Shown here one piece after another: positions 1 to 64,000 of a DNA stretch of 64,000 nt. The position numbers and the translations under genes were made by a program. Positions within the stretch are counted from its first letter, which is position 1. Every line of letters begins with the position of its first letter. The notes below the pieces were generated by a model, which searched no databases, was not told where the DNA came from, and worked only from the letters and a program-made list of their open reading frames with translations. Source of the stretch: Comamonas sp. B21-038 (GTDB lineage Bacteria > Pseudomonadota > Gammaproteobacteria > Burkholderiales > Burkholderiaceae_C); NCBI RefSeq assembly GCF_022387135.1, contig NZ_CP092462.1, positions 3,472,001 to 3,536,000 of the forward strand, given 5' to 3'.

Positions 1-836
1 CCACAGCCCAGCGCCATGTATTCGGCGGCATCCCTCCAGGTGGTGATGCCGCCGATGCCCGAAATCGGCAGGCCCGCAGTCTGCGGATCGCGCGCGATCT
101 CGGCCACCATGTTCTGGGCGATCGGCTTGACCGCCGGCCCGCAGTAACCGCCATGCGAGCCTTGTCCATCGGTGCTGGGGTGCATCACCAGGGTGTCCAG
201 GTTCACGCCCATCACCGAGTTGATCGTGTTGATCAGCGACACCGCATCGGCGCCACCGGCCTTGGCGGCACGCGCCGGAAAGCGCACATCGGTGATGTTG
301 GGCGTGAGCTTGACGATCACCGGCAGGCGGCTGTAGTGCTTGCACCATTCGGTGACCATCTGGATGTACTCGGGCACCTGGCCCACGGCCGCGCCCATGC
401 CGCGCTCGCTCATGCCGTGCGGGCAGCCAAAGTTCAGCTCAATGCCATCGGCGCCGGTGTCTTCCACCATCGGCAGGATGCGCTTCCAGCTCTCCTCCAC
501 ACAGGGCACCATCAGCGAGGCAATCAGCGCGCGGTCCGGCCAGGCCCGCTTTACGCGGGTCATCTCGTCCAGGTTGATCTGCAGGGGCCGGTCGGTGATC
601 AGCTCGATGTTGTTCAGGCCCATGACGCGCCGGTCCTGCGACATCAAGGTGGAGTAGCGCGGCCCGTTGACATTGACCACATGCGGGTCCTCGCCCAGGG
701 TCTTCCAGACCACACCGCCCCAGCCTGCTTCGAAGGCGCGGGTGACATTGATTTCCTTGTCGGTCGGCGGCGCAGAGGCCAGCCAGAAGGGGTTGGGACT
801 GCGGATGCCCAGAAAATTGCTGCGAATATCGGCCAT
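1..836 (-). CDS. preA: NAD-dependent dihydropyrimidine dehydrogenase subunit PreA (C-terminus beyond left edge)
   Basis: Reduces uracil and thymine to the 5,6-dihydro bases, the first step of reductive pyrimidine breakdown, together with PreT in the cytoplasm. The visible 278 residues form the FMN-binding dihydroorotate-dehydrogenase-like barrel: an N-terminal NPFWLASAPPT segment, the ELNFGCPHGMSERGMG loop with the expected active-site cysteine, a VKLTPN strand and a GIGG phosphate loop near the cut. The C-terminal ferredoxin-like part, which should carry two 4Fe-4S clusters, is outside the window. The start ATG at 836 lies 43 bases after the preT stop, so the two are cotranscribed. Family assignment is firm; only the end is missing. 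Confidence 0.93.
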   Translation of the reverse strand, partial: MADIRSNFLGIRSPNPFWLASAPPTDKEINVTRAFEAGWGGVVWKTLGEDPHVVNVNGPRYSTLMSQDRRVMGLNNIELITDRPLQINLDEMTRVKRAWPDRALIASLMVPCVEESWKRILPMVEDTGADGIELNFGCPHGMSERGMGAAVGQVPEYIQMVTEWCKHYSRLPVIVKLTPNITDVRFPARAAKAGGADAVSLINTINSVMGVNLDTLVMHPSTDGQGSHGGYCGPAVKPIAQNMVAEIARDPQTAGLPISGIGGITTWRDAAEYMALGC

Positions 837-879
837 GGCGATTCCTTGGTTCGGTGGATGGAAGGCTGGGGCTGCGCCG

Positions 880-2241
880 TCAGGCGCTGACGCCCACTTC
901 GCGCATCAACATGCGGTGCATCGCGGCTGCTGCGCGTTTGCCGTGCTCCACGGCTTCCACCGTCAGGTCACGCCCGCCCCAGCGGCAGTCACCGCCCGCC
1001 CACACCCGCTCCAGGCTGGTCTGGCCGTCTTCGTCCGTGGCGATCCGCCCCGCCTTGAGGGCGATGCGCGCACCGGCTGGCTCGGCGATGTAGCTCTGAC
1101 CGATGGCCTTGAGCACCATGTCGGCCGCCAGCACCGTGGTCTCGCCGGTGGTTTGCAGCTTGCCATCCACCTGCTGGGTGCTGGCCAGGCGGATGCCGGT
1201 GACCGACCCGTTCTCCACCAGCACCTCCTGCGGCGCCGCCCACAGCCGGATCGTCACACCATGGGTCTGCGCCCACTGCTGCTCCACCGTGGAAGCCGAC
1301 ATCGCATCCTGCCCACGCCGGTACACGATACTGACCTCTTCGGCGCCCAGCAAGCGCGCCTGCACGGCGGCATCGACGGCCGTCATGCCGCCGCCGATCA
1401 CGACCACGCGCCGGCCGACCGGTACCGTGGATTTGTTGGAAGCCTGGCGGATATCGGCGATGAAATCGACCGCATTGCGCAGGCCCTGGGCGCTGGGCTC
1501 GGCGATGCCCAGGTCATTGACTCCGGCCAGGCCCAGCCCCAGAAACACCGCATCATGGCTGGCCAGCAGGCTGTCCAATGTGAAGTCGCGGCCCAGCCGC
1601 TGGTTGTTGCGCGGGGCAATGCCACCCACCGACAGCAGCCAGTCGATTTCCTTCTGCGCAAAATCGTCGGTGGTCTTGTAGCTGGCCAGGCCGTACTCGT
1701 TCAGACCGCCCAGTTTGGGTTTGGCATCGAGCAGGCTGACATCATGGCCCTGCAAGGCCAGGAGGTGGGCACAGGCCAGCCCGGCCGGGCCTGCACCGAC
1801 AACTGCCACTTTCTTGCCCGTCGGCTCGGCGCGCTTGAACAGCGGCGCGCCGCCTGCGGCCATGAAGCGGTCGGTGGCATAGCGCTGCAGCGCGCCGATT
1901 TCCACCGGCTTGTCCTCGTTGGTGTTGCGCACGCAGGCCTGCTCGCAGAGCACCTCGGTCGGGCACACCCTGGCACACATGCCGCCCAGCGGATTCGATT
2001 CGAGAATGGTCCTGGCCGCGCCCCGGATGTTGTCCTGCGCAATGCGGGCAATGAAGCTGGGGACATCGATGCTGGTCGGGCAGGCCGTCGCGCAGGGCGC
2101 GTCGTAGCAGTAGTAACAGCGCTCGGCTTCGATCGATGCCTGCGCCCATGTCAGCGGCGGATGCGCATCCGAGAAATTTTCAGCGTATTGGTCCGCGCCA
2201 AGCCGTGCTGCGCGCACACCGCATCCCGTGGGTCCATTCAT
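880..2241 (-). CDS. preT: NAD(P)-dependent dihydropyrimidine dehydrogenase subunit PreT
   Basis: Electron-input partner of PreA: it takes electrons from NAD(P)H through FAD and two 4Fe-4S clusters and passes them to the pyrimidine-reducing subunit. The 453-residue protein has an N-terminal iron-sulfur region with cysteines at about 42, 45, 50, 54 and 89, 93, 99, 103, then a first dinucleotide fold (VVGAGPAGLACA, about 150) and a second one (VIGGGMTAVDAA, about 284), the layout of the GltD-like family. The ATG at 2241 follows a strong GAGGAGGA ribosome site. First gene of the preT-preA operon; a dihydropyrimidinase would be expected nearby but is not in the window. Confidence 0.93.
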   Translation of the reverse strand: MNGPTGCGVRAARLGADQYAENFSDAHPPLTWAQASIEAERCYYCYDAPCATACPTSIDVPSFIARIAQDNIRGAARTILESNPLGGMCARVCPTEVLCEQACVRNTNEDKPVEIGALQRYATDRFMAAGGAPLFKRAEPTGKKVAVVGAGPAGLACAHLLALQGHDVSLLDAKPKLGGLNEYGLASYKTTDDFAQKEIDWLLSVGGIAPRNNQRLGRDFTLDSLLASHDAVFLGLGLAGVNDLGIAEPSAQGLRNAVDFIADIRQASNKSTVPVGRRVVVIGGGMTAVDAAVQARLLGAEEVSIVYRRGQDAMSASTVEQQWAQTHGVTIRLWAAPQEVLVENGSVTGIRLASTQQVDGKLQTTGETTVLAADMVLKAIGQSYIAEPAGARIALKAGRIATDEDGQTSLERVWAGGDCRWGGRDLTVEAVEHGKRAAAAMHRMLMREVGVSA

Positions 2242-2823
2242 GGCTCATCCTCCTCGACTGGGTTACCAGCGCGAGTGCGGGCGGCTCCATCACCATGCCG
2301 CCTGCGACCGCGCCACTGCATCTACAACGGGTCCGGCAAATGGCATTGCTGCGCAACCCATTCACCGCCAAAGCTGCACCAACCAGGGAGGGTTCATCAG
2401 GCCCTCATCGTGGGTGTTTTATCTGTCCTGCGCCACTGTGTTCGCAGCGCTTATGAACTATTAAATGCCCGAATAAAATTTTACGCACTGGTAAAAACAC
2501 TAGGCTATGACAATCAGTGGATAGGCATAACCCTGTGCGAGACGGCGACCCGGCACGCGTCGGAGATGCGGTTTCCGGGCCATCCAAAGGGATGGAGGAA
2601 ACCGCCCTCGCTGGCGTCGCAGGCCGCATGCGGTGGAGGGGGTGACGAGATTTCGCGCCAGCGGTCACGCACCTGAGATACGTGCCGGCTGGCATCGGCC
2701 AGGACGCGACTCGCGCGCGCCGACGCTGATTGCAGGCGCGATGGCATTCAATGCCTGGCCCAGGACGGCGGGCCACAGCATGGACCCATCAACGGCATTG
2801 CCCACTGTGGCCGCACAATCAGC
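2242..2823. other. Intergenic region between preT and the iron sigma gene
   Basis: About 580 bases without a convincing gene. It must hold the preTA promoter (minus strand). It contains an AT-rich patch at about 2455-2515 in an otherwise GC-rich region, with an inverted repeat at 2479-2496 (TTTTAC, six bases, GTAAAA) that could be an operator. Open frames here lack ribosome sites and recognisable products. Confidence 0.6.
2479..2496. promoter_or_regulatory. Inverted repeat, possible preTA operator
   Basis: Perfect TTTTAC / GTAAAA arms around a six-base spacer, in the AT-rich patch about 240 bases upstream of preT. It does not match the RutR consensus I know. Function is inference from position and symmetry only. 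Confidence 0.3.
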
Positions 2824-2842
2824 GATAATGATAACAATTCCC
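2824..2842. promoter_or_regulatory. Fur box upstream of the iron sigma factor
   Basis: GATAATGATAACAATTCCC matches 15 of 19 positions of the classic Fur consensus. The first eleven bases are identical. It sits immediately before, or over, the first possible ATG of the sigma gene, which fits iron-repressed control of the whole sigma/anti-sigma/receptor set. Confidence 0.75.
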
Positions 2843-2848
2843 ATTTGC

Positions 2849-3487
2849 ATGTGTAACAGGCTTGCGTTCCCCAATGCAACGACAGCCTCCACCGGTTGCG
2901 AAGACCCCCTCTCTCTTTTTGGCTGCCTGGTGTTTGAGCGCTACTACCGCGAACTGCTGAACTTTCTGTCCCGATCCGTGCATGACCGCGATACGGCAGC
3001 CGATCTGGCCCAGGAGAGCTATGCCCGCGTGCTGGCGGCCCAGCAGACCGGGCAGGCCGTGCAAGACCCCCGCGCGCTGCTCTACCGCACCGCCCGCAAT
3101 CTGGTGATCGACCAGCACCGGCGCAGCAGCATTCGGGCGGAGCTGGAGACGGCACCCCCATCGGCAGGCGATGAACCCGCACTGGAGCACCTGCCGGGCC
3201 CGCGCAGCCTGGAGCCCGAGACCATCCTGGCCTCCCGCGAAGGCCTGGCGGCGCTGGTTGCGACCATCGACCAATTGCCTCCGCGCTGCCGCGAAGCCTT
3301 TATGCTCTACAAGTTCGACGGCCTGAGCTATGCCCAGATCGCAGAGCAGATGGGCATCTCCCCGCGCACGGTCGAGATGCAGTTGCAGATCGCGATGCAG
3401 GCCTGCTGGCGTTGCCAGGACCGGCTCGAGGGTGTGGCACCGCCTGCCACGCATCGGCGGCCCCGCAGCAAACGCGCGCTGCCATGA
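2849..3487 (+). CDS. ECF (FecI-like) RNA polymerase sigma factor
   Basis: Iron-starvation sigma factor that should direct transcription of the neighbouring receptor gene when released by the FecR-like partner. Region 2 starts at FERYYRELLNFLSRSV and has the DLAQESYARV core; region 4 has LPPRCREAFMLYKFDGLSYAQIAEQMGIS-type helix-turn-helix sequence followed by SPRTVEMQL. The start is unclear. An in-frame ATG at 2828 falls inside the Fur box, so I prefer the ATG at 2849; a GTG at 2930 directly before region 2 is also possible. None has a good ribosome site. The stop overlaps the next gene's start as ATGA, so translation is coupled to the anti-sigma gene. Confidence 0.85.
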   Translation: MCNRLAFPNATTASTGCEDPLSLFGCLVFERYYRELLNFLSRSVHDRDTAADLAQESYARVLAAQQTGQAVQDPRALLYRTARNLVIDQHRRSSIRAELETAPPSAGDEPALEHLPGPRSLEPETILASREGLAALVATIDQLPPRCREAFMLYKFDGLSYAQIAEQMGISPRTVEMQLQIAMQACWRCQDRLEGVAPPATHRRPRSKRALP

Positions 3488-4635
3488 GCGGTCCAGACTG
3501 TCCCCCAGAATCCAGCATTGACCACGAGATGAACGCACCGCCCCTGCCTCCAGACGACACCGCCGGCCTGCGCCAGCAGGTGCTGGACTGGTTTGTCCGG
3601 CGCCAGCGCGCGGGCTGGGGCGCGGCGGACGAGCAGGCCTTCCAGCAGTGGCTGCAGGCCGACGCCACGCACGGCAGCGCCTATGCACAGTGGGAGCAGC
3701 ACTGGAGCGCCATCGATGCCATGCCCGCCGGCGCCATCGCACAGCTGCGCCGCAACCTGGCGCATGACAAGGCGCAGCTGAGCGCTGCCCAACAGACGCC
3801 GCCGCGCGCGGCCACCGCACCTGCAGCGCCTGCCGCAGCCATCACAGGCCTGCGCCGCCGCTGGCTGCTGCCCTCGCTGGGCATGGCCGCTGCGGTCGTC
3901 GTGACCAGCGGCACCGGCCTGCTGGCCTGGCAGCATTGGCAGGCACAACCTGTGTTCCGGCAGGCCTATGCCTCGCAGCGCGGCCAGCAGCTGGAAGTGC
4001 AGCTGCCCGATGGCAGCCAGCTGCGCCTGGACACCGCCACCCGGCTGGAGGTCGTCTATTACCGTGACCGCCGCGAAGTGCTGCTGCACGAGGGCCAGGC
4101 GGTGTTCAGCGTGCAGGCCAGTGCGCAGCGCCCCTTCCATGTGCTGAGCGGCCCGGTCGGCATCACCGTGGTGGGCACGCGGTTCTCGGTGCGCTACACG
4201 CCGGGGCTGGCCGGCAGCGATGGCGTGCGCGTGGCGGTGGAAGAGGGCCAGGTCCGCGTGGTACGCCGCGATGGCGCGCCCGGCCCCGCGCTCGCACAGA
4301 TCGCCGGCGCCCAGACCCTGGGCGCTGGCCAGCAGATCAACGCTGACGGCCAGGGCCGCCTGGGCTCGCTGCAACCCGTCGCCGCCGAAGGCATCGCCCC
4401 CTGGCGCGAGCACCGCATCAGCTTCGTCAACACGCCGCTGTCCCAGGCATTGGCGGAGTTTGAGCGCTATGGCAGCACCGGCCTCACGATCAGCGACCCG
4501 GCCGTGGCCGCACTGCGCCTGAGCGGCACCTTTGACCCCAGCGACACACCGACCCTGCGCAAGCTGCTGCCCCATGCACTGCCGGTGCGGCTGCAGCCCG
4601 TGGCGGGCGGACTGGAAATAGGCGCGCTGCGTTGA
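3484..4635 (+). CDS. FecR-like anti-sigma regulator of the iron-uptake system
   Basis: Inner-membrane regulator that relays substrate binding by the TonB receptor to the ECF sigma factor. At 383 residues it has the expected order: an N-terminal cytoplasmic DUF4880-type helix bundle (about 28-75, LDWFVRRQRAGWGAADEQ), a single membrane segment at about 127-149, and a periplasmic FecR domain (about 160-280, with LPDGSQLRLDTATRL and VVGTRFSV), then an STN-like C-terminal domain near 300-380. ATG at 3484 overlaps the sigma stop by four bases. Alanine-proline-rich linker precedes the membrane segment. Ligand identity cannot be read from the sequence. Confidence 0.9.
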   Translation: MSGPDCPPESSIDHEMNAPPLPPDDTAGLRQQVLDWFVRRQRAGWGAADEQAFQQWLQADATHGSAYAQWEQHWSAIDAMPAGAIAQLRRNLAHDKAQLSAAQQTPPRAATAPAAPAAAITGLRRRWLLPSLGMAAAVVVTSGTGLLAWQHWQAQPVFRQAYASQRGQQLEVQLPDGSQLRLDTATRLEVVYYRDRREVLLHEGQAVFSVQASAQRPFHVLSGPVGITVVGTRFSVRYTPGLAGSDGVRVAVEEGQVRVVRRDGAPGPALAQIAGAQTLGAGQQINADGQGRLGSLQPVAAEGIAPWREHRISFVNTPLSQALAEFERYGSTGLTISDPAVAALRLSGTFDPSDTPTLRKLLPHALPVRLQPVAGGLEIGALR

Positions 4636-4717
4636 GCTCGCCACGCTCCAGACATTTTTTAATAAATTTTCGCTGCCACTACCGTATTTCTCGCATCCCG
4701 TGCGTCTACCTCAGTAG

Positions 4718-4733
4718 GAATCATTTGCATTGA
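4718..4733. promoter_or_regulatory. Possible second Fur box before the receptor gene
   Basis: Read on the minus strand this is AATGCAAATGATTC, which keeps the spaced NAT pattern of Fur sites and shares the ATTTGCAT string with the flank of the box at 2824. It is 17-32 bases before the receptor ATG. Weaker than the first site. Confidence 0.35.
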
Positions 4734-4749
4734 CTACTTGAGGACCTCC

Positions 4750-7155
4750 ATGTCGTACCCCCTTTTGCGTCCCGCTCCCCTGGCATTGGCCATTGCCCTG
4801 GCTCTGGGCTCGGTGGCCGCCCATGCGCAAAGCGCCGCACTGCCGGCGGCGCCGCTGGCCTTCCGCATCCAGGCCCAGCCGCTGGCCGAGGCGCTCAATG
4901 ACTGGGCGCGGCAAACGCGCATACAGCTGATAGCCCAGCAATCCCTGGTCGCCGGCAAGCAGGCCCCCGCCATCGTCGGCACGTTAACGCCCAACCAGGC
5001 GCTGGACCGCCTGCTGGCCGGCACCGGCCTGGTGGCCACGGTGGAGGGCCAGGCCGTGGTCATCAAGGCCGCATCGGTGGGCGAGGAAGGCGCGACCCTG
5101 GCCACCGTCACCGTGACAGCGGGTGCCCAGCGCGACGGCGCCACCGAAGGCACCGGCAGCTATACGCAGCGCGGCCCCAGCGCCACGGCCACCGGCTTGA
5201 ACCTGAGCCTGCGCGAAACCCCGCAATCCGTCAGCGTGATGACGCGCCAGCGCATGGATGACTTCAAGCTCGACACCTTGACCGATGTGATGGAACAGAC
5301 CCCGGGCATCGGCACCTACCGCCAAGGCAATGCCACCGATTTCCAGGCGCGTGGCACCTCGGTCAATCTGCAGACCGATGGCATGAGCCAGGTGCGCAGC
5401 GGCTGGTACTACCTGACCAGCACCTTGTTCTCGCTAGACGACATGGCCGAGATCGACCACATCGATGTGCTCAAGGGCTCGTCAGGCCTGGTGGTAGGCA
5501 AGGGTGAGTACGGCGCCACCGTCAACATGGTTCGCAAGCGCCCCACCCGGAGCTTCCAGGCCAGCGTACAGGCCAGCGCCGGCAGCTGGGACAGCTACCG
5601 CGCACAGGCCGATATTGGCGGCCCGCTCAATGAAGCGGGCACCCTGCGCGGCCGCCTGGTGGCATCGGCCACCGATGCCGGCAGCTTTCGCGACCATGAA
5701 GACAGCAGAGGCAAGATGCTGTTCGGCACGCTGGAGGCCGATCTGAGCCCGGACACCTTGCTGAATGTCGGCTTCACCTACCGCCAGCGTGCGGCCAATG
5801 GCATCGGCACCACCCAACCCATCCAGGGCTATACCCGTGCGGGTGTCCAAACGCCCGACCGACCGCGTTCGTTCAACACCGGCGCGCCCTGGGGCGGCTA
5901 TGACCAGAACGCGACCACCCTCTTCGGCAGCCTGGAGCAGCGCCTGGGCAATGGCTGGACGAGCAGCCTCAAGTTCTCGCACCAGCAGGTGCGCATGGAC
6001 GACATGTTTGCCGGCTACCTCTACGACCAGGACCGGGTCAACTACGGCCGCTGGACCGACATGCGCAACAACAACTGGACCGTGAACCTGGACATCAAGG
6101 GCCCTTTCAGCCTGCTGGGACGCGAGCATGAGCTGCTCGCCGGCATCGGTATCTCGCGCTTTCAGAGCAGCGTCAAACTGCCGCTGAACGCGCAGGCCCT
6201 GCTACCGCTCGCTGGCCTGGGCACCAGCTACGACCAGGGCGGCGCCTACCTGCCCGAGCCCGACACCAGCAGCTGGATCTATGGCGATAACCGCTTCAGC
6301 CAGAAGCAGCGCTATGCCTACGCGGCAGGCCGCTTTCAACTCAGCGATCCGCTGCAGCTGATTGCCGGCTTGCGCGTGACCAAGTTCGAAGAGCGCGACA
6401 CCACCCCCTACTGGTGGAACTACGACATGAACGAGAGCGCGGTCTACACGCCCTACGCCGGTCTGGTCTATGACTTCCACCCCAACATGTCCGCCTACGC
6501 CAGCTACGCCAGCATCTTCCAGCCGCAAACCTCGCAGGATGAGCAGGGCCGCACCCTCAAGCCCGAAGAAGGCAACACCTATGAAATCGGCATCAAGGGC
6601 GAGTTCTTGGACAAGCGTCTGAACGCCAGCATCAGCCACTACTGGATCAAGACCAAGAACACCGCCGAGGAGACGGGCGGCCTCACCCCTGGCGGCGATA
6701 CCGCCTACCGCTCCGTCGCCTCTGCCACCCGCCACGGCTGGGAGCTGGAGCTGTCGGGCGAGTTGGCAAGGGGCTGGCAGGCCCAGGGCAGCCTGGTGCG
6801 GCAGAACAGCTCGCTGAGCAACACCAGCCAGTACCCCGAGTACCAGTTCAAGCTAGGCAGCACCTACCGCTTTGACGGAGGCGCCCTGCGCGGCCTGACC
6901 GTCGGCGCCTCGACCCGCTGGCAGGACAAGACCTCGGTGAGCAACAGCGCCGCCACCCTGGCGCAAGGCAGCTACGCGCTGCTGGACCTGATGGCCCGCT
7001 ACCAGGTCGACAAGCAGCTGTCCTTCAGCCTGAACATCAACAACGCATTGGACAAGCACTACAAAGCCGGCGTGAACAACTTCAGTGCCATTGGCCTGTA
7101 CTACACCTGGGGAGCGCCACGCAGCGTGAATGTGGGGATGCGTTACGACTTCTGA
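4750..7155 (+). CDS. TonB-dependent ferric-siderophore receptor with signalling (STN) domain
   Basis: Outer-membrane receptor importing a ferric siderophore with TonB energy and also signalling to the FecR/sigma pair. The 801-residue product has a signal peptide ending at about residue 26 (AAHAQS), an STN domain (about 40-95, AEALNDWARQTRIQLIAQQ), a TonB-box-like stretch (TLATVTVTAG, about 118), a plug domain (ETPQSVSVMTRQRM; IDVLKGSSGLVVGKGEYG) and a 22-strand barrel ending in the usual terminal phenylalanine (GMRYDF). The ATG at 4750 is preceded by GAGGA at good spacing, so I prefer it to an upstream in-frame start at 4738. FpvA/FoxA/FhuE-like; the siderophore is not predictable. Confidence 0.93.
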   Translation: MSYPLLRPAPLALAIALALGSVAAHAQSAALPAAPLAFRIQAQPLAEALNDWARQTRIQLIAQQSLVAGKQAPAIVGTLTPNQALDRLLAGTGLVATVEGQAVVIKAASVGEEGATLATVTVTAGAQRDGATEGTGSYTQRGPSATATGLNLSLRETPQSVSVMTRQRMDDFKLDTLTDVMEQTPGIGTYRQGNATDFQARGTSVNLQTDGMSQVRSGWYYLTSTLFSLDDMAEIDHIDVLKGSSGLVVGKGEYGATVNMVRKRPTRSFQASVQASAGSWDSYRAQADIGGPLNEAGTLRGRLVASATDAGSFRDHEDSRGKMLFGTLEADLSPDTLLNVGFTYRQRAANGIGTTQPIQGYTRAGVQTPDRPRSFNTGAPWGGYDQNATTLFGSLEQRLGNGWTSSLKFSHQQVRMDDMFAGYLYDQDRVNYGRWTDMRNNNWTVNLDIKGPFSLLGREHELLAGIGISRFQSSVKLPLNAQALLPLAGLGTSYDQGGAYLPEPDTSSWIYGDNRFSQKQRYAYAAGRFQLSDPLQLIAGLRVTKFEERDTTPYWWNYDMNESAVYTPYAGLVYDFHPNMSAYASYASIFQPQTSQDEQGRTLKPEEGNTYEIGIKGEFLDKRLNASISHYWIKTKNTAEETGGLTPGGDTAYRSVASATRHGWELELSGELARGWQAQGSLVRQNSSLSNTSQYPEYQFKLGSTYRFDGGALRGLTVGASTRWQDKTSVSNSAATLAQGSYALLDLMARYQVDKQLSFSLNINNALDKHYKAGVNNFSAIGLYYTWGAPRSVNVGMRYDF

Positions 7156-7293
7156 TAAGGGAGACAGGGTGGCGGCTACATAGCCCCGGCTCGTCGCCGC
7201 CTACCTACACCTCAAGATCAAGCCCCGAGCCAGATGCATCACCCATGTTAGATTGATGAATCCACTCACAGCACAAACATCCATTACGCTTCC

Positions 7294-8709
7294 ATGACCT
7301 TCATGCGTCAATTGTTCAAGGCCGTGGGCTATTTGGCTCTGCTGTTGCTCGCGTTGGGGACTACTGCCTTGACTGCGCTTGTCGTAGCAAATTGGCACGA
7401 TGATCCTCTCAGCCAAACGGCTCTGCAAGTGCAACAGATCCCGCCCACTGATGCCATGCAGGAAGGCAATGGCTATCTGATCATGGTGGGCTTAAGTGCC
7501 CCCACCGACGGCGGCAATCTCGTCAGCAGTGCCGAGGCATTTGGGCGCCGATACCTGGCTAAGACGCTGGAGACAAGCTTCAAGGCCCTGCAAGATCCAC
7601 GAAACTACGACGCGATGAAGGATTGGACGACCTTCACAGGCGGAGAAAAGGTTTCTCGATTTGCTTTTCACTGCCCCCTTCGGAGTGACGAAGACTGCTT
7701 CAGTTGGACACTGGCCAATAAGAACGAGGTCCTAACATTGGTGCAGGCCAATAGCCCATTGCTCGTTCGCTATGAAGCAGCAGCAAGGGCACCACAGTTC
7801 GTCCATCCTCTCTACGATATTTTCAGTCCGCTTCCTTACCACGCTCAGCTGCGCAGCGCCCATGCGCTGATGTTGGCAAAAGCAGCTGTGCAATGGCAGC
7901 ATTCGGCGCAGAGCGCTTTGGATACGATGGAAATCGCTAGCAGACTGCGAGCACGCATCGGCAACTCCGCCAACAGCTTTTTAGAAGCCATGGTGCTGCT
8001 GGAGATGCAAAGCGCTGAGTTACGCTGGATCAGCCAGGCAATTGGGCATACACCTATTCACATATCACCTCACGTCTCTGCGCAAATCCGGCAGCTCATC
8101 TTGCAGCCTAGCCCGAACCTGGATTCTTCGCTGCAAGGAGAGCAACAGATGATTGTCGGAATGCTCCCGTTTATGTCGCAAAAGCGCGGAGAAAAGAACT
8201 GGCGAGGAAAGCTGTCTGACAGCCTCTCTCAGATCGGCTACCTCCCCATTGCCACCGTGAATGCCTCGCTGGAACACTTGGACCAAATCAAAGCCATAGG
8301 AAATATGCCCGCTGATGCGCTAGAGGCTGCATTCAAGTCACACAACCAGGTATTGGCTAACCACTATCACTGCCCTTATCCAATTCGACTGCGCAACCCC
8401 CTTGGCACATGCATGGTTGCCATGAACGCTGCCCACTACCAAAGCTACTTTCAACGCATTCATGACATGGATGGATACCGCCGCTTGGTCATGCTGCAAT
8501 ACCTTGCGACGGCCGAAAGCGTCCGTGCTCAAGATATGCAGGCGTGGTTGCAGGCATCACCTGCCGAGCTGCGCAACCCCTATACCTTGCAAGCCATGCA
8601 GTGGGATGCTGCCACGCATAGCCTCGTCTTTGAAGGCAAAGAGCCGCAGCGGCAAAATCTTGAAGGATCGGCAACCTACCGTATTGCTTTGCCCCAAGCA
8701 GCGCCCTGA
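7294..8709 (+). CDS. Uncharacterised membrane-anchored protein
   Basis: I do not recognise this 471-residue protein. It has an N-terminal hydrophobic anchor at about 8-31 (GYLALLLLALGTTALTALVV) and a long, mostly helical, periplasmic-looking remainder. Few cysteines: two lie in HCPLRSDEDCF near 127-136 and others near 365 and 375. Codon use is visibly richer in A/T than in the flanking genes, which may mean recent acquisition or weak expression. It is followed by a hairpin and stands alone between the iron cluster and a convergent D-aminoacylase gene. The ATG at 7294 is used; an in-frame ATG at 7303 is equally possible. Confidence 0.7.
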   Translation: MTFMRQLFKAVGYLALLLLALGTTALTALVVANWHDDPLSQTALQVQQIPPTDAMQEGNGYLIMVGLSAPTDGGNLVSSAEAFGRRYLAKTLETSFKALQDPRNYDAMKDWTTFTGGEKVSRFAFHCPLRSDEDCFSWTLANKNEVLTLVQANSPLLVRYEAAARAPQFVHPLYDIFSPLPYHAQLRSAHALMLAKAAVQWQHSAQSALDTMEIASRLRARIGNSANSFLEAMVLLEMQSAELRWISQAIGHTPIHISPHVSAQIRQLILQPSPNLDSSLQGEQQMIVGMLPFMSQKRGEKNWRGKLSDSLSQIGYLPIATVNASLEHLDQIKAIGNMPADALEAAFKSHNQVLANHYHCPYPIRLRNPLGTCMVAMNAAHYQSYFQRIHDMDGYRRLVMLQYLATAESVRAQDMQAWLQASPAELRNPYTLQAMQWDAATHSLVFEGKEPQRQNLEGSATYRIALPQAAP

Positions 8710-8735
8710 GCGAGGTTCTGAACTTCGAAACACGG

Positions 8736-8764
8736 GTGCTTGGGATTGATCATCGCCCAAGCAC
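8736..8764. terminator. Hairpin between convergent genes
   Basis: Perfect nine-base arms (GTGCTTGGG and CCCAAGCAC) with an 11-base loop, between the unknown gene (stop 8709, plus) and the D-aminoacylase gene (stop 8791, minus). No clear T tract on the plus strand; the minus-strand side is followed by CCGTGTTTCG. Probable bidirectional terminator. Confidence 0.5.
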
Positions 8765-8790
8765 TTCAACCGGGTAGTCTCATCAGCGCA

Positions 8791-10260
8791 TCACTGCAAA
8801 CCTGGGCTCAGCTTCGCAGGTACCGTACGCCGCAGCACCGTGCCGGTTCTGCTACCCAGGTACACCCCCTGTTCGTAAGCGATGGCCCCACTGACAATGA
8901 CGCAGTCGATGCCCGTAGCGGGCTGCTGGGGGTCGTCAAAGGTGGCAGTATCGCGCACGGTCTGCGGGTCAAATATGCACAGATCGGCATAGTGGCCTTC
9001 GGCCACAACGCCACGCCTGTCGATGCCAAAGACCTGGGCGGTGAGACCGGTCATTTTCCAGACAGCGGTCTCCAGCGGGAACAGACCAAGCTCACGGCTG
9101 TAGTGGCCCAGCACGCGAGGAAAGGTGCCCCAAAGGCGCGGATGCGGGCGTTCGTTGGAGGGGACGCCATCCGAACCAATCATCGTCGGGCCAAAGGCCA
9201 GGATGCGCCGCACATCGCTTTCCTCCATATTGAAATAGATGGCGCTGGCCGGCTGCAGACGCGCTGAGGCCTCGGCGCGCGAGACCTGCCAGCGCCGGGC
9301 AATCTCGCCCAGCTCCTGGCCCTGCAGCTCCGGATGGGACTTGCTGTCGGCAATGACGATTTTGCCCGCCAGGCGCTCCTCTTCCAGGTGCAGGATGGTG
9401 GAGCTGGCATGGTAGGGATAGCAGTCGAGTGACACACATTGGTGCTGCATCGCTGCTGCGATCTGCGGCAAGGTTTGTACTGACCTCCCCCAGTTCGCCG
9501 GACCTTGCAGCTTGTGGTGGGAGATGAGCACTGCAGTCCGCGCAAACAGACCTATCTGCAAGGTCTCGTCGATGGCTTGCTGGCTGTGCGCGCCCTCGTT
9601 GCGCAGATGGCTCACATACAGCGCACCGTATTCGGCCAGCGGCTGGGCCACCCGGCACAGCTCCTGGGTGCTGGCCGCTGCTGCCGGGGGGTAGTAAGTG
9701 CCGGAAGACAGCCCGACGGCTCCGGCCTCCAGGGCCTCCCGCAGCAAGGCCTGCATGTGGGCCATTTCTTCCGCGCCGGCGGCCCGGCTCAGATCGGCCA
9801 TCGCCACGACCCGCAAGGTGGTATGTCCCACCAGCGGAATCACATGCACCGCCGGCGGTGCGGCGCGCAGCGCTTGCAGATAGGCCCCGAAGCTGGCAAA
9901 GCGCGTGGCGGCATCGCTGAGCAGATTCAGCGGTGCGGGCACCGGCGTGCCGGGATGGAGCGGCGCCGCACTGATGCCGCAGTTACCGGTGACCACCGCG
10001 GTCACGCCCTGCGAGAGCTTGAACGGCATCTGCGGCTGCAGCAGCAGCGCCTGGTCATCATGCGAGTGCGCATCGATAAATCCGGGCGCGACGATCTTGC
10101 CGCTGGCATCGACCACGCGGTCTGCCACCGCGCCAGCCAGGTCGCCCAAGGCGACGATCCGGGTAGCACGAATGCCGACATCGGCGCGGTAGCGGGGGCG
10201 CCTGGTGCCATCGATCACCTCACCGCCTTGAATCAGCACATCAAAGGTCTCTGTCTTCAT
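8791..10260 (-). CDS. N-acyl-D-amino-acid deacylase (D-aminoacylase)
   Basis: Hydrolyses N-acyl-D-amino acids to the free D-amino acid and a carboxylate. The 489-residue protein is an amidohydrolase-superfamily member: an N-terminal small beta domain, the metal-binding motif with His65 and His67 (GFIDAHSHDD), and the TGNCG motif with Cys94 characteristic of D-aminoacylases. Further conserved pieces are SSGTYYPP, the ISHHKLQG metal histidines and the MIGSDGVP aspartate, then the C-terminal beta strands (GVVAEGHYADLCIFD). It is the second gene after the Bug receptor, 66 bases downstream, and probably shares its transcript. Acyl and side-chain specificity are not evident from sequence. Confidence 0.9.
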   Translation of the reverse strand: MKTETFDVLIQGGEVIDGTRRPRYRADVGIRATRIVALGDLAGAVADRVVDASGKIVAPGFIDAHSHDDQALLLQPQMPFKLSQGVTAVVTGNCGISAAPLHPGTPVPAPLNLLSDAATRFASFGAYLQALRAAPPAVHVIPLVGHTTLRVVAMADLSRAAGAEEMAHMQALLREALEAGAVGLSSGTYYPPAAAASTQELCRVAQPLAEYGALYVSHLRNEGAHSQQAIDETLQIGLFARTAVLISHHKLQGPANWGRSVQTLPQIAAAMQHQCVSLDCYPYHASSTILHLEEERLAGKIVIADSKSHPELQGQELGEIARRWQVSRAEASARLQPASAIYFNMEESDVRRILAFGPTMIGSDGVPSNERPHPRLWGTFPRVLGHYSRELGLFPLETAVWKMTGLTAQVFGIDRRGVVAEGHYADLCIFDPQTVRDTATFDDPQQPATGIDCVIVSGAIAYEQGVYLGSRTGTVLRRTVPAKLSPGLQ

Positions 10261-10326
10261 CGGGCCGGCCTCCCCAAAAGGATGGATAAACGCGCTGCGT
10301 CCATGCGCTGCGATGCGCCCGCGCGC

Positions 10327-11298
10327 TCATTCGACCCGGGCCCCACTGGCTTTCACGACGGCCCCCCAATGCACACGCTCCGAATCGGCAAGCGCTTGGA
10401 AATCCTCAGGCGTGCCCGCCAGCGGGATATAGGCCATTTTCTCCAGTTGCGCCTGGATGCCAGGCGAGCGCAGCCCCTGGTTCAAGGCCGTGTTCAAGCG
10501 CATCAGCACATCGCGCGCTGTACCGGGCGGCACCAGCAGACCACCCCAGGCGTTCATCACAAAGCCCTGCACGCCCGCCTCCTGCATGGTCGGTATCTCC
10601 GGGTATTGGGGCGAACGCTGGGCGCTGGTCACGGCCAAGGCGCGCACCTTGCCCGCTTTCAGTTGCGGCGCGGCAGTGACGATGTTTTCAAAATAGAACT
10701 GCAAGCTGCCACTGACCAGATCGTTCAGCGCCTGCGGGGAACCCTTGTAGGGAACATGTACCGCCGACGACAGCCCCATCCTGGTCTTGAACAACTCCGC
10801 GCCCAGGTGGCTGGTGGTTCCAATGCCGCCCGATCCATAGTGCACCGGCGCATCCGAGCTGCGGATATAGGTGACCAATTCTTCCACCGAATGGACGGGT
10901 ACCTCGGGGTTGACCAGCAAGAAGCTGCTGGTCGTCGCAATACCGCCCACCGGCAACAAACTGCGCGGGTCATAGGGCAGTTTGCTGAACAGAAACTCGT
11001 TGGTCGTCAACGTGGCGTTGTTGCCATAGCCCAGGGTATAACCATCGGGCGCCGCGGCCATCAAGGCTTGCATGCCGATGTTGCCGCCCGCCCCACCCCG
11101 GTTCTCGATGACGACCGGCTTGCCCAGCTGCAGCGCCAGCGCATGGCCGACCAGGCGCACCAGCACATCAGGGCTGCTGCCAGCCACGCTGGGCACAATG
11201 ATCTTGATGGGTTTGTCCGGGTAGGCGGAATGGGCCGAACAGGCCAGCAAGCCGGCAGCGGCGATCAGCCAGCGACGTGAGAAGGGTGCAGCAGCCAT
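10327..11298 (-). CDS. Bug-family (tripartite tricarboxylate transporter) periplasmic solute receptor
   Basis: Periplasmic binding protein of the TctC/Bug type, 323 residues. A signal peptide (RRWLIAAAGLLACSAHS) precedes YPDKPIKIIVPSVAGSSPDVLVR, the typical start of the mature domain. The IENRGGAGGNIG loop and the APDGYTLGYGNN motif are present, as is VPYKGSPQALNDL. The ATG at 11298 is preceded by GGAG eight bases upstream. No TctA/TctB membrane genes are close, which is normal for the many orphan Bug proteins of Burkholderiales. Adjacency to D-aminoacylase suggests, but does not prove, that it captures an acyl-amino acid or related acid. Confidence 0.9.
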   Translation of the reverse strand: MAAAPFSRRWLIAAAGLLACSAHSAYPDKPIKIIVPSVAGSSPDVLVRLVGHALALQLGKPVVIENRGGAGGNIGMQALMAAAPDGYTLGYGNNATLTTNEFLFSKLPYDPRSLLPVGGIATTSSFLLVNPEVPVHSVEELVTYIRSSDAPVHYGSGGIGTTSHLGAELFKTRMGLSSAVHVPYKGSPQALNDLVSGSLQFYFENIVTAAPQLKAGKVRALAVTSAQRSPQYPEIPTMQEAGVQGFVMNAWGGLLVPPGTARDVLMRLNTALNQGLRSPGIQAQLEKMAYIPLAGTPEDFQALADSERVHWGAVVKASGARVE

Positions 11299-11533
11299 GG
11301 GTTTCTCCAGAAGATCGGAGTGCAGCCCAGGGGGAGCGCCGCGCCAGCAGACCGCGCCCCTCGGGCTTCTCCGGTTGAACCTGAGATCCTGCACGGCATC
11401 GCGTTCAGGACAGACCCATTGTGTTCGGCTGGTTTGCGAAAATCTTCTCAAATAACAACAACCTACCCAAGCAACAACTGGCAGAAGCGGCAATACCGCG
11501 TAAATGGCGGCAGTACCCCACCCAGCCAAACAA
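11299..11533. promoter_or_regulatory. Upstream region of the Bug/D-aminoacylase operon
   Basis: Non-coding stretch between the Bug start and the aminotransferase terminator. It should contain the promoter for the Bug/D-aminoacylase pair on the minus strand. I see no clear operator. Confidence 0.4.
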
Positions 11534-11567
11534 GAAAAAAGCCCGCCGGCTTACACCCCGACGGGCT
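11534..11567 (-). terminator. Rho-independent terminator after the 2-aminoadipate operon
   Basis: On the minus strand, AGCCCGTCGG pairs with CCGGCGGGCT (one wobble) and is followed by TTTTTTCTT. It lies 25 bases after the aminotransferase stop and ends the three-gene operon that begins at 15689. Confidence 0.85.
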
Positions 11568-11591
11568 AGGTTGCTATGGCTTGGATAGCGC

Positions 11592-12800
11592 TTAACTGGC
11601 TTTATGAAATGCTTCTGTCAGCCTATCGACCGCCTGCTCAATCTGGGCCACATCGGGCGCCGCAAACGACAGCCGCATCGAATGCAGGTTCGCATTGTCG
11701 GCATAGAAGGCCTTGCCGGGCACAAAGATCACATGGGCCGCCACTGCGGCATCAAACAGCTTTTGCGGATCAATGCGGGCATCAAAGGTCATCCAGACAA
11801 ACATGCCGCCAGCGGGCTGCACAAACTGCACCAGCCCACCCAGACGCGCCTTCAGGCCCTGGGTGAGGGCGAGCATGCGGCGCTGGTACTCGGCACAGGC
11901 CTTGGCCACCGCCTGGCCATAGCGGCCCGACTGCAGGTAGCTGGCGGCCACGGCTTGCGCCAGTGGGGAGGTGCACAGGTCATTGGTCTGCTTGGCCACG
12001 GTGCAGCGGCGCAGCACGGCCGGGTCGGCCACCATCCAGCCCACGCGCAGGCCGGGGGCCACGGTCTTGGACAGGCTCGACAGGTAGACCACGGGGTTCT
12101 CGCCCTCGCCCACGCGCTGCTGGGCTGCGGCATAGACCGGTGCGGGCCGGGCATCGGTGAAGGCCAGCTCGCCATAGGGATCGTCTTCGACGACGACAAA
12201 GCCATACTGCAGCGCCAGCTGCACCAGGCGCTCGCGGCGCTGCTGCACCAGCAAGGTGCCGCAGGGGTTGGAGAAGTTGGGCACGGTGTAGAGCAGCTTG
12301 GGACGCTCGGCCGCCGGCAGCGCCGCCAGCATGGTGGCCAGCGCCTCCACATCCAGGCCATCGCCATCCACTGGCGTGCTCAGGATCTTGGCGCCCGCCT
12401 GGCGCAGCGCCGCAATGGTTGCGGGGTAAGCAGGGGTCTCTACACAGACGGCATCACCGGGCTGGATCAGCACGCGCAGCAGCAGGTCAAAGCCCTGCTG
12501 TGAGCCGGTCGTCACCAGCACGTCGCCAGCGCTGCAGCGGATACCCCGGGCCTGGCACTGCGCGGCCAGCTGCTCGCGCAATGCGGGCGAGCCTTCGGTG
12601 GCGCCGTACTGCAGCGCCGTGGCGCCCGTGGTCATCGCCTGCGCGGCGGCAGCGGCCAGGCCTTCCTGGTCGAACAGGCTGGGCGAGGGGTAGCCGCCCG
12701 CCAGCGAGATCATGCCCGGCCGGCTCAGGTAGGGGAACAGCTCGCGTATGGGCGAGCCCTGGGGGTTGGCAAAGGCGGGAGTGAATTGAAAAAAGGACAT
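11592..12800 (-). CDS. PLP-dependent aminotransferase, probable 2-aminoadipate transaminase
   Basis: Fold-type I class I/II aminotransferase of the LysN/AmaC type, 402 residues, predicted to convert 2-aminoadipate plus 2-oxoglutarate to 2-oxoadipate plus glutamate. Visible features are the N-terminal ISLAGGYPSPSLF segment, LQYGATEGSPALRE, the TTGSQQGFDLL phosphate-binding turn, VPNFSNPCGT, the DDPYGELAF aspartate and the PLP lysine in SLSKTVAPGLRVG (about residue 240). The generic family also covers other amino acids; the 2-aminoadipate call rests on its position as third gene behind HglS and a D-2-hydroxyglutarate dehydrogenase, 72 bases after the latter. A strong terminator follows. Confidence 0.85.
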   Translation of the reverse strand: MSFFQFTPAFANPQGSPIRELFPYLSRPGMISLAGGYPSPSLFDQEGLAAAAAQAMTTGATALQYGATEGSPALREQLAAQCQARGIRCSAGDVLVTTGSQQGFDLLLRVLIQPGDAVCVETPAYPATIAALRQAGAKILSTPVDGDGLDVEALATMLAALPAAERPKLLYTVPNFSNPCGTLLVQQRRERLVQLALQYGFVVVEDDPYGELAFTDARPAPVYAAAQQRVGEGENPVVYLSSLSKTVAPGLRVGWMVADPAVLRRCTVAKQTNDLCTSPLAQAVAASYLQSGRYGQAVAKACAEYQRRMLALTQGLKARLGGLVQFVQPAGGMFVWMTFDARIDPQKLFDAAVAAHVIFVPGKAFYADNANLHSMRLSFAAPDVAQIEQAVDRLTEAFHKAS

Positions 12801-12872
12801 GGCCTTGTCTCGCTGGTTTGTCTCTGGTGGTGGTTATGGGCCATGCCTGCCAACGCGGGCACAGCCAGGGTC

Positions 12873-14312
12873 TCAGTTTTTAGCGGTGCCCAGATCCACG
12901 GTGCCGCACAGGTGCCGGGGATCGAGCCGGTCGCGCCAGCCATCGGCCCATTGCTGCAGCAGCGGCGGCGTAAAGCGCTGGTAGTAGGTGAGGTTGTGGG
13001 GGCCCACGCCATGCTCGGCGCTGTAGCTGCCGCCAAAGTCCTGCACCACCATGCCGTAGATGGCATCGCGCAGGCGCTGCACCACGGCCGGGTCGTACTG
13101 CTCGGGCGCATCCTTGCGCCAGATGACGTTGAAGTGCACACCGCCGTCGGCGATATGGCCAAAGTCCACCACCGTGAGGAAGGGGTAGTCGCGTGCCACC
13201 AGATCGCGCCCTTTGCGGCAGAACTCCATGATGCGCGAGCGCGGCACCGACACATCAAACGCGATGGGCTTGCCCAGCGCACGCGCGCCTTCGCTGATGC
13301 TATGGCGCAGGTGCCACAGCTCGGTGGCATTGCCCAAGGCCGCGTTGACGATGGTCGACTCAAACTGGTCTTCCAGGAAGCTGTTGAGTGCTTCTTGCAG
13401 ATCCAGCTGGCTGTACTTGGGCGAGGCATTCGCTTCCAGCTCGACCAGAATGGCGAACTCAGGCGCATCATCCGGTGCAAAGGGGTTGCGCAGGTTGGGC
13501 ACATGGTCAATGGCCGCCTGCATCGCATTGCCCGAGATGCCTTCGAACGCGGCCAGCCAGTCACCCAGGTCGCGCTCAAAGGACTGCAGCAGCTCCATCA
13601 CCGCCTCGTCCGAGGCCGGCACCACCAGCGCCGTGGCGCGTTGCGCCGGGCGGGCATGCACCTGGATGGTGGCCTGCGTCACGATGGCGCCTGCGCCGGA
13701 GCCGCCGACAAACAACTGCTTCCAGTCCACCCCGGTATTGTTCTTGCGCAGCGCGCGGCCCAGCTCCACCACCTCACCGGGCGGGTCCATCAGCACCACT
13801 TGCAGCGCCATCAGGTTGGAGCGCACATCGCCGTAGCGGATCAGGCGCGTGCCACCGGTGTTGGTGGCCACCATGCCGCCGATCGAGGGGTTGGCACCCA
13901 GATCGATCGGGAACCACAGGCCATGGGGTTCGAGCTGGTCGTTGAGCTCCTGCAGGGTCACGCCAGCGTCCACCACCACGCTGCGGTTGGCCACATCCAC
14001 CTCGCAGCGGCTGCGCAGGCGCGACAGGCTCAGCACCAGCTGGGTGCCGCTCATGTCCGGCGTGCTGGCGCCCACCATGCCGGTATTGGCGCCTTGGGGC
14101 AGCAGCGCAAGGCCGCGTTCGGCGCAGAGCCGTACCACCGCCTGCACCTGTGCCACATCGGCGGGGCGCACCACCAGGCGCGCACGGCCCTGGCCGTAGC
14201 GCGCGCCTTCTTCGTAGGCGGCCATGTCGGCGCCTTGCAGCACCCCGGCTTCGCCCACAATGGCGTGCAGCGCGCCCAGCAACTCGCGGTTGTCCAGATC
14301 AGAGGCGGCCAT
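12873..14312 (-). CDS. FAD-linked oxidoreductase, probable D-2-hydroxyglutarate dehydrogenase
   Basis: Member of the FAD-binding PCMH/vanillyl-alcohol-oxidase family, 479 residues, the normal length of D-2-hydroxyglutarate dehydrogenase. The N-terminal FAD domain shows RPADVAQVQAVV, PQGANTGMVG and PSIGGMVATNTGGTRLIRYG; the C-terminal FAD-oxidase domain ends with SAEHGVGPHNLTYY, the metal/substrate region of the D-lactate and D-2-hydroxyglutarate dehydrogenase group. D-lactate dehydrogenase is the main alternative. Only three bases separate it from the HglS gene, whose product is D-2-hydroxyglutarate, so oxidation of that product to 2-oxoglutarate is the simplest role. Confidence 0.88.
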   Translation of the reverse strand: MAASDLDNRELLGALHAIVGEAGVLQGADMAAYEEGARYGQGRARLVVRPADVAQVQAVVRLCAERGLALLPQGANTGMVGASTPDMSGTQLVLSLSRLRSRCEVDVANRSVVVDAGVTLQELNDQLEPHGLWFPIDLGANPSIGGMVATNTGGTRLIRYGDVRSNLMALQVVLMDPPGEVVELGRALRKNNTGVDWKQLFVGGSGAGAIVTQATIQVHARPAQRATALVVPASDEAVMELLQSFERDLGDWLAAFEGISGNAMQAAIDHVPNLRNPFAPDDAPEFAILVELEANASPKYSQLDLQEALNSFLEDQFESTIVNAALGNATELWHLRHSISEGARALGKPIAFDVSVPRSRIMEFCRKGRDLVARDYPFLTVVDFGHIADGGVHFNVIWRKDAPEQYDPAVVQRLRDAIYGMVVQDFGGSYSAEHGVGPHNLTYYQRFTPPLLQQWADGWRDRLDPRHLCGTVDLGTAKN

Positions 14313-14315
14313 TGC

Positions 14316-15689
14316 TCAGGCCACGCTTTCTGCCACAGCGGCTTGCGCCAGGGCCTCACGCACTGCTTGCAACGACGCATCCTGCATCGCCTGGTACAGC
14401 GCGATCTCGTCATGCACCTGGGCGCCCAGGTCGGCCTCGAACGCCTGCTGCGCCTGGTTGGCTTCATAGTGCTTTTGCTCTTCACCACCCAGGTTGGACT
14501 GGAAGATACCGGCCGCGCTCACCGGCAGAAAGTCCTCGTACACGATCGGCTCGGCGCGCACCACACCATCGGCAATCAAGGTCTCGATATCAGCCGATGC
14601 ATCGCCTACGGGCTGCTGCAGCACATAGCGGTAGAAGGCCAGGCCCTGCTGGCGCATGGCGTCATGGCTGTCGGGGAAGGCCGCGAACGACGACTCCAGG
14701 CGGTCCTGGTAGTTAGCGCTGGCGCTGCCGGCATTGCCCATGCTGCGCACATTGGCCAGCAGGCTGTCGTACAACGCACGGCCCTTGCGGGTCAGCGCCA
14801 CGCCGCGCTGCTCGATCTCGCCAAAACGGGCGGTGTGCGTGCCCTGGTCATCGCTGCCGGGGAAGTTCACGCGCTCCTGCAGCGCCTTGAAGCTGGTCTG
14901 GCGCAGCAGGATCGGGCAGGCGCGGCGGGGTGGGCCTTCGACCACATCCTTGGCATCCATGCCATGGGCGGGCATGCGCTGCTGGGCAGCATCGATATCG
15001 AGGGTGCGCGGCGTCAGGTGGTTGATATGCGGGCCCTTGAAGCAGACCACATCGGCCACCAGGCGGTGTGCCTTGTGCAGCTTGTCATAGGTGGCAGCGT
15101 CCACGGTCGCCTCGCTATGCCAGCGGAAGGTCTCCAGCGCTTCGCGCACAAACTCATCAGCCTCTGCATCGGTCAGGCCACCGGCGGCTTCGCACTGGGC
15201 GATCAGCGCCAGCGCGCGTTCGGTAAAGATCTGGCGGCGGGCGAGGATGGCGGCAGCCTCCTGCCGCAACGCTGCATCGGCCAGCAGATCCAGGCGCAGC
15301 AGCGACGTGAACACGCGGAACGGGTTGCGGTTGAGCGAGCTGCCCAGCACAGGGCGGAACGCGGTGGAGTGCACCGGCACGCCGGCCACCGACAGGTCGT
15401 AGTAGCCCACGGCTTCCATGCCCATCACGGCAAACAGGCGGCGCAGGGTGGACAGCTCCTCCTTGGTGCCCACGCGGATCGCACCATGGCGCTCCACATC
15501 CAGGCGGTCCAGCTCGTCGGCCTGCTCCATCGCCTGCGCCAGCGCGGGCTGGGCCTTCAGCACTTCGCCATTGACCTGGGCCACCAGCGCCATCAGGTTG
15601 CCGTATTGCGGCACTTCGTCGCGGTACATATCGGACATGGCGCGGGAGAAGCGCGAACGAACCTCATCGGGGTGCACAAATTGGGTCAT
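14316..15689 (-). CDS. hglS: 2-oxoadipate dioxygenase/decarboxylase (HglS, DUF1338 family)
   Basis: Non-heme iron enzyme that uses O2 to convert 2-oxoadipate to D-2-hydroxyglutarate and CO2, a late step of D-lysine/pipecolate breakdown described in Pseudomonas putida. The 457-residue protein matches the DUF1338/YdcJ family throughout. His68 and Arg72 in ERHGAIRVGT sit where the metal-ligand histidine and specificity arginine of the P. putida enzyme are reported, from memory. Other conserved pieces are GYYDLS, HSTAFRPV, FRVFTSLLR, and FKGPHINHLTPRTLDID with a second metal histidine. It is the first gene of the operon, with a recognisable promoter about 95-120 bases upstream. Confidence 0.9.
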   Translation of the reverse strand: MTQFVHPDEVRSRFSRAMSDMYRDEVPQYGNLMALVAQVNGEVLKAQPALAQAMEQADELDRLDVERHGAIRVGTKEELSTLRRLFAVMGMEAVGYYDLSVAGVPVHSTAFRPVLGSSLNRNPFRVFTSLLRLDLLADAALRQEAAAILARRQIFTERALALIAQCEAAGGLTDAEADEFVREALETFRWHSEATVDAATYDKLHKAHRLVADVVCFKGPHINHLTPRTLDIDAAQQRMPAHGMDAKDVVEGPPRRACPILLRQTSFKALQERVNFPGSDDQGTHTARFGEIEQRGVALTRKGRALYDSLLANVRSMGNAGSASANYQDRLESSFAAFPDSHDAMRQQGLAFYRYVLQQPVGDASADIETLIADGVVRAEPIVYEDFLPVSAAGIFQSNLGGEEQKHYEANQAQQAFEADLGAQVHDEIALYQAMQDASLQAVREALAQAAVAESVA

Positions 15690-15782
15690 CGTGGGTACCA
15701 GATCAATAGCTAATAAAACGGGGAAACGGGCCTGGTGCCAGCCACCACAGACAGCGGGCGCACCAGGTCAGCACTGCGCGTC

Positions 15783-15811
15783 ATGCTAGGCAGAGCGTTG
15801 TGCCAGGTCAA
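15783..15811 (-). promoter_or_regulatory. Candidate sigma-70 promoter for hglS operon
   Basis: On the minus strand TTGACC and TAGCAT are separated by exactly 17 bases. A transcript would start about 85 bases before the hglS ATG. No dedicated regulator gene lies beside it. Confidence 0.5.
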
Positions 15812-15930
15812 ACGACAATAGCGCGGCACATTATTCCAAATACGCACAACATGGCCGAAGCGGTGGCTGCGATGCGCGATGCGATGCTGGCTGCGCCCCT
15901 GCAGGGCCGGTGTACGCGGCCTGCAGGCAT

Positions 15931-15954
15931 AAAAAAACCCAGCCGGGGCTGGGT
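15931..15954 (-). terminator. Rho-independent terminator after the amino-acid binding protein gene
   Basis: ACCCAGCC / GGCTGGGT stem followed by T7 on the minus strand, 25 bases after the stop of the gene at 15979. It insulates that gene from the hglS operon. Confidence 0.9.
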
Positions 15955-15978
15955 GGATGCAGGGTGCAAGCGCGTCGC

Positions 15979-16869
15979 TTACTGGTCCGCGTAGGCTTCC
16001 AGAGGCTTGTCGTTAGGCTCTTGCAGCAGCTTCTTCAGCGTATCGCTCATCGGCAGGTTCAGTGCCTGGCCCTTGGGCGGGATCGGTTGCATGAACCACT
16101 TGTCATAGACCTTGGCCAGCTCGCCGGACTTCATCATCTTGGTCAGACTGTCGTCCACGGCCTTCTTGAAGGCGGGGTCGTCCTTGCGGAACAGCAGCGC
16201 AATCGGCTCCGATCCCAGCGCCTCGCCGACAATCTTGTAGCCCGCCGGATTGGCCGAGTTGGCAATCACGCCGGCCAGCAGGTTGTCATCCAGCACAAAG
16301 GCATCGGCACGGCCCGATTCCAGCAGCATGAAGCTCTCGAAGTGGTCCTTGCCCAGGGTGGTGGGCAGGTTGATGCTGTTGTCCTTGGCAAACTTGCGCA
16401 GCAGCTGCACGGCGGTGGTACCGGCCGAGGCTGCCACCGTCTTGCCATCGAGCTGCTTGACGCTGGTGATGTTGGAATCGGCACGTACCGCGGCGCGCAC
16501 CTGGCTCACATAGGTGGTCACCGCAAAGGCCACCTGCTTTTGGCGGCTGAGGTTGTTGGTGGTGGGGCCGCAGCCGATGTCCACGGTGCCGTTTTGCACC
16601 AGTGGCATCGTGTTCTGGGCCGTCAGCGCCATGTATTCGATCTTGGCCTTGGGCGCGATGTCCTTGAGCACGCGCTCGCACAGCTCGACGTGGTAGCCGC
16701 CGAAGGTCTGGTTGGAGCCGATGGCGTAGGCCATCGGGGCCGAGCTTTCGCGCACGCCTACCACCACCTTGCCGCTGCTGTTGATCTTGTCGAAGGTGCT
16801 TTGCGCAAACGCCGCGCCGCCTGCGGCAAAAGCCACCGCTGCAGCAAGCATCTTGATGCTGAATGTCAT
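15979..16869 (-). CDS. Glutamate/aspartate-type (GltI-like) ABC transporter substrate-binding protein
   Basis: Periplasmic amino-acid receptor of solute-binding family 3, 296 residues. The signal peptide ends at GGAAFAQS, followed by FDKINSSGKVVVGVRESSAPMAY, the typical opening of GltI proteins. GCGPTTNN and VAASAGTTAVQLL are family signatures; the latter forms part of the ligand pocket. The ATG at 16869 has a perfect AAGGAG site. Neither permease nor ATPase genes are adjacent, so it stands alone between its own terminator and the pgi region. Its position upstream of the 2-aminoadipate operon makes an acidic amino acid such as glutamate, aspartate or 2-aminoadipate plausible. Confidence 0.9.
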   Translation of the reverse strand: MTFSIKMLAAAVAFAAGGAAFAQSTFDKINSSGKVVVGVRESSAPMAYAIGSNQTFGGYHVELCERVLKDIAPKAKIEYMALTAQNTMPLVQNGTVDIGCGPTTNNLSRQKQVAFAVTTYVSQVRAAVRADSNITSVKQLDGKTVAASAGTTAVQLLRKFAKDNSINLPTTLGKDHFESFMLLESGRADAFVLDDNLLAGVIANSANPAGYKIVGEALGSEPIALLFRKDDPAFKKAVDDSLTKMMKSGELAKVYDKWFMQPIPPKGQALNLPMSDTLKKLLQEPNDKPLEAYADQ

Positions 16870-17095
16870 TGTGTACTCCTTGGAAATGATGAATTGGCAG
16901 CCAGGCGTGGGGCCGAAGCTGCTCCACCAGCTTTGTGGTTGCGCTGGTCTTGGTGCGCTGCGCATGCGCGCTTGAGAGCAAACTGGATGCACTGGCTTTG
17001 CGCCAGCGCATCCAGCCTCCAAGTATTCCAGAGAGTCGCGCCAATCCCTAGCGCGGATTCCGAAGCATGTGTTGCTGTTTTGGAAACACCGTGCT

Positions 17096-17123
17096 GCACT
17101 GCCGTATCTGCGGACGGCAGTGC
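17096..17123 (-). terminator. Strong hairpin downstream of pgi
   Basis: Perfect ten-base arms (GCACTGCCGT and ACGGCAGTGC) with an eight-base loop, 14 bases after the pgi stop. The following minus-strand sequence lacks a real T tract, so it may act as a weak terminator or 3' end stabiliser. Confidence 0.55.
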
Positions 17124-17136
17124 CTGGCGAGCGGCT

Positions 17137-18744
17137 TCAGGGAGCCAGCCGGCTCACCAGCGCCACGGTCGATGGGTCCACGCCCTGCCAGTCGCCCTGG
17201 TCGCGGCGCGCAAACAGGTCCTTGGCCAGTTGCTTGCCCAGCTCCACGCCCCACTGGTCGAAGCTGTTGATGCCCCAGAGCGAACCGCTGACGAACACGC
17301 GGTGCTCATACAGCGCGATCAGCGCGCCCAGCGAGGTGGGGGTGAGCTTGTCCATCAGCAAGAACGTGCTGGGCCGGTTGCCCGGGCAGTACTTGGGGCC
17401 CTGCTCTTCGGTGCGGCCCACCAGCAGCGCCTGCGCCTGCGCAATGGCATTGATGACCAGGTTGTTCTGGTGGCTGGCGAGGTTCTTGCCGCCCTCGCGT
17501 GCGGCGATGAACTCCACCGGGATCACATCGCGGCCCTGGTGGATCATCTGGAAAAAGGCATGCTGGCCATTGGTACCCGGCTCGCCCCAGACCACCGGCG
17601 ACGTGGCATAGGGCAGCGGCTGGTTCTGCACGTCCCGGCCCTTGCCGTTGCTCTCCATCTCCAGCTGCTGCAGGTAGGCCGACAGCCGGCGCAGGCCATG
17701 GCTGTAGGGCGCGACACAGCGCGTCGCAAAGCCGTGGAAGTTGCGGTACCAGACGTCGAGCAGGCCCAGGCGCACCGGCAGGTTCTGCGCCAGCGGCGCG
17801 GTCTTGAAGTGCACATCCATGTCATGCGCGCCTTGCAGCATCGCCCGGAAGGACTCGGCCCCCACCGCAATCGCAATCGGCAGGCCGATCACCGACCACA
17901 GCGAGTAGCGGCCGCCGACCCAGTCCCAGAAGCCCAGGGTGGTGTCGATGCCAAAGGCTGCGGCCGCCTCGGTATTGGTGGTCAGCGCCCAGAAATGCTT
18001 GGAGATCGACAGCGCGGCGCTGCGGTCCTCGCTGCCGCCTTGCGCGATGAACCAATCGCGTGCCGAATGGGCGTTGACCATGGTCTCCAACGTCGTGAAC
18101 GACTTGGACGCGATCAGGAACAAGGTGCTCTCAGGCCGGGTCTGCGCCAGCACATGGCCCAGCTCATGCCCGTCCACGTTCGACACAAAGTGGAAGCGCT
18201 TGCCGGCAATGCGCCAGTCCTCCAGCGCATTGACCACCATGGCCGGGCCCAGGTCGGAGCCGCCAATGCCGATGTTGACGATGTCGGTGATCTGCGGATT
18301 GGCGCGCACCTGCTCGGCCAGCGCCAGCATCTGGGCCAGGCTGTCGTGCACATCCACCAGGGCCTCGCGCACGAAAGCGGGGCTATCTGGCAACCAGTCC
18401 TCCAGGCCCTCGGCGGGCTGGCGCAGCAGCCAGTGCATGGCCGCCCGGCCTTCGGAGCCATTGACCTGCGCGCCGGCAAACATCGCATCGCGTGCCTGCG
18501 CCAGACCGCATTCGCGAGCCAGCTGCAGCAAGATCTGCTGGCTTGGGTGGTCGATCAGGTTCTTGGACAGGTCGGCAAACAGATGGGGCGCCTGCTGGCT
18601 GAACGCGTCCAGGCGCGTTGCGTCACCGGCAAAGGCTGCGCGCAGATCCAGGCCCCGGCCCTCAGCGTCGTAGTACTTTTGCAGTTCTTGCCATGCGGGC
18701 GTTTCATCGCAGCGCTTGCGCTGTGTCGCACATTCTAGGTTCAT
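17137..18744 (-). CDS. pgi: Glucose-6-phosphate isomerase
   Basis: Interconverts glucose 6-phosphate and fructose 6-phosphate in the cytoplasm. The 535-residue protein contains the two SIS domains and both PGI signatures: GIGGSDLGPAMV (about 150) with the phosphate loop, SKSFTTLET, and the later NGQHAFFQMIHQG and GSLWGINSFDQWGVELGK segments that carry catalytic residues. Length is normal. The ATG at 18744 gives the expected RCDETPAW start, although no ribosome site is obvious. It lies 55 bases after transaldolase on the same strand, so tal and pgi are likely one transcript. Confidence 0.95.
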   Translation of the reverse strand: MNLECATQRKRCDETPAWQELQKYYDAEGRGLDLRAAFAGDATRLDAFSQQAPHLFADLSKNLIDHPSQQILLQLARECGLAQARDAMFAGAQVNGSEGRAAMHWLLRQPAEGLEDWLPDSPAFVREALVDVHDSLAQMLALAEQVRANPQITDIVNIGIGGSDLGPAMVVNALEDWRIAGKRFHFVSNVDGHELGHVLAQTRPESTLFLIASKSFTTLETMVNAHSARDWFIAQGGSEDRSAALSISKHFWALTTNTEAAAAFGIDTTLGFWDWVGGRYSLWSVIGLPIAIAVGAESFRAMLQGAHDMDVHFKTAPLAQNLPVRLGLLDVWYRNFHGFATRCVAPYSHGLRRLSAYLQQLEMESNGKGRDVQNQPLPYATSPVVWGEPGTNGQHAFFQMIHQGRDVIPVEFIAAREGGKNLASHQNNLVINAIAQAQALLVGRTEEQGPKYCPGNRPSTFLLMDKLTPTSLGALIALYEHRVFVSGSLWGINSFDQWGVELGKQLAKDLFARRDQGDWQGVDPSTVALVSRLAP

Positions 18745-18799
18745 ACGGGCAGTGTAAAGTGCTCACCAGCGCTGCCAGACCTCGCTGGCAGCGGCCAGC

Positions 18800-19747
18800 T
18801 CAGGCGGATTGCAACAACTTGTCGAGCTTGATGGCATCGGCCACAAAGGCGCGGATGCCTTCGGCCAGTTTTTCGGTGGCCATCGCGTCCTCGTTCAGTG
18901 CAAAGCGAAAGCCCGCTTCGTCGTACTGCACGCGCTCCAGCGACAGTGCCTTGGCGGCTTCGGCATTCAGCGCGGGCTGCAATGGTGCATCGGCCGCGGC
19001 CAGCTGGGCCAGCAGCTCGGGCGAGATGGTCAGCAGATCGCAGCCGGCCAGCGCAGTGACCTGGCCGGTATTGCGGAAGCTCGCGCCCATCACCTCGGTG
19101 GGGATGCCGAAATGCTTGTAGTAGTCAAAGATGGCCTTGACCGACTTCACACCCGGGTCGTTGGCGCCGGCCATTGCGGCCTCGTCCCAGTTGCTGCCGG
19201 CCTGCTTCTTGTACCAGTCGTAGATACGGCCCACAAAAGGCGAGATCAGCTGCACCTGGGCCTGGCCGCAGGCAATGGCCTGGCACTGCGCAAACAGCAG
19301 GGTCAGGTTGGTGTGGATGCCCTGCGCCTCCAGCGCCTTGGCGGCCTGGATGCCTTCCCAGGTCGAGGCGATCTTGATCAGCACGCGGTCGATGTGAATG
19401 CCCTCGGCCTCATACAGCGCGATGAGGCGCTGGGCACGGGCCACCGTCGCATCGGTGTCGAACGACAGGCGGGCATCGACCTCGGTGGACACACGGCCCG
19501 GAATGATGGACAGGATCTCGGCGCCAAAGCGCACCAGCAGGCGGTCCATCACCTCGTCCAGCGGCTTGCCGCGGAACTTTTGCACGGTCTCGGCCAGCAA
19601 CGGCGCGTAATCGGCCTTCTGCACGGCCTTGAGGATCAGGGACGGGTTGGTCGTCGCGTCTTGCGGCTGGAACTGGGCCAGCTGGTGAAAGTCACCGGTG
19701 TCTGCCACCACCGTGGTCAGCGCTTTGAGTGCATCGAGTTGGTTCAT
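18800..19747 (-). CDS. tal: Transaldolase
   Basis: Moves a dihydroxyacetone unit between sugar phosphates in the non-oxidative pentose phosphate pathway. The 315-residue, TalB-type protein shows [12 protein letters not shown], the Schiff-base lysine Lys125 in [12 protein letters not shown], and [11 protein letters not shown]. Start ATG at 19747. It is divergent from zwf across 186 bases holding a HexR-like palindrome, and is followed by pgi, so pentose phosphate and glycolytic entry enzymes share a control point. Confidence 0.95.
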
Positions 19748-19886
19748 GGTCTGCTCTTGGTCAATATCCGGTCTGACGTGCTTGTCTCCCCTCCTGCGCA
19801 CGGCGGCCAACACGGGGGGCGCTCAAGCTTAACCGAACTTTTGCGCGGTTTGAGGCTGTCTGCATTCTACGGCTTCTCCCATCACT

Positions 19887-19903
19887 ATGAAACTGAGTTA
19901 CAT
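19887..19903. promoter_or_regulatory. HexR/RpiR-like operator between tal and zwf
   Basis: ATGAAACT-G-AGTTACAT is a 17-base palindrome with one mismatch per arm. Its core fits 9 of 12 fixed positions of the TGTARTNNNAYTACA consensus recalled for HexR. It ends 30 bases before the zwf ATG, in the only region serving both tal-pgi and zwf-hexR. Confidence 0.6.
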
Positions 19904-19933
19904 TAATCCCTGCCTTGATGTTCAGGAAGTTTC

Positions 19934-21403
19934 ATGCGTTTTGATCTGGTTTTATTTGGCGGCACCGGCGATCTGGCCTGGCGCAAATTGCTGCCCGCGC
20001 TGTTTCAATCTTTCCGCCATGGCAGCCTGCCTGCCGACGGGCGCATCATCGGCGTAGGCCGTGGCGCGATGAGCGACGACGCGTACCGCGCGCTGATCGC
20101 CCAGCGGCTGGCCGAGGTCGAGGCCGACAAGCGGCCCAGTGATGCAGAATTTGCCCGCTTTGCCCAGCACCTGCACTACCTGCGCATGGACCTGTCCCAG
20201 CCGGCCGACTATGCTGCGCTGCGCGAGCTGCTCCAGGCGCGCGATGCCGACACCGTCGTGATGTACCTGGCTACGGCACCGTCGCTGTTCACCACGGTCT
20301 GCGAGCAGCTGGGCGCGGCGGGCCTGGCCACCGAGCGCACCCGCGTGGTGCTGGAAAAGCCGCTGGGCCATGACCTGCCCTCGAACCGCGCCATCAACGC
20401 GGCCGTGCGCGAGGTGTTTTCCGAAACCCAGATCTTCCGCATCGACCACTACCTGGGCAAGCCATCGGTACAGAACCTGCTGGCGCTGCGCTTTGGCAAT
20501 GCCATCTTCGAGCCACTGTGGCGGCGCGAGAACATCGCCAGCATCGAGATCACGATGGCCGAGCAGCTGGGCGTGGAAAAGCGTGGCGAGTTCTACGAAA
20601 GCACCGGCGCGCTGCGCGACATGGTGCAAAACCATGCGCTGCAACTGCTGTGCGCGATCGGCATGGAGCCTCCCATCAGCGCCGATGCCGATGCCATTCG
20701 CAATGAAAAGCTCAAGGTGCTGCAATCGCTCAAGCGCTGGACGCCGGAGACGGTGAGCCGCGACGTGGTGCGCGGCCAGTACGCGGCCGGCCAGATTGCC
20801 GGCAAGCCGGTGCCGGGCTACCGCCAGGAAGACGGCGTCTCGCCCAATAGCCAGACCGAAACCTTTGTGGCGCTGCGCACCGAGATCAGCAACTGGCGCT
20901 GGGCCGGCGTGCCGTTTTTCATCCGCACCGGCAAACGCCTGGCGGGGCGCGAGGCCTCGATCGTCGTGCATTTCCGCCAGGTGCCGCATGCCATCTACCG
21001 CACGCCGCTGGGTGCGGCCAACCGCCTGACCATCCACCTGCAGCCCAAGGATGGGCTGACCCTGCAGCTGATGGCCGCTGCGCAGAGCCAGGCCGATACC
21101 GGTGGTGTGCAGACCCTGTCGCCCGCCGCGCTGGACCTGGACTTTGACCAGCGCTTTGGCACCGAGCGCGTGGGCGCCTACGAACGCCTGCTGCTCGATG
21201 TGATCGCCGGGCGCCTGAACCTGTTTGTGCGCGCCGACGAGCAAGAGGCCGCCTGGCAATGGGTGGAGCCGATTCTGGAGGCCTGGCAACAGGCCAATGC
21301 CCGCGGCGAAGGCCCCCGCCCCTATGTGGCCGGCCATTGGGGCCCGGGCGCCGCCAGCGCGCTGGTGGCACGCGACGGCCACAGCTGGATGGAAGAGTTT
21401 TGA
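19934..21403 (+). CDS. zwf: Glucose-6-phosphate 1-dehydrogenase
   Basis: Oxidises glucose 6-phosphate to 6-phosphogluconolactone with NAD(P)+, opening the oxidative pentose phosphate and Entner-Doudoroff routes. The 489-residue protein has the N-terminal FGGTGDLAWRKL nucleotide loop, the catalytic RIDHYLGK motif at about 169-176, and the EKRGEFYE and GVPFFIRTGKRL segments of the C-terminal domain. The start ATG follows a CAGGAAGTTTC region. It is 43 bases upstream of the hexR-like regulator gene and transcribed with it, divergent from tal-pgi. Confidence 0.96.
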   Translation: MRFDLVLFGGTGDLAWRKLLPALFQSFRHGSLPADGRIIGVGRGAMSDDAYRALIAQRLAEVEADKRPSDAEFARFAQHLHYLRMDLSQPADYAALRELLQARDADTVVMYLATAPSLFTTVCEQLGAAGLATERTRVVLEKPLGHDLPSNRAINAAVREVFSETQIFRIDHYLGKPSVQNLLALRFGNAIFEPLWRRENIASIEITMAEQLGVEKRGEFYESTGALRDMVQNHALQLLCAIGMEPPISADADAIRNEKLKVLQSLKRWTPETVSRDVVRGQYAAGQIAGKPVPGYRQEDGVSPNSQTETFVALRTEISNWRWAGVPFFIRTGKRLAGREASIVVHFRQVPHAIYRTPLGAANRLTIHLQPKDGLTLQLMAAAQSQADTGGVQTLSPAALDLDFDQRFGTERVGAYERLLLDVIAGRLNLFVRADEQEAAWQWVEPILEAWQQANARGEGPRPYVAGHWGPGAASALVARDGHSWMEEF

Positions 21404-21446
21404 CCGCCACCGCCCACTACCGCTTCACCCGCTTCAAGGTAACGCC

Positions 21447-22292
21447 ATGCTAGACCGCATCACCGCCTCCCTTCCCTCGCTGGCACCGGCCGAGCAGCGC
21501 GTGGCGCGCCTGGTGCTGGCCGATCCGCGTGCCTTTGCCTCGCGCCCCGTGCGCGAGCTGGCCGAACTGGCCCATGTCAGCAAACCCACCGTGGTGCGCT
21601 TTTGCCGCAGCATGGGCTATGACGGCCTGGCCGATTTCAAGCTCAAGCTGGCCGGCAGCGTCAGCGAGGGGGTGCCCTTCATCCACCGCAGTGTCGATGC
21701 CGATGACAAGACCAGCGATGTGCTGGTCAAGGTGGTGGACAATTCGGTCGCCGCCTTCCTGGCTTACCGCAATGCCGCCAGCACCACGGCGCTGGAGGCC
21801 GCATCCAGCGCCATCGTGGCGACCTGGCAGGCAGGCAAGCGCATCGAGTTCTATGGCGTGGGCAACTCCGGTATCGTCGCGCAGGATGGGCAGCACAAGT
21901 TCTTCCGCCTGGGTGTCACCAGCCTGGCGACCAGCGACGGCCATATGCAGGTGATGAGTGCCACCATGCTGGGCGCGGGCGACTGCGCCATCGTCATCTC
22001 CAACTCCGGCCGCACGCGCGACCTGATGGATGCCACCGACATTGCCAAGCGCAATGGCGCCACGACGATTGCCATCACCGCCAGCGGCTCGCCACTGGCC
22101 CGTGCGGCCAATATCCATCTGGCCGCCGACCACCCCGAGGGCTACGACCGCTACAGCCCCATGGTCTCGCGCCTTCTGCACCTGCTGATTCTGGATGTGC
22201 TGGCCACCAGCGTGGCACTGCGCATTGGCGAGCCACTGCAGCCGGTGCTGCAGCAGATGAAGGACAACCTGCACGCCAAGCGCTATACCTGA
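21447..22292 (+). CDS. hexR: HexR-type RpiR family transcriptional regulator
   Basis: Repressor of central sugar metabolism that senses a sugar-acid phosphate, usually 2-keto-3-deoxy-6-phosphogluconate. The 281-residue protein has an RpiR helix-turn-helix domain (about 1-77, LAELAHVSKPTVVRFCRSMG) and a SIS domain (about 120-260, FYGVGNSGIVAQD and ISNSGRTRDLMDA). ATG at 21447 follows CAAGGT. Its place beside zwf and the palindrome at 19887 supports the HexR subtype over other RpiR regulators. The effector is known from the family, not seen here. Confidence 0.88.
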   Translation: MLDRITASLPSLAPAEQRVARLVLADPRAFASRPVRELAELAHVSKPTVVRFCRSMGYDGLADFKLKLAGSVSEGVPFIHRSVDADDKTSDVLVKVVDNSVAAFLAYRNAASTTALEAASSAIVATWQAGKRIEFYGVGNSGIVAQDGQHKFFRLGVTSLATSDGHMQVMSATMLGAGDCAIVISNSGRTRDLMDATDIAKRNGATTIAITASGSPLARAANIHLAADHPEGYDRYSPMVSRLLHLLILDVLATSVALRIGEPLQPVLQQMKDNLHAKRYT

Positions 22293-22316
22293 CAGCGTTT
22301 TCGGCTGGACGCAACG

Positions 22317-22344
22317 AAAAACGGGGCAGCCAAGGCTGCCCCGT
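22317..22344. terminator. Bidirectional terminator between hexR and the 5'-nucleotidase gene
   Basis: ACGGGGCAGCC / GGCTGCCCCGT, eleven perfect pairs with a two-base gap. The minus strand continues with T5, so it terminates the nucleotidase gene best; the plus side (TTGTC) is weaker but placed to end zwf-hexR. Confidence 0.85.
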
Positions 22345-22387
22345 TGTCATGCGGCGTGTGCAGCGGCGTGTGCAGCCGCGTCAGCAT

Positions 22388-24310
22388 TCAGCGCACATCG
22401 GCAAAGCGCTTGGTGCTGTACAGGTCGGTGGACAGGCGCTTGAGCGCGGGCAGACCGGTGCTGGCATCCTTGGGCTGCGATTCAATGTAGTTGAAGAACA
22501 CATCGGCATCGAGCACGCCGATATCGAGGCGGCGCGCTGCAGGCACCGAGGCCAGGGTCTTGTAGCCGTCACCGCCGTTGGCGTTGAAGCTCAGCACGAA
22601 CAGGCGGTAGCTCTTGCCCGGGTCCAGCGCAGCCCATTGGCCAGTCGTGGTGTCGCGCACTTCGATGCCTGAAACACGGCTGCCCAAGGTGGCCTTGGCA
22701 TTCACGTCAAAGCGCATGCCACCGGTATAAGGGTAAGGACCGGTCGAGCCGCCAACGCCGTACACGGCTTCCAGGCCATCTTCAAGCATGCCCTTGACTT
22801 CGGTGCCGGTGACATCCAGGCGGAACAGCATGTTGCCAAACGGCAGCACCTGGATCGCATTGGCAGCGGTCACTTCACCATTGAGCGGAATGCGCACGCC
22901 ACCGCCGCTTTGCAGCGAGATGTCGGCACCGCCGTAGTGTGCATTGGCCACTTCCAGATAGGACTGGGCCACCAGCTGCTGAATGTCACCGCCGCGCAGG
23001 CTGACACTGCCTTCGGCATTGCAGGCCGCGCTGGAGCGGCTGTAGTCGGAGCTGCCTTCGCCACCGGGCACCCGGCGCGAGCACAGCTCTTGTGGGGCAT
23101 AGGCGACCTTGGTCACGTTGAAGCTGGCGACCTTGTCGCTGAAAGGCTTAAGCACGGCGGCGGCCTGCGCAGAAGGCGCCGTGATGCGCAGGAAGCCGGC
23201 GGCATTCACGCTGCTGATGATGGACGCGCGCTGGGCTTGGGTCGCGGCAGTGCCGGCGATCTTGAAGTCATCGCCGATCAGCACATGGGGCGTGCCTTCG
23301 CACTGGCGGACCACGCCGTCCTTGTCGAACTTCACCTTCAGCTCGCCCACGACCTGCGAGTACTCCCAGGCCTGCACGATACAGACGGGCTTGCCGTCGA
23401 GGTCGGTGGTGTTGGTGGGGTAGGCGCCACCTGGCGTGCCCACGCCGATGGTCTTCATCGCGTCCGGGCCCAGCAAGGTGTGCGAGTCACCGCCGACGAT
23501 CACGTCCACACCACGCAGCTTTTTGGCGATGCTGCGGTCGTTGTCGTAGCCGATGTGGCTCAGCAGCACGATGCGCTTGACGCCCTGGGCCTGCAGCCTG
23601 TCGATTTCGCGCTGGGCCGCCACGGCTTCGTCTTCGAACAAGGTGTCCTTGTCCGGGCTGGACGAGGCCTTGGTCTTTTGCGCAATGGTCAGGCCGACGA
23701 TACCGATCTTCTGGCCGCCCCGCTCCACCACGGTGGAGGGCGAGACCGCGTTCGGTGCGCGGCTGGGGTTCAGCGCCGAGTTGGCGCCAAACTGCACGTT
23801 CGCACTCAGCACCGGCGTGGCGCATCGGCCCGTCTTGAGGCGGTCCAGGATGCCCTTGAGGCCCGAATCGCCCTTGTCGAATTCGTGGTTGCCCAGGGTG
23901 TAGGCATCAAAGCACACGGTGTTGAGCATGGCCATGTCGGCCTCGCCATCGGCACCTGCGCGGTTGAAGTACAGGGTACCGGTCACCGCATCGCCGGCGT
24001 GCAGTTTCAGCACATGGGTCGACTGGGCAGCGATCGCGTCGATGGCGGCCGTCACGCGCGGGAAACCTGCGGCGTCCACGGTCACGGCCGTGGTCTTGCC
24101 ATCCACCGGCAATTGCAGGGTGGCTGTCTTGCTGGCCAACGTGGAGTGGTGGTCGTTGATGTGCAGGATCGTCAGCACATCGTCTTTGTCGCTGTCGCTG
24201 TCGTTGTCGCTGGAGCCGCCCCCGCAAGCCACCAGCACGGCGGCTGTCACACCGCACACCGCCCATACCATCACCTGACGCGTACCCTCTCGCACTGACA
24301 ATGCAACCAT
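22388..24310 (-). CDS. Lipoprotein bifunctional metallophosphatase/5'-nucleotidase
   Basis: Envelope nucleotidase that releases nucleosides and phosphate from nucleotides. From ATG 24310 (GGAGA site upstream) it has 640 residues: a lipoprotein signal with lipobox LVAC near residue 28, a Gly/Ser/Asp-rich tether (DNDSDSDKDD), and the calcineurin-like metal domain (LTILHINDHHSTL, KLHAGDAVTG, TLGNHEFDKGDSG, LLSHIGYDNDR, GGDSHTLLG). The C-terminal 5'-nucleotidase domain carries ISLQSGGGVRIP and the FNANGGDGY substrate loop. Close to UshA/YfkN-type enzymes. Single gene ending at a strong terminator. Whether it faces periplasm or outside is not decided. Confidence 0.92.
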   Translation of the reverse strand: MVALSVREGTRQVMVWAVCGVTAAVLVACGGGSSDNDSDSDKDDVLTILHINDHHSTLASKTATLQLPVDGKTTAVTVDAAGFPRVTAAIDAIAAQSTHVLKLHAGDAVTGTLYFNRAGADGEADMAMLNTVCFDAYTLGNHEFDKGDSGLKGILDRLKTGRCATPVLSANVQFGANSALNPSRAPNAVSPSTVVERGGQKIGIVGLTIAQKTKASSSPDKDTLFEDEAVAAQREIDRLQAQGVKRIVLLSHIGYDNDRSIAKKLRGVDVIVGGDSHTLLGPDAMKTIGVGTPGGAYPTNTTDLDGKPVCIVQAWEYSQVVGELKVKFDKDGVVRQCEGTPHVLIGDDFKIAGTAATQAQRASIISSVNAAGFLRITAPSAQAAAVLKPFSDKVASFNVTKVAYAPQELCSRRVPGGEGSSDYSRSSAACNAEGSVSLRGGDIQQLVAQSYLEVANAHYGGADISLQSGGGVRIPLNGEVTAANAIQVLPFGNMLFRLDVTGTEVKGMLEDGLEAVYGVGGSTGPYPYTGGMRFDVNAKATLGSRVSGIEVRDTTTGQWAALDPGKSYRLFVLSFNANGGDGYKTLASVPAARRLDIGVLDADVFFNYIESQPKDASTGLPALKRLSTDLYSTKRFADVR

Positions 24311-24422
24311 TTCTGCGCTCTCCGTATTAACAAAGGGCTCTATGGTTTGTCCGCCAGATGACGTAGGTGTGACTTTCTGTAATAGCAAAGGGGCTTAGCC
24401 AGCGGGTGCGCCCCACAGCAAG

Positions 24423-24443
24423 ACCGGCGCCTGAGACGCCGGT
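24423..24443 (-). terminator. Hairpin at the end of the peptide transporter operon
   Basis: ACCGGCG / CGCCGGT arms, extended to eight pairs by GC, 20 bases after the last ABC gene. The plus side is followed by TTTT; the minus side has only TCTTGCTG. Probable operon terminator. Confidence 0.5.
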
Positions 24444-24462
24444 TTTGCAAAAGACCGGTGTT

Positions 24463-25542
24463 TTACAGCACCGGAATGCGCCCTTCCTCGACCGCATGGC
24501 AGGCCACTTTCACGCCGGCATCATCGATCAGCTGCGGGCGCTCGCTGCGGCAGCGCTCATTGGCCAGCGGGCAGCGCGGGTTGAAGGCGCAACCGGTGGG
24601 TGGGTTCAGCGGATTGGGCACCTCGCCCTGCACGGGGGTGCGCGCCTTGCCGGTGTCGTGCATCTTCGGGATGGCATCAAGCAGCATGCGCGTATAGGGG
24701 TGGCGCGGCTTGGCAAACAGGGTTTGCTTATCGGCCAGCTCTACAAGCCTACCCAAATACATGACACCCACCTGGTCGCTGACATGGCGCACCACGGCCA
24801 GGTTGTGCGAGATGAACAGATAGGTCAGACCGCGCTTTTTCTGCAGGTCCTTCATGATGTTGAGCACCTGGGCCTGCACCGAGACGTCGAGCGCCGAGGT
24901 GGGCTCATCGCAGACCAGAAACTCCGGCTCGGTCGCCAGTGCGCGGGCGATGGAGATGCGCTGGCGCTGCCCGCCCGAGAACTGGTGCGGGTACTTGAGC
25001 ATGTCCATCGGCGCCAGGCCCACCTGCACCAGCAGCTCGGCCACACGGGCCTTGAGTTGCTCTGTATTGGTGATCAGGCCATGCTCCTTGAGCGGCTCGC
25101 CGATGATCTGCTCGACCGACCAGCGCGGGTTCAGGCTGGCATAGGGGTCCTGGAAGATCATCTGCACGCGGCGGCGCATCGCGCGCGCGTTCGGGTCGCG
25201 GAAGGCGGCATGCGCATCCTGGCCATCAAAGGTGAAGGTGCCACGCGTGGGGCCGTACAAACCCACCAGCAGGCGCGCCACCGTGCTCTTGCCGCAGCCG
25301 GACTCGCCCACCAGGGCCAGGGTCTTGCCCTTTTCAATGTCAAAGCTCACGCCATCGACGGCGCGCAGCAGGCTGCGCGGCTTGCGCTCCAGCACCCGGT
25401 TGAGCCACGGTGCGGACACATCAAAGGTCTTGGCCAGGTCACGGGCCTGCACCAGCGGCTGCTTGTCGCCTGCGCCTGCGTGGCCTTGTGCACTCTGCAG
25501 CGGCGCTGCATCGTTGTTCGTCATGGTTGCCATCTCGCTCAT
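24463..25542 (-). CDS. Peptide ABC transporter ATP-binding protein (DppF/OppF type)
   Basis: Second ATPase of a di/oligopeptide importer, 359 residues. Walker A is GESGCGKST, the Q loop is IFQDPYASLNPR, the signature is FSGGQRQRISIARAL and Walker B is LVCDEPTSALDVSVQ, followed by the switch histidine in FISHNLAVV. The C-terminal oligopeptide/dipeptide extension contains the cysteine set GCAFNPRCPLANERC, typical of an iron-sulfur-bearing OppD/DppF tail. Its start overlaps the stop of the upstream ATPase gene by four bases. Last gene of the operon. Confidence 0.93.
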   Translation of the reverse strand: MSEMATMTNNDAAPLQSAQGHAGAGDKQPLVQARDLAKTFDVSAPWLNRVLERKPRSLLRAVDGVSFDIEKGKTLALVGESGCGKSTVARLLVGLYGPTRGTFTFDGQDAHAAFRDPNARAMRRRVQMIFQDPYASLNPRWSVEQIIGEPLKEHGLITNTEQLKARVAELLVQVGLAPMDMLKYPHQFSGGQRQRISIARALATEPEFLVCDEPTSALDVSVQAQVLNIMKDLQKKRGLTYLFISHNLAVVRHVSDQVGVMYLGRLVELADKQTLFAKPRHPYTRMLLDAIPKMHDTGKARTPVQGEVPNPLNPPTGCAFNPRCPLANERCRSERPQLIDDAGVKVACHAVEEGRIPVL

Positions 25543-26537
25543 ACCGTGTCCTCGGTGGCAGCCACTTGGGGCTGGTTATCGGCTGCATGCAGCCAGCAGG
25601 CGGCCTGGGTGGCGCCAGCGGCCATCAGCTCGGGGCGCTGCTCCATGCAGCGGTCAAACACCTGGGGGCAGCGCGGGTTGAATGCGCAGCCCTTGGGAAT
25701 GGCATTGAGCCGGGGCATGGCGCCGTCGATCTGGTTGAGGCGTTCGCGGTCGGCGTCCATATCGGGGATGGACGCCATCAGGCCCCGGGTATAGGGGTGC
25801 GCCGGGTGGTTGATCACCTCATGCACCGGGCCGATTTCTGCAACACGGCCGGCATACATCACCGCGACCCGGTCACAGGTCTCTGCGATCACGCCCATGT
25901 CATGGGTGATCAGCATCACCGCAGCACCGCGGGTGCGGCAGATGTTTTTGAGCAGGCTGATGATCTGCGCCTGGATCGATACGTCCAGCGCCGTCGTGGG
26001 CTCATCGGCGACGATCAGCTTGGGCTCGGCCGCCAGCGCCAGCGCAATCACCACGCGCTGGCGCATGCCGCCGGAGAACTGGTGCGGAAAGTGGTCAATC
26101 CGCTCTTCGGCTGCCGGAATGCCGGTGTCCTTGAGCAGCTGGATCGCGCGCTGGCGCGCCTCCGCCGCCGAAAGCTGGAGGTGGGTCTGGATGGTCTCGA
26201 TCAGCTGGCGGCCCACGGTGTAGAGCGGGTTCAGCGACGTGAGCGGATCCTGGAAGATCGCGCCGATGCGGCGCCCCCGGATGTGGCGCATCTTGTCGGC
26301 AGACAGGTTGTCGATGCGCTCGCCTTCGAGCACGATCTCGCCCGAGGCCACATGGCCTGGCGGCTCCAGCAGGCCGATGATGGACGCGCCGGTCAGCGAC
26401 TTGCCCGCGCCCGATTCGCCGACCACGCCCAGGATCTCGCCGGGGGCGATGGAAAAGGAGATGTTGTCCAGCGCCCGCAGCACACCATGGCGATTGGGAA
26501 ACTCGACCACCAGATTTTTAACTTCCAACAATGACAT
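25539..26537 (-). CDS. Peptide ABC transporter ATP-binding protein (DppD/OppD type)
   Basis: First ATPase of the importer, 332 residues. Walker A GESGAGKSLTG, Q loop IFQDPLTSLNPLY, signature FSGGMRQRVVIALAL, Walker B IVADEPTTALDVSIQ and switch histidine in LITHDMGVIAE are all intact. The C-terminal tail GCAFNPRCPQVFDRC matches the oligopeptide transporter C-terminal domain. ATG at 26537 has an AAGGA site, so the longer upstream reading frame is not used. 35 bases follow the permease gene; the four-base overlap with the next ATPase gene indicates coupling. Confidence 0.93.
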   Translation of the reverse strand: MSLLEVKNLVVEFPNRHGVLRALDNISFSIAPGEILGVVGESGAGKSLTGASIIGLLEPPGHVASGEIVLEGERIDNLSADKMRHIRGRRIGAIFQDPLTSLNPLYTVGRQLIETIQTHLQLSAAEARQRAIQLLKDTGIPAAEERIDHFPHQFSGGMRQRVVIALALAAEPKLIVADEPTTALDVSIQAQIISLLKNICRTRGAAVMLITHDMGVIAETCDRVAVMYAGRVAEIGPVHEVINHPAHPYTRGLMASIPDMDADRERLNQIDGAMPRLNAIPKGCAFNPRCPQVFDRCMEQRPELMAAGATQAACWLHAADNQPQVAATEDTV

Positions 26538-26572
26538 CGTGGTTGTTCCTTGTTCGTCTTGTGTCCGCACCA

Positions 26573-27490
26573 TCAACGCAGGCGCGGGTTGAGCGCATCG
26601 CGCAGCCAGTCGCCCAGCAGGTTGACCGACAGCGCGATCAGCACCAGCATCAGGCCCGGGAAGATCGTGATCCACCACTCACCGGAGAACAGGTAATCAT
26701 TGCCCACGCGGATCAGGGTGCCCAGCGATGGCGAGGTGGGCGGTGCGCCCACGCCCAGGAAGGACAGGGTCGCCTCGGTGATGATGGCCGTGGCCACCTG
26801 GATGGTGGCCAGCACCATGACGGGGCCCAGCACATTGGGCAGCACATGCTTGACCATGATGCGCAGCGGCGCCACGCCGGTAACGCGGGCGGCCTGCACA
26901 TATTCCTTGTTGCGCTCCACCATCGTGGAGCCGCGCACCGTGCGCGCATACTGCACCCAGCCGGTCAGCGAGATCGAGAGGATCAGCACGCCAAAGGCCA
27001 GCGATTCGTTGGCATTGGGAAACACCGCGCGGCCGACACCAGCGATCAGCAAGGCCACCAGAATGGCCGGGAAGGACAGCATCACATCGCACAGGCGCAT
27101 CAGCACCGAATCGATCCAGCCGCCCTTGAAGCCGGCAAGCAGGCCCAGGCCCACGCCTACCACCACGGACAAGGCCACCGAGGCCAGGCCGACGATCAGC
27201 GAAATGCGCGCGCCATACATCAGCGCCGACAGGATGTCGCGGCCCTGGTCGTCGGTGCCCAGAATGTACTTCCAGCCACCTTCTTCGCTCCAGACCGGCG
27301 GAATGCGCGCATCGCTCAGCTCCAGGGTGGTCAGGTCAAAGGGGTTGTGGGGCGCCACCCAGCCGGCAAACAGCGCGCAGAACACGCATACCGCCGCAAT
27401 GAGCGCCGCCACAATGGCTGTGGGCGAGTTGCGAAAGCTGTAGCCCACATCGCTGTCCATCCAGCGCCTGATTCGGTTTTTCATCGTCAT
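26573..27490 (-). CDS. Peptide ABC transporter permease (DppC/OppC type)
   Basis: Inner-membrane subunit of the importer, 305 residues, with an N-terminal OppC_N segment and a first membrane helix (AALIAAVCVFCALFAG), then five more helices in the binding-protein-dependent permease domain. The EAA loop that docks the ATPase is seen around EYVQAARVTGVAPLRIMVKH. A DDQGRDILSALMYGARIS segment before the domain is typical of DppC. Preceded by a small stem-loop after the receptor gene and followed by the ATPase pair. Confidence 0.92.
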   Translation of the reverse strand: MTMKNRIRRWMDSDVGYSFRNSPTAIVAALIAAVCVFCALFAGWVAPHNPFDLTTLELSDARIPPVWSEEGGWKYILGTDDQGRDILSALMYGARISLIVGLASVALSVVVGVGLGLLAGFKGGWIDSVLMRLCDVMLSFPAILVALLIAGVGRAVFPNANESLAFGVLILSISLTGWVQYARTVRGSTMVERNKEYVQAARVTGVAPLRIMVKHVLPNVLGPVMVLATIQVATAIITEATLSFLGVGAPPTSPSLGTLIRVGNDYLFSGEWWITIFPGLMLVLIALSVNLLGDWLRDALNPRLR

Positions 27491-27508
27491 CTTCTCTCTC
27501 TAATCGCT

Positions 27509-27529
27509 GGCCGCTGCAGCGCAGCGGCC
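27509..27529 (-). other. Intercistronic stem-loop after the second receptor gene
   Basis: GGCCGCTG / CAGCGGCC, eight perfect pairs with a five-base loop, between the receptor stop (27537) and the DppC-like start (27490). No T tract. Likely an mRNA 3' stabiliser or attenuator that raises receptor level over permease. Confidence 0.5.
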
Positions 27530-27536
27530 CGGGCAT

Positions 27537-29111
27537 TTACTTCTTCACCGTCATCCACTTGAAGGGCATGAAGCCATCGGCCATCTGCACCAGCTCCACG
27601 TTCTTGCTGACACCCCAGTTCATGAACTGCTGGTGCAGCGGCAGGTAGCCCACGTCGTCGGCTACGGTCTGCAGCGCTTCATGGATCGCCTGGTTGCGCT
27701 TGGCCGTATCGGTCTCGGACTGCACCTGGCGGGTCAGCGCATCGACCTTGGGGTTGCAGTAGTTGCCGTAGTTGAACGCGCCCGCACCCTTGCCGTCATT
27801 GCAGTTCATCAGGGCCAGCAGCGGGTTGTGTGCGTCGTAGGTCGATGGCGTCCAGCCGAGGATGTAGAAGGCGGTTTCATGGCGCATGATGCGCGGGAAA
27901 TAGGTGCCCTTGGTCTCGGCATTGAGCTGCACCTTGATGCCGATCTTGGCCAGGTTGGCAGACACGGCCTGGCAGATGCGGCTGTCGTTGATGTAGCGGT
28001 CGTTCGAGCAGTTAAAGGTCAGCGAAAAGCCATCCGGGTAGCCCGCCTCGGTCAGCAGCTTCTTGGCGGCGGCAGGATCGTAGGGCAGGCGCTTGATGTC
28101 TTCGGCGTAGCCATTGACGCCCTTGCCGATCAAGGTGGCCAGATTGCCCGATGCCCCGCGCATCACCTGCTTGTGCAGGCCTTCGATATCGATGGCCTGG
28201 TAGAAGGCCTGGCGCACGCGCTTGTCCTTGAACGGGTTCTTGCCCTTGACGCTGGCGTTCAGCAGCTCATCGCGCTTCTGGTCCATGCCCATGAAGATGG
28301 CGCGCAGCTCCGGCCCGGACACCACGCGGGTGCTGCCCGTGTTGGCCACGCGGTCCAGATCCTGCACCGGCACCGGGTCGATCACATCGACCTGGCCCGA
28401 CAGCAGCGCGGCCACGCGGGTGGCATCGTTGGCCACCGGCGTGTAGACCACCTCCTGCACATTGCCGTCGATCTTGTCCCAGTAGTTGGCGCTGCGGTTG
28501 AAGACGGTGCGCACATTGGGTTGGCGCTCGCGCACGCGGTACGGCCCGGTGCCATTGGCCTTGAACGATGCCGTGTTCTCGATGCCCTTGCGGCGGTCCA
28601 CCGGGTTGACGGCATTGTTGGCCTCGGACCAAGCCTTGCTCATGATGTAGACCTGCGAGATCATGCTCGGCAGGATCGGGGCCGGATCCTTGGTCTCGAT
28701 ATCGACCGTGTAGTCGTCGACCTTGCGGGTCTCCTTGATCGGGTTGGTGTAGGACTTCATGTCCGAGCCCTCGAGCTGCGTGCGCATCATCGAGAACACC
28801 ACATCATCGGCCGTGAACGGCGTGCCATCATGAAACTGCACCCCCTTGCGCAAGGTAAAGCGCCAGACCGTGGGCGAGGTCTGCTCCCATTGGGTGGCCA
28901 GCACCGGGCGCAAGCTCAGATCCTTGTTGCGGCCGGCCAGCGGCTCGTAGACATTGCCGGTCACGCTCAGCTGTACCGTCTCGTTGAAGGAATGCGGGTC
29001 CATGGACAGCGCATCGCCCTGGGAACCGATGCGCACGGTCTGCGCGCCGGCGGAAACATAGGCGGCAGCCAACATCGATACCAACAAGGTCTTGCTCATC
29101 GTGTGCTTCAT
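27537..29111 (-). CDS. Peptide ABC transporter substrate-binding protein (DppA family), copy 2
   Basis: Periplasmic receptor of solute-binding family 5, 524 residues, with a signal peptide ending at VSAGAQT. The mature part opens with RIGSQGDALSMDPHS and shows the family signature region around NVYEPLAGRNKDLSLRPVLA, followed by GVQFHDGTPFTADDVVFS. Segments such as VRQAFYQAIDI and DAHNPLLALMNCNDGKGAG are close in position to the copy at 31609, and the pair looks like an old tandem duplication. It lies inside the transporter operon between the M20 hydrolase and the DppC-like permease, flanked by stem-loops. Confidence 0.93.
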   Translation of the reverse strand: MKHTMSKTLLVSMLAAAYVSAGAQTVRIGSQGDALSMDPHSFNETVQLSVTGNVYEPLAGRNKDLSLRPVLATQWEQTSPTVWRFTLRKGVQFHDGTPFTADDVVFSMMRTQLEGSDMKSYTNPIKETRKVDDYTVDIETKDPAPILPSMISQVYIMSKAWSEANNAVNPVDRRKGIENTASFKANGTGPYRVRERQPNVRTVFNRSANYWDKIDGNVQEVVYTPVANDATRVAALLSGQVDVIDPVPVQDLDRVANTGSTRVVSGPELRAIFMGMDQKRDELLNASVKGKNPFKDKRVRQAFYQAIDIEGLHKQVMRGASGNLATLIGKGVNGYAEDIKRLPYDPAAAKKLLTEAGYPDGFSLTFNCSNDRYINDSRICQAVSANLAKIGIKVQLNAETKGTYFPRIMRHETAFYILGWTPSTYDAHNPLLALMNCNDGKGAGAFNYGNYCNPKVDALTRQVQSETDTAKRNQAIHEALQTVADDVGYLPLHQQFMNWGVSKNVELVQMADGFMPFKWMTVKK

Positions 29112-29132
29112 GTTTTCCCCTTTTTGTGAAAT

Positions 29133-29151
29133 CCGGCTCTGGAGGAGCCGG
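29133..29151 (-). other. Intercistronic stem-loop between M20 hydrolase and receptor copy 2
   Basis: CCGGCTC / GAGCCGG, seven perfect pairs around a five-base loop, in the 51-base gap before the receptor start. Not followed by a T tract, so transcription probably continues. Confidence 0.45.
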
Positions 29152-29162
29152 GTGCCGAGGCC

Positions 29163-30380
29163 TCAGCCCAATGCAAGTGGCATGCCACGCTCGACGATGC
29201 CGGCATGCAGCGCTGCCCCCAGTGGCAGCACATCGTCATTGAAGTCATAGCGGTTGTTGTGCAGTGGGATGATGTCGTCACCGACGGCCTGTCCCAGGCG
29301 CAGATAGGCCCCCGGCTTTTGCTGCAGCATGAAGGAGAAGTCCTCGGCGCCCATGCTCGGATCCATGTCGCGCACCACCAGCGCTTCGCCGACCAGCTCG
29401 GAGGCGACATCACCGGCAAAGAGGGCCTCTTCAGGCGTATTGATGGTGGCGGGGTACGAGCGCTCGTACTGCAGCTGCGCGTTCACGCCAAAGGCCAGGC
29501 CCAGCGCCTGGCACAGCTCGCCCAGCCGGCGCTCGACCATGTTCTGCACATCAGGGTTGAAAGTGCGCACCGTGCCCACCAGGGTCGAGGAGCCCGGCGT
29601 CACGCTGAACGCAGCCAGGTCACCGGATTGCACTGCACAGATGCTGATGACGGCGGAATCGATCGCGCGCACATTGCGCGAGACGATGGACTGGATCGCG
29701 GTGATCAGGTGGGCCGACGCCAGCACCACATCGTTGGTCTGGTAGGGGTGCGCGCCATGCCCGCCCTTGCCGGTGATATTGATCTGGATGCGGTCGGCCG
29801 CCGCCATCATCGCGCCCGGGTTGATGCCGATCATGCCCTGGCGCATCGCCGGCCAGTTGTGCATCGCATAGACCGAATCGACCGGAAAGCGCTCGAACAG
29901 GCCATCCTGGATCATTTCGCGCGCCCCGGCATAACCTTCCTCACCCGGTTGGAAGATCAGCACGGCGGTGCCGTCGAAGTTGCGGGTCTCGGCCAGATAG
30001 CGGGCCGCGCCCACCAGCATCGCCGTGTGGCCGTCATGGCCGCAGGCATGCATCAGCCCCTGCTTGCCCGAACGCCAGCTGCAGTTGCCCTGCTCGGTGA
30101 TCGGCAGCGCATCCATGTCGGCCCGCAGGCCGATCATGCGGCCGCTGCCGTGCTTGTGGCCACGGATCACACCGACCACGCCGGTCTTGCCGATGCCCTG
30201 GTGGATCTCGTCCACGCCGCAGAGGCGCAAGGCCTCGCTCACGCGGGCGGCGGTGTATTTTTCTTCGAAACCCAGCTCCGGGTTGGCATGCAGGTCACGG
30301 CGGAAGGCCGTCAGCTCCGGATGGATCTGGGCCAGGTGAGAAAAGGCGCGCGAGCTCGCGCTGTAAGGCAGACGTGGCAT
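29163..30380 (-). CDS. M20 family amidohydrolase (hippurate hydrolase/N-acyl-amino-acid hydrolase type)
   Basis: Cytoplasmic metallo-amidase, 405 residues, that cleaves N-acyl or N-aroyl amino acids or small peptides. Metal ligands are visible in HACGHDGHTAMLVGAARYL and in QPGEEGYAGAREMIQDG (catalytic glutamate); MHNWPAMRQG and the GKGGHGAHPYQTNDVVLAS dimerisation-domain segment match the carboxypeptidase Ss1/HipO group. SMGAEDFSF holds the last metal glutamate. It starts one base after the DppB-like permease stop, inside a peptide transporter operon, so the imported compound is probably its substrate. Confidence 0.92.
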   Translation of the reverse strand: MPRLPYSASSRAFSHLAQIHPELTAFRRDLHANPELGFEEKYTAARVSEALRLCGVDEIHQGIGKTGVVGVIRGHKHGSGRMIGLRADMDALPITEQGNCSWRSGKQGLMHACGHDGHTAMLVGAARYLAETRNFDGTAVLIFQPGEEGYAGAREMIQDGLFERFPVDSVYAMHNWPAMRQGMIGINPGAMMAAADRIQINITGKGGHGAHPYQTNDVVLASAHLITAIQSIVSRNVRAIDSAVISICAVQSGDLAAFSVTPGSSTLVGTVRTFNPDVQNMVERRLGELCQALGLAFGVNAQLQYERSYPATINTPEEALFAGDVASELVGEALVVRDMDPSMGAEDFSFMLQQKPGAYLRLGQAVGDDIIPLHNNRYDFNDDVLPLGAALHAGIVERGMPLALG

Positions 30381-30381
30381 C

Positions 30382-31362
30382 TCAGTGCCCTCCCGATTTC
30401 TCGACGCGCAGGCGCGGGTCGACAGCGAAATACAACAGATCGACCACCAGGTTGATCACGACAAAAATCAGCGCAATCAGGCACAGGTAGGCGGCCATGA
30501 CGGGGATATCGGCAAAGGTGACCGCCTGGATGAACAGCAGTCCCATGCCGGGCCACTGGAACACGGTCTCGGTGATGATCGCGAAGGCAATCAGGCCGCC
30601 CAGCTGCAGACCGGTGATGGTCATCACCGGCACCAGCGTGTTTTTCAGTGCGTGGCCAAAGTAGATGGTGCGGTTGCTCAGACCCCGGGCCTTGGCAAAC
30701 TTGATGTAGTCGGTGCGCAGCACCTCCAGCATCTCGGCACGCACCAGGCGCATGATCAACGTGAGCTGGAACACCGCCAACGTGATGGCCGGCAGGATGA
30801 TGTGGTGCCAGCCCTTGGCGCTCAGCAGGCCGGTGCTCCAAAAGCCCAGCTGCATCGTCGTGCCACGGCCAAAGCTCGGGAACCAGCCCAGGTGCACAGA
30901 GAAGATCAGGATCAGCAAGATGCCGATCAGGAAAGTGGGCAAGGACACGCCCAGCAGTGACAAGGTCATGAACACCTGGCTCATGAAGCTGCCACGGCGC
31001 AGCGCCGCATACACGCCCATCGGCACGCCGATGACCAGGGCCAGCAACGCGGCGACCATGGCTAGTTCAAAGGTCGCCGGGAAGCGCTCGGCAATCAGTG
31101 AGGAGACCTTGGCACCCTGGCGCAGGCTGATGCCGAACTCGCCCTGGGCGGCATTCACCAGAAAGTGCCAGAACTGCACGAAAAAGGGTTTGTCCAGCCC
31201 CAGTGCGCTGCGCAACTCGGCAATTTGCTGGGGGGTGGCATCCTGGCCCAGCAGGAAGGTGACCGGGTCACCGACATACTGGAACAACATGAAGGAGATG
31301 AACGCCACGGCGATCATCACGATCACCGCCTGTATCAATCGGCGCAATATGAATGCAAACAT
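30382..31362 (-). CDS. Peptide ABC transporter permease (DppB/OppB type)
   Basis: Inner-membrane subunit, 326 residues, with the DppB opening (FILRRLIQAVIVMIAVAFI) followed by the periplasmic LRSALGLDKPFFVQFWHFL segment and the five-helix permease domain. The EAA coupling loop appears as DYIKFAKARGLSNRTIYFGHAL. C-terminal DLLYFAVDPRLR is a common ending of the family. Separated from receptor copy 1 by 246 bases with a stem-loop and from the M20 gene by a single base. Confidence 0.93.
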   Translation of the reverse strand: MFAFILRRLIQAVIVMIAVAFISFMLFQYVGDPVTFLLGQDATPQQIAELRSALGLDKPFFVQFWHFLVNAAQGEFGISLRQGAKVSSLIAERFPATFELAMVAALLALVIGVPMGVYAALRRGSFMSQVFMTLSLLGVSLPTFLIGILLILIFSVHLGWFPSFGRGTTMQLGFWSTGLLSAKGWHHIILPAITLAVFQLTLIMRLVRAEMLEVLRTDYIKFAKARGLSNRTIYFGHALKNTLVPVMTITGLQLGGLIAFAIITETVFQWPGMGLLFIQAVTFADIPVMAAYLCLIALIFVVINLVVDLLYFAVDPRLRVEKSGGH

Positions 31363-31561
31363 GGCTGACTCTCATCGTGACAAACAGAGGGAAGGTGCCC
31401 AGGACCCTTTGCAAAACGCTCCGCCATGGTCTGAACGCAAGCCCGGGCGAGCCGCTGGCGTCTCGTCCCGATCCGTGTCCATCCCGTTTTGGCGAGGGCT
31501 CTGCAGAGGATCCCCAGCACCCGTGTTGTCTGCCTATTCTTCTTTCGCTTTTTATGGAACA

Positions 31562-31587
31562 GCCTGCCACCCTATCTGGCGGCAGGC
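31562..31587 (-). other. Stem-loop after receptor copy 1
   Basis: GCCTGCC / GGCAGGC arms around a gap that includes further pairing, 22 bases after the receptor stop. No T tract follows on the minus strand, so partial termination or mRNA stabilisation is more likely than full termination. Confidence 0.45.
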
Positions 31588-31608
31588 CTGCAAACGGCTC
31601 GCCGCTGG

Positions 31609-33189
31609 TCAGCGGACCGTCACCAGCTTGATGTCGACCCGGTTGTCAGCACGGTGCACCAGGTCGATGTTCTTCTTCATCGCCCAGGGGATCACCTGGT
31701 CATACAGCGGCAGGTGGGAGACCATGTCGTTGGACAGCTGCAAGCCCTCGGTCAGCATGCGGGTGCGCACGGGCTGGTCGGTTTCCGTTTTGACGCGATC
31801 GACCAGGTAGTCCATGCGCTCATTGCTGTAGCGGCCGACATTGTAGTTTCCGTCGCCGCCCTTGCCGACGGTGCGCACCAGCGACTGCAGGCTGTAGAGC
31901 GAATCGAAGGTAGGCACGCCCCAGCCCAGCATGTAGATGCTCGCTTCGTTGCGCTGGATCATCGGGAAGTAGGTGACCATCGGCAAGGTGCGCAGCTTGG
32001 CCTTGACCCCCACCTTGGCCCACATCGCGGTGACCGCCTGGCAGATCGCCTCGTCGCTGATATAGCGGTTGTTGGGGCAGGCAAAGTCCACCTCAAAACC
32101 ATCGGGGTAACCCGCTTGAACCAGCAGCTTCTTGGCGGCCTCCTGGTCATAGGGCAGACGCTGACCGACTGCCTCGGTCCAGCCGTTGACCTGAGGTGCC
32201 ACCAGGGTGCCGGTGGGTTTGCCCAGGCCACGCAGGATGGTCTTGGTGATCGCCTGGATATCGATGGACTGGTACAGCGCCTGGCGCACCTTCTGGTCCT
32301 TGAGCGGGTTCTTGCCTTTGACGTTCGACCCGGGCAGCTCGTCGCGGAACTGGTCCATGCCGAAGAAAATCGTACGGTTCTCCAGGCCTTCGAGGATCTT
32401 CAGATCCGGGCTGGCGCGCAGGCGGTTCAGGTCCTGGGGTGTGGGATCGAGCACCATGTCCACTTCACCCGACAGCAGGGCCGCCATGCGGGTGGGCGCC
32501 GACTTGATCGGGGTATAGGTGATCGAGGTCACATTGCCCGGCATCTGTCCCCACCAGTTGGGGTTCTTCTTGAGCACCATGCGTACATCGGGCTGCCAGG
32601 ATTCGAGGATGAAAGGCCCCGTGCCCATCGCATTGCGGTGGGCAAAATTCTCGTCGGACTTCTTGATGTCCATCGGTTCAGTGGACTTGTTCTTCTCGGA
32701 CCAGGCCTTGCTCATCATGCGCAGCTCGGTCATCTGGCGCAGCAGCACCGGGTTGGGGTCCACCATGAAGATGTCGATGGTCGCGTCATCGACCTTGACG
32801 ACCTTCTCGATGCCCTGCACAAAGGGGCCATAGTTCGAGGTCTTGGCCATCGCACGCGTGATCGAGAACACCGCATCATCGGCGGTGAAGCTCGATCCGT
32901 CCTGGAACTTCACGCCCTGGCGCAATGCAAAGCGCATCTGCTTGGGGGTGACTTCTTTCCACGAGGTAGCCAGCAGCGGCTCGACCTGGAAGGTCTTGCT
33001 GTTATAGGTGACCAGGGTCTCGTAGACGTAAGGGTGAATGGCGTTGTGCAGGCCATTGTTTTGCGCATGGATATCCCAGCTGGCGACGTCGGCCTGGCTG
33101 GCCCATTTGAAGGGCTTGGCCTGGGCCACGCCAGCTGACAAAACGGTGGCTACCGCTATCGCAACCAGAGCAAGAGAAGGCTGTTTCAT
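31609..33189 (-). CDS. Peptide ABC transporter substrate-binding protein (DppA family), copy 1
   Basis: Periplasmic receptor of solute-binding family 5, 526 residues, signal peptide ending at SAGVAQA. The mature domain begins KPFKWASQADVASWDIHAQN and carries GVKFQDGSSFTADDAVFS and VRQALYQSIDIQAI, aligning with the copy at 27537 including the FFGMDQFRDEL versus FMGMDQKRDEL stretch. First gene of the operon that continues through permease, M20 hydrolase, second receptor, second permease and two ATPases. The 550 bases upstream hold several symmetric motifs. Ligand unknown; two receptors on one transporter would widen or split specificity. Confidence 0.93.
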   Translation of the reverse strand: MKQPSLALVAIAVATVLSAGVAQAKPFKWASQADVASWDIHAQNNGLHNAIHPYVYETLVTYNSKTFQVEPLLATSWKEVTPKQMRFALRQGVKFQDGSSFTADDAVFSITRAMAKTSNYGPFVQGIEKVVKVDDATIDIFMVDPNPVLLRQMTELRMMSKAWSEKNKSTEPMDIKKSDENFAHRNAMGTGPFILESWQPDVRMVLKKNPNWWGQMPGNVTSITYTPIKSAPTRMAALLSGEVDMVLDPTPQDLNRLRASPDLKILEGLENRTIFFGMDQFRDELPGSNVKGKNPLKDQKVRQALYQSIDIQAITKTILRGLGKPTGTLVAPQVNGWTEAVGQRLPYDQEAAKKLLVQAGYPDGFEVDFACPNNRYISDEAICQAVTAMWAKVGVKAKLRTLPMVTYFPMIQRNEASIYMLGWGVPTFDSLYSLQSLVRTVGKGGDGNYNVGRYSNERMDYLVDRVKTETDQPVRTRMLTEGLQLSNDMVSHLPLYDQVIPWAMKKNIDLVHRADNRVDIKLVTVR

Positions 33190-33302
33190 AAGTCCTCGCA
33201 GAATAGTAGTGCCCCACTATGCCGCAAGGAACCGATCTTCCGCATGGTGCTTCCCCCAAGCAGGGGATATTCCCGAGTCCGGCTTATTTCTGCTAGGTGA
33301 CC

Positions 33303-33351
33303 GGCAAAAGCAGGTGTTTTGTCGGGCAAAACACGGCTTCTTCTGGCAAAA
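33303..33351. repeat. Three helically phased GGCAAAA direct repeats with an internal palindrome
   Basis: GGCAAAA occurs at 33303, 33325 and 33345, spaced 22 and 20 bases, about two DNA turns each. The middle copy is the right arm of GTGTTTTG-TCGGG-CAAAACAC (33314-33334, perfect eight-base arms). The arrangement resembles an array of protein binding sites about 115-160 bases before the receptor ATG. Confidence 0.5.
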
Positions 33352-33476
33352 CTGAAAATGCCTGCACAGCAGGGCGATGAGCGACGCCAACGCAGGCTGC
33401 TGGTGGAACGCGGTACAGCGGCATCTTGGGGGCTATCAACAGCGATACAGCGTGCGGCCTGTAGGAAGGCTGCAAC

Positions 33477-33496
33477 AAGGTACCTGGCAGTACCTT
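33477..33496. repeat. Perfect inverted repeat
   Basis: AAGGTAC, six bases, GTACCTT: seven-base perfect arms in the same non-coding region. Could be an operator or an RNA hairpin; no T tract follows. Confidence 0.4.
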
Positions 33497-33671
33497 CTCA
33501 ACGTTGGCAGAAAGGAACAAAGCCCAGGATCAAGCGCCAATACGACGCCTTGCGCCCAGCCCCAGCGCGCTGCGGGGCATTCAAGCTGCAGCGGCGAGCA
33601 CCATTGGTGCTGCCGCAACGATGGCGGTGCGCGGCCTTGGCCAGTGCGGTGCGCGTGGCTCGCGCAGGCAT

Positions 33672-33704
33672 AAAAAAAAGCCCGTCTTTCGACGGGCTTT
33701 TTGC
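33672..33704. terminator. Bidirectional terminator after the porin gene
   Basis: AAGCCCGTC / GACGGGCTT stem with a three- to four-base loop, flanked by A8 on the left and T5 on the right, giving a T tract on both strands. On the minus strand it ends the porin message 38 bases after its stop. Confidence 0.9.
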
Positions 33705-33741
33705 TTTTCAGGTTGAGTAGCTAGGAAACCCTAGCCATTCA

Positions 33742-34797
33742 TTAGAAAGCGTGACGCACACCAACGGTGATAGCGTTTTGGTTCTTGCCAGCGCGGGCTG
33801 GGTCGATGCCCAGGCCGTTAGCCGACAGGCTCATGGTTTCGCTCTTCTGGTTCTTCAGGAAAGCGTAGGTGCCGTACAGAGCGGTGCGCTTCGACAGGTT
33901 GTGGACATAGCCCAGCGACAGCTGGTGAGCCTTGCCTTCGATTTCCTTGTTGTCGTAGTAGTTGTAAGCCAGACGTGCTTCGCCAGCAGCGCCGACAGCA
34001 GCCGTTGCGCCCAGACCAGCGGACTGGAACTTAGCCTTGCTGCCACCACCCACTGGGGTGCTTTGCACTTGACGGATCAGACCCGACAGCTTGAAAGCGC
34101 CAAAGTTGTAAGCAGCACCCAGACCCAGACCTTGAGCCTTTTCGAAGCTGGTGGTTGGATCGTTTTGCTGGTCGTAAGCAATACCGGCGCTCAGAGGGCC
34201 GTTGTTGTAACCAGCGGACACGCCGATGTAACGCTTAGCGGAGCTGTCGCCAGCGGTTTCGCCGAAGCCGTAGTTCACGCCAGCGGTGAAGCCGGACATG
34301 TTAGGGGTGTAGTACGAAACCATGTTGCCCACGCGAACTGGGTCGCCGAAGCCGTAGGTGCCGTTGCCGAAGCTGAAGTTTTGGCCGATACCAACTTGGC
34401 CGAACACGTCGTAGCCAGACACGGTGTTGTAAGCTGCGGTCAGTTCACGACCCAGACGCACTTCACCGAAGTTGCCCATCAGGGACACGGTGGAACGACG
34501 CTTGAACTCGAAGCCAGGACCTGCAGCGCCGCCGCCGGAAGCGGTACCGCTGTCGTTCTGGATTGCGCCTTCCAGCCAGAAACCAGCCTTCAGACCGCCA
34601 CCCAGATCTTCCACGCCGCGGAAGCCCAGACGGCTGGTGGCGTTACCGGAGTTGGTCAGACCGTAGTTGCTTTCGCCACCGCTGGTCTTAGCGTAGGTCA
34701 CGCCAGCATCAACGATACCGAACAGGGTCACGGAAGATTGAGCCATTGCGGCGCCGGAAGCGGCCAGCACTGCCAAGGCAACAAGAGATTTTTTCAT
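33742..34797 (-). CDS. Gram-negative porin (Omp32/OmpC-like, betaproteobacterial type)
   Basis: Trimeric outer-membrane channel, 351 residues. The signal peptide (MKKSLVALAVLAASGAAMAQ) is followed by SSVTLFGIVDAGVTYA, the standard start of Burkholderiales porins. SRLGFRGVEDLGGGLKAGFWLE and RRSTVSLMGNFGEVRLGRE contain the conserved strands and the L3 constriction region, and the chain ends with an aromatic residue (VGVRHAF). Codon use is strongly biased, as for very highly expressed genes. The ATG follows TTGGAGTAA. Long upstream leader of about 200 bases and a strong terminator downstream; monocistronic. Confidence 0.95.
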   Translation of the reverse strand: MKKSLVALAVLAASGAAMAQSSVTLFGIVDAGVTYAKTSGGESNYGLTNSGNATSRLGFRGVEDLGGGLKAGFWLEGAIQNDSGTASGGGAAGPGFEFKRRSTVSLMGNFGEVRLGRELTAAYNTVSGYDVFGQVGIGQNFSFGNGTYGFGDPVRVGNMVSYYTPNMSGFTAGVNYGFGETAGDSSAKRYIGVSAGYNNGPLSAGIAYDQQNDPTTSFEKAQGLGLGAAYNFGAFKLSGLIRQVQSTPVGGGSKAKFQSAGLGATAAVGAAGEARLAYNYYDNKEIEGKAHQLSLGYVHNLSKRTALYGTYAFLKNQKSETMSLSANGLGIDPARAGKNQNAITVGVRHAF

Positions 34798-35121
34798 TGC
34801 GAGTTACTCCAAGGTTTAACAGACGGCGCTGGTACGGGGGGGTTGATGTCAGCCTCACGGTTCTGCACAACTTCTACCTGCTCCCGCGCCAACCTCCTAG
34901 TGTGGAAGTTCTCTCTATTTCAACAGACCGCAGGCGGTTGCGCAAACAAATTCCCCCACTTGAGGACCTATTCGCTGTAAATCGTTGCTTGAGTGCAACG
35001 TTTAACGAATGTCAGCCGCCGTCCAATTTTTCGACAAAAAATTTGCTGCAAAACAAGCCGTTTCAGAGGAGATTCGCCATGTTTGCAGCGGGGTGTATTC
35101 TACTGGTTAGCATGACACCCT
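34798..35121. promoter_or_regulatory. Shared upstream region of porin and coq7
   Basis: 324-base divergent intergenic region. It contains CGTTGC-TTGAGT-GCAACG (34983-35000) and an AATTTTT/AAAAAATT symmetry (35025-35043), both good candidates for porin control sites. A GAGGAG ribosome-like site at 35066-35072 precedes a short frame at 35079 that overlaps coq7 out of frame. Confidence 0.45.
34983..35000. promoter_or_regulatory. Inverted repeat in the porin/coq7 intergenic region
   Basis: Perfect six-base arms CGTTGC and GCAACG with a six-base spacer, 186 bases before the porin ATG. Regulator unknown. Confidence 0.35.
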
Positions 35122-35742
35122 ATGCAAGAACGACTCCTTTGCGCAGCAGATACTGCGCTGCGCACCCTGTTTGCAACACCCCGTGCGGCCACCCCTTCGC
35201 CTGCCACGGGCATGGACGAGCCCGATCTCAGTCCTGAGGAGAAGAAGCTCTCCGCTTCCTATATGCGTGTCAACCATGTGGGCGAGGTCTGCGCACAGGC
35301 GCTCTACACCGCCCAGGCCATGGTCACCCGCGACGCGCATCTGCGCGAACACCTGCTGGACGCCGCCCAGGAAGAAATGGACCACCTGGCCTGGACCCAC
35401 CAGCGCCTGCAGGATCTGGGCGAGCGCCCCAGCCTGCTCAACCCGCTGTGGTTTGCAGGCGCTTTCGTGATTGGCACCGTGGCCGCCACGGTCAGCGACC
35501 GCGCCAGCCTGGGTTTTGTCGAAGAGACCGAGAACCAGGTGTCCTTGCACCTGCAATCGCACCTGGAGCTGTTGCCCGCACACGACGCACCTTCGCGCGC
35601 CGTCGTCAGCCAGATGAAAGCCGACGAAGAGCGCCATGCCGCCGCGGCGGTGGACGCCGGCGCCCTGCCCGTGCCCCTGCCCGCCCGGATGCTGATGAAG
35701 ATCGCCTCCAAGGTGATGACGGTGACGGCGCACCATATATAG
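35122..35742 (+). CDS. coq7: 2-polyprenyl-3-methyl-6-methoxy-1,4-benzoquinone monooxygenase (Coq7)
   Basis: Carboxylate-bridged diiron hydroxylase that adds the last ring hydroxyl in ubiquinone synthesis, at the inner membrane face. The 206-residue protein has the N-terminal betaproteobacterial segment, then the paired helices with iron ligands: [36 protein letters not shown] and KADEERHA. The hydrophobic [14 protein letters not shown] stretch is the membrane-facing helix. ATG 35122 gives the family-like start [18 protein letters not shown] though without a visible ribosome site. Divergent from the porin gene; single gene. Confidence 0.95.
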
Positions 35743-35752
35743 AGAAGAATGA

Positions 35753-35774
35753 AAGGCCGCCTCTGAGGCGGCCG
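35753..35774 (-). terminator. Hairpin between coq7 and the HEPN gene
   Basis: GGCCGCC / GGCGGCC stem with a five-base loop. On the minus strand it is followed by TTTCATTCTTC, which suits termination of the HEPN gene (stop 35785); it may also serve coq7. Confidence 0.65.
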
Positions 35775-35784
35775 GCAAGCATTC

Positions 35785-36225
35785 TTAAGCCAACCAGTCA
35801 GGCCGCTGCGCCAGCAGCCAGGCATGCACATGGCCCCGCAAGGCCATGGCATTGGTCAGACAGCTGTCTACCGCTGCCTGGGTCACCAAGTCTCCTGAGT
35901 AGTCCGTCAAATTGCGCTGCTTGCGCAAGGCGTCCAGCGGCCAGATCTTCTGACTGGGCCACTGCACAGTAAGCGCGAGCGTCTGGATGGCGGTCTGGTG
36001 GTGGCCGGGTTTGCTGGTCAGTGGGCGGTAGCCATTGGCAATCAGGCCCAGCATGGCCAACTGCATGATAGCCTTATAGGCGGCATCAAACTGGTTTTCT
36101 TCGCTTAAGCCGGTGAGGTGTGCGTCGGCAATGTTGCGGTCGGCCGCAGCGAGCAAAGACCGCACTTGCTGCGCATTGGGCTCGACGGTCTCAAGACTGA
36201 TGCCGACCAAGTTTTGCAAGCTCAT
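35785..36225 (-). CDS. HEPN-like small helical protein, partner of the upstream nucleotidyltransferase
   Basis: 146-residue all-helical protein that I place in the HEPN-like group often paired with MNT nucleotidyltransferases, as in HepT/MntA toxin-antitoxin modules. Support is its size, the core AAYKAIMQLAMLGLIANGYRP and GHHQTAIQ segments, and the neighbour. The usual ribonuclease motif RX4-6H is not present: the equivalent site reads RKQRNLTDYSGD, with Tyr109 where the histidine should be after Arg104. So RNase activity is doubtful. ATG 36225 has a GGGGAG site and lies 35 bases inside the end of the upstream gene, which means translational coupling. Confidence 0.7.
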   Translation of the reverse strand: MSLQNLVGISLETVEPNAQQVRSLLAAADRNIADAHLTGLSEENQFDAAYKAIMQLAMLGLIANGYRPLTSKPGHHQTAIQTLALTVQWPSQKIWPLDALRKQRNLTDYSGDLVTQAAVDSCLTNAMALRGHVHAWLLAQRPDWLA

Positions 36226-36790
36226 CGTCGCTCCCCATCACAAAGATCTTGGGTTTGGACAGCACATCGCGCATGAACCCCTCCTGGGAGCGCGCTGCGA
36301 ACTCTTGCTGGTCCAGCACGTGCGGATTGATCTCTCTGCCCAACTCGGCTTGAAGCGGCCACAGCAACTGCACCGCCTCGTCAAATCCTAGTTGACCGAC
36401 CAGCATCAGGTCAATGTCGCTGCCCGCAGTCTCTTTTCCGCGCGCCACAGAACCATAGATAAAGGCCACATCGATCTTGTCTGCAACAGGCGCCAGGGCG
36501 GTTGCCAACACATCGGCCACGCCTGATGTCTTGCGCAAGATACTGGCCAGCTCTGTAAAAACAGGGCAGCCCTTGTCTGCGCGGTACAGCTGTTGGTTGC
36601 CCCGTTTTTCTCGTTGCAACAAGCCCACCGACGTGAGCTTGCCAAGTTCTCGGGTGATGGTGCCTGCTGGAAGCCCCGTGCGTCTGGCAATTTCTCGCCC
36701 GTGCAGCTGCGTATCAGGGTGCAGCAGCAACAGCCCCAGGACACGTCGCCGGTACTCCGGCAGCAGCAAGGCAATCAGAGATTGATTCAT
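36191..36790 (-). CDS. Winged-helix/MNT nucleotidyltransferase fusion (probable antitoxin-regulator)
   Basis: 199-residue two-domain protein. Residues about 8-75 form a winged helix (HGREIARRTGLPAGTITREL, then a KLTSVGLLQREKRGNQQLYR wing); residues about 105-180 form a minimal nucleotidyltransferase with GSVARGKETAGSDID, an exact GSX10DXD motif (Gly113-Ser114, Asp125, Asp127) as in MntA antitoxins that AMPylate HEPN partners. The first possible start (TTG, 36802) lies in a palindrome; ATG 36790 is preferred. The fused DNA-binding domain and the palindrome over the promoter point to autoregulation. Overlaps the HEPN gene by 35 bases. Confidence 0.8.
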   Translation of the reverse strand: MNQSLIALLLPEYRRRVLGLLLLHPDTQLHGREIARRTGLPAGTITRELGKLTSVGLLQREKRGNQQLYRADKGCPVFTELASILRKTSGVADVLATALAPVADKIDVAFIYGSVARGKETAGSDIDLMLVGQLGFDEAVQLLWPLQAELGREINPHVLDQQEFAARSQEGFMRDVLSKPKIFVMGSDDELAKLGRHQS

Positions 36791-36794
36791 ATAA

Positions 36795-36830
36795 GGCGTC
36801 AATTGTCGCCTTTTTTACATCGAACTACAA
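36795..36830 (-). promoter_or_regulatory. Promoter and overlapping palindromic operator of the MNT/HEPN pair
   Basis: GGCGTCAATTGTCGCC (36795-36810) is a 16-base palindrome with a single mismatched pair. On the minus strand TTGTAG (36825-36830) and GACAAT (36802-36807) are 17 bases apart, so the -10 box lies within the palindrome. The message would have almost no leader before ATG 36790. Confidence 0.55.
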
Positions 36831-36889
36831 GGCCAGTTGACATCCTGCACATCTGCCCCAGGGGCATTGCGGAATGTCAACACCCCTGC

Positions 36890-37339
36890 TTAGCCTTCCA
36901 CCAGGTCAAACCCCGTGGTGATCTCGGCCGTCTTGCCCAGCATGATGCTGGCCGAGCAGTATTTCTCGTGGCTCATCGCGATCGCGCGTTCCACGGCCGC
37001 TGGCGGAATGCCCTTGCCGGTGACAGTGAACTGCATATGGATCTTGGTGAACACCTTGGGCTCGGTGTCGGCGCGCTCGGCCTTCAGGGCCACGGTGCAG
37101 TTTTTCACATCGTGGCGGCCGCGCTTGAGGATCAGCACCACATCATAGGCCGTGCAGCCGCCGGTGCCGGCCAGCAGCAGCTCCATCGGGCGGGCTGCGA
37201 AGTTCTGGCCGCCGTTGGCCGGGTTGGCCGCGTCGGGCGCGCCATCCATGGCCACCACATGGCCGCTGCCGGTTTCTGCCACAAAGCCCATTCCCGAGCG
37301 GGCGCCGCTCGCACCCGTCCACGTCACCGTGCATTCCAT
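36890..37339 (-). CDS. OsmC/YhfA-like peroxiredoxin-family protein
   Basis: 149-residue OsmC-family protein, probably reducing organic hydroperoxides or related thiol chemistry in the cytoplasm. The two conserved cysteines are Cys62 (AGTGGCTAYDVV) and Cys128 (EKYCSASIML), spaced as in OsmC. RPMELLLAGTGGC and the conserved Arg/Glu positions fit the YhfA branch rather than Ohr. ATG 37339 is preceded by GGAGAG; an upstream in-frame start lacks such a site. Monocistronic, divergent from the candidate sRNA region. Confidence 0.9.
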   Translation of the reverse strand: MECTVTWTGASGARSGMGFVAETGSGHVVAMDGAPDAANPANGGQNFAARPMELLLAGTGGCTAYDVVLILKRGRHDVKNCTVALKAERADTEPKVFTKIHMQFTVTGKGIPPAAVERAIAMSHEKYCSASIMLGKTAEITTGFDLVEG

Positions 37340-37488
37340 TGCATCTCTCCAAAAATCAGACGCCACAAGTGTGGCAGATCTGCCCTCACCCCTGCTATTT
37401 GTTGCTGTCTATCAACAGCATTGGAGAAAAAAATGGTTGCGGGCATTATTTTGCTGCATCGCAGCAGAAACATCGCTATACTTGGACC

Positions 37489-37606
37489 CATCTGCTGCTC
37501 CACAGCCAGGCGATGCCAAAACTGTTGGATGTAGCTTGCAAGTTGTCTCCTCCACCTCTCAAATGGTGGTTTCAAGCCCCTGATTCACATCAGGGGCTTT
37601 TTTTTC
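37489..37606 (+). ncRNA. Candidate small RNA with its own terminator
   Basis: A strong rho-independent terminator on the plus strand has no gene in front of it. A TATACT -10-like box at 37477-37482 would start a transcript near 37489, about 118 nt long. It would fold a CCACC / GGTGG hairpin at about 37549-37566 next to a CTCCTCC stretch, then the terminator. No -35 box with ideal spacing is seen (TTGCTG is 20 bases away). I do not recognise the RNA family. An attenuated leader of ilvA is the alternative, but a separate TATAGT box at 37661 lies after the terminator. Confidence 0.45.
37574..37606 (+). terminator. Orphan rho-independent terminator
   Basis: AAGCCCCTGA / TCAGGGGCTT, ten perfect pairs with a four- to six-base loop, followed by T8. 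It lies between the OsmC gene (opposite strand) and ilvA, downstream of no annotated plus-strand gene. Confidence 0.9.
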
Positions 37607-37808
37607 TGCCCGTCGCTGGCGCAAATCCACTGCCGGTCCGCTCCAGTGAACGCCAGCGGTTATAGTGCATCGGTCTTTCGATCACCTGATGCCCGCCACC
37701 CCCGCCCATGCCGCCACCCGCGCATGTCTTGCGGGCTGGCGCATCAACCAGGCGCGCCATCCGCATGCGCTACCTTCTCGTTGCCTCATTTCTCTAGCGT
37801 GCATCCCT

Positions 37809-39377
37809 ATGCCCACCAAGACTGCTGCCGCGCTGACGCCGGCCGATTACCTGAAGAAAATTCTCACTGCGCGTGTCTATGACGTGGCCATTGAATCCAG
37901 CCTGGACTCGGCCAAGAACCTCAGCCGCCGCCTGCACAACAAGGTGCTGCTCAAACGCGAAGACCAGCAGCCGGTATTCAGCTTCAAGCTGCGGGGGGCC
38001 TATAACAAGATGGCCCATCTGACGGCCGAACAGCTCAAGGCGGGTGTCATTTGCGCCTCGGCAGGCAACCATGCCCAGGGTGTGGCGCTGTCAGCCAGCC
38101 GCATGGGCACCCGTGCCGTCATTGTGATGCCGACCACCACGCCGCAGGTCAAGGTCGATGCCGTCAAGGGCCTGGGGGGTGAGGTGGTGCTGATGGGCGA
38201 GAGCTTCAGCGATGCCTACGAGCACTCGTTGACGCTGCAAAAGGAACAAGGCCTGACTTTTGTCCACCCTTTCGATGACCCCGACGTGATCGCCGGCCAG
38301 GGCACGATCGCGATGGAGATCATGCGCCAGGTGCAGAAAATCGGCTCCTCGCCGCTCAATGCGGTCTTTGTCGCGATTGGCGGTGGTGGCCTGATCGCCG
38401 GGGTGGCCAACTACATCAAGGCCGTACGGCCCGAGATCAAGGTCATCGGCGTGCAGATGAACGATTCGGACGCGATGATCCAGTCGGCCCGCGAAGGCAA
38501 GCGCGTGGCACTGAACGATGTGGGCCTGTTTGCCGATGGCACCGCCGTCAAGCTGGTGGGCGAGGAAACCTTCCGCGTTGCCCATGGCCTGGTCGATGAA
38601 TACATCACGGTCGACACCGATGCCGTCTGCGCTGCGATCAAGGACATCTTTGTCGACACCCGCTCCATCGTCGAGCCCTCCGGCGCGCTGGCCGTGGCCG
38701 GCATCAAGCAGTATGTGGCCAGGAACAAGACCAAGGGCGAGACCTATGCCGCGATCCTGAGCGGCGCCAACATGAACTTCGACCGCCTGCGCTTCGTCGC
38801 CGAGCGCGCCGATGTGGGCGAGGAAAAGGAAGCGCTGTTTGCCGTCACCATTCCGGAGGAGCGCGGCAGCTTCAAGCGTTTCTGCGAAGTCATTGGCAAC
38901 CTGCCCGGTGGCGCACGCAGCGTGACCGAATTCAACTACCGCATCAGCGATGACCGGCGCGCCCATGTCTTTGTTGGCATTTCAACCAACAGCAAGGGCG
39001 AGTCGGAAAAGATCTGCCGCAACTTCCAGAAAAACGGCTTTGAAGCGCTGGACCTGACCTTTGACGAGCTGGCCAAGGAGCATGTGCGCCACATGGTCGG
39101 CGGGCGCTCGCAGCTCGCGCAGGACGAGCGCCTGCTGCGCTTCATCTTCCCCGAGCGGCCCGGCGCACTGTTCAAGTTCCTGAGCCTGATGGCCCCGAAC
39201 TGGAACATCTCGCTGTTCCACTACCGCAACCAGGGCGCAGACTATGGGCGCATCCTTGTCGGCATGCAGGTGCCCAAGGAAGATTCGCACAGCTTTGAGC
39301 AGTTCCTGAACAACCTGGGCTACCCCTGGATCGAAGAGACCCAGAACCCGGCCTACCGCTTGTTCCTGCAGGCTTAA
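37809..39377 (+). CDS. ilvA: Threonine ammonia-lyase, biosynthetic (threonine dehydratase)
   Basis: PLP enzyme that deaminates threonine to 2-oxobutanoate, first step of isoleucine synthesis. The 522-residue protein has the catalytic fold-type II domain with the PLP lysine Lys60 in SFKLRGAYN, the SAGNHAQGVA loop and the GGGGLIAG phosphate site, then two C-terminal ACT-like domains from about 335 (EALFAVTIPEERGSFKRF and RLLRFIFPERPGALFKF), the long biosynthetic form under isoleucine feedback. ATG 37809 is chosen because it begins the conserved TPADYLKKILTARVYDVA region; an upstream in-frame start would add unrelated sequence. Followed 23 bases later by cobS. Confidence 0.95.
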   Translation: MPTKTAAALTPADYLKKILTARVYDVAIESSLDSAKNLSRRLHNKVLLKREDQQPVFSFKLRGAYNKMAHLTAEQLKAGVICASAGNHAQGVALSASRMGTRAVIVMPTTTPQVKVDAVKGLGGEVVLMGESFSDAYEHSLTLQKEQGLTFVHPFDDPDVIAGQGTIAMEIMRQVQKIGSSPLNAVFVAIGGGGLIAGVANYIKAVRPEIKVIGVQMNDSDAMIQSAREGKRVALNDVGLFADGTAVKLVGEETFRVAHGLVDEYITVDTDAVCAAIKDIFVDTRSIVEPSGALAVAGIKQYVARNKTKGETYAAILSGANMNFDRLRFVAERADVGEEKEALFAVTIPEERGSFKRFCEVIGNLPGGARSVTEFNYRISDDRRAHVFVGISTNSKGESEKICRNFQKNGFEALDLTFDELAKEHVRHMVGGRSQLAQDERLLRFIFPERPGALFKFLSLMAPNWNISLFHYRNQGADYGRILVGMQVPKEDSHSFEQFLNNLGYPWIEETQNPAYRLFLQA

Positions 39378-39400
39378 AGCCGAACAAGCCCAGTCGCAGC

Positions 39401-40237
39401 ATGCAAGCCTTGCGCCATTTTCTGTTGGCGGTGCAGTTTTTCACCCGCATTCCGATCACCGGCAAGCTGGGCGACTGGGTGGGCTACAGCCCCGAGATGC
39501 TGCGCGCCAGCGCCGGCCATTTCCCCGGCGTGGGCTGGATCGTAGGCCTGGTGGCCGCCGGTGTGCTGGCCGCCAGCACCCTGCTGCTGCCGTCTGGCAA
39601 CGGCTACAGCCCACTGGCCGCTGCGGTGCTCAGCACCTTGGCCACCGTGCTGCTCACCGGCTGTTTCCATGAAGATGGCCTCAGCGATGTGGTCGATGGC
39701 CTCGGCGGCAGCCACCAGCGTGAGCGCGCGCTGGAAATCATGAAGGACTCGCGCATTGGTGCGTATGGCGCAATGGCCATGGTGCTGGCCGTGCTCAGCA
39801 AGACAGCCCTCATCGCGCTGCTCGCCAGCCACAGCCTGTCCTTGGCCATGGCGAGCTTGGTGGCCGCCCATGTCATCGCTCGCCTCTGGCCCATGTTCGT
39901 CGTGCGCAGCCTGCCCCATGTGGGCGACAGCGCCTCGTCCAAAAGCAAGCCGCTGGCGGCCTTTATCAGCCGCAAAGGCCTGGCTTGCTGTCTGGCCTGG
40001 TCCTTGCCCGCCGCCTTGCTGCTGGGCCTGGCCCAAGGCTGGGAGGTCCTGCTGCTGGCGCTGGTGCTCAGCGCCGCCGCTGCGCTGTGGATGCGCCAGT
40101 GGCTGCAGCGCCGCCTGCAAGGCTTTACTGGCGATGGTCTGGGCGCTGCCGAACAGGTCAGCGAAATCGCGTTCTACCTGGGTGCAGCACTGTCGCTGGG
40201 CCCTGCTGGCAGTTGGCTGGCCAAGGCGCTGGCATGA
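39401..40237 (+). CDS. cobS: Adenosylcobinamide-GDP ribazoletransferase (cobalamin synthase)
   Basis: Integral membrane enzyme joining adenosylcobinamide-GDP and alpha-ribazole in the last part of cobalamin assembly. The 278-residue protein opens with the family-typical HFLLAVQFFTRIPI, has the metal-binding GCFHEDGLSDVVDGLGG motif (about 85-102) and KDSRIGAYGAMAMVLAVLSK, and multiple membrane helices. It overlaps the cobC start by ATGA and lies 23 bases after ilvA. No other cobalamin genes and no cobalamin riboswitch are seen here, so it may be part of a salvage set scattered elsewhere. Confidence 0.93.
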   Translation: MQALRHFLLAVQFFTRIPITGKLGDWVGYSPEMLRASAGHFPGVGWIVGLVAAGVLAASTLLLPSGNGYSPLAAAVLSTLATVLLTGCFHEDGLSDVVDGLGGSHQRERALEIMKDSRIGAYGAMAMVLAVLSKTALIALLASHSLSLAMASLVAAHVIARLWPMFVVRSLPHVGDSASSKSKPLAAFISRKGLACCLAWSLPAALLLGLAQGWEVLLLALVLSAAAALWMRQWLQRRLQGFTGDGLGAAEQVSEIAFYLGAALSLGPAGSWLAKALA

Positions 40238-40818
40238 GCGCGCTGTGGCTGCAGCGCCATGCCCAGCCGCTGGTGGCGCCGGGCGTCTGCTACGGCCGCA
40301 CGGACATGGCTGCCGACGACAAGGCTACCGCCGCCGCCGCACAAGCGCTGCAAAGCGCCTGGACGGCCGAGGCGCTGCCGGCCGGCACCGTCTGGCACTC
40401 CCCGCTGCAGCGCTGCACGCAGCTGGCCGCCGCCTTGCAGACGCAGGCACCGGCATTCCAGCTGCGCGCCTGCAACGATCTGGCAGAAATGGACTTTGGC
40501 GCCTGGGAAGGCCAGCGCTGGGATGGCATTGCGCGCGAGGAGATGCAGGCCTGGACGGCCGACTTCATGGCCTATGCGCCAGGCGGCGGCGAATCGCTGG
40601 CCACGATGATGGCGCGCATCACGCGTGCGCTGGATGCCGCGCGCCAGCAGGCGCGGGAAACGGGCCAGCCCGTTCTCTGGATCAGCCACGCTGGTGTCGC
40701 GCAATGCGCGCATTGGCTGCTGACCAGGGGCCAAAGGCTGCCGCTGGCCAAGGACTGGCCCTCGGTCAAACTCGCTTATGGGGAATGGCTCCGATTGCCG
40801 CTGTTCGGCGATCTGTAA
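40234..40818 (+). CDS. cobC: Histidine phosphatase, probable alpha-ribazole phosphatase
   Basis: Removes phosphate from alpha-ribazole 5'-phosphate (or the final cobalamin phosphate) beside CobS. The 194-residue protein is in the histidine phosphatase superfamily: catalytic His in LQRHAQP at residue 9, CYGRTDM, SPLQRCTQLA with the second arginine, the NDLAEMDFGAWEGQRWDGI segment and ISHAGVAQC with the second histidine. ATG at 40234 overlaps the cobS stop, a strong hint of functional pairing. Assignment to this substrate depends on that context. Confidence 0.9.
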   Translation: MSALWLQRHAQPLVAPGVCYGRTDMAADDKATAAAAQALQSAWTAEALPAGTVWHSPLQRCTQLAAALQTQAPAFQLRACNDLAEMDFGAWEGQRWDGIAREEMQAWTADFMAYAPGGGESLATMMARITRALDAARQQARETGQPVLWISHAGVAQCAHWLLTRGQRLPLAKDWPSVKLAYGEWLRLPLFGDL

Positions 40819-40862
40819 GAACCCTCAGCCGCCCAACAAACTTTTACGTAAAGCGCCCGCGA

Positions 40863-41405
40863 TCAGTCGCGCAGCGAACCCGTGCTGCGGTCCACATTCG
40901 CCGCGGTGGCCGGCACAGGCGCTGGCACAGAAGCAGCCGCTTGCGGGGCCGCAGCCACGGTATTGGGTGCGGTAGCCGGGACCGGCGCAGCCACGGCATC
41001 CACCGGGCGCAACGCAGGCAGGTTGATGGTGACAGCGGCCGGGCCATCGACACCAGCGCCCAGGCTCACGGCGCGCGGGGCATCGCTGCGCAGCGCCTGC
41101 AGCACTAGGCCATCGGCAACGGTCGCGCCCACGCGGAACACCTTGGCTGGCTGGTCATCCACGGCGATGACGGCAGCGCCCCCACCACTGTCCTTGCCCA
41201 CCATCACACCCAGCAGGCGCCAACGGGTGGGGGCAGCGGGCGCCGCAACGGGAGCGCCATCCTGCACACCCAAGAGGCGCGCCATTGCGGCGCCATCGAC
41301 CTGCACCGGGGCAGGCCCACCGGCCTGGGGGGCCGACAGCACCTGGCGCGGCGCCGACAGCTTGAGCCCCCAGAACACCGCCAATGCCGCAGCGCCAGCC
41401 CACAA
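40863..41405 (-). CDS. gspC: Type II secretion GspC-like inner-membrane protein
   Basis: Links the inner-membrane platform to the GspD secretin. About 180 residues: a membrane segment at the start (AGAAALAVFWGLKLS), then the periplasmic HR domain (about 35-125, RLLGVQDGAPV to FRVGATVADGLVLQAL) and an Ala/Pro/Val-rich tail (VPATAPNTVAAAPQAAAS) in place of a PDZ domain. The start is unclear: TTG at 41405 is the only standard start in an open frame that continues about 15 codons further upstream. It is transcribed away from gspG-gspE, an arrangement common in Comamonadaceae. It could also be called GspN/GspC hybrid; GspC is better by HR domain. Confidence 0.75.
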   Translation of the reverse strand: MWAGAAALAVFWGLKLSAPRQVLSAPQAGGPAPVQVDGAAMARLLGVQDGAPVAAPAAPTRWRLLGVMVGKDSGGGAAVIAVDDQPAKVFRVGATVADGLVLQALRSDAPRAVSLGAGVDGPAAVTINLPALRPVDAVAAPVPATAPNTVAAAPQAAASVPAPVPATAANVDRSTGSLRD

Positions 41406-41516
41406 AGGCCGGCCGCCAACCGAGGAGACCAGGGGTTGCGTGATAGTGTCACCATTCGCAGATTATGATGCACCCAGATGTCAGTTTCACCACTTTGCCC
41501 CCTGAGACCTGAGAGC

Positions 41517-41975
41517 ATGATGTTTTCCTTACGCCCGCAGTCTGCTGCACGCCGCATCCAAGCCAACCTCCAGCGCGGCTTTACCCTGATCGAGCTGATG
41601 GTGGTGCTGGTCATCATCGGCGTGCTGGCCGCGCTGATCGTGCCTAATGTGATTGGCGCTGCCGACGAGGCACGCGTGACCGCCGCGCGCACCGATATCA
41701 CCAACATCAGCGGCGCGCTCAAGCGCTACCGGCTGGACAACCAGCGCTACCCCACCGCCGAGCAAGGCCTGGCTGCGCTGATCAACCGCCCCACCTCCGG
41801 CCCCGCGCCGATGAACTGGAAGCCCTATCTGGAAAAGCTGCCCAATGACCCCTGGGGCCACCCCTACCAGTACCTGAACCCTGGCGTCAAAGGCGAGGTC
41901 GATGTGATGAGCTTTGGCGCCGATGGCCAGGCCGGCGGTGAAGGCAACAATGCCGACATCGGCAGCTGGCAATAA
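41517..41975 (+). CDS. gspG: Type II secretion major pseudopilin GspG
   Basis: Builds the T2SS pseudopilus. The 152-residue product has the prepilin peptidase site RG/FTLIELMVVLVIIGVLAALIVP after a 20-residue leader, the long N-terminal helix, and the calcium-binding C-terminal region (NDPWGHPYQY, EVDVMSFGADGQAGGEGNNADIGSW) that identifies GspG. Two tandem ATGs begin the frame at 41517; an in-frame ATG at 41478 is less likely. First plus-strand gene of the gspG-E operon. Confidence 0.96.
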   Translation: MMFSLRPQSAARRIQANLQRGFTLIELMVVLVIIGVLAALIVPNVIGAADEARVTAARTDITNISGALKRYRLDNQRYPTAEQGLAALINRPTSGPAPMNWKPYLEKLPNDPWGHPYQYLNPGVKGEVDVMSFGADGQAGGEGNNADIGSWQ

Positions 41976-42029
41976 GCCTGCCTGATCCCTGCTTTCTGCC
42001 TTTTCCCGCTGCCCCGCTCTCCGGCCTCC

Positions 42030-42478
42030 ATGCCCCGCCCCCTTCCACACCTCCTCCAGCCGCGCCGCCAGCGCGGCTTTACCTTGATGGAGCTGCTGGT
42101 CGTCATCACGTTGATGGCGCTGGCCAGCGCCGGCGTGGTGTTTGCGATGGGCGACAACAGCCAGGACCAGCTTCAGCGCGAAGGCCAGCGCCTGGCCGCG
42201 CAGCTGGAGGCCGCCCGGGCCCAGTCCCGCGCCAGCGGCCAGCCAGTGCGCTGGCGGGCCGACAGCCAGGGCTTTGTGATCGAAGGCCTGCAAGGCGGCA
42301 CCCGCCAGGGCGCCTGGCTGCACCCGCCGGTGGCAGTGCGCAGCAGTGGCGATATCATCCTGGGGCCCGAGGCACTGATCGGCCCCAGACGGTGGTGCTG
42401 GCCTACCCCAACCGCAGCGCGGGCAGCATTGCCGTGGCCACCGATGGTGTGCGCCCCTTTGCGCTGCAGGCCCCCTGA
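42030..42478 (+). pseudogene. gspH: Type II secretion minor pseudopilin GspH, frameshifted
   Basis: Pseudopilin with RG/FTLMELLVVITLMALA peptidase site and the Q/R-rich helix typical of GspH. The reading frame breaks at the C run 42383-42386. In the annotated frame translation leaves the family at ALIGPRRW and runs on into gspI; shifting by one base restores QTVVLAYPNRSAG and a normal end at TGA 42476-42478. So a single C seems to be missing. Either the strain carries a broken C-terminus, or this is a sequencing error in a homopolymer, or slippage occurs there. If real, the product would be a GspH-GspI fusion of 279 residues. Confidence 0.8.
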
Positions 42479-42500
42479 ACCCTTTCCCGACAAGCACCGC

Positions 42501-42869
42501 GTGCGCAGCAAGTCCTCGCCCCACTCCGGCTTCACCCTGATCGAGGTGCTGGTCGCGCTCGCCATTGTCGCGATCGCCTTGCTCGCCGGCGGCAAGGCGA
42601 TGAACGCGCTGACCCAGACCGCAGGGCGCCAAAGCGACGTGATGCTCGCGCAGATCTGCGCCGAAAACCAGCTGATCGCCGCGCGCCTCTCCCAGCAACT
42701 GCCCGGGCTGGGCACCACCAGCGTGGCCTGCGAGCAGGCTGGCCGCCTGTTTGATGTGCGCGTGGGCGTGTTTGCCACGCCGAACCCGGATTTCCGCCGC
42801 ATCGATGCCCATGTGTTCTCCGGTGGCGCACCTTTGCTGCGCCTCAGCACCATCGTGGGGAGGTACTGA
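42501..42869 (+). CDS. gspI: Type II secretion minor pseudopilin GspI
   Basis: Pseudopilus tip protein, 122 residues from a GTG at 42501 (MRSKSSPHSG), with the peptidase site SG/FTLIEVLVALAIVAIALLAGG and the downstream ICAENQLIAARL segment typical of GspI. It is in the same frame as the shifted gspH reading and so appears fused to it, but the natural start 22 bases after the true gspH stop is clear. Its TGA overlaps the gspJ ATG. Confidence 0.9.
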   Translation: MRSKSSPHSGFTLIEVLVALAIVAIALLAGGKAMNALTQTAGRQSDVMLAQICAENQLIAARLSQQLPGLGTTSVACEQAGRLFDVRVGVFATPNPDFRRIDAHVFSGGAPLLRLSTIVGRY

Positions 42870-43576
42870 TGCAGCGCTTCCCCCGTTTTAGTCAGCAGCG
42901 CAGCCAGGGCTTTACCTTGATCGAGCTGCTGATCGCCATCTCCATCCTGGCCGTGATGACCATTGCCAGCTGGCGCGGCATCGATGGCATGGTGCGCGCC
43001 CAGCAGCAGGCCCGCGATTACAGCGAAGAGGTGATGGTGGTGCAGGCTGCACTGTCGCAGTGGAACACCGACCTCCATGGCATTGAGCGCGTCTCCAGCA
43101 CCACCCCGTTGGACTGGGATGGCCGCGTGCTGCGGCTCACGCGCCGCAGCAGCGACATCAACGAGCAAGGCCTGCGCGTCGTCAGCTGGGCCCAGCGCCG
43201 CCTGGGCAACCGCGACTACTGGGTGCGCTGGCAATCCTCGCCAGTGCGTGATCTGCAGCAGTGGCAGCAGGCCTGGGACATGGCCGCCCATGCCGTCACC
43301 AACAGCGCCATCACCAACAATTCCGGCGACGGCGGCCCGCAGCAAACCGTGCTGATGCCCATCAGCGGCTGGCAGCTGCTGTATTTTCGGGGCAACAGCT
43401 GGAGCAACCCGCTGTCCAGCCAGGGCGCCAATCCCCAGACCGATGCCAACAACCCCACGACGGTGGCGCTGCCCGATGGCATCCGCCTGCGCCTGGAGCT
43501 GCCTGCACCGGGCGCGCTGTCGGGCGTCATCACCAACGACTGGGTCAACCCCATCGTGTCGGGCAACAAATCATGA
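42869..43576 (+). CDS. gspJ: Type II secretion minor pseudopilin GspJ
   Basis: Tip-complex pseudopilin, 235 residues, peptidase site QG/FTLIELLIAISILAVMTI, with the following SWRGIDGMVRAQQ helix and a large C-terminal beta domain. Overlaps gspI by one base (TGATG) and gspK by four (ATGA), showing a tightly coupled gspI-J-K unit. An Asn/Gly-rich loop (TNSAITNNSGDGGPQ) lies near 150. Confidence 0.93.
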   Translation: MQRFPRFSQQRSQGFTLIELLIAISILAVMTIASWRGIDGMVRAQQQARDYSEEVMVVQAALSQWNTDLHGIERVSSTTPLDWDGRVLRLTRRSSDINEQGLRVVSWAQRRLGNRDYWVRWQSSPVRDLQQWQQAWDMAAHAVTNSAITNNSGDGGPQQTVLMPISGWQLLYFRGNSWSNPLSSQGANPQTDANNPTTVALPDGIRLRLELPAPGALSGVITNDWVNPIVSGNKS

Positions 43577-44580
43577 AGCCGCTCCGCATTCCCGCTTGCG
43601 GCCAGCGCGGTGCAGCACTGCTGGCCGCCATGCTCACCGTCACCCTGGTGGCCACCATTGCCGCCAGCGCCCTCTGGCAGCAATGGCGCAATCTGGAGGT
43701 CGAGGGCGCCGAGCGCACCCGCGTACAGGCCGCCTGGTTGCTGCTGGGCGGTCTGGATTTTTCTCGCCAGGTGCTGCGCCAGGATGCGCGCGTGGGCGGC
43801 CCCGATTCACTGTCCGAGCCCTGGTCGGTGCCGCTGGCCGAAGCGCGCCTGTCCACCTTTTTGCAGGCCTCCAACAACCAGAGCAATGCCGATGACAGCA
43901 GCATCGATGCCGCCCAGGCCTTTCTGTCGGGCGCGATTGTCGATGCCCAGGCGCGCCTCAACATCCGCAACCTGGTCGCCAACAACCAGATCAACAGCGT
44001 CGCGCTGCGCCAGTTCCAGCGCCTGTTCGAGCGCCTGGGCCTGCCCGGTGCCGAGCTGACCGTCCTCAGCCAGCAGGCGCTGGCCGCGCTGCGCAGCGAG
44101 GGCCAGCCCGCCAATGCGCCGCTGCTGCCCCGCACCTATAAGGAGCTGGCCTGGTGGGGCCTGTCGCCGTCCACCCTGACCCAGCTGGAGCCCTATGTGG
44201 TGCTGCTGCCCCAGGAGAGCAGGGTCAACGTCAATACCGCCTCGGCCACCGTCATCTGGGCCGCCGTGGAGGGCCTGGATTTTGCAACGGCCCAGCAAAT
44301 GACCCAGATGCGGCTGAACAAGGCTTTCGAGAGCACCGCCGAGCTGCAGCAGCGCTTCAGCAACAATACCGCGCTCACCAATGCCAACGCACTGCTCGAT
44401 GTCAAATCGGTGTATTTCGAAGTCTGGGCACGCCTGCGCTTTGATGACCTGGTGGTGCAGGAGAAATCCCTGGTCTACCGCCAGGGGCTGAATGTAACGA
44501 CCGTGGTGCGCGAGCGCGGTGCCGCGCTGGCCACCAGCCTGATGGGCGATGGCAGCGGCAACCCGGTGGCGGCGCGCTAA
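43573..44580 (+). CDS. gspK: Type II secretion minor pseudopilin GspK
   Basis: Atypical pseudopilin that caps the pseudopilus, 335 residues. The leader MKPLRIPACGQRG precedes AALLAAMLTVTLVATIAA, the GspK variant without the usual glutamate-5 motif. The C-terminal part has the SAM-like fold region INRVNVNTASATVIWAAVEGL-type sequence with helix-hairpin features. ATG at 43573 overlaps the gspJ stop. A 72-base gap precedes gspL. Confidence 0.92.
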   Translation: MKPLRIPACGQRGAALLAAMLTVTLVATIAASALWQQWRNLEVEGAERTRVQAAWLLLGGLDFSRQVLRQDARVGGPDSLSEPWSVPLAEARLSTFLQASNNQSNADDSSIDAAQAFLSGAIVDAQARLNIRNLVANNQINSVALRQFQRLFERLGLPGAELTVLSQQALAALRSEGQPANAPLLPRTYKELAWWGLSPSTLTQLEPYVVLLPQESRVNVNTASATVIWAAVEGLDFATAQQMTQMRLNKAFESTAELQQRFSNNTALTNANALLDVKSVYFEVWARLRFDDLVVQEKSLVYRQGLNVTTVVRERGAALATSLMGDGSGNPVAAR

Positions 44581-44652
44581 CAGAAACATGATGACAAACG
44601 TATTGCAGTTTGGTGAAGCCGAGCCCTCTACAATGCAGCGCACAACACGCTC

Positions 44653-45906
44653 ATGAGTACCTTACTGATTTCACTGCCGCTGGCCGCTGGGCCGGACACG
44701 GCGCCCAGCGCAGCCGGAAGCTATAGCTACGCCCTGTCTCCGGATGGCGTGGCCATCAGCCAGCAAGGCAGCACCACCGCCGGCCTGCTGCCCCAACCCG
44801 GCCGCGCTGGTGAGGTGGTGGCCGTGGTACCGGCGGCCCTGCTGTCGTGGCAACGGGTCAGCCTGCCCCAAGGCGTGGGCCCGGGCTCGCCCCGGCTGCG
44901 TGCCGTGCTCGAAGGCCTGCTCGAAGAGCGCCTGCTGGACGACCCCGCCCAATTGCACTTCGCGTTGCAACCCGATACCCGTGCCACCGGCCAGGGCGAA
45001 CCGATCTGGGTTGCCTGCTGCCCGCGCCAGTGGCTGCGCGAGCATCTGCAGGTGCTCGAAGCCGCAGGCCGCGCCGTAGCCCGCGTGGTGCCCAGCCATG
45101 CGCCGGGCGAGCCGTCGCCCGATGGCGCGCAGATCCTGGTCACCGGCAGCCCTGAGTTGGCGCAGGCCGTGGTCTATGGCACCGGCAGTGCCGATGCGGT
45201 GCTGGTGCTGCCCGTCTCGCGCGAGAGCGCAGCACTGCTGCCCCCGCTCGGCCCCGACAGCATCGTGCATGCCGAGCCGGCTGTGGTCAGCACCGCCGAG
45301 CACTGGCTGCAGCGCCCGGTGCAGCTCTACAGCCCTGCACAGACCATGCGCGATGCTGCACGCAGCGACTGGGACCTGGCGCAGCTCGAATTTGCCAACA
45401 GTGGGCGCAACCGCCTGCAACGGCGCCTAGGCAGCGGCCTCAATGATGTGCTCCATGCCCCGGCATGGCGCCCGGCGCGCTGGGCCGTGCTGGCGCTGGT
45501 GGTGCTCAGCCTGGTGGGCGCCAATATCTGGGCCTGGCAAGAGCGCCAGCAGCTGCAGGCCAAGGCCGCACTGGTGCGCAGCACCTTGACCCAGGCCTTC
45601 CCCAACGTGCAAGTCGTGGTCGATGCGCCCGTGCAGATGGCACGCGAAGTCGCCAACCTGCGCCAGGCCTCGGGCGGCTTGTCGCCGTCAGACGCCGAAC
45701 CGCTGCTGGCCGCTGCCGGCCAGGCGCTGTCCAGCCTGCCCACAGGTACGGTGCCGAGCACGGTCGAATACAGCGGCGGCGAGCTGCGCCTGCGCGGCCT
45801 GCCCACCGATCGCTTTGATGCCTTCCGCCAGAAACTGCAAGCCCAGGGCCTGCAGGCCCAGATGCAAAACGACCAGTGGGTCATCCGCGCGCAGGCCCAG
45901 CCATGA
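44653..45906 (+). CDS. gspL: Type II secretion platform protein GspL
   Basis: Inner-membrane protein that anchors the GspE ATPase by its cytoplasmic domain. The 417-residue protein has an actin-like cytoplasmic domain (about 1-250, including VPAALLSWQRVSLPQG and LEGLLEERLLDDPAQLHFAL), one membrane segment at about 277-295 (ARWAVLALVVLSLVGANIW) and a periplasmic ferredoxin-like domain. Overlaps gspM by ATGA. A possible TACAAT box before the start hints at an internal promoter but has no good -35. Confidence 0.9.
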   Translation: MSTLLISLPLAAGPDTAPSAAGSYSYALSPDGVAISQQGSTTAGLLPQPGRAGEVVAVVPAALLSWQRVSLPQGVGPGSPRLRAVLEGLLEERLLDDPAQLHFALQPDTRATGQGEPIWVACCPRQWLREHLQVLEAAGRAVARVVPSHAPGEPSPDGAQILVTGSPELAQAVVYGTGSADAVLVLPVSRESAALLPPLGPDSIVHAEPAVVSTAEHWLQRPVQLYSPAQTMRDAARSDWDLAQLEFANSGRNRLQRRLGSGLNDVLHAPAWRPARWAVLALVVLSLVGANIWAWQERQQLQAKAALVRSTLTQAFPNVQVVVDAPVQMAREVANLRQASGGLSPSDAEPLLAAAGQALSSLPTGTVPSTVEYSGGELRLRGLPTDRFDAFRQKLQAQGLQAQMQNDQWVIRAQAQP

Positions 45907-46457
45907 AGAAACATTCCTCCCGCCCGCCGGCATCTGCAGCGGCCTCGTCCTCCGCAGCCCAACTGCTGCGCCAACGCTGGCGCGCGCTGGATGCACGTGA
46001 GCGCCGGGGCGTCAGCCTGGCCGCTGGCGTGGTGCTGATCGCGCTCCTGTGGTGGCTGGCCATTGCGCCGGTGCTGCAGACCTGGCGCAGCGCGCCCGCC
46101 GCACATGCGCAGCTGGACCAGCAGCTCGCCCGCATGCAGGCCTTGCAGGCCGAAGCGCGCCAGCTGCAATCGGCCACTACGATCACCGCCACGCAGGCAC
46201 GCCAGCAGCTCGAAGCCTCGCTCACGCAGCAGCTGGGCACCAGCGCCAAACTGACGGTGCTCGGCGAGCGCGTGACGGTCACGTTGAGCCGCGCCTCGGC
46301 CGCCTCCACCCAGCGCTGGCTGGGCCAGGTGCGGGCCAATGCGCATGCGATTGCCACCGAGTTGCGCCTGACCCGCGACGAGCCGGCCAAGGGCGCAGGC
46401 TCCGCTGCCGCGCCCACCTGGTCGGGCAACATCGTCTTGCAGTTGCCGGCCCAGTAA
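45903..46457 (+). CDS. gspM: Type II secretion platform protein GspM
   Basis: Small inner-membrane partner of GspL, 184 residues: a short basic cytoplasmic segment with LRQRWRALDARERRGVSLAA, a membrane helix at about 44-61 (GVVLIALLWWLAIAPVL), a coiled coil (HAQLDQQLARMQALQAEARQ) and a periplasmic domain with LTVLGERVTVTLSR and the Trp-Leu segment. ATG 45903 overlaps the gspL stop by four bases, which matches the functional pair. The longer upstream frame is not used. Confidence 0.9.
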   Translation: MKKHSSRPPASAAASSSAAQLLRQRWRALDARERRGVSLAAGVVLIALLWWLAIAPVLQTWRSAPAAHAQLDQQLARMQALQAEARQLQSATTITATQARQQLEASLTQQLGTSAKLTVLGERVTVTLSRASAASTQRWLGQVRANAHAIATELRLTRDEPAKGAGSAAAPTWSGNIVLQLPAQ

Positions 46458-46486
46458 GCGGCACACAGCGCATGGCCCGGCAACGC

Positions 46487-47281
46487 ATGAACCCCACCCT
46501 GCCCCACGGCAGCGCCCGTGCGCCCTGGCGCTGGGCAGTATTGGGCGCCTGCACGGGCGGCCTGGCCGCGCTGGTGCTGTTTGCGCCCGCACACTGGTTG
46601 GCGCAAGGCCTGGCCTGGGCCAGCCAGGGCCAGCTGCAGCTGCGCGAGCCGCGTGGCACGGTCTGGAACGGTTCCGCCCAGTTGGTGTTCACCGGCGGAC
46701 AGGCCAGCCGCGACCAGATGGCCCTGCCCGGCCGGGTGGACTGGGCATTGCGCCCCGGCCTGCGGGGCTTGAACATGCGCTGGAACGCCAGCTGCTGCAT
46801 GGCCGCGCCCCTGCCCATCCGCATCCAGCCCCATTGGGGCGGTGCCAAGGTGCAACTGGGCGCGCATGAAAGCCGCTGGCCGGCATCGCTGCTGGTGGGC
46901 CTGGGTACGCCCTGGAACACCCTCCAGCCCCAGGGCCAGCTGCTGCTCAAGACCCATGATCTGTCGCTGGCACTCAATGCCGGGCGCCTGCAGGTCGAAG
47001 GCGGCGCCGATCTCGATGTGATGACGGTGACCTCCCGCCTGTCGACGATACAGCCGCTGGGCAGCTACCGCCTGCAACTGCAAGGCGGTGACAGCACCAG
47101 CTTGCAGCTGACCACCCTGGATGGCGCGCTCCAGCTCAAAGGCCAGGGCCAATGGGTGGGCCAGCGCCTGCGTTTTCAGGGGGAAGCCTGGGCCGCCGAA
47201 GGGCGCGAGGCGGCTCTCGCAAATCTATTGACTATGATCGGGCAGCGCAGCGGAAGCCGCGTGCTGCTCTCGGTTGGTTGA
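46487..47281 (+). CDS. gspN: Type II secretion protein GspN
   Basis: Accessory envelope protein of T2SS found mainly in beta- and some gammaproteobacteria, 264 residues from ATG 46487 (an in-frame ATG at 46472 would add five residues). One membrane segment at about 18-36 (VLGACTGGLAALVLFAPAHW), then a beta-rich periplasmic domain with LREPRGTVWNGSAQLVF and RLSTIQPLGSYRL, which are GspN family features. Its role is unproven in most systems. It ends five bases before the gspD ATG, so the two are coupled. Confidence 0.88.
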   Translation: MNPTLPHGSARAPWRWAVLGACTGGLAALVLFAPAHWLAQGLAWASQGQLQLREPRGTVWNGSAQLVFTGGQASRDQMALPGRVDWALRPGLRGLNMRWNASCCMAAPLPIRIQPHWGGAKVQLGAHESRWPASLLVGLGTPWNTLQPQGQLLLKTHDLSLALNAGRLQVEGGADLDVMTVTSRLSTIQPLGSYRLQLQGGDSTSLQLTTLDGALQLKGQGQWVGQRLRFQGEAWAAEGREAALANLLTMIGQRSGSRVLLSVG

Positions 47282-47285
47282 ACAT

Positions 47286-49604
47286 ATGATGCATTACCAC
47301 TCTCCCATTTATCGATTTGCGCTGCACTCCATTGCGGCGAGCGTCCTTCTAATGGGCGGCAATGGCGCGGCGCTTGCGCAGACGGCTGTCAACGCCGGCA
47401 CTGCCAGCATTCGCCCCGGCGAGCCGGTGACCCTGAACTTTGCCAATGCCGACATCGAGTCCATCGCGCGCACGATGGCCACCATCACCGGCAAGAGCGT
47501 GGTGGTGGACCCGCGCATCAAGGGCACGATGAACCTGGTGACCGACAAACCCGTCTCGCCCCAGGCTGCGTTCGAGCAGTTCCTCGCCGCCTTGCGGCTG
47601 CAGAACTACACCGTGGTCGAGGCCGCAGGCCTCTACAAGGTCGTGCCCGAGGCCGATGCCAAGCTCCAGGGCGGCACGGTGCGCATCACCCAGGGCGGCG
47701 CCGGCGGGCAGGTGCCCGGTGGCGGCCAGATCGTCACCCAGATCTTCAAGCTCAACTTCGAGAGCGCCAACAACCTGGTGCCGGTGCTGCGTCCGCTGAT
47801 CAGCCCCAACAACACCATCAATGTGAACCCGGGCAACAACTCCCTGGTCATCACCGACTACGCCGACAACCTGCAGCGCCTCTCGCGCATCATCGCGTCG
47901 ATGGATGTGGCCAACGCCAGCGATGTGGAAGTGGTGCCGCTCGAGCATGCGGTGGCCACCGACATCGTGCCCATGCTGCAGCGCCTGCTGGAAGGCGGCC
48001 AGACCGTGTCCGCCAGCGGCACGGCCACTGCCGGCGCAGCCCCGGGCGCCGCACAGACCGACAACGCCTACCGCACCTCGGTGCTGGCCGACCCGCGCAC
48101 CAACAGCATCCTGCTGCGCGCGGCCAACCCGGCACGCCTGTCGCAGGCCAAGATGCTGATCGGCAAGCTCGACAGCCCCAGCCGGGGCGCCAACGCCTCG
48201 GGCAACATCCATGTGGTCTACCTGCGCAATGCCGATGCCACCGCGCTGGCGACGACCTTGCGCGCCGCACTGGCCGGCCAGGACGGCAACAGTGCAAGCC
48301 CCTCCACCAACCTGTCGAGCAGCGGCAGCAGCGGTGGGCTCAGCACCAACACGCGCAGCGGCCTCACCTCGCTCGGTGGCAGCACCAGCGGCACACTGGG
48401 CAACAGCGCCAGCAACAGCAGCGCTGGTGGCCTGGGCTCGGGCGCGCGCCTGGGCACCGGCACCTCGTTGGGCACCTCGGGGGACAGCGGCAGCGCCACC
48501 GGCGGCATCATCCAGGCCGACACGGCCACCAACTCGCTGATCATCACCGCGCCCGAGCCGCTGTACCGCCAGATCCGCTCGGTCATCGACCAGCTCGACA
48601 GCCGCCGCGCCCAGGTGCTGGTCGAGAGCCTGATCGTCGAAGTCAGCGCCGAGAAGGCTGCGCAGTTTGGCGTGCAGTGGCAAAGCCTGCTGGGCCAGGG
48701 CAATAACGTCGTCGGCGTCATCGGCAACAACTTCACCGTGGGCGGGGCCAACCTGTTCAACCTGGCCGCCGGCATTGCCAATGGCACCTACAGCACCCTG
48801 CCCAGCGCCGGCATGAACGCCGGTATCGCCTTCAAGCACAACGGCGAATATGTGCTGGGCGCGCTGGCCAATCTGCTGCAGACCAATGCCGATGGCAATG
48901 TGCTGGCCACCCCCAACCTGCTGACCCTGGACAACCAGGAAGCGCAGATCCTGGTCGGCCAGAACGTGCCCTTCGTCACCGGCTCCTACGCCAACAGCAC
49001 GGGCAGCAGCACCGTCAACCCCTTCACCACGGTGGAGCGCAAGGACGTGGGCCTGACCCTGCGCGTGCGCCCGCAAATCAATGCCAACGGCACCGTCAAG
49101 CTGACCATTTACCAGGAAACCTCCAACGTGCTCGACGGCACGACCACCAATGCCAATGGCCCCACCACCAACAAGCGCTCGATCGAATCGACCGTGCTGG
49201 TGGACGATGGCTCGGTGATCGTGATCGGCGGCCTGCTGCAAGACCAGTACTCCGGCTCGGTGCAGAAAGTGCCTTACCTGGGCGATATCCCCGGCATCGG
49301 TGCGCTGTTCCGCAGTGACACCCGCTCGCGCAAGAAGACCAACCTGATGGTCTTCCTGCGCCCCGTGGTGATGCGCGATGCCGCCACCACCCAGCAGGTC
49401 AGCATGGACCGCTACGAGCTGATGCGCGGCGCGCAGATTGCCGCCCAGCCCGAGCAAAGCACGCGCGTGCCGATCAACGACTCGTCCATCATCACGCCGA
49501 TGGGCCAGCAGACCTCAGGCACGCCACTGGGCTACTCCGAAACACCGGTGATCGAGTCCCGCCCGCTGACCGTGACGCCGCAAGGCATGCGCTTCGAGCC
49601 CTGA
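47286..49604 (+). CDS. gspD: Type II secretion secretin GspD
   Basis: Outer-membrane secretin channel, 772 residues. Signal peptide ends near GAALAQ; N0 domain begins VTLNFANADIESIARTMA, N1-N3 repeats include FKLNFESANNLVPVLRPL and VVPLEHAVATDIVPML. A Ser/Gly/Thr-rich linker of about 75 residues (about 333-408, 48285-48510) interrupts N3, then the secretin core starts around VLVESLIVEVSAEKAAQFG with the VPFVTGSY and DVGLTLRVRPQI signatures. The C-terminus (YSETPVIESRPLTV) may dock a pilotin, none of which is encoded here. ATG ATG at 47286/47289. Confidence 0.96.
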   Translation: MMHYHSPIYRFALHSIAASVLLMGGNGAALAQTAVNAGTASIRPGEPVTLNFANADIESIARTMATITGKSVVVDPRIKGTMNLVTDKPVSPQAAFEQFLAALRLQNYTVVEAAGLYKVVPEADAKLQGGTVRITQGGAGGQVPGGGQIVTQIFKLNFESANNLVPVLRPLISPNNTINVNPGNNSLVITDYADNLQRLSRIIASMDVANASDVEVVPLEHAVATDIVPMLQRLLEGGQTVSASGTATAGAAPGAAQTDNAYRTSVLADPRTNSILLRAANPARLSQAKMLIGKLDSPSRGANASGNIHVVYLRNADATALATTLRAALAGQDGNSASPSTNLSSSGSSGGLSTNTRSGLTSLGGSTSGTLGNSASNSSAGGLGSGARLGTGTSLGTSGDSGSATGGIIQADTATNSLIITAPEPLYRQIRSVIDQLDSRRAQVLVESLIVEVSAEKAAQFGVQWQSLLGQGNNVVGVIGNNFTVGGANLFNLAAGIANGTYSTLPSAGMNAGIAFKHNGEYVLGALANLLQTNADGNVLATPNLLTLDNQEAQILVGQNVPFVTGSYANSTGSSTVNPFTTVERKDVGLTLRVRPQINANGTVKLTIYQETSNVLDGTTTNANGPTTNKRSIESTVLVDDGSVIVIGGLLQDQYSGSVQKVPYLGDIPGIGALFRSDTRSRKKTNLMVFLRPVVMRDAATTQQVSMDRYELMRGAQIAAQPEQSTRVPINDSSIITPMGQQTSGTPLGYSETPVIESRPLTVTPQGMRFEP

Positions 49605-49628
49605 TAGCGCGCACAGAGAGCCGAACCC

Positions 49629-50990
<1,362 letters not shown>

Positions 50991-51062
50991 CAACGCCCCT
51001 CCCCATACCCTTGGCGGCGCCGCCCGCGCCAACGGGTATTGGCGATTTGACACAATCGCCCC

Positions 51063-51344
51063 ATGTTGGAATCGCTCAATACCCTCGTCGCGCCCTACGG
51101 CGGCATGTTGTTTCTCTGGCTCACCGTGCTGGCCATCGCCAGCCTGGCAGCGCTGCGCCATTTTCAGCCGCGCATGTCCACCGCGCAGCTGCGCCGGCTG
51201 ATGCGCATCGCCGGCCTGATGGCGCTGGTGATCTCCTGGTTTGCGATGCAGCAAGGCGAGCGCTACCTGGCGACGGCGCTGCTGGTGCTGCTCTGGGGGA
51301 TTCTGGTGGGGATCAGCTGCGCGCGGGCGATTCGGCAGCGTTGA
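51063..51344 (+). CDS. Small hydrophobic protein of unknown function
   Basis: 93-residue membrane protein with two or three hydrophobic stretches (GGMLFLWLTVLAIASLAAL at about 13-31, IAGLMALVISWFAM and TALLVLLWGILVGISCA) and a basic ending (RAIRQR). I do not recognise the family. It follows gspE by 72 bases on the same strand and could be read through from the T2SS operon. It has no cysteine except one near 86. Confidence 0.6.
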   Translation: MLESLNTLVAPYGGMLFLWLTVLAIASLAALRHFQPRMSTAQLRRLMRIAGLMALVISWFAMQQGERYLATALLVLLWGILVGISCARAIRQR

Positions 51345-51455
51345 ATTCAGGCAGCTTTTGCGCTGCCTCGGTCTGACTAAAACAAGGCTCCGGCCTACGC
51401 ATTTCCCCCATACCCACAGTCAGCAAAGGATATTTGCCTAGGCAAGAATGTCCGC

Positions 51456-52472
51456 ATGACTGAGACAAAAACACCCCCCGCGCTTTCGATGTTGGACCTG
51501 GTGGCTGTGCGCGAAGGCGGCACCGTTGCCCAGGCTTTGCAACTGGCCGTGCGCACGGCGCAGCATGTCGAGTCACTCGGCTTTACGCGCTACTGGATGG
51601 CCGAACACCACAATATGCCGGGCATTGCCAGCTCGTCCACGGCCGTGCTGATCGGCCATGTGGCGGGGGCCACCCAGCACATCCGTGTGGGCTCGGGCGG
51701 CATCATGCTGCCCAACCATGCACCGCTGGTGGTGGCCGAGGCCTTTGGCACCCTGGCCGAGCTCTACCCGGGCCGTATCGACCTGGGCCTGGGCCGCGCA
51801 CCCGGCACCGATGGCATGACGATGCGGGCACTGCGCCGTGACCGGGTCGAGACCGAAGAGGATTTCCCCCGCGATGTGATGGAGCTGCAGCGCCTGCTGG
51901 GCCCCGCCCAGCCTGGGCAAAAGCTGGTGGCCACGCCGGGTGCTGGCACCCATGTGCCGCTGTGGTTGCTGGGATCGAGCTTGTTCTCGGCCCAGTTGGC
52001 CGCCCACCTGGGCCTGCCCTATGCCTTTGCCTCGCACTTTGCGCCGCGCATGCTGCAGCAGGCCGTGCAGCTGTACCGCGACCTGTTCAAGCCCTCGGCT
52101 ACCCTGGACAAGCCCTATGTGATCGTCGGCGCGCCGGTGATTGCAGCGCCTACCGACAGCGAAGCCGAGTTCCTCGCCAGCAGCACCTACCAGCGTGTGC
52201 TGGGCATTGTGACCGGCAAGCGCGGCCTGCTGCCGCCACCGGTTGAAGGCTTTATGGACAGCCTGAACATGGCCGAGCGCCAGGCGATCGAAGGCTTTTT
52301 GGCGGTGGCCTCCATTGGCGGGCCCGAGCGGGTACAGCAGCGCCTGAAGGTGCTAGCCCAGCACACCGGGGCCGACGAGCTGATGCTGGTTTGCGATGTC
52401 TATGATGGCGATTTGCGTCTGCGCTCGCTCGATATTGCCACGCAGGCCTTGCGTGCAGGCTACGCCGCCTAA
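51456..52472 (+). CDS. LLM-class flavin-dependent oxidoreductase (luciferase-like)
   Basis: Bacterial-luciferase-family protein of the YhbW type, 338 residues. [19 protein letters not shown] opens the barrel; [38 protein letters not shown] and [17 protein letters not shown] carry the FMN/F420-pocket and conserved loop. Such proteins often act as monooxygenases with a separate flavin reductase, but the substrate is not deducible. Stands alone between the small membrane protein and a lipoprotein gene. Confidence 0.92.
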
Positions 52473-52565
52473 GCAGCGGCTTAACCTGCGCCTTTCGCCC
52501 TGATCAGCGCCCTTTTTTCAGCAAAAGCGGCGCCGCTCCCGCCTCACCCAGGCTATGCTTGCGCC

Positions 52566-53135
52566 ATGTCTGCTCCCTCTAGAACCACCCTGCCAGTGGC
52601 ACTGACGGCCTGCACTCTGCTGGCCGGCTGCCTGCAGCAGCCCCCCGACGATCCACCGCCACCCACGCCCCAGGCACAGGAGGCTGCGCCGGCCATGGCC
52701 CTGCCTGCAGCGGCCGCCCAGCCCCCAACCAGCGCCGGCAACGAAGACCCCGCGCTGGCGGCGCACATGCAAACGCCCGAGTTCCGCCGCGAATACCGTA
52801 CCAAGCAAGAGCAATTGCAGACCGAGGCCGACGTGCAGGAAAACGCCCCCTGGCTGGGCAGCACCGGGTTGACGGAGGCCCAGGAGCGCTCCGTGCCGCG
52901 CTATGTGCGCATGGAACTGGGCCAGTCGCTGGCCAGCGCCGACCCGGTGCTGGCTGAGGATTTGCAGTACATCGGCCACTTTGCCGAGCTGGACGGCACC
53001 GTCTACTACTGGCGCATTCCGGACAAGGCCCATGCCCACGGCGACACCCATGCCGGCCCGGCCTATGTCTACATCCGCAAGGACACGGCGGGCGTGTTCT
53101 ACACCGACTGGGGCAACCGCACGCCACCGGGCTGA
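52566..53135 (+). CDS. Putative lipoprotein
   Basis: 189-residue secreted lipoprotein: signal peptide with lipobox LLAGC (Cys21), a long Pro/Ala-rich tether (QQPPDDPPPPTPQAQEAAP to about residue 55), then a compact domain with the aromatic segment LDGTVYYWRIPDK and YVYIRKDTAGVFYTDWGNR. I do not recognise the family. Single gene with an unremarkable start, upstream of the glycerate kinase gene by 98 bases. Confidence 0.8.
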   Translation: MSAPSRTTLPVALTACTLLAGCLQQPPDDPPPPTPQAQEAAPAMALPAAAAQPPTSAGNEDPALAAHMQTPEFRREYRTKQEQLQTEADVQENAPWLGSTGLTEAQERSVPRYVRMELGQSLASADPVLAEDLQYIGHFAELDGTVYYWRIPDKAHAHGDTHAGPAYVYIRKDTAGVFYTDWGNRTPPG

Positions 53136-53233
53136 TGGCGGCCATCGCGGCTGTACAGCGCGTGGCCAGGAATAACGTCTATTCCACCGGCGCGCGCCGC
53201 CTGCTTTCATAATGGCCAGCGGAGACCTACCGC

Positions 53234-54568
53234 ATGAGCCACACCCCATCCCCAGCGCTGGCCGATCCCCGGCGCGATCCCCAGCAGTTTCTTCTGGACC
53301 TGTACCAGCGCGCGGTGCAGCGCGCCCAACCGCTGCACAGCATGGCGCAATACCTGCCGCCACCGCCCAAAGGCCGCACCGTGGTGCTGGGCGCCGGCAA
53401 GGCGGGCGGCTCGATGGCGCAGGCGCTCGAGGCCCTGTGGCCCCAGGATGCACCACTGTCGGGCCTGGTCGTCACCCGCTACGGGCATATTCCGCCCCGC
53501 CCTCCAGGGCTGGCCCAGCGCCTGGAGGTGGTCGAAGCCGCGCATCCGGTACCCGATGCCGCCGGCCTGGCCGCGGCTGAACGCATCCTGGCGCTGGCCC
53601 AAGGCTTGACCGCCGATGACCTGGTGCTCTGCCTGGTCTCGGGCGGTGGCTCGGCGCTGTTGACCCTGCCCGCCGACGGCATGGACTTGCAGGACAAGCA
53701 GCGCATCAACCAGGCGCTGCTGGAGAGCGGTGCCGCCATTGGCGAGATGAACTGCGTGCGCAAGCACCTCTCGCGCATCAAGGGCGGGCGCCTGGCCGCT
53801 GCCTGCTACCCCGCGAAGGTGGTGACCCTGACCATCAGCGATGTGCCTGGCGACGACCCCTCGGTCATCGCCAGCGGCCCCACGGTGTCCGATGCCTCGG
53901 CCTGCGCCGAGGCGCTGGCCATTCTGAACCGCTACCAGATCCCGTTGCCCGACAGTCTGCGCGCCGCGCTGGAAGATGGCGCGCTGGAAACCCCCAAGCC
54001 CGGCGATCCACGCTTTGCCAGCCACGAGGTGCATTTGATCGCCACGCCCCAGCAATCGCTGGATGCGGCAGCCGAAGCCGCCGTTGCCGCCGGTATCGCC
54101 GCCCATGTGCTGTCCGATGAAATCGAGGGCGAATCGCGCGAGATCGGCAAGATGCATGCAGCGCTGGCACGCGCCGTGGCCCGCCACGGCAGCCCCTTTG
54201 CCAAACCTTGCGTCATCCTCTCGGGCGGCGAGACCACGGTCACCATCCGACCGCGCCAGCCCGGCGCGGCCAAGGGGCGCGGTGGGCGCGCGGGCGAATT
54301 CTGCATGGGCCTGGCGCAGGCCTTGCAAGGCCAGGGCGGTGTCTGGGCGCTGGCGGCCGATACCGATGGTATCGATGGTGTGGAGGACAATGCCGGCGCG
54401 CGCGTGGCGCCCGACACATTGCAGCGCGCTGCGGCGCTGCAGTTGCGCCTGAGCGACCACCTGGACCGCAACGATGCCTATGGCTTTTTCGAAGCGCTGG
54501 GCGACCTGGTGGTGACCGGGCCGACGCACACCAACGTCAACGATTTCCGCGCCATTCTGATTCTGTGA
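53234..54568 (+). CDS. Glycerate 2-kinase (TtuD/GckA, MOFRL family)
   Basis: Phosphorylates glycerate to 2-phosphoglycerate, the exit of the glycerate pathway. The 444-residue protein has the DUF4147 N-terminal domain with VLGAGKAGGSMAQALE, the SGGGSALLTLPADG motif and MNCVRKHLSRIKGGRLA, then the MOFRL C-terminal domain (ILSGGETTVTIR, GRGGRAGEFCMGLA, WALAADTDGIDG and GPTHTNVNDF). It belongs functionally with gcl, hyi and glxR, 1.2 kb away across the LysR gene: tartronate semialdehyde from Gcl is reduced to glycerate, which this kinase activates. Confidence 0.94.
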   Translation: MSHTPSPALADPRRDPQQFLLDLYQRAVQRAQPLHSMAQYLPPPPKGRTVVLGAGKAGGSMAQALEALWPQDAPLSGLVVTRYGHIPPRPPGLAQRLEVVEAAHPVPDAAGLAAAERILALAQGLTADDLVLCLVSGGGSALLTLPADGMDLQDKQRINQALLESGAAIGEMNCVRKHLSRIKGGRLAAACYPAKVVTLTISDVPGDDPSVIASGPTVSDASACAEALAILNRYQIPLPDSLRAALEDGALETPKPGDPRFASHEVHLIATPQQSLDAAAEAAVAAGIAAHVLSDEIEGESREIGKMHAALARAVARHGSPFAKPCVILSGGETTVTIRPRQPGAAKGRGGRAGEFCMGLAQALQGQGGVWALAADTDGIDGVEDNAGARVAPDTLQRAAALQLRLSDHLDRNDAYGFFEALGDLVVTGPTHTNVNDFRAILIL

Positions 54569-54601
54569 TCCGGGCTGCCAGGCTGGGCAGACGCTCCGCG
54601 C

Positions 54602-55519
54602 CTAGCCGCCTTGGGGCAGGTTTTCCCACCAGGCGGCATCAAAGCTGCCCTGCAGGAACGCGATAAAGGACTGCACCTTTTGCGGCACCAGGCGCGGCGA
54701 GGGGTAGACCGCGTGGATCTCCTGCTCCGGCAGGCGGCAGGTCTTGAGCACCTCGACCACGCGGCCCGCCTTTAGCGATTCATGCGCCACATAGCGCGGC
54801 AGCGCGGCGACGCCCATGTGCGAGCGCGCCGCAGCCAGCAAGGCCGAGAGGTTGTTGGAGCGCAGCCGCCCGGTGACCGGCACGGAGACGGACTCGCCAC
54901 TGGCATTGCGCAGGCGCCAGACATCATTGCCCTGCACGCTGCTGTAGATCAGCGCCGAATGCTCTTTCAGTTCCGACGGCTTTCGGGGCGTGCCGTGCTT
55001 GCGAAGGTAGGCGGGCGAGGCCACCAGCACCCAGGGATTGACCCCCAGCATGCGCGCGCCCAGCGATGAATCGGCCAGCTTGCCCAGGCGCAGCGCCACA
55101 TCGATGCCCTGGGCCACCAGGTCGGTGTAGCGGTCTTCAAAGCTCAGGTCCACCTGCACCTGCGGGTTGTGTTGCATGAACTCCATCGCCAGCGGAATCA
55201 GCACGCGCCGCCCAAACGCCACCGAGCTGCCAATGCGCAGCTGGCCCTGCACCTGCGTCTGCCGCACCTGCACCACATTGTCGGCATCGGCCACATCGCT
55301 GACGATGCGCTTGCATTTCTCGTAGTACAGCGCGCCCGCTTCGGTCAGGCTCACACCGCGCGTATTGCGGTTGAGCAGGCGCACTTTGAGCCGCGCCTCC
55401 ATCGCTGCGACCTGCTTGGTCACCGTGGGCTGGGTCGATGAAAACTCCTGCGCCACCTTGGTGAAGCTGCCCGTTTCCACCACGCGCACAAACATGTGCA
55501 TGGCATCGAGTCGGTCCAT
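54602..55519 (-). CDS. LysR-type regulator of the glyoxylate/glycerate genes
   Basis: 305-residue LysR regulator: winged helix in the first 60 residues (AMHMFVRVVETGSFTKVAQ, TQPTVTKQVAAMEARLKVRL) and a periplasmic-binding-like effector domain. It is divergent from gcl across 212 bases that contain two operator-like palindromes, so it most likely activates gcl-hyi-glxR. Effector probably glyoxylate or a relative; inferred from context, not sequence. Confidence 0.92.
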   Translation of the reverse strand: MDRLDAMHMFVRVVETGSFTKVAQEFSSTQPTVTKQVAAMEARLKVRLLNRNTRGVSLTEAGALYYEKCKRIVSDVADADNVVQVRQTQVQGQLRIGSSVAFGRRVLIPLAMEFMQHNPQVQVDLSFEDRYTDLVAQGIDVALRLGKLADSSLGARMLGVNPWVLVASPAYLRKHGTPRKPSELKEHSALIYSSVQGNDVWRLRNASGESVSVPVTGRLRSNNLSALLAAARSHMGVAALPRYVAHESLKAGRVVEVLKTCRLPEQEIHAVYPSPRLVPQKVQSFIAFLQGSFDAAWWENLPQGG

Positions 55520-55581
55520 GGTTGTGTCTCCTGGGATAGCTGCGGCCTGGCAGGCCGCATGTCACATGCGGGGCGCTTTTT

Positions 55582-55593
55582 TGAACAGGTTCA
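55582..55593. promoter_or_regulatory. Palindrome near the LysR gene start
   Basis: TGAACAGGTTCA, a perfect 12-base palindrome 63 bases upstream of the LysR gene. Possible half of a two-site LysR operator together with the motif at 55640. Confidence 0.35.
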
Positions 55594-55639
55594 TAGCACC
55601 TCTGCGCCCGATGATGCGGCATGCAGCGCACCGCCGTCC

Positions 55640-55654
55640 ATTCCTGGCTGGAAT
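55640..55654. promoter_or_regulatory. LysR T-N11-A operator motif
   Basis: ATTCC-TGGCT-GGAAT, perfect five-base arms containing a T-N11-A box, followed by an AT-rich ATAAATTTTAT. About 80 bases upstream of the gcl ATG, as expected for an activator site. Confidence 0.5.
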
Positions 55655-55731
55655 AAATTTTATGGTCCGCCTGCGCCTTCCGGCAAACGCCCTCCTTCCC
55701 TACAGTCGATCCCAGCTGTAAAGGAGACCCC

Positions 55732-57522
<1,791 letters not shown>

Positions 57523-57554
57523 AGAGCCCCTCGTTTTTTAACCGGAGTTTTGCC

Positions 57555-58358
57555 ATGCCCCGTTTTGCTGCCAACCTCAGCATGCTGTTTACCGAAGTGC
57601 CCTTTCTCGACCGCTTCGAGCGCGCCGCCCAGGCCGGCTTTGAGGCCGTGGAGTTTCTGTTTCCCTATGCCCATAGCGTCGATGAGATCCAGCAGCGGCT
57701 CGATGCGACGGGCCTGCAGATTGTGTTGCACAACCTGCCTGCGGGCGATTGGGAGGCCGGCGAGCGCGGCATTGCCTGCGATCCCCGGCGGGTGGATGAA
57801 TTCCGCGCCGGCGTTGCCAAGGCCGTCACCTATGCCCATGCGCTGGGCGTGCCCCAGCTCAACTGCCTGGCCGGCAAGGCGCCCGCCGGTGTGGATGCCG
57901 CCACCCTGCGCCGCACCCTGGTCGACAACCTGCGCTTTGCCGCAGCGGCGCTGAAGATGGCCAACCTGCGCCTGCTGGTCGAGCCCATCAATGCCTTCGA
58001 CATTCCCGGCTTTTACCTCGGCCGTACGGACCAGGCGCTGGCCATTTTGGACGAAGTAGGCGCCGCCAATGCCTTTGTGCAGTACGACATCTACCATGCC
58101 CAGCGCAGCGAAGGCGAGCTGGCTGCCACCTTGCAAAAACACCTGGCCCGCATCGGCCATGTGCAGCTGGCCGACAACCCGGGCCGCCACGAGCCGGGCA
58201 CCGGCGAGATCCACTACCCCTTCCTGTTCGCACACCTGGACCGCATCGGCTACAGCGGCTGGGTGGGTTGCGAATACAAGCCCGCGCAAAGCACCGAGGC
58301 GGGCCTGCACTGGCTGCAGACCGTGGCGGGCCAGAAGCGCGCGGCGGCCACTGCTTGA
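57555..58358 (+). CDS. hyi: Hydroxypyruvate isomerase
   Basis: Interconverts hydroxypyruvate and tartronate semialdehyde. The 267-residue TIM-barrel protein of the xylose-isomerase-like family opens with RFAANLSMLFTEVPFLDRF and includes VEPINAFDIPGFYLG, QYDIYHAQRSEGEL, and GRHEPGTGEIHYPFLF with the metal glutamate and histidine ligands. ATG 57555 follows CGGAG, 32 bases after gcl. Typical gcl-hyi-glxR order. Confidence 0.94.
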   Translation: MPRFAANLSMLFTEVPFLDRFERAAQAGFEAVEFLFPYAHSVDEIQQRLDATGLQIVLHNLPAGDWEAGERGIACDPRRVDEFRAGVAKAVTYAHALGVPQLNCLAGKAPAGVDAATLRRTLVDNLRFAAAALKMANLRLLVEPINAFDIPGFYLGRTDQALAILDEVGAANAFVQYDIYHAQRSEGELAATLQKHLARIGHVQLADNPGRHEPGTGEIHYPFLFAHLDRIGYSGWVGCEYKPAQSTEAGLHWLQTVAGQKRAAATA

Positions 58359-58409
58359 CCGCCCCGGGACCGACACCCACACATCGATAAAAACCAAGGA
58401 GATTTCCGC

Positions 58410-59324
58410 ATGCATGCAACGCCACTCAAACTGGGCTTCATCGGCCTGGGCATCATGGGCGCGCCCATGTGCAGCCACCTGATCGCCGCCGGCCACCAGC
58501 TGTTCATCAACACGCGCGGCAAGGTGCCCGCCGCCATCGCCGAGAGCAGCGCCACCCAATGCACATCGGTGCGCGGTGTGGCCGAGCGGGCCGACATCGT
58601 CTTTGTGATGGTGCCCGACACGCCCGACGTCGAGCAAGTGCTGTTTGCGGCTGATGGCCTGGCCGCCGGCCTCAAGGGCAGCAGCGGCAAGATTGTGGTC
58701 GATATGTCGTCCATCTCGCCGGTAGCGACCAAGGACTTTGCCAAGCGCATCACGGCACTGGGCGCGCAGTACCTGGATGCGCCAGTATCGGGCGGCGAGG
58801 TCGGGGCCAGGAATGCCACCCTGTCCATCATGGTCGGCGGGCCGGAGGCAGCCTTCGAGCGGGTCAAGCCGCTGTTCGAGACCCTGGGCAAGAACATCAC
58901 CCTGGTAGGAGGCCATGGCGACGGCCAGACCGCCAAGGTGGCCAACCAGATCATCGTGGCGCTGAACATCGAGGCGGTGGCCGAGGCGCTGCTGTTTGCA
59001 TCGCGTGCCGGTGCCGATCCGGCCCGGGTGCGACAGGCGCTGCTGGGCGGCTTTGCATCGTCCAAGATTCTGGAAGTGCATGCCGAGCGCATGATCCAGC
59101 GCACGTTTGATCCGGGCTTTCGCATCGCGCTGCACCAAAAGGACCTGAACCTGGCGCTGTCCAGCGCACGCCAGCTCGGCGTGTCACTGCCCAATACCGC
59201 CCAGGCGCAGGAGCTGTTCAACAGCTGCGTGGCCCATGGCGGTGCGGGCTGGGACCATTCCGGCCTGGTGCGTGCGCTGGAGATCCAGGCCAATTTCGAG
59301 ATCGGGCAAAAAGCGCCGGGCTGA
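58410..59324 (+). CDS. glxR: 2-hydroxy-3-oxopropionate (tartronate semialdehyde) reductase
   Basis: Reduces tartronate semialdehyde to D-glycerate with NAD(P)H. The 304-residue beta-hydroxyacid dehydrogenase has the Rossmann GLGIMGAPM near residue 12, the DAPVSGGEVGARNATLSIMVGG substrate loop and the catalytic lysine in GQTAKVANQIIV. The ATG follows AAGGAG. Third gene of the operon; its product is the substrate of the glycerate 2-kinase at 53234. Confidence 0.94.
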   Translation: MHATPLKLGFIGLGIMGAPMCSHLIAAGHQLFINTRGKVPAAIAESSATQCTSVRGVAERADIVFVMVPDTPDVEQVLFAADGLAAGLKGSSGKIVVDMSSISPVATKDFAKRITALGAQYLDAPVSGGEVGARNATLSIMVGGPEAAFERVKPLFETLGKNITLVGGHGDGQTAKVANQIIVALNIEAVAEALLFASRAGADPARVRQALLGGFASSKILEVHAERMIQRTFDPGFRIALHQKDLNLALSSARQLGVSLPNTAQAQELFNSCVAHGGAGWDHSGLVRALEIQANFEIGQKAPG

Positions 59325-59362
59325 GCCAGCCGCAGGCCCGGCAGACCGGCTATGCTTGCGCG

Positions 59363-60061
59363 ATGTCCCGCCCTGCCCGCCTGCTCCGCCTGCTCGATCT
59401 GTTGCGCCGCGCCCGCCAGCCCCAAACCGGCCCGGCGCTGGCCCAGACCCTCGAGGTGAGCCTGCGCACCCTCTACCGCGATATCGCCAGCCTGCGCGAG
59501 CAAGGCGCGGCCATTGAGGGCGATCCGGGCATTGGCTTTGAGATGCGGCCCGGCTTTTTGCTGCCGCCGCTGATGTTCAATGCCGATGAGCTCGAAGCCT
59601 TGCTGCTGGGCGCGCGCTGGGCCAGCCTGCAGGCCGACCCGCAACTGGCCAATGCCGCCAGCGCCGCGATGGACCGCATCCGCAGCGCCTTGCCGCTGGA
59701 GCTGCGCATCGCAGTCGATACCAGCGGCCTGATGGTGCCCAACATGCAGCCCACCCTCCAGCCCGAGCCCTGGCAGACCGCGCTGCGCCGCGCGATCCGT
59801 GCCGAGCACAAGGTGGTGCTGCACTACGAGGACCAGCACGGCTGCCTGACCGAGCGCCTGGTCTGGCCGTTTGCCATGGCCTATTTCGACCGCAGCCGGG
59901 TGGTCTCTGCCTGGTGCGAGCTGCGCCAGGGCTTTCGCCATTTTCGGGCCGACCGGGTGCATGCGATGCAGGAGCTGCAGGAGCGCTACCCGCAAAGCCG
60001 GCACCGCCTCATCCAGCGGTGGTTGGCGGAGACGGGCTATACGTTGGAAGGCTGGTCCTGA
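59363..60061 (+). CDS. YafY-type transcriptional regulator (HTH_11 plus WYL domain)
   Basis: 232-residue regulator: an N-terminal HTH (RLLRLLDLLRRARQPQTGPALAQTLEVSLRTLYRDIASLREQ-type) and a WYL domain in the second half with the WPFAMAYFDRSRVVSAWCELR segment. It is downstream of glxR by 38 bases, but the WYL protein may act on the following GST gene or elsewhere. Effector unknown. Confidence 0.9.
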   Translation: MSRPARLLRLLDLLRRARQPQTGPALAQTLEVSLRTLYRDIASLREQGAAIEGDPGIGFEMRPGFLLPPLMFNADELEALLLGARWASLQADPQLANAASAAMDRIRSALPLELRIAVDTSGLMVPNMQPTLQPEPWQTALRRAIRAEHKVVLHYEDQHGCLTERLVWPFAMAYFDRSRVVSAWCELRQGFRHFRADRVHAMQELQERYPQSRHRLIQRWLAETGYTLEGWS

Positions 60062-60195
60062 GCGCCTGCGCCCGGATCGGAAACAGGTGCCCGGCACGGA
60101 CCTGCGCCCCATGTCAGCTGCTGACAGTTTCTGTCAGCACCCCTGTCTAACCTGCAGGGCATGGCGATCTTGCCAAGCCCTGAAAGGACCAAGAC

Positions 60196-60846
60196 ATGAC
60201 CCCCCACAACGCCCCGCTGCGCTTTTTCTGCCACCCCCAGTCCCGCGCCCGTATCGTGCGCTGGATGCTGGAAGAGTGCGGCGCCGTCTATGAACCGGTG
60301 CGTCTGGAGTTTGGCGGCACGATGAAGGCGCCCGATTACCTGGCACTCAACCCTATGGGCAAGGTGCCGGCGCTGCAGCATGGCAACACGGTGGTGAGCG
60401 AGACCGGCGCGATCCTGGCCTACCTGGCCGACTTCTACCCCGAAAAAAAGCTGGCACCGGCGCTGGACAGCCCCGAGCGCGGCAGCTACTACCGCTGGCT
60501 GTTCTTTGTCGCCGGACCGGTCGAGGCCGTGTCCACTGCCAAGGCGGAGGGTTGGCTGCAGAACCAGACCGAGCGCCAGGCGCTGTCGGCCGGCTATGGC
60601 CGGTTTGACGATGTGCTGCGCAGCCTGCAGCTGGCGGTGACCGGCAAGCGCTATGCCTGTGGCGACCACTTCACCGCGGCCGATCTGTACCTGGCCAGCT
60701 ACATCGGCTGGAGCATGCAGGAAGGCACCTTGCCAAGCTTGCCCGCCTTCCAGGACTACGCGCTGCCGCTGCTGCAGCGCCCGGCTGCCCAGCGTGCCGA
60801 TGCGCTCGATGGCCCCGTGCAGATGCCCGGCGCAGCGGCTGCCTGA
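60196..60846 (+). CDS. Glutathione S-transferase family protein
   Basis: 216-residue cytosolic GST. N-terminal thioredoxin fold with FFCHPQSRARIVRWMLEECG, the cis-proline NPMGKVPAL and glutathione-gamma-glutamyl site VSETGAILAYLADF; C-terminal all-helical domain ends around GDHFTAADLYLASYIGW. Class cannot be set from sequence alone; a YafY-type regulator lies just upstream, which often controls GST-like genes. Confidence 0.92.
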   Translation: MTPHNAPLRFFCHPQSRARIVRWMLEECGAVYEPVRLEFGGTMKAPDYLALNPMGKVPALQHGNTVVSETGAILAYLADFYPEKKLAPALDSPERGSYYRWLFFVAGPVEAVSTAKAEGWLQNQTERQALSAGYGRFDDVLRSLQLAVTGKRYACGDHFTAADLYLASYIGWSMQEGTLPSLPAFQDYALPLLQRPAAQRADALDGPVQMPGAAAA

Positions 60847-60932
60847 TCGGGCCGCTGCCATCGGCATGCCATGTGGATCAGGCACAATAGCCCGGGGTGG
60901 CCGTGGCGCCACCTTGTTATATCCACCAGTCC

Positions 60933-62150
60933 ATGCCCGCTTTTTCGTACGAAGTTCTAGACGCCCAGGGCCAGACCCGCAAGGGCATGATCGAAGCCGA
61001 CAGCGCCAAGGCGGCACGCAGCCTGCTGCGTGCCCAGGCCATGGTGCCGCTGGCGGTCGAGCCGCTGGGCGATGTCGACGACAGCGGTGCCAGCACGGTG
61101 CGCAGCCGGCGCGCGGTCTTCAATGCCACGAGCCTGGCAGTCTGGACGCGCCAGCTCGCCGGCCTCATCAGCTCCGGCCTGCCGCTGGAGCGCGCGCTGA
61201 CTGCCCTGATCGAAGAGATCGACAGCGAGCCCCAGCGCCAGCTGGTCGCCAGCCTGCGCGCCGAAGTCAATGGCGGCTCCACTTTTGCCAAGTCGCTGGC
61301 CCTCTATCCTCGTGATTTTTCGCAGATCTACCGCGCCGTGATCGATGCGGGCGAGCACAGCGGCCACCTGGACCAGGTGCTGTCGCGGCTGGCCGATGAT
61401 CTGGAAGAGCGCGACCAGCTCAAGAACAGCCTCATCGGTGCCTCGCTCTACCCGGCCATCGTCACCTGCTTTGCGTTTGTCGTGGTGATGGTGCTGATGA
61501 GCTATGTGGTGCCCCAGGTGGCCGAGGTGTTCTCGGGCACCAAGCATGCGCTGCCGCTGCTGACCCGCATCATGCTGGGCTTCAGCGACCTGATCCGCCA
61601 CTGGTGGTGGCTGGGCGCGGGCCTGGCCATTGTCGGCACCGTGATGCTGCGCCTGTCGCTGCGCCAGCCGGCCTTTCGCCAGCGCTTTGATGCCGGCTGG
61701 CTGCAGCTGCCGGTCATCGGCAAGCTCTCGCGCAACTACAACGCCGCCCGTTTTGCCTCCACCCTGGCGATGCTCAGCAATGCCGGTGTGCCCATATTGA
61801 AGGCGCTGCAGGCCGCTGCGCAAACCGTCTCCAACCAGGCCATGCGCCAGGATGCCATCGATGCGCTGGACATGGTGCGCGAAGGCGCACCGCTCGCCTC
61901 GGCCCTGGCCCAGAAAAAGCGCTACCCGGCGCTGCTGTCGATGTTTGCCCGCCTGGGCGAGCAGACCGGCGAGCTGCCGCAAATGCTGCAGCGTGTGGCC
62001 AACCAGCTGGCCGGCGATGTGAAGCGCCGCGCAATGCGCCTGGCCACCATCCTGGAGCCGCTGCTGATCGTCGGCATGGGCATCGTGGTCGGCATCATCG
62101 TGATGGCGGTGCTGATGCCCATCATCCAACTCAACCAGTTTGTGCGTTGA
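60933..62150 (+). CDS. gspF: Type II secretion platform protein GspF (displaced from main locus)
   Basis: Inner-membrane platform that interacts with GspE. The 405-residue protein has the PAFSYEVLDAQGQTRKGMIEAD opening, two duplicated GspF domains (helices near 170-200 and 370-400) and conserved DAGEHSGHLDQVLSRLADDLE and RLGEQTGELPQML segments. It lies 10 kb after gspE, beyond the glyoxylate genes, yet is complete and in the same orientation. ATG 60933 chosen over an in-frame start at 60897. No other gspF appears next to gspE. Confidence 0.95.
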   Translation: MPAFSYEVLDAQGQTRKGMIEADSAKAARSLLRAQAMVPLAVEPLGDVDDSGASTVRSRRAVFNATSLAVWTRQLAGLISSGLPLERALTALIEEIDSEPQRQLVASLRAEVNGGSTFAKSLALYPRDFSQIYRAVIDAGEHSGHLDQVLSRLADDLEERDQLKNSLIGASLYPAIVTCFAFVVVMVLMSYVVPQVAEVFSGTKHALPLLTRIMLGFSDLIRHWWWLGAGLAIVGTVMLRLSLRQPAFRQRFDAGWLQLPVIGKLSRNYNAARFASTLAMLSNAGVPILKALQAAAQTVSNQAMRQDAIDALDMVREGAPLASALAQKKRYPALLSMFARLGEQTGELPQMLQRVANQLAGDVKRRAMRLATILEPLLIVGMGIVVGIIVMAVLMPIIQLNQFVR

Positions 62151-62160
62151 ACGCTGCAGG

Positions 62161-62185
62161 CCAGGGCGCCGTGCGGCGCGCCTGG
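62161..62185. terminator. Hairpin between convergent gspF and Bug gene
   Basis: CCAGG-GCGC ... GCGC-CCTGG type stem, with an interior bulge, right after the gspF stop. No T tract. Probable bidirectional terminator. Confidence 0.45.
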
Positions 62186-62198
62186 TCTGGCTCAGCCT

Positions 62199-63227
62199 TT
62201 ACTCCGCGTGGATCTTGTTGGCCTTGACCACCTCGCCCCAGAGCTTGTACTGCGCGCGCGTCATCGCATCCAGCTGCTCAGGCGTGCCGCCGCCCGGCTG
62301 GTCACCACGTTCCTGAAAGCTGCGGATCACAGCCGGCTCCTTCAGCACCGTGTTGATGGCGGCATTGAGCTTTTGCACCACCTCGGGGCGGGTGCCGGGC
62401 GGGCCATACATGCCGATGAACGAGATGATCTCGAAATCCTTCAGGCCCACTTCGGCGGGGGTTGGCACATCGGGCAGCGAGGCCACGCGGCTGCTGCTGG
62501 TCACCATGATGGCGCGCACCTTGCCGGACTTGATATAGGGATCAAACACCGAGGTGGCATCGAACATGGCCTCGATACGGCCGGCCATCAGATCGATCAC
62601 CGCCGGGCCGCTGCCCTTGTAGGGCACATGGTTCATCGCCGGGCTGCCCAGGCGCTCGCGCATCAGCTCGGTGGTCACATGCACCAGCGAGCCGGCACCG
62701 GGGGTGCCATAGTCCACACCCTTGCCGGCCTTGGCGCGCTCCTTGACGAGGGCGGCAAACTGCGCAAAGTCCTTCACCGGCGATGCAGCCGGCACCACCA
62801 GCACCAGCGGCGACTGCAGCAGAATACCGACCGGCACAAACTTGGTCGGATCGACAATGCCCAAGGTCGGGAAGACATGCGGGGTCACGGTCATCGAGCC
62901 GTTGCCCACCAGCATGCGGTAACCATCGGGCGCCGAGCGCATGATGTCGGCCGAGCCCAGGTTGCCGTTGACGCCGGCCTTGTTCTCGATGACCACGCCC
63001 TGGCCCAGGTTGGCCGCGAGGCTGTTGCTGATCACACGGGCAGCAAAATCGGTCTGCCCCCCCGGTGGAAAGCCCACCATCAACGTGACCGGTTTGGTCG
63101 GATAGGCACCTTGCGCCAGCGCTGGCGCGCTGGCCCAGCCGGCACCCAGCGCCAGGCCCAGGGTCAGACCCTGGGTGATCTTGCGGCGCAGCATCGCGTG
63201 CGGTGTGGTCTTGGTCTTGGTCTTCAT
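62199..63227 (-). CDS. Bug-family (tripartite tricarboxylate transporter) periplasmic solute receptor
   Basis: 342-residue TctC/Bug receptor. Signal peptide runs to APALAQG, then AYPTKPVTLMVGFPPGGQTDFAAR, IENKAGVNGNLGSADIM and APDGYRMLVGNGSM, with VPYKGSGPAVIDLMAGRIE. ATG 63227 follows AAGGAG. It lies 23 bases after uxuA on the same strand, so it is cotranscribed with hexuronate genes and likely binds a sugar acid. Confidence 0.92.
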   Translation of the reverse strand: MKTKTKTTPHAMLRRKITQGLTLGLALGAGWASAPALAQGAYPTKPVTLMVGFPPGGQTDFAARVISNSLAANLGQGVVIENKAGVNGNLGSADIMRSAPDGYRMLVGNGSMTVTPHVFPTLGIVDPTKFVPVGILLQSPLVLVVPAASPVKDFAQFAALVKERAKAGKGVDYGTPGAGSLVHVTTELMRERLGSPAMNHVPYKGSGPAVIDLMAGRIEAMFDATSVFDPYIKSGKVRAIMVTSSSRVASLPDVPTPAEVGLKDFEIISFIGMYGPPGTRPEVVQKLNAAINTVLKEPAVIRSFQERGDQPGGGTPEQLDAMTRAQYKLWGEVVKANKIHAE

Positions 63228-63250
63228 TGTTATGTCTCCTTGGTTTGAAA

Positions 63251-64000
63251 TCAGACTGCAGCAGTCGCTGCGCTGTCTTGCTGCACGGGTGAGAACTTGT
63301 CCACCGCTTCCCACAGGCCGTTGATGTAGACGGCGCCCAGTGCCCGGTCGTAGAGGCCATAGCCGGGCTTGCCGGTTTCGCCCCAGATCATGCGGCCGTG
63401 GTCCGGGCGCACATAGCCTTCAAAGCCCACATCGTGGTAGGCCTTGACGATGGCCGCGATATCGAGCGAGCCGCAGGTCGAGAGGTGGGCGGTCTCTTCG
63501 AAATCGCCGTCGGGCGAGACCTTGACATTGCGGATATGCGCAAAGTGGATACGGCCGCGGCCGCCAAACTCGCGCACCAGCGCCTCGACATTGTTCTGCG
63601 GGCCGGCGCCCAGCGAGCCCGAGCACAGGGTCAGGCCATTGGCGGGGCTGTCGATCAGGTTGACGATACGGGCCAGGTCGTCGCGGTTCTTCACGATGCG
63701 TGGCAGGCCAAAGATCGGGCGCGGCGGGTCATCGGGGTGGATCGCCATCTTGATGCCGCACTCCTCGGCCACCGGGATGACCGCCTGCAGAAAATAGGCC
63801 AGGTTCTGCCAGAGCTGCTCGGCATCGACCTGGCGGTAGGCCTGCAGCAGGCCTTGCAGCTCATCGCTGCGGTAGCTGCTGTCCCAGCCGGGCAGCGAGA
63901 TGCCTTTTTCCGCATCGATGCTGTCGGCCATGCGGCTGTCAAAGGCCAGGCAGGTGGAGCCATCGGGCAATTGCTTGGCCAGCTCGGTGCGCGTCCAGTC
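63251..64000 (-). CDS. uxuA: Mannonate dehydratase (N-terminus beyond right edge)
   Basis: Dehydrates D-mannonate to 2-keto-3-deoxygluconate in hexuronate breakdown. The visible 249 residues belong to the UxuA TIM-barrel family: [19 protein letters not shown] with a metal-binding histidine, [16 protein letters not shown] with cysteine, [16 protein letters not shown] and the [13 protein letters not shown] segment with another metal histidine, then [20 protein letters not shown]. The frame is open to the window end. Operon with the Bug receptor downstream. Confidence 0.93.

Follow-up and report, generated by a model that had tools for sequence, protein, structure and literature searches.

According to our analysis of the window, i.e., the whole 64,000-nucleotide stretch of Comamonas DNA considered here, three genes taken from the ORF list lie close together on the minus strand and in the same direction: hglS (14316 to 15689, 457 amino acids), a gene encoding an FAD dehydrogenase (12873 to 14312, 479 amino acids), and a gene encoding an aminotransferase (11592 to 12800, 402 amino acids). 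The earlier note had described them as a compact operon with one promoter and one terminator, and this description holds: we verified gaps of 3 bases between hglS and the dehydrogenase gene and of 72 bases between the latter and the aminotransferase gene, and both signals are conserved across the aligned Comamonas loci. The promoter, TTGACC-17-TAGCAT (15783 to 15811, minus strand), sits in a block conserved in all five of them, and the promoter comparison placed TCGTTTGAC at a similar position in several LysR-bearing relatives. The terminator (11540 to 11567, minus strand) consists of a stem and a T run found at the matching place in five of five loci, with a stem sequence that varies. Promoter-like and terminator-like sites in the region show no excess over shuffled sequence (2 versus 2.0 and 8 versus 8.1, respectively). 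The survey of gene order that had been proposed as a check recovered the same three-gene order in six named loci (C. koreensis, Comamonas sp. JUb58, BIGb0152, C. odontotermitis, C. kerstersii, and Polaromonas sp. OV174) and on a Variovorax plasmid; the arrangement is therefore not due to chance.

A D-aminoacylase and a TctC receptor encoded downstream were considered as parts of the system and rejected, since both lie beyond the operon terminator and Comamonas sp. JUb58 does not have them next to its operon. Both adjoin the operon in C. koreensis, sp. BIGb0152, and C. odontotermitis, whereas the D-aminoacylase was not found beside it in JUb58, C. kerstersii, or Polaromonas, so that the link to this enzyme suggested previously is abandoned.

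HglS and the aminotransferase

The hglS product scores 732 bits against NF049974 (cut-off, 550) and 556 bits against PF07063 (HGLS). In an alignment with P. putida HglS (6w1g), which belongs to the same equivalog family and has the same motifs, it retains ERHGAIR at residue 66, HINHLT, and GEIEQ, and its His68 and Arg72 correspond to His70 and Arg74, so that the metal triad and the specificity arginine are both in place. We take the ligand residues of the HHE metal triad, Arg74 apart, to be as generally assumed for this enzyme. By family and motifs, the protein is predicted to be a 2-oxoadipate dioxygenase/decarboxylase (D-2-hydroxyglutarate synthase). The role of Arg74 in P. putida HglS, and the activity of that enzyme on 2-oxoadipate only among the substrates tested, are given in PMC7286885. 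The operon of the window differs from the P. putida situation in that it includes an aminotransferase and a short FAD dehydrogenase, while AmaA was not found here. HglS was reportedly first described in an mBio paper of 2019, and the P. putida partner dehydrogenase is presumably of the YdiJ type, with the genes scattered in that genome. In two Pseudomonas hglS loci (L052 and L057), none of the partner genes looked for occurred within about 9 kb.

The aminotransferase belongs to class I/II (PF00155, Aminotran_1_2) and is akin to characterized members, matching the Thermus thermophilus alpha-aminoadipate aminotransferase 2egy with an E value of 1.6e-71 and the human kynurenine/alpha-aminoadipate aminotransferase 4gdy with one of 5.3e-45; no NCBIfam cut-off was reached among the best 25 of 68 families. 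It is predicted to be a PLP-dependent 2-aminoadipate aminotransferase of the LysN/KAT II group, whose members have a broad substrate range. The T. thermophilus enzyme LysN (2egy/2zyj) falls in the same group and serves lysine synthesis, whereas the window enzyme is predicted to act in breakdown.

Active site and distribution of the FAD dehydrogenase

The dehydrogenase carries the Pfam domains FAD_binding_4 and FAD-oxidase_C. Its closest solved structures are 3pm9, a putative dehydrogenase, and 6lpn, the human D2HGDH, to each of which it is 31% identical over the structural alignments. Z scores of 44.6 for 3pm9, 43.0 for human D2HGDH, and about 41 for mouse LDHD mean that the fold comparison gives no separation of D2HGDH from LDHD for this protein. 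The fold and the metal- and C1-carboxylate-binding residues are common to the window enzyme and these two closest structures, since R336, H386, H393, E433, and H434 correspond to human Arg386, His434, His441, Glu475, and His476 (Zn ligands and C1-carboxylate/catalytic residues). Human Lys401, which binds the C5, i.e., distal, carboxylate, is instead replaced by Ala351. According to PMC7801405, mutation of Lys401 abolished the activity of human D2HGDH; because this lysine is missing, we do not class the window enzyme as a human-type D2HGDH. The curated YdiJ and GlcD models do not claim it either: it scores 74 bits over residues 47 to 176 against the YdiJ model (1018 positions; cut-off, 1350) and 172.7 bits against TIGR00387 (GlcD; cut-off, 568), a cut-off under which Lys401-type enzymes also fall.

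The clade of this dehydrogenase comprises 26 sampled proteins in our tree, and none of them has Lys at the Lys401 position (Ala in 23, Ser in 2, Thr in 1). Together with the nearly equal fold similarity to LDHD, this would suit an enzyme that acts on D-lactate or another D-2-hydroxyacid as a mere neighbor of hglS, the pathway being completed by the Lys401-type paralogue (L092) present elsewhere in the same genome. We deem this improbable, however, as Asn443 is retained in 24 of the 26 members and Ser or Thr occupies the Thr390 position in 23, places at which GlcD and D-lactate dehydrogenases are described as hydrophobic in PMC7801405 (Phe and Leu in E. coli GlcD). Moreover, E. coli YdiJ, reported in PMC9504171 to be a D-2-hydroxyglutarate dehydrogenase, equally lacks Lys401 in our active-site alignment. 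YdiJ itself is a different protein, of about 1000 amino acids and with Arg at the Asn443 place, whereas the window enzyme has 479 residues and its best match to the YdiJ model covers 130. A basic residue occurs at window position 344 in all 26 members; position 344 is also Lys in the paralogue L094, position 358 is also Arg in GlcD, and both positions remain candidates for replacing Lys401. A basic residue at position 348, present in 10 of 10 proteins of a first sample, was discarded as a substitute when wider sampling revealed Glu or Pro in 3 of 26.

Genomic context also bears on the substrate. Twenty of the 26 clade members lie beside hglS; the other six lie away from it, some in clusters suggesting other substrates, which would favor the mere-neighbor explanation. 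Against it stand the strict adjacency to hglS in the genus and a fusion of one clade member with HglS in a single 1165-amino-acid frame (G082). At a threshold of at least 70% identity, 13 of the 53 genus genomes have the dehydrogenase, and each of these also has HglS; the two genes are 6 to 35 bp apart in 12 of the 12 with both on one contig, and 27 of the 40 HglS-bearing genomes lack the dehydrogenase (linkage counts in the genus, here and below, take no account of phylogeny). Elsewhere, the same clade appears in operons with a piperideine-6-carboxylate (P6C) dehydrogenase and an aminotransferase (G664, Sinorhizobium meliloti pSymB, Agrobacterium pTi, Paracoccus, and Aureimonas); all five P6C dehydrogenases exceed the curated cut-off. 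Since three further D-2-hydroxyacid dehydrogenase types, YdiJ among them, partner hglS elsewhere (YdiJ-type genes adjoin it in L039, L042, L050, L051, and L053), D-2-hydroxyglutarate is still the likeliest substrate. ETF genes come after two operons of these kinds. The earlier naming of the protein as a D-2-hydroxyglutarate dehydrogenase thus stands as regards an FAD dehydrogenase in hglS context, but not as regards the textbook type. We predict an FAD-dependent D-2-hydroxyacid dehydrogenase, probably acting on D-2-hydroxyglutarate, of a divergent branch without Lys401, and the name is therefore based on context rather than on the active site. In the annotated records examined, clade members are named just "FAD-binding oxidoreductase." The part of PMC8651671 available lists GntR, ETF, SerA, CdaR, LldP, and GlcF genes as frequent d2hgdh neighbors and does not mention HglS.

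The amino acid receptor and the probable LysR operator

The gene at 15979 to 16908 on the minus strand, probably transcribed separately, encodes a periplasmic receptor (SBP_bac_3, PF00497) that stands alone and is of the glutamate/aspartate type; a terminator following its gene (15937 to 15954, minus strand) is conserved in four of five aligned loci. The protein scores 257 bits against PRK10797, under the cut-off of 375, and matches 2ia4/2vha with an E value of 5.4e-66. The receptor gene lies at most 13.1 kb from hglS in 33 of the 34 genus genomes with both, and a palindromic operator of the type GTCATTC-N7-GAATGAC is found at both genes in 19 of 19 further LysR-bearing loci (phylogeny not taken into account) and also in Polaromonas. 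For this joint occurrence, the null was drawn from random pieces of loci L015 to L059, true sites included; the shuffles for the hglS operator preserve base composition only and are a weak null. At hglS, most LysR-bearing relatives match the operator at 12 to 14 of 14 positions, offset by 35 to 36 bp from TCGTTTGAC where present. It was not found in four LysR-bearing alphaproteobacterial loci (L108, L109, L110, and L117; 9 to 10 of 14), and loci with a more distant LysR, not counted as LysR-bearing (e.g., L022, L024, L025, L027, L029, L031, L033, and L035), score 9 to 11 of 14.

The window lineage has neither a LysR gene beside hglS nor the two operators. A degenerate remnant matching 9 of 14 arm positions occupies the operator place at hglS (15830 to 15850, minus strand), and a search within the 64-kb window returned a single distant LysR (25% identity, 54635 to 55447). 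The operon would therefore be otherwise regulated or constitutive here.

The receptor link, put forward before as speculative, gains support from the synteny and the shared operators, and the receptor probably belongs to the same system as the hglS operon, as judged from sequence. That it merely performs ordinary glutamate or aspartate uptake, its place beside hglS being an inherited order next to pgi, seems unlikely to us. Its subfamily, its position next to pgi in several loci, and its presence (74%) without HglS in G925 fit such a role, but the palindrome shared with hglS does not, nor does the lack of that palindrome at the receptor gene in G925 and in the LysR-less loci examined (the window, L043, L045, and L140).

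We lean somewhat toward a combined reading. In it, the dehydrogenase is of a previously undescribed type of D-2-hydroxyglutarate dehydrogenase, in most cases linked to HglS, which would grip the distal carboxylate without Lys401, perhaps via the basic residue at position 344, and would cooperate with HglS closely enough to have given the bifunctional fusion in G082; a LysR regulon would further unite hglS and its partner genes with the gene for a lone receptor of 2-aminoadipate, and this regulon would have been dismantled in the window lineage.

Probable pathway and its input

Family membership, synteny, the fusion, and complete operons elsewhere give good support to the three-step route from 2-aminoadipate via 2-oxoadipate and D-2-hydroxyglutarate to 2-oxoglutarate, as first proposed for these genes. 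With a 2-oxoacid as amino acceptor, the aminotransferase would turn 2-aminoadipate into 2-oxoadipate, which HglS, with Fe(II) and O2, would decarboxylate and hydroxylate to D-2-hydroxyglutarate; the FAD dehydrogenase would then form 2-oxoglutarate, with electrons probably going to ETF. In relatives, a divergent LysR would probably control both the operon and the receptor gene through the operator described above.

The proposed origin of the substrate from D-lysine or pipecolate fared less well. An AmaB (P6C dehydrogenase) equivalog is encoded 269 kb away (G000:C1:3215796-3217325; 818 bits, cut-off 730), whereas no AmaA-like pipecolate oxidase was found in the genome at an E value of 1e-20, and uptake of 2-aminoadipate is therefore a better fit than the complete route from D-lysine and pipecolate. 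The input would most likely be 2-aminoadipate taken up via the glutamate-type receptor and a shared ABC permease, plus any supply from AmaB. The operon could still form the last part of a lysine pathway in which an enzyme other than AmaA converts lysine to piperideine-6-carboxylate and AmaB forms 2-aminoadipate; AmaB itself and the operons joining the same dehydrogenase clade to P6C dehydrogenases (Alphaproteobacteria and G664) make this a serious, if not the favored, possibility. Besides the missing AmaA-like oxidase, it has against it that the genome offers a single weak saccharopine-dehydrogenase C-domain match (52.8 bits, cut-off 31) and that C. kerstersii (G880), which carries these three genes as well, gave no AmaB match at an E value of 1e-60. 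We consider it likely that the three genes form a dedicated catabolic operon from 2-aminoadipate to 2-oxoglutarate, most likely fed by 2-aminoadipate uptake, whose probable LysR control would have been lost here.

In the open-licence literature, the titles and abstract openings among the matches listed describe no hglS-dehydrogenase-aminotransferase operon, dehydrogenase branch, or operator of this kind. Bacteria and plants both form 2-aminoadipate and D-2-hydroxyglutarate as they break down lysine, and the latter compound is, in addition, a disease metabolite. Being compact, the operon would make it simple to test all the steps from 2-aminoadipate to 2-oxoglutarate; it supplies an operator and a receptor candidate for 2-aminoadipate and directs attention to a dehydrogenase branch of predicted function.

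The three-gene unit and its enzymes

We consider hglS (14316-15689), an FAD dehydrogenase gene (12873-14312), and an aminotransferase gene (11592-12800) to form a real operon encoding the pathway proposed in the earlier note, from 2-aminoadipate through 2-oxoadipate and D-2-hydroxyglutarate to 2-oxoglutarate, which is a variant of the HglS route. The three open reading frames, assigned by family score, domains, and a class I/II domain, respectively, lie on the minus strand with gaps of 3 and 72 bases, so that the tightly packed layout described from the sequence is borne out. The single promoter and terminator proposed there fared less evenly, since the promoter-like site and the terminator are kept across five Comamonas loci but such signals are no more frequent than in shuffled sequence. 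The aminotransferase belongs to class I/II and met no curated cutoff among the 25 of 68 families listed.

HglS exceeds its curated cutoff of 550 bits with a score of 732, and its residues 3 to 448 of 457 align to P. putida HglS (6w1g), with the ERHGAIR, HINHLT, and GEIEQ motifs retained. According to PMC7286885, 2-oxoadipate is the sole substrate used by the P. putida enzyme among those tested and Arg74 is important for this specificity; the equivalent arginine is present in the window protein. Its identity to named relatives (C. koreensis and two Comamonas sp.) is 98%, 98%, and 95%. HglS occurs in 40/53 Comamonas genomes at E 1e-60 and is uncommon in the wider group, being above the cutoff in 7/120 genomes of the family, 8/399 of the order, and 15/369 of the class (own genome counted in each).

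The dehydrogenase carries FAD_binding_4 and FAD-oxidase_C domains and reaches no curated NCBIfam cutoff; its closest solved chains by sequence are 3pm9 and human D2HGDH. Its AlphaFold2 model (mean pLDDT, 87) matches 3pm9 with Z 44.6 (rmsd 2.1, 456 aligned) and 6lpn with Z 43.0 (rmsd 2.3, 452 aligned), compared with about 41 for LDHD structures, so that the substrate cannot be read from the fold. The metal, C1-carboxylate, and catalytic residues Arg336, His386, His393, Glu433, and His434 are retained. According to PMC7801405, the C5 carboxylate in human D2HGDH is contacted by Thr390, Lys401, Tyr432, and Asn443; in the window enzyme Asn443 is kept, while Ser, Phe, and Ala replace Thr390, Tyr432, and Lys401. 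A tree of 42 proteins places the window type in its own 26-member clade (support 100/100), in which 20 adjoin hglS and 6 do not. Lys401 is absent from every member, replaced by Ala in 23, Ser in 2, and Thr in 1; window position 344 is always basic (Arg or Lys) and position 358 always Arg, Asn443 is retained in 24, and Ser occupies the Thr390 place in 22. E. coli YdiJ, which has Arg at the Asn443 place, likewise lacks Lys401 and yet is described in PMC9504171 as a D-2-hydroxyglutarate dehydrogenase; the absent lysine therefore does not exclude this activity in the window enzyme, whose predicted substrate, argued by context, is D-2-hydroxyglutarate. Dehydrogenase relatives without hglS in L112, L114, and L118 adjoin ETF genes within acyl-CoA or fumarylacetoacetase-type clusters, and Pro and Ser occupy pocket places in those of L112 and L118, so that further substrates are probable for this clade.

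Gene neighborhoods of hglS and the probable source of 2-aminoadipate

Window-type dehydrogenases (at least 70% identity) were found in 13/53 Comamonas genomes, every one with HglS, and lie 6 to 35 bp from hglS in all 12 that have both matches on one contig; in G888 the matches are on separate contigs. Outside the genus but in the same family, one assembly (G082) has an uninterrupted 1165-aa frame uniting HglS (264-697) and the dehydrogenase (699-1160), followed by an aminotransferase gene. Other dehydrogenases can occupy this position: a Lys401-type gene lies upstream of hglS in L018, L098, and L099, another lies downstream in L025, and a YdiJ type adjoins it in L039, L042, L050, L051, and L053, while in many other loci none of these types was found beside hglS. 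In L051 (Gellertiella hungarica; 10412-14635), a 1407-aa frame in which the YdiJ-type dehydrogenase runs into an AmaA-like oxidase adjoins hglS and a piperideine-6-carboxylate (P6C) dehydrogenase gene.

The gene order in G664 is LysR, hglS, dehydrogenase, P6C dehydrogenase, aminotransferase (class I/II, of a different subgroup), and AmaA-like oxidase (444 against a cutoff of 600). The order hglS, dehydrogenase, aldehyde dehydrogenase, aminotransferase recurs on Sinorhizobium meliloti pSymB, an Agrobacterium Ti plasmid, and Paracoccus and Aureimonas plasmids, and the aldehyde dehydrogenase exceeds the P6C dehydrogenase cutoff in 5/5 of these loci, G664 included. Among 16 plasmid records examined of 19 at ≥44% dehydrogenase identity, hglS was adjacent in 10 and absent from the stretch in 6. 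Downstream of the operon, Variovorax and Aureimonas carry ETF genes, which suggests ETF as the electron acceptor of the dehydrogenase; such genes also adjoin relatives without hglS. The Variovorax paradoxus plasmid (L107:1-14024) has two genes for gamma-glutamyltransferase and one for an ABC transporter ATPase ahead of the operon; behind it come a solute-binding protein gene and the ETF pair.

The D-lysine/pipecolate input presumed in the earlier note is supported by a P6C dehydrogenase elsewhere in the own genome (3215796-3217325; 818 bits against a cutoff of 730) but not by pipecolate oxidase, since no AmaA match was present there at E 1e-20. The operon and receptor of the window recur in C. 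kerstersii (G880), which has no match to P6C dehydrogenase at E 1e-60 or to AmaA at E 1e-20. These findings favor 2-aminoadipate taken from outside as a substrate; a lysine route through enzymes other than those searched for may also operate. In the own genome, the P6C dehydrogenase gene adjoins a thiamine-diphosphate enzyme gene and a divergent LysR gene (L089:6741-11518), relatives of which (51% and 42%, respectively) lie beside hglS in G276 (L027). A single weak saccharopine-dehydrogenase C-domain match (52.8 bits) was also seen there (G000:C1:1375464-1376129; L096).

The receptor gene and the probable LysR operator

The lone glutamate-type receptor gene (15979-16908, minus strand) ends 289 bases from the hglS start, with its own terminator between. 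The receptor (at least 70% identity) is present in 35/53 Comamonas genomes, 34 of them with HglS (Fisher p 7.8e-7, ignoring phylogeny). Its distance from hglS is at most 13.1 kb in 33 of the 34 and at most 2.4 kb in 27; in G895 it is on a different contig. G925 has the receptor without HglS, and six HglS genomes lack it. In two of the six (G885 and G892), a TctC-type receptor gene overlaps a Lys401-type dehydrogenase gene, followed by hglS. The same arrangement is seen in L018 (6624-10539), L098 (4668-9565), and L099 (4720-9610), where the other receptor class seems to replace the amino-acid receptor and the LysR operator precedes the TctC gene instead of hglS (12, 12, and 13 of 14 arm positions).

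In many relatives a LysR gene is divergent from hglS, and the palindrome GTCATTC-N7-GAATGAC was read in 8/11 hglS upstream sequences. It scores 12 to 14 with a spacer of 7 before hglS in 14/22 LysR-bearing loci, six of them independent of the motif reading (L017, L019, L020, L050, L051, and L053); L026 scores 11, and the test before hglS failed in L108, L109, L110, and L117. Of 18 sites scoring at least 12 in L015-L059 (818 kb), 11 precede hglS, 1 TctC, 2 the receptor gene, and 4 lie elsewhere. Before the receptor gene the score is 12 in L047, L049, and L103 and 11 in L101 and L102. The fixed motif was tested on 20 further Comamonas loci, including L142, from the genome of L023, a partial source of the motif. 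All 19 LysR-bearing ones scored at least 12 before hglS and at least 11 before the receptor gene (at least 12 in 14), the loci being related and the counts thus nonindependent; the LysR-less L140 scored 9 and 8. Random 320-bp pieces (4,000 draws) reached 11 in 1.35% and 12 in 0.55%. In the vicinity of hglS and AmaA in L019 (11550; G022), a second operator copy with 13 of 14 positions immediately precedes a frame resembling an ABC-transporter ATPase.

No such LysR lies beside hglS in the window, L043, L044, L045, or L046; these score 9 before hglS, as do the receptor upstream sequences of the window, L043, and L045. An operator remnant persists in the window (15830-15850, minus strand) and L043-L045, 35 bp ahead of TCGTTTGAC, as its offset in relatives would predict. 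Since the palindrome precedes both genes in many LysR-bearing loci and is weak in LysR-less ones, the receptor and the operon probably belong to one regulon across the genus, which was dismantled in the lineage of the window. The receptor link, speculative when proposed, is supported by genus-wide linkage and the shared palindrome. A block at 15782-15850 (TTGTGCGTA..TTGGAA to TAGCAT) is kept in five LysR-less Comamonas loci despite the degenerate operator, as if another regulator now bound there. The chemistry of HglS was already known; this analysis contributes the dehydrogenase branch, the frame that fuses it to HglS, the link of the receptor to the operon, and the palindromic operator.
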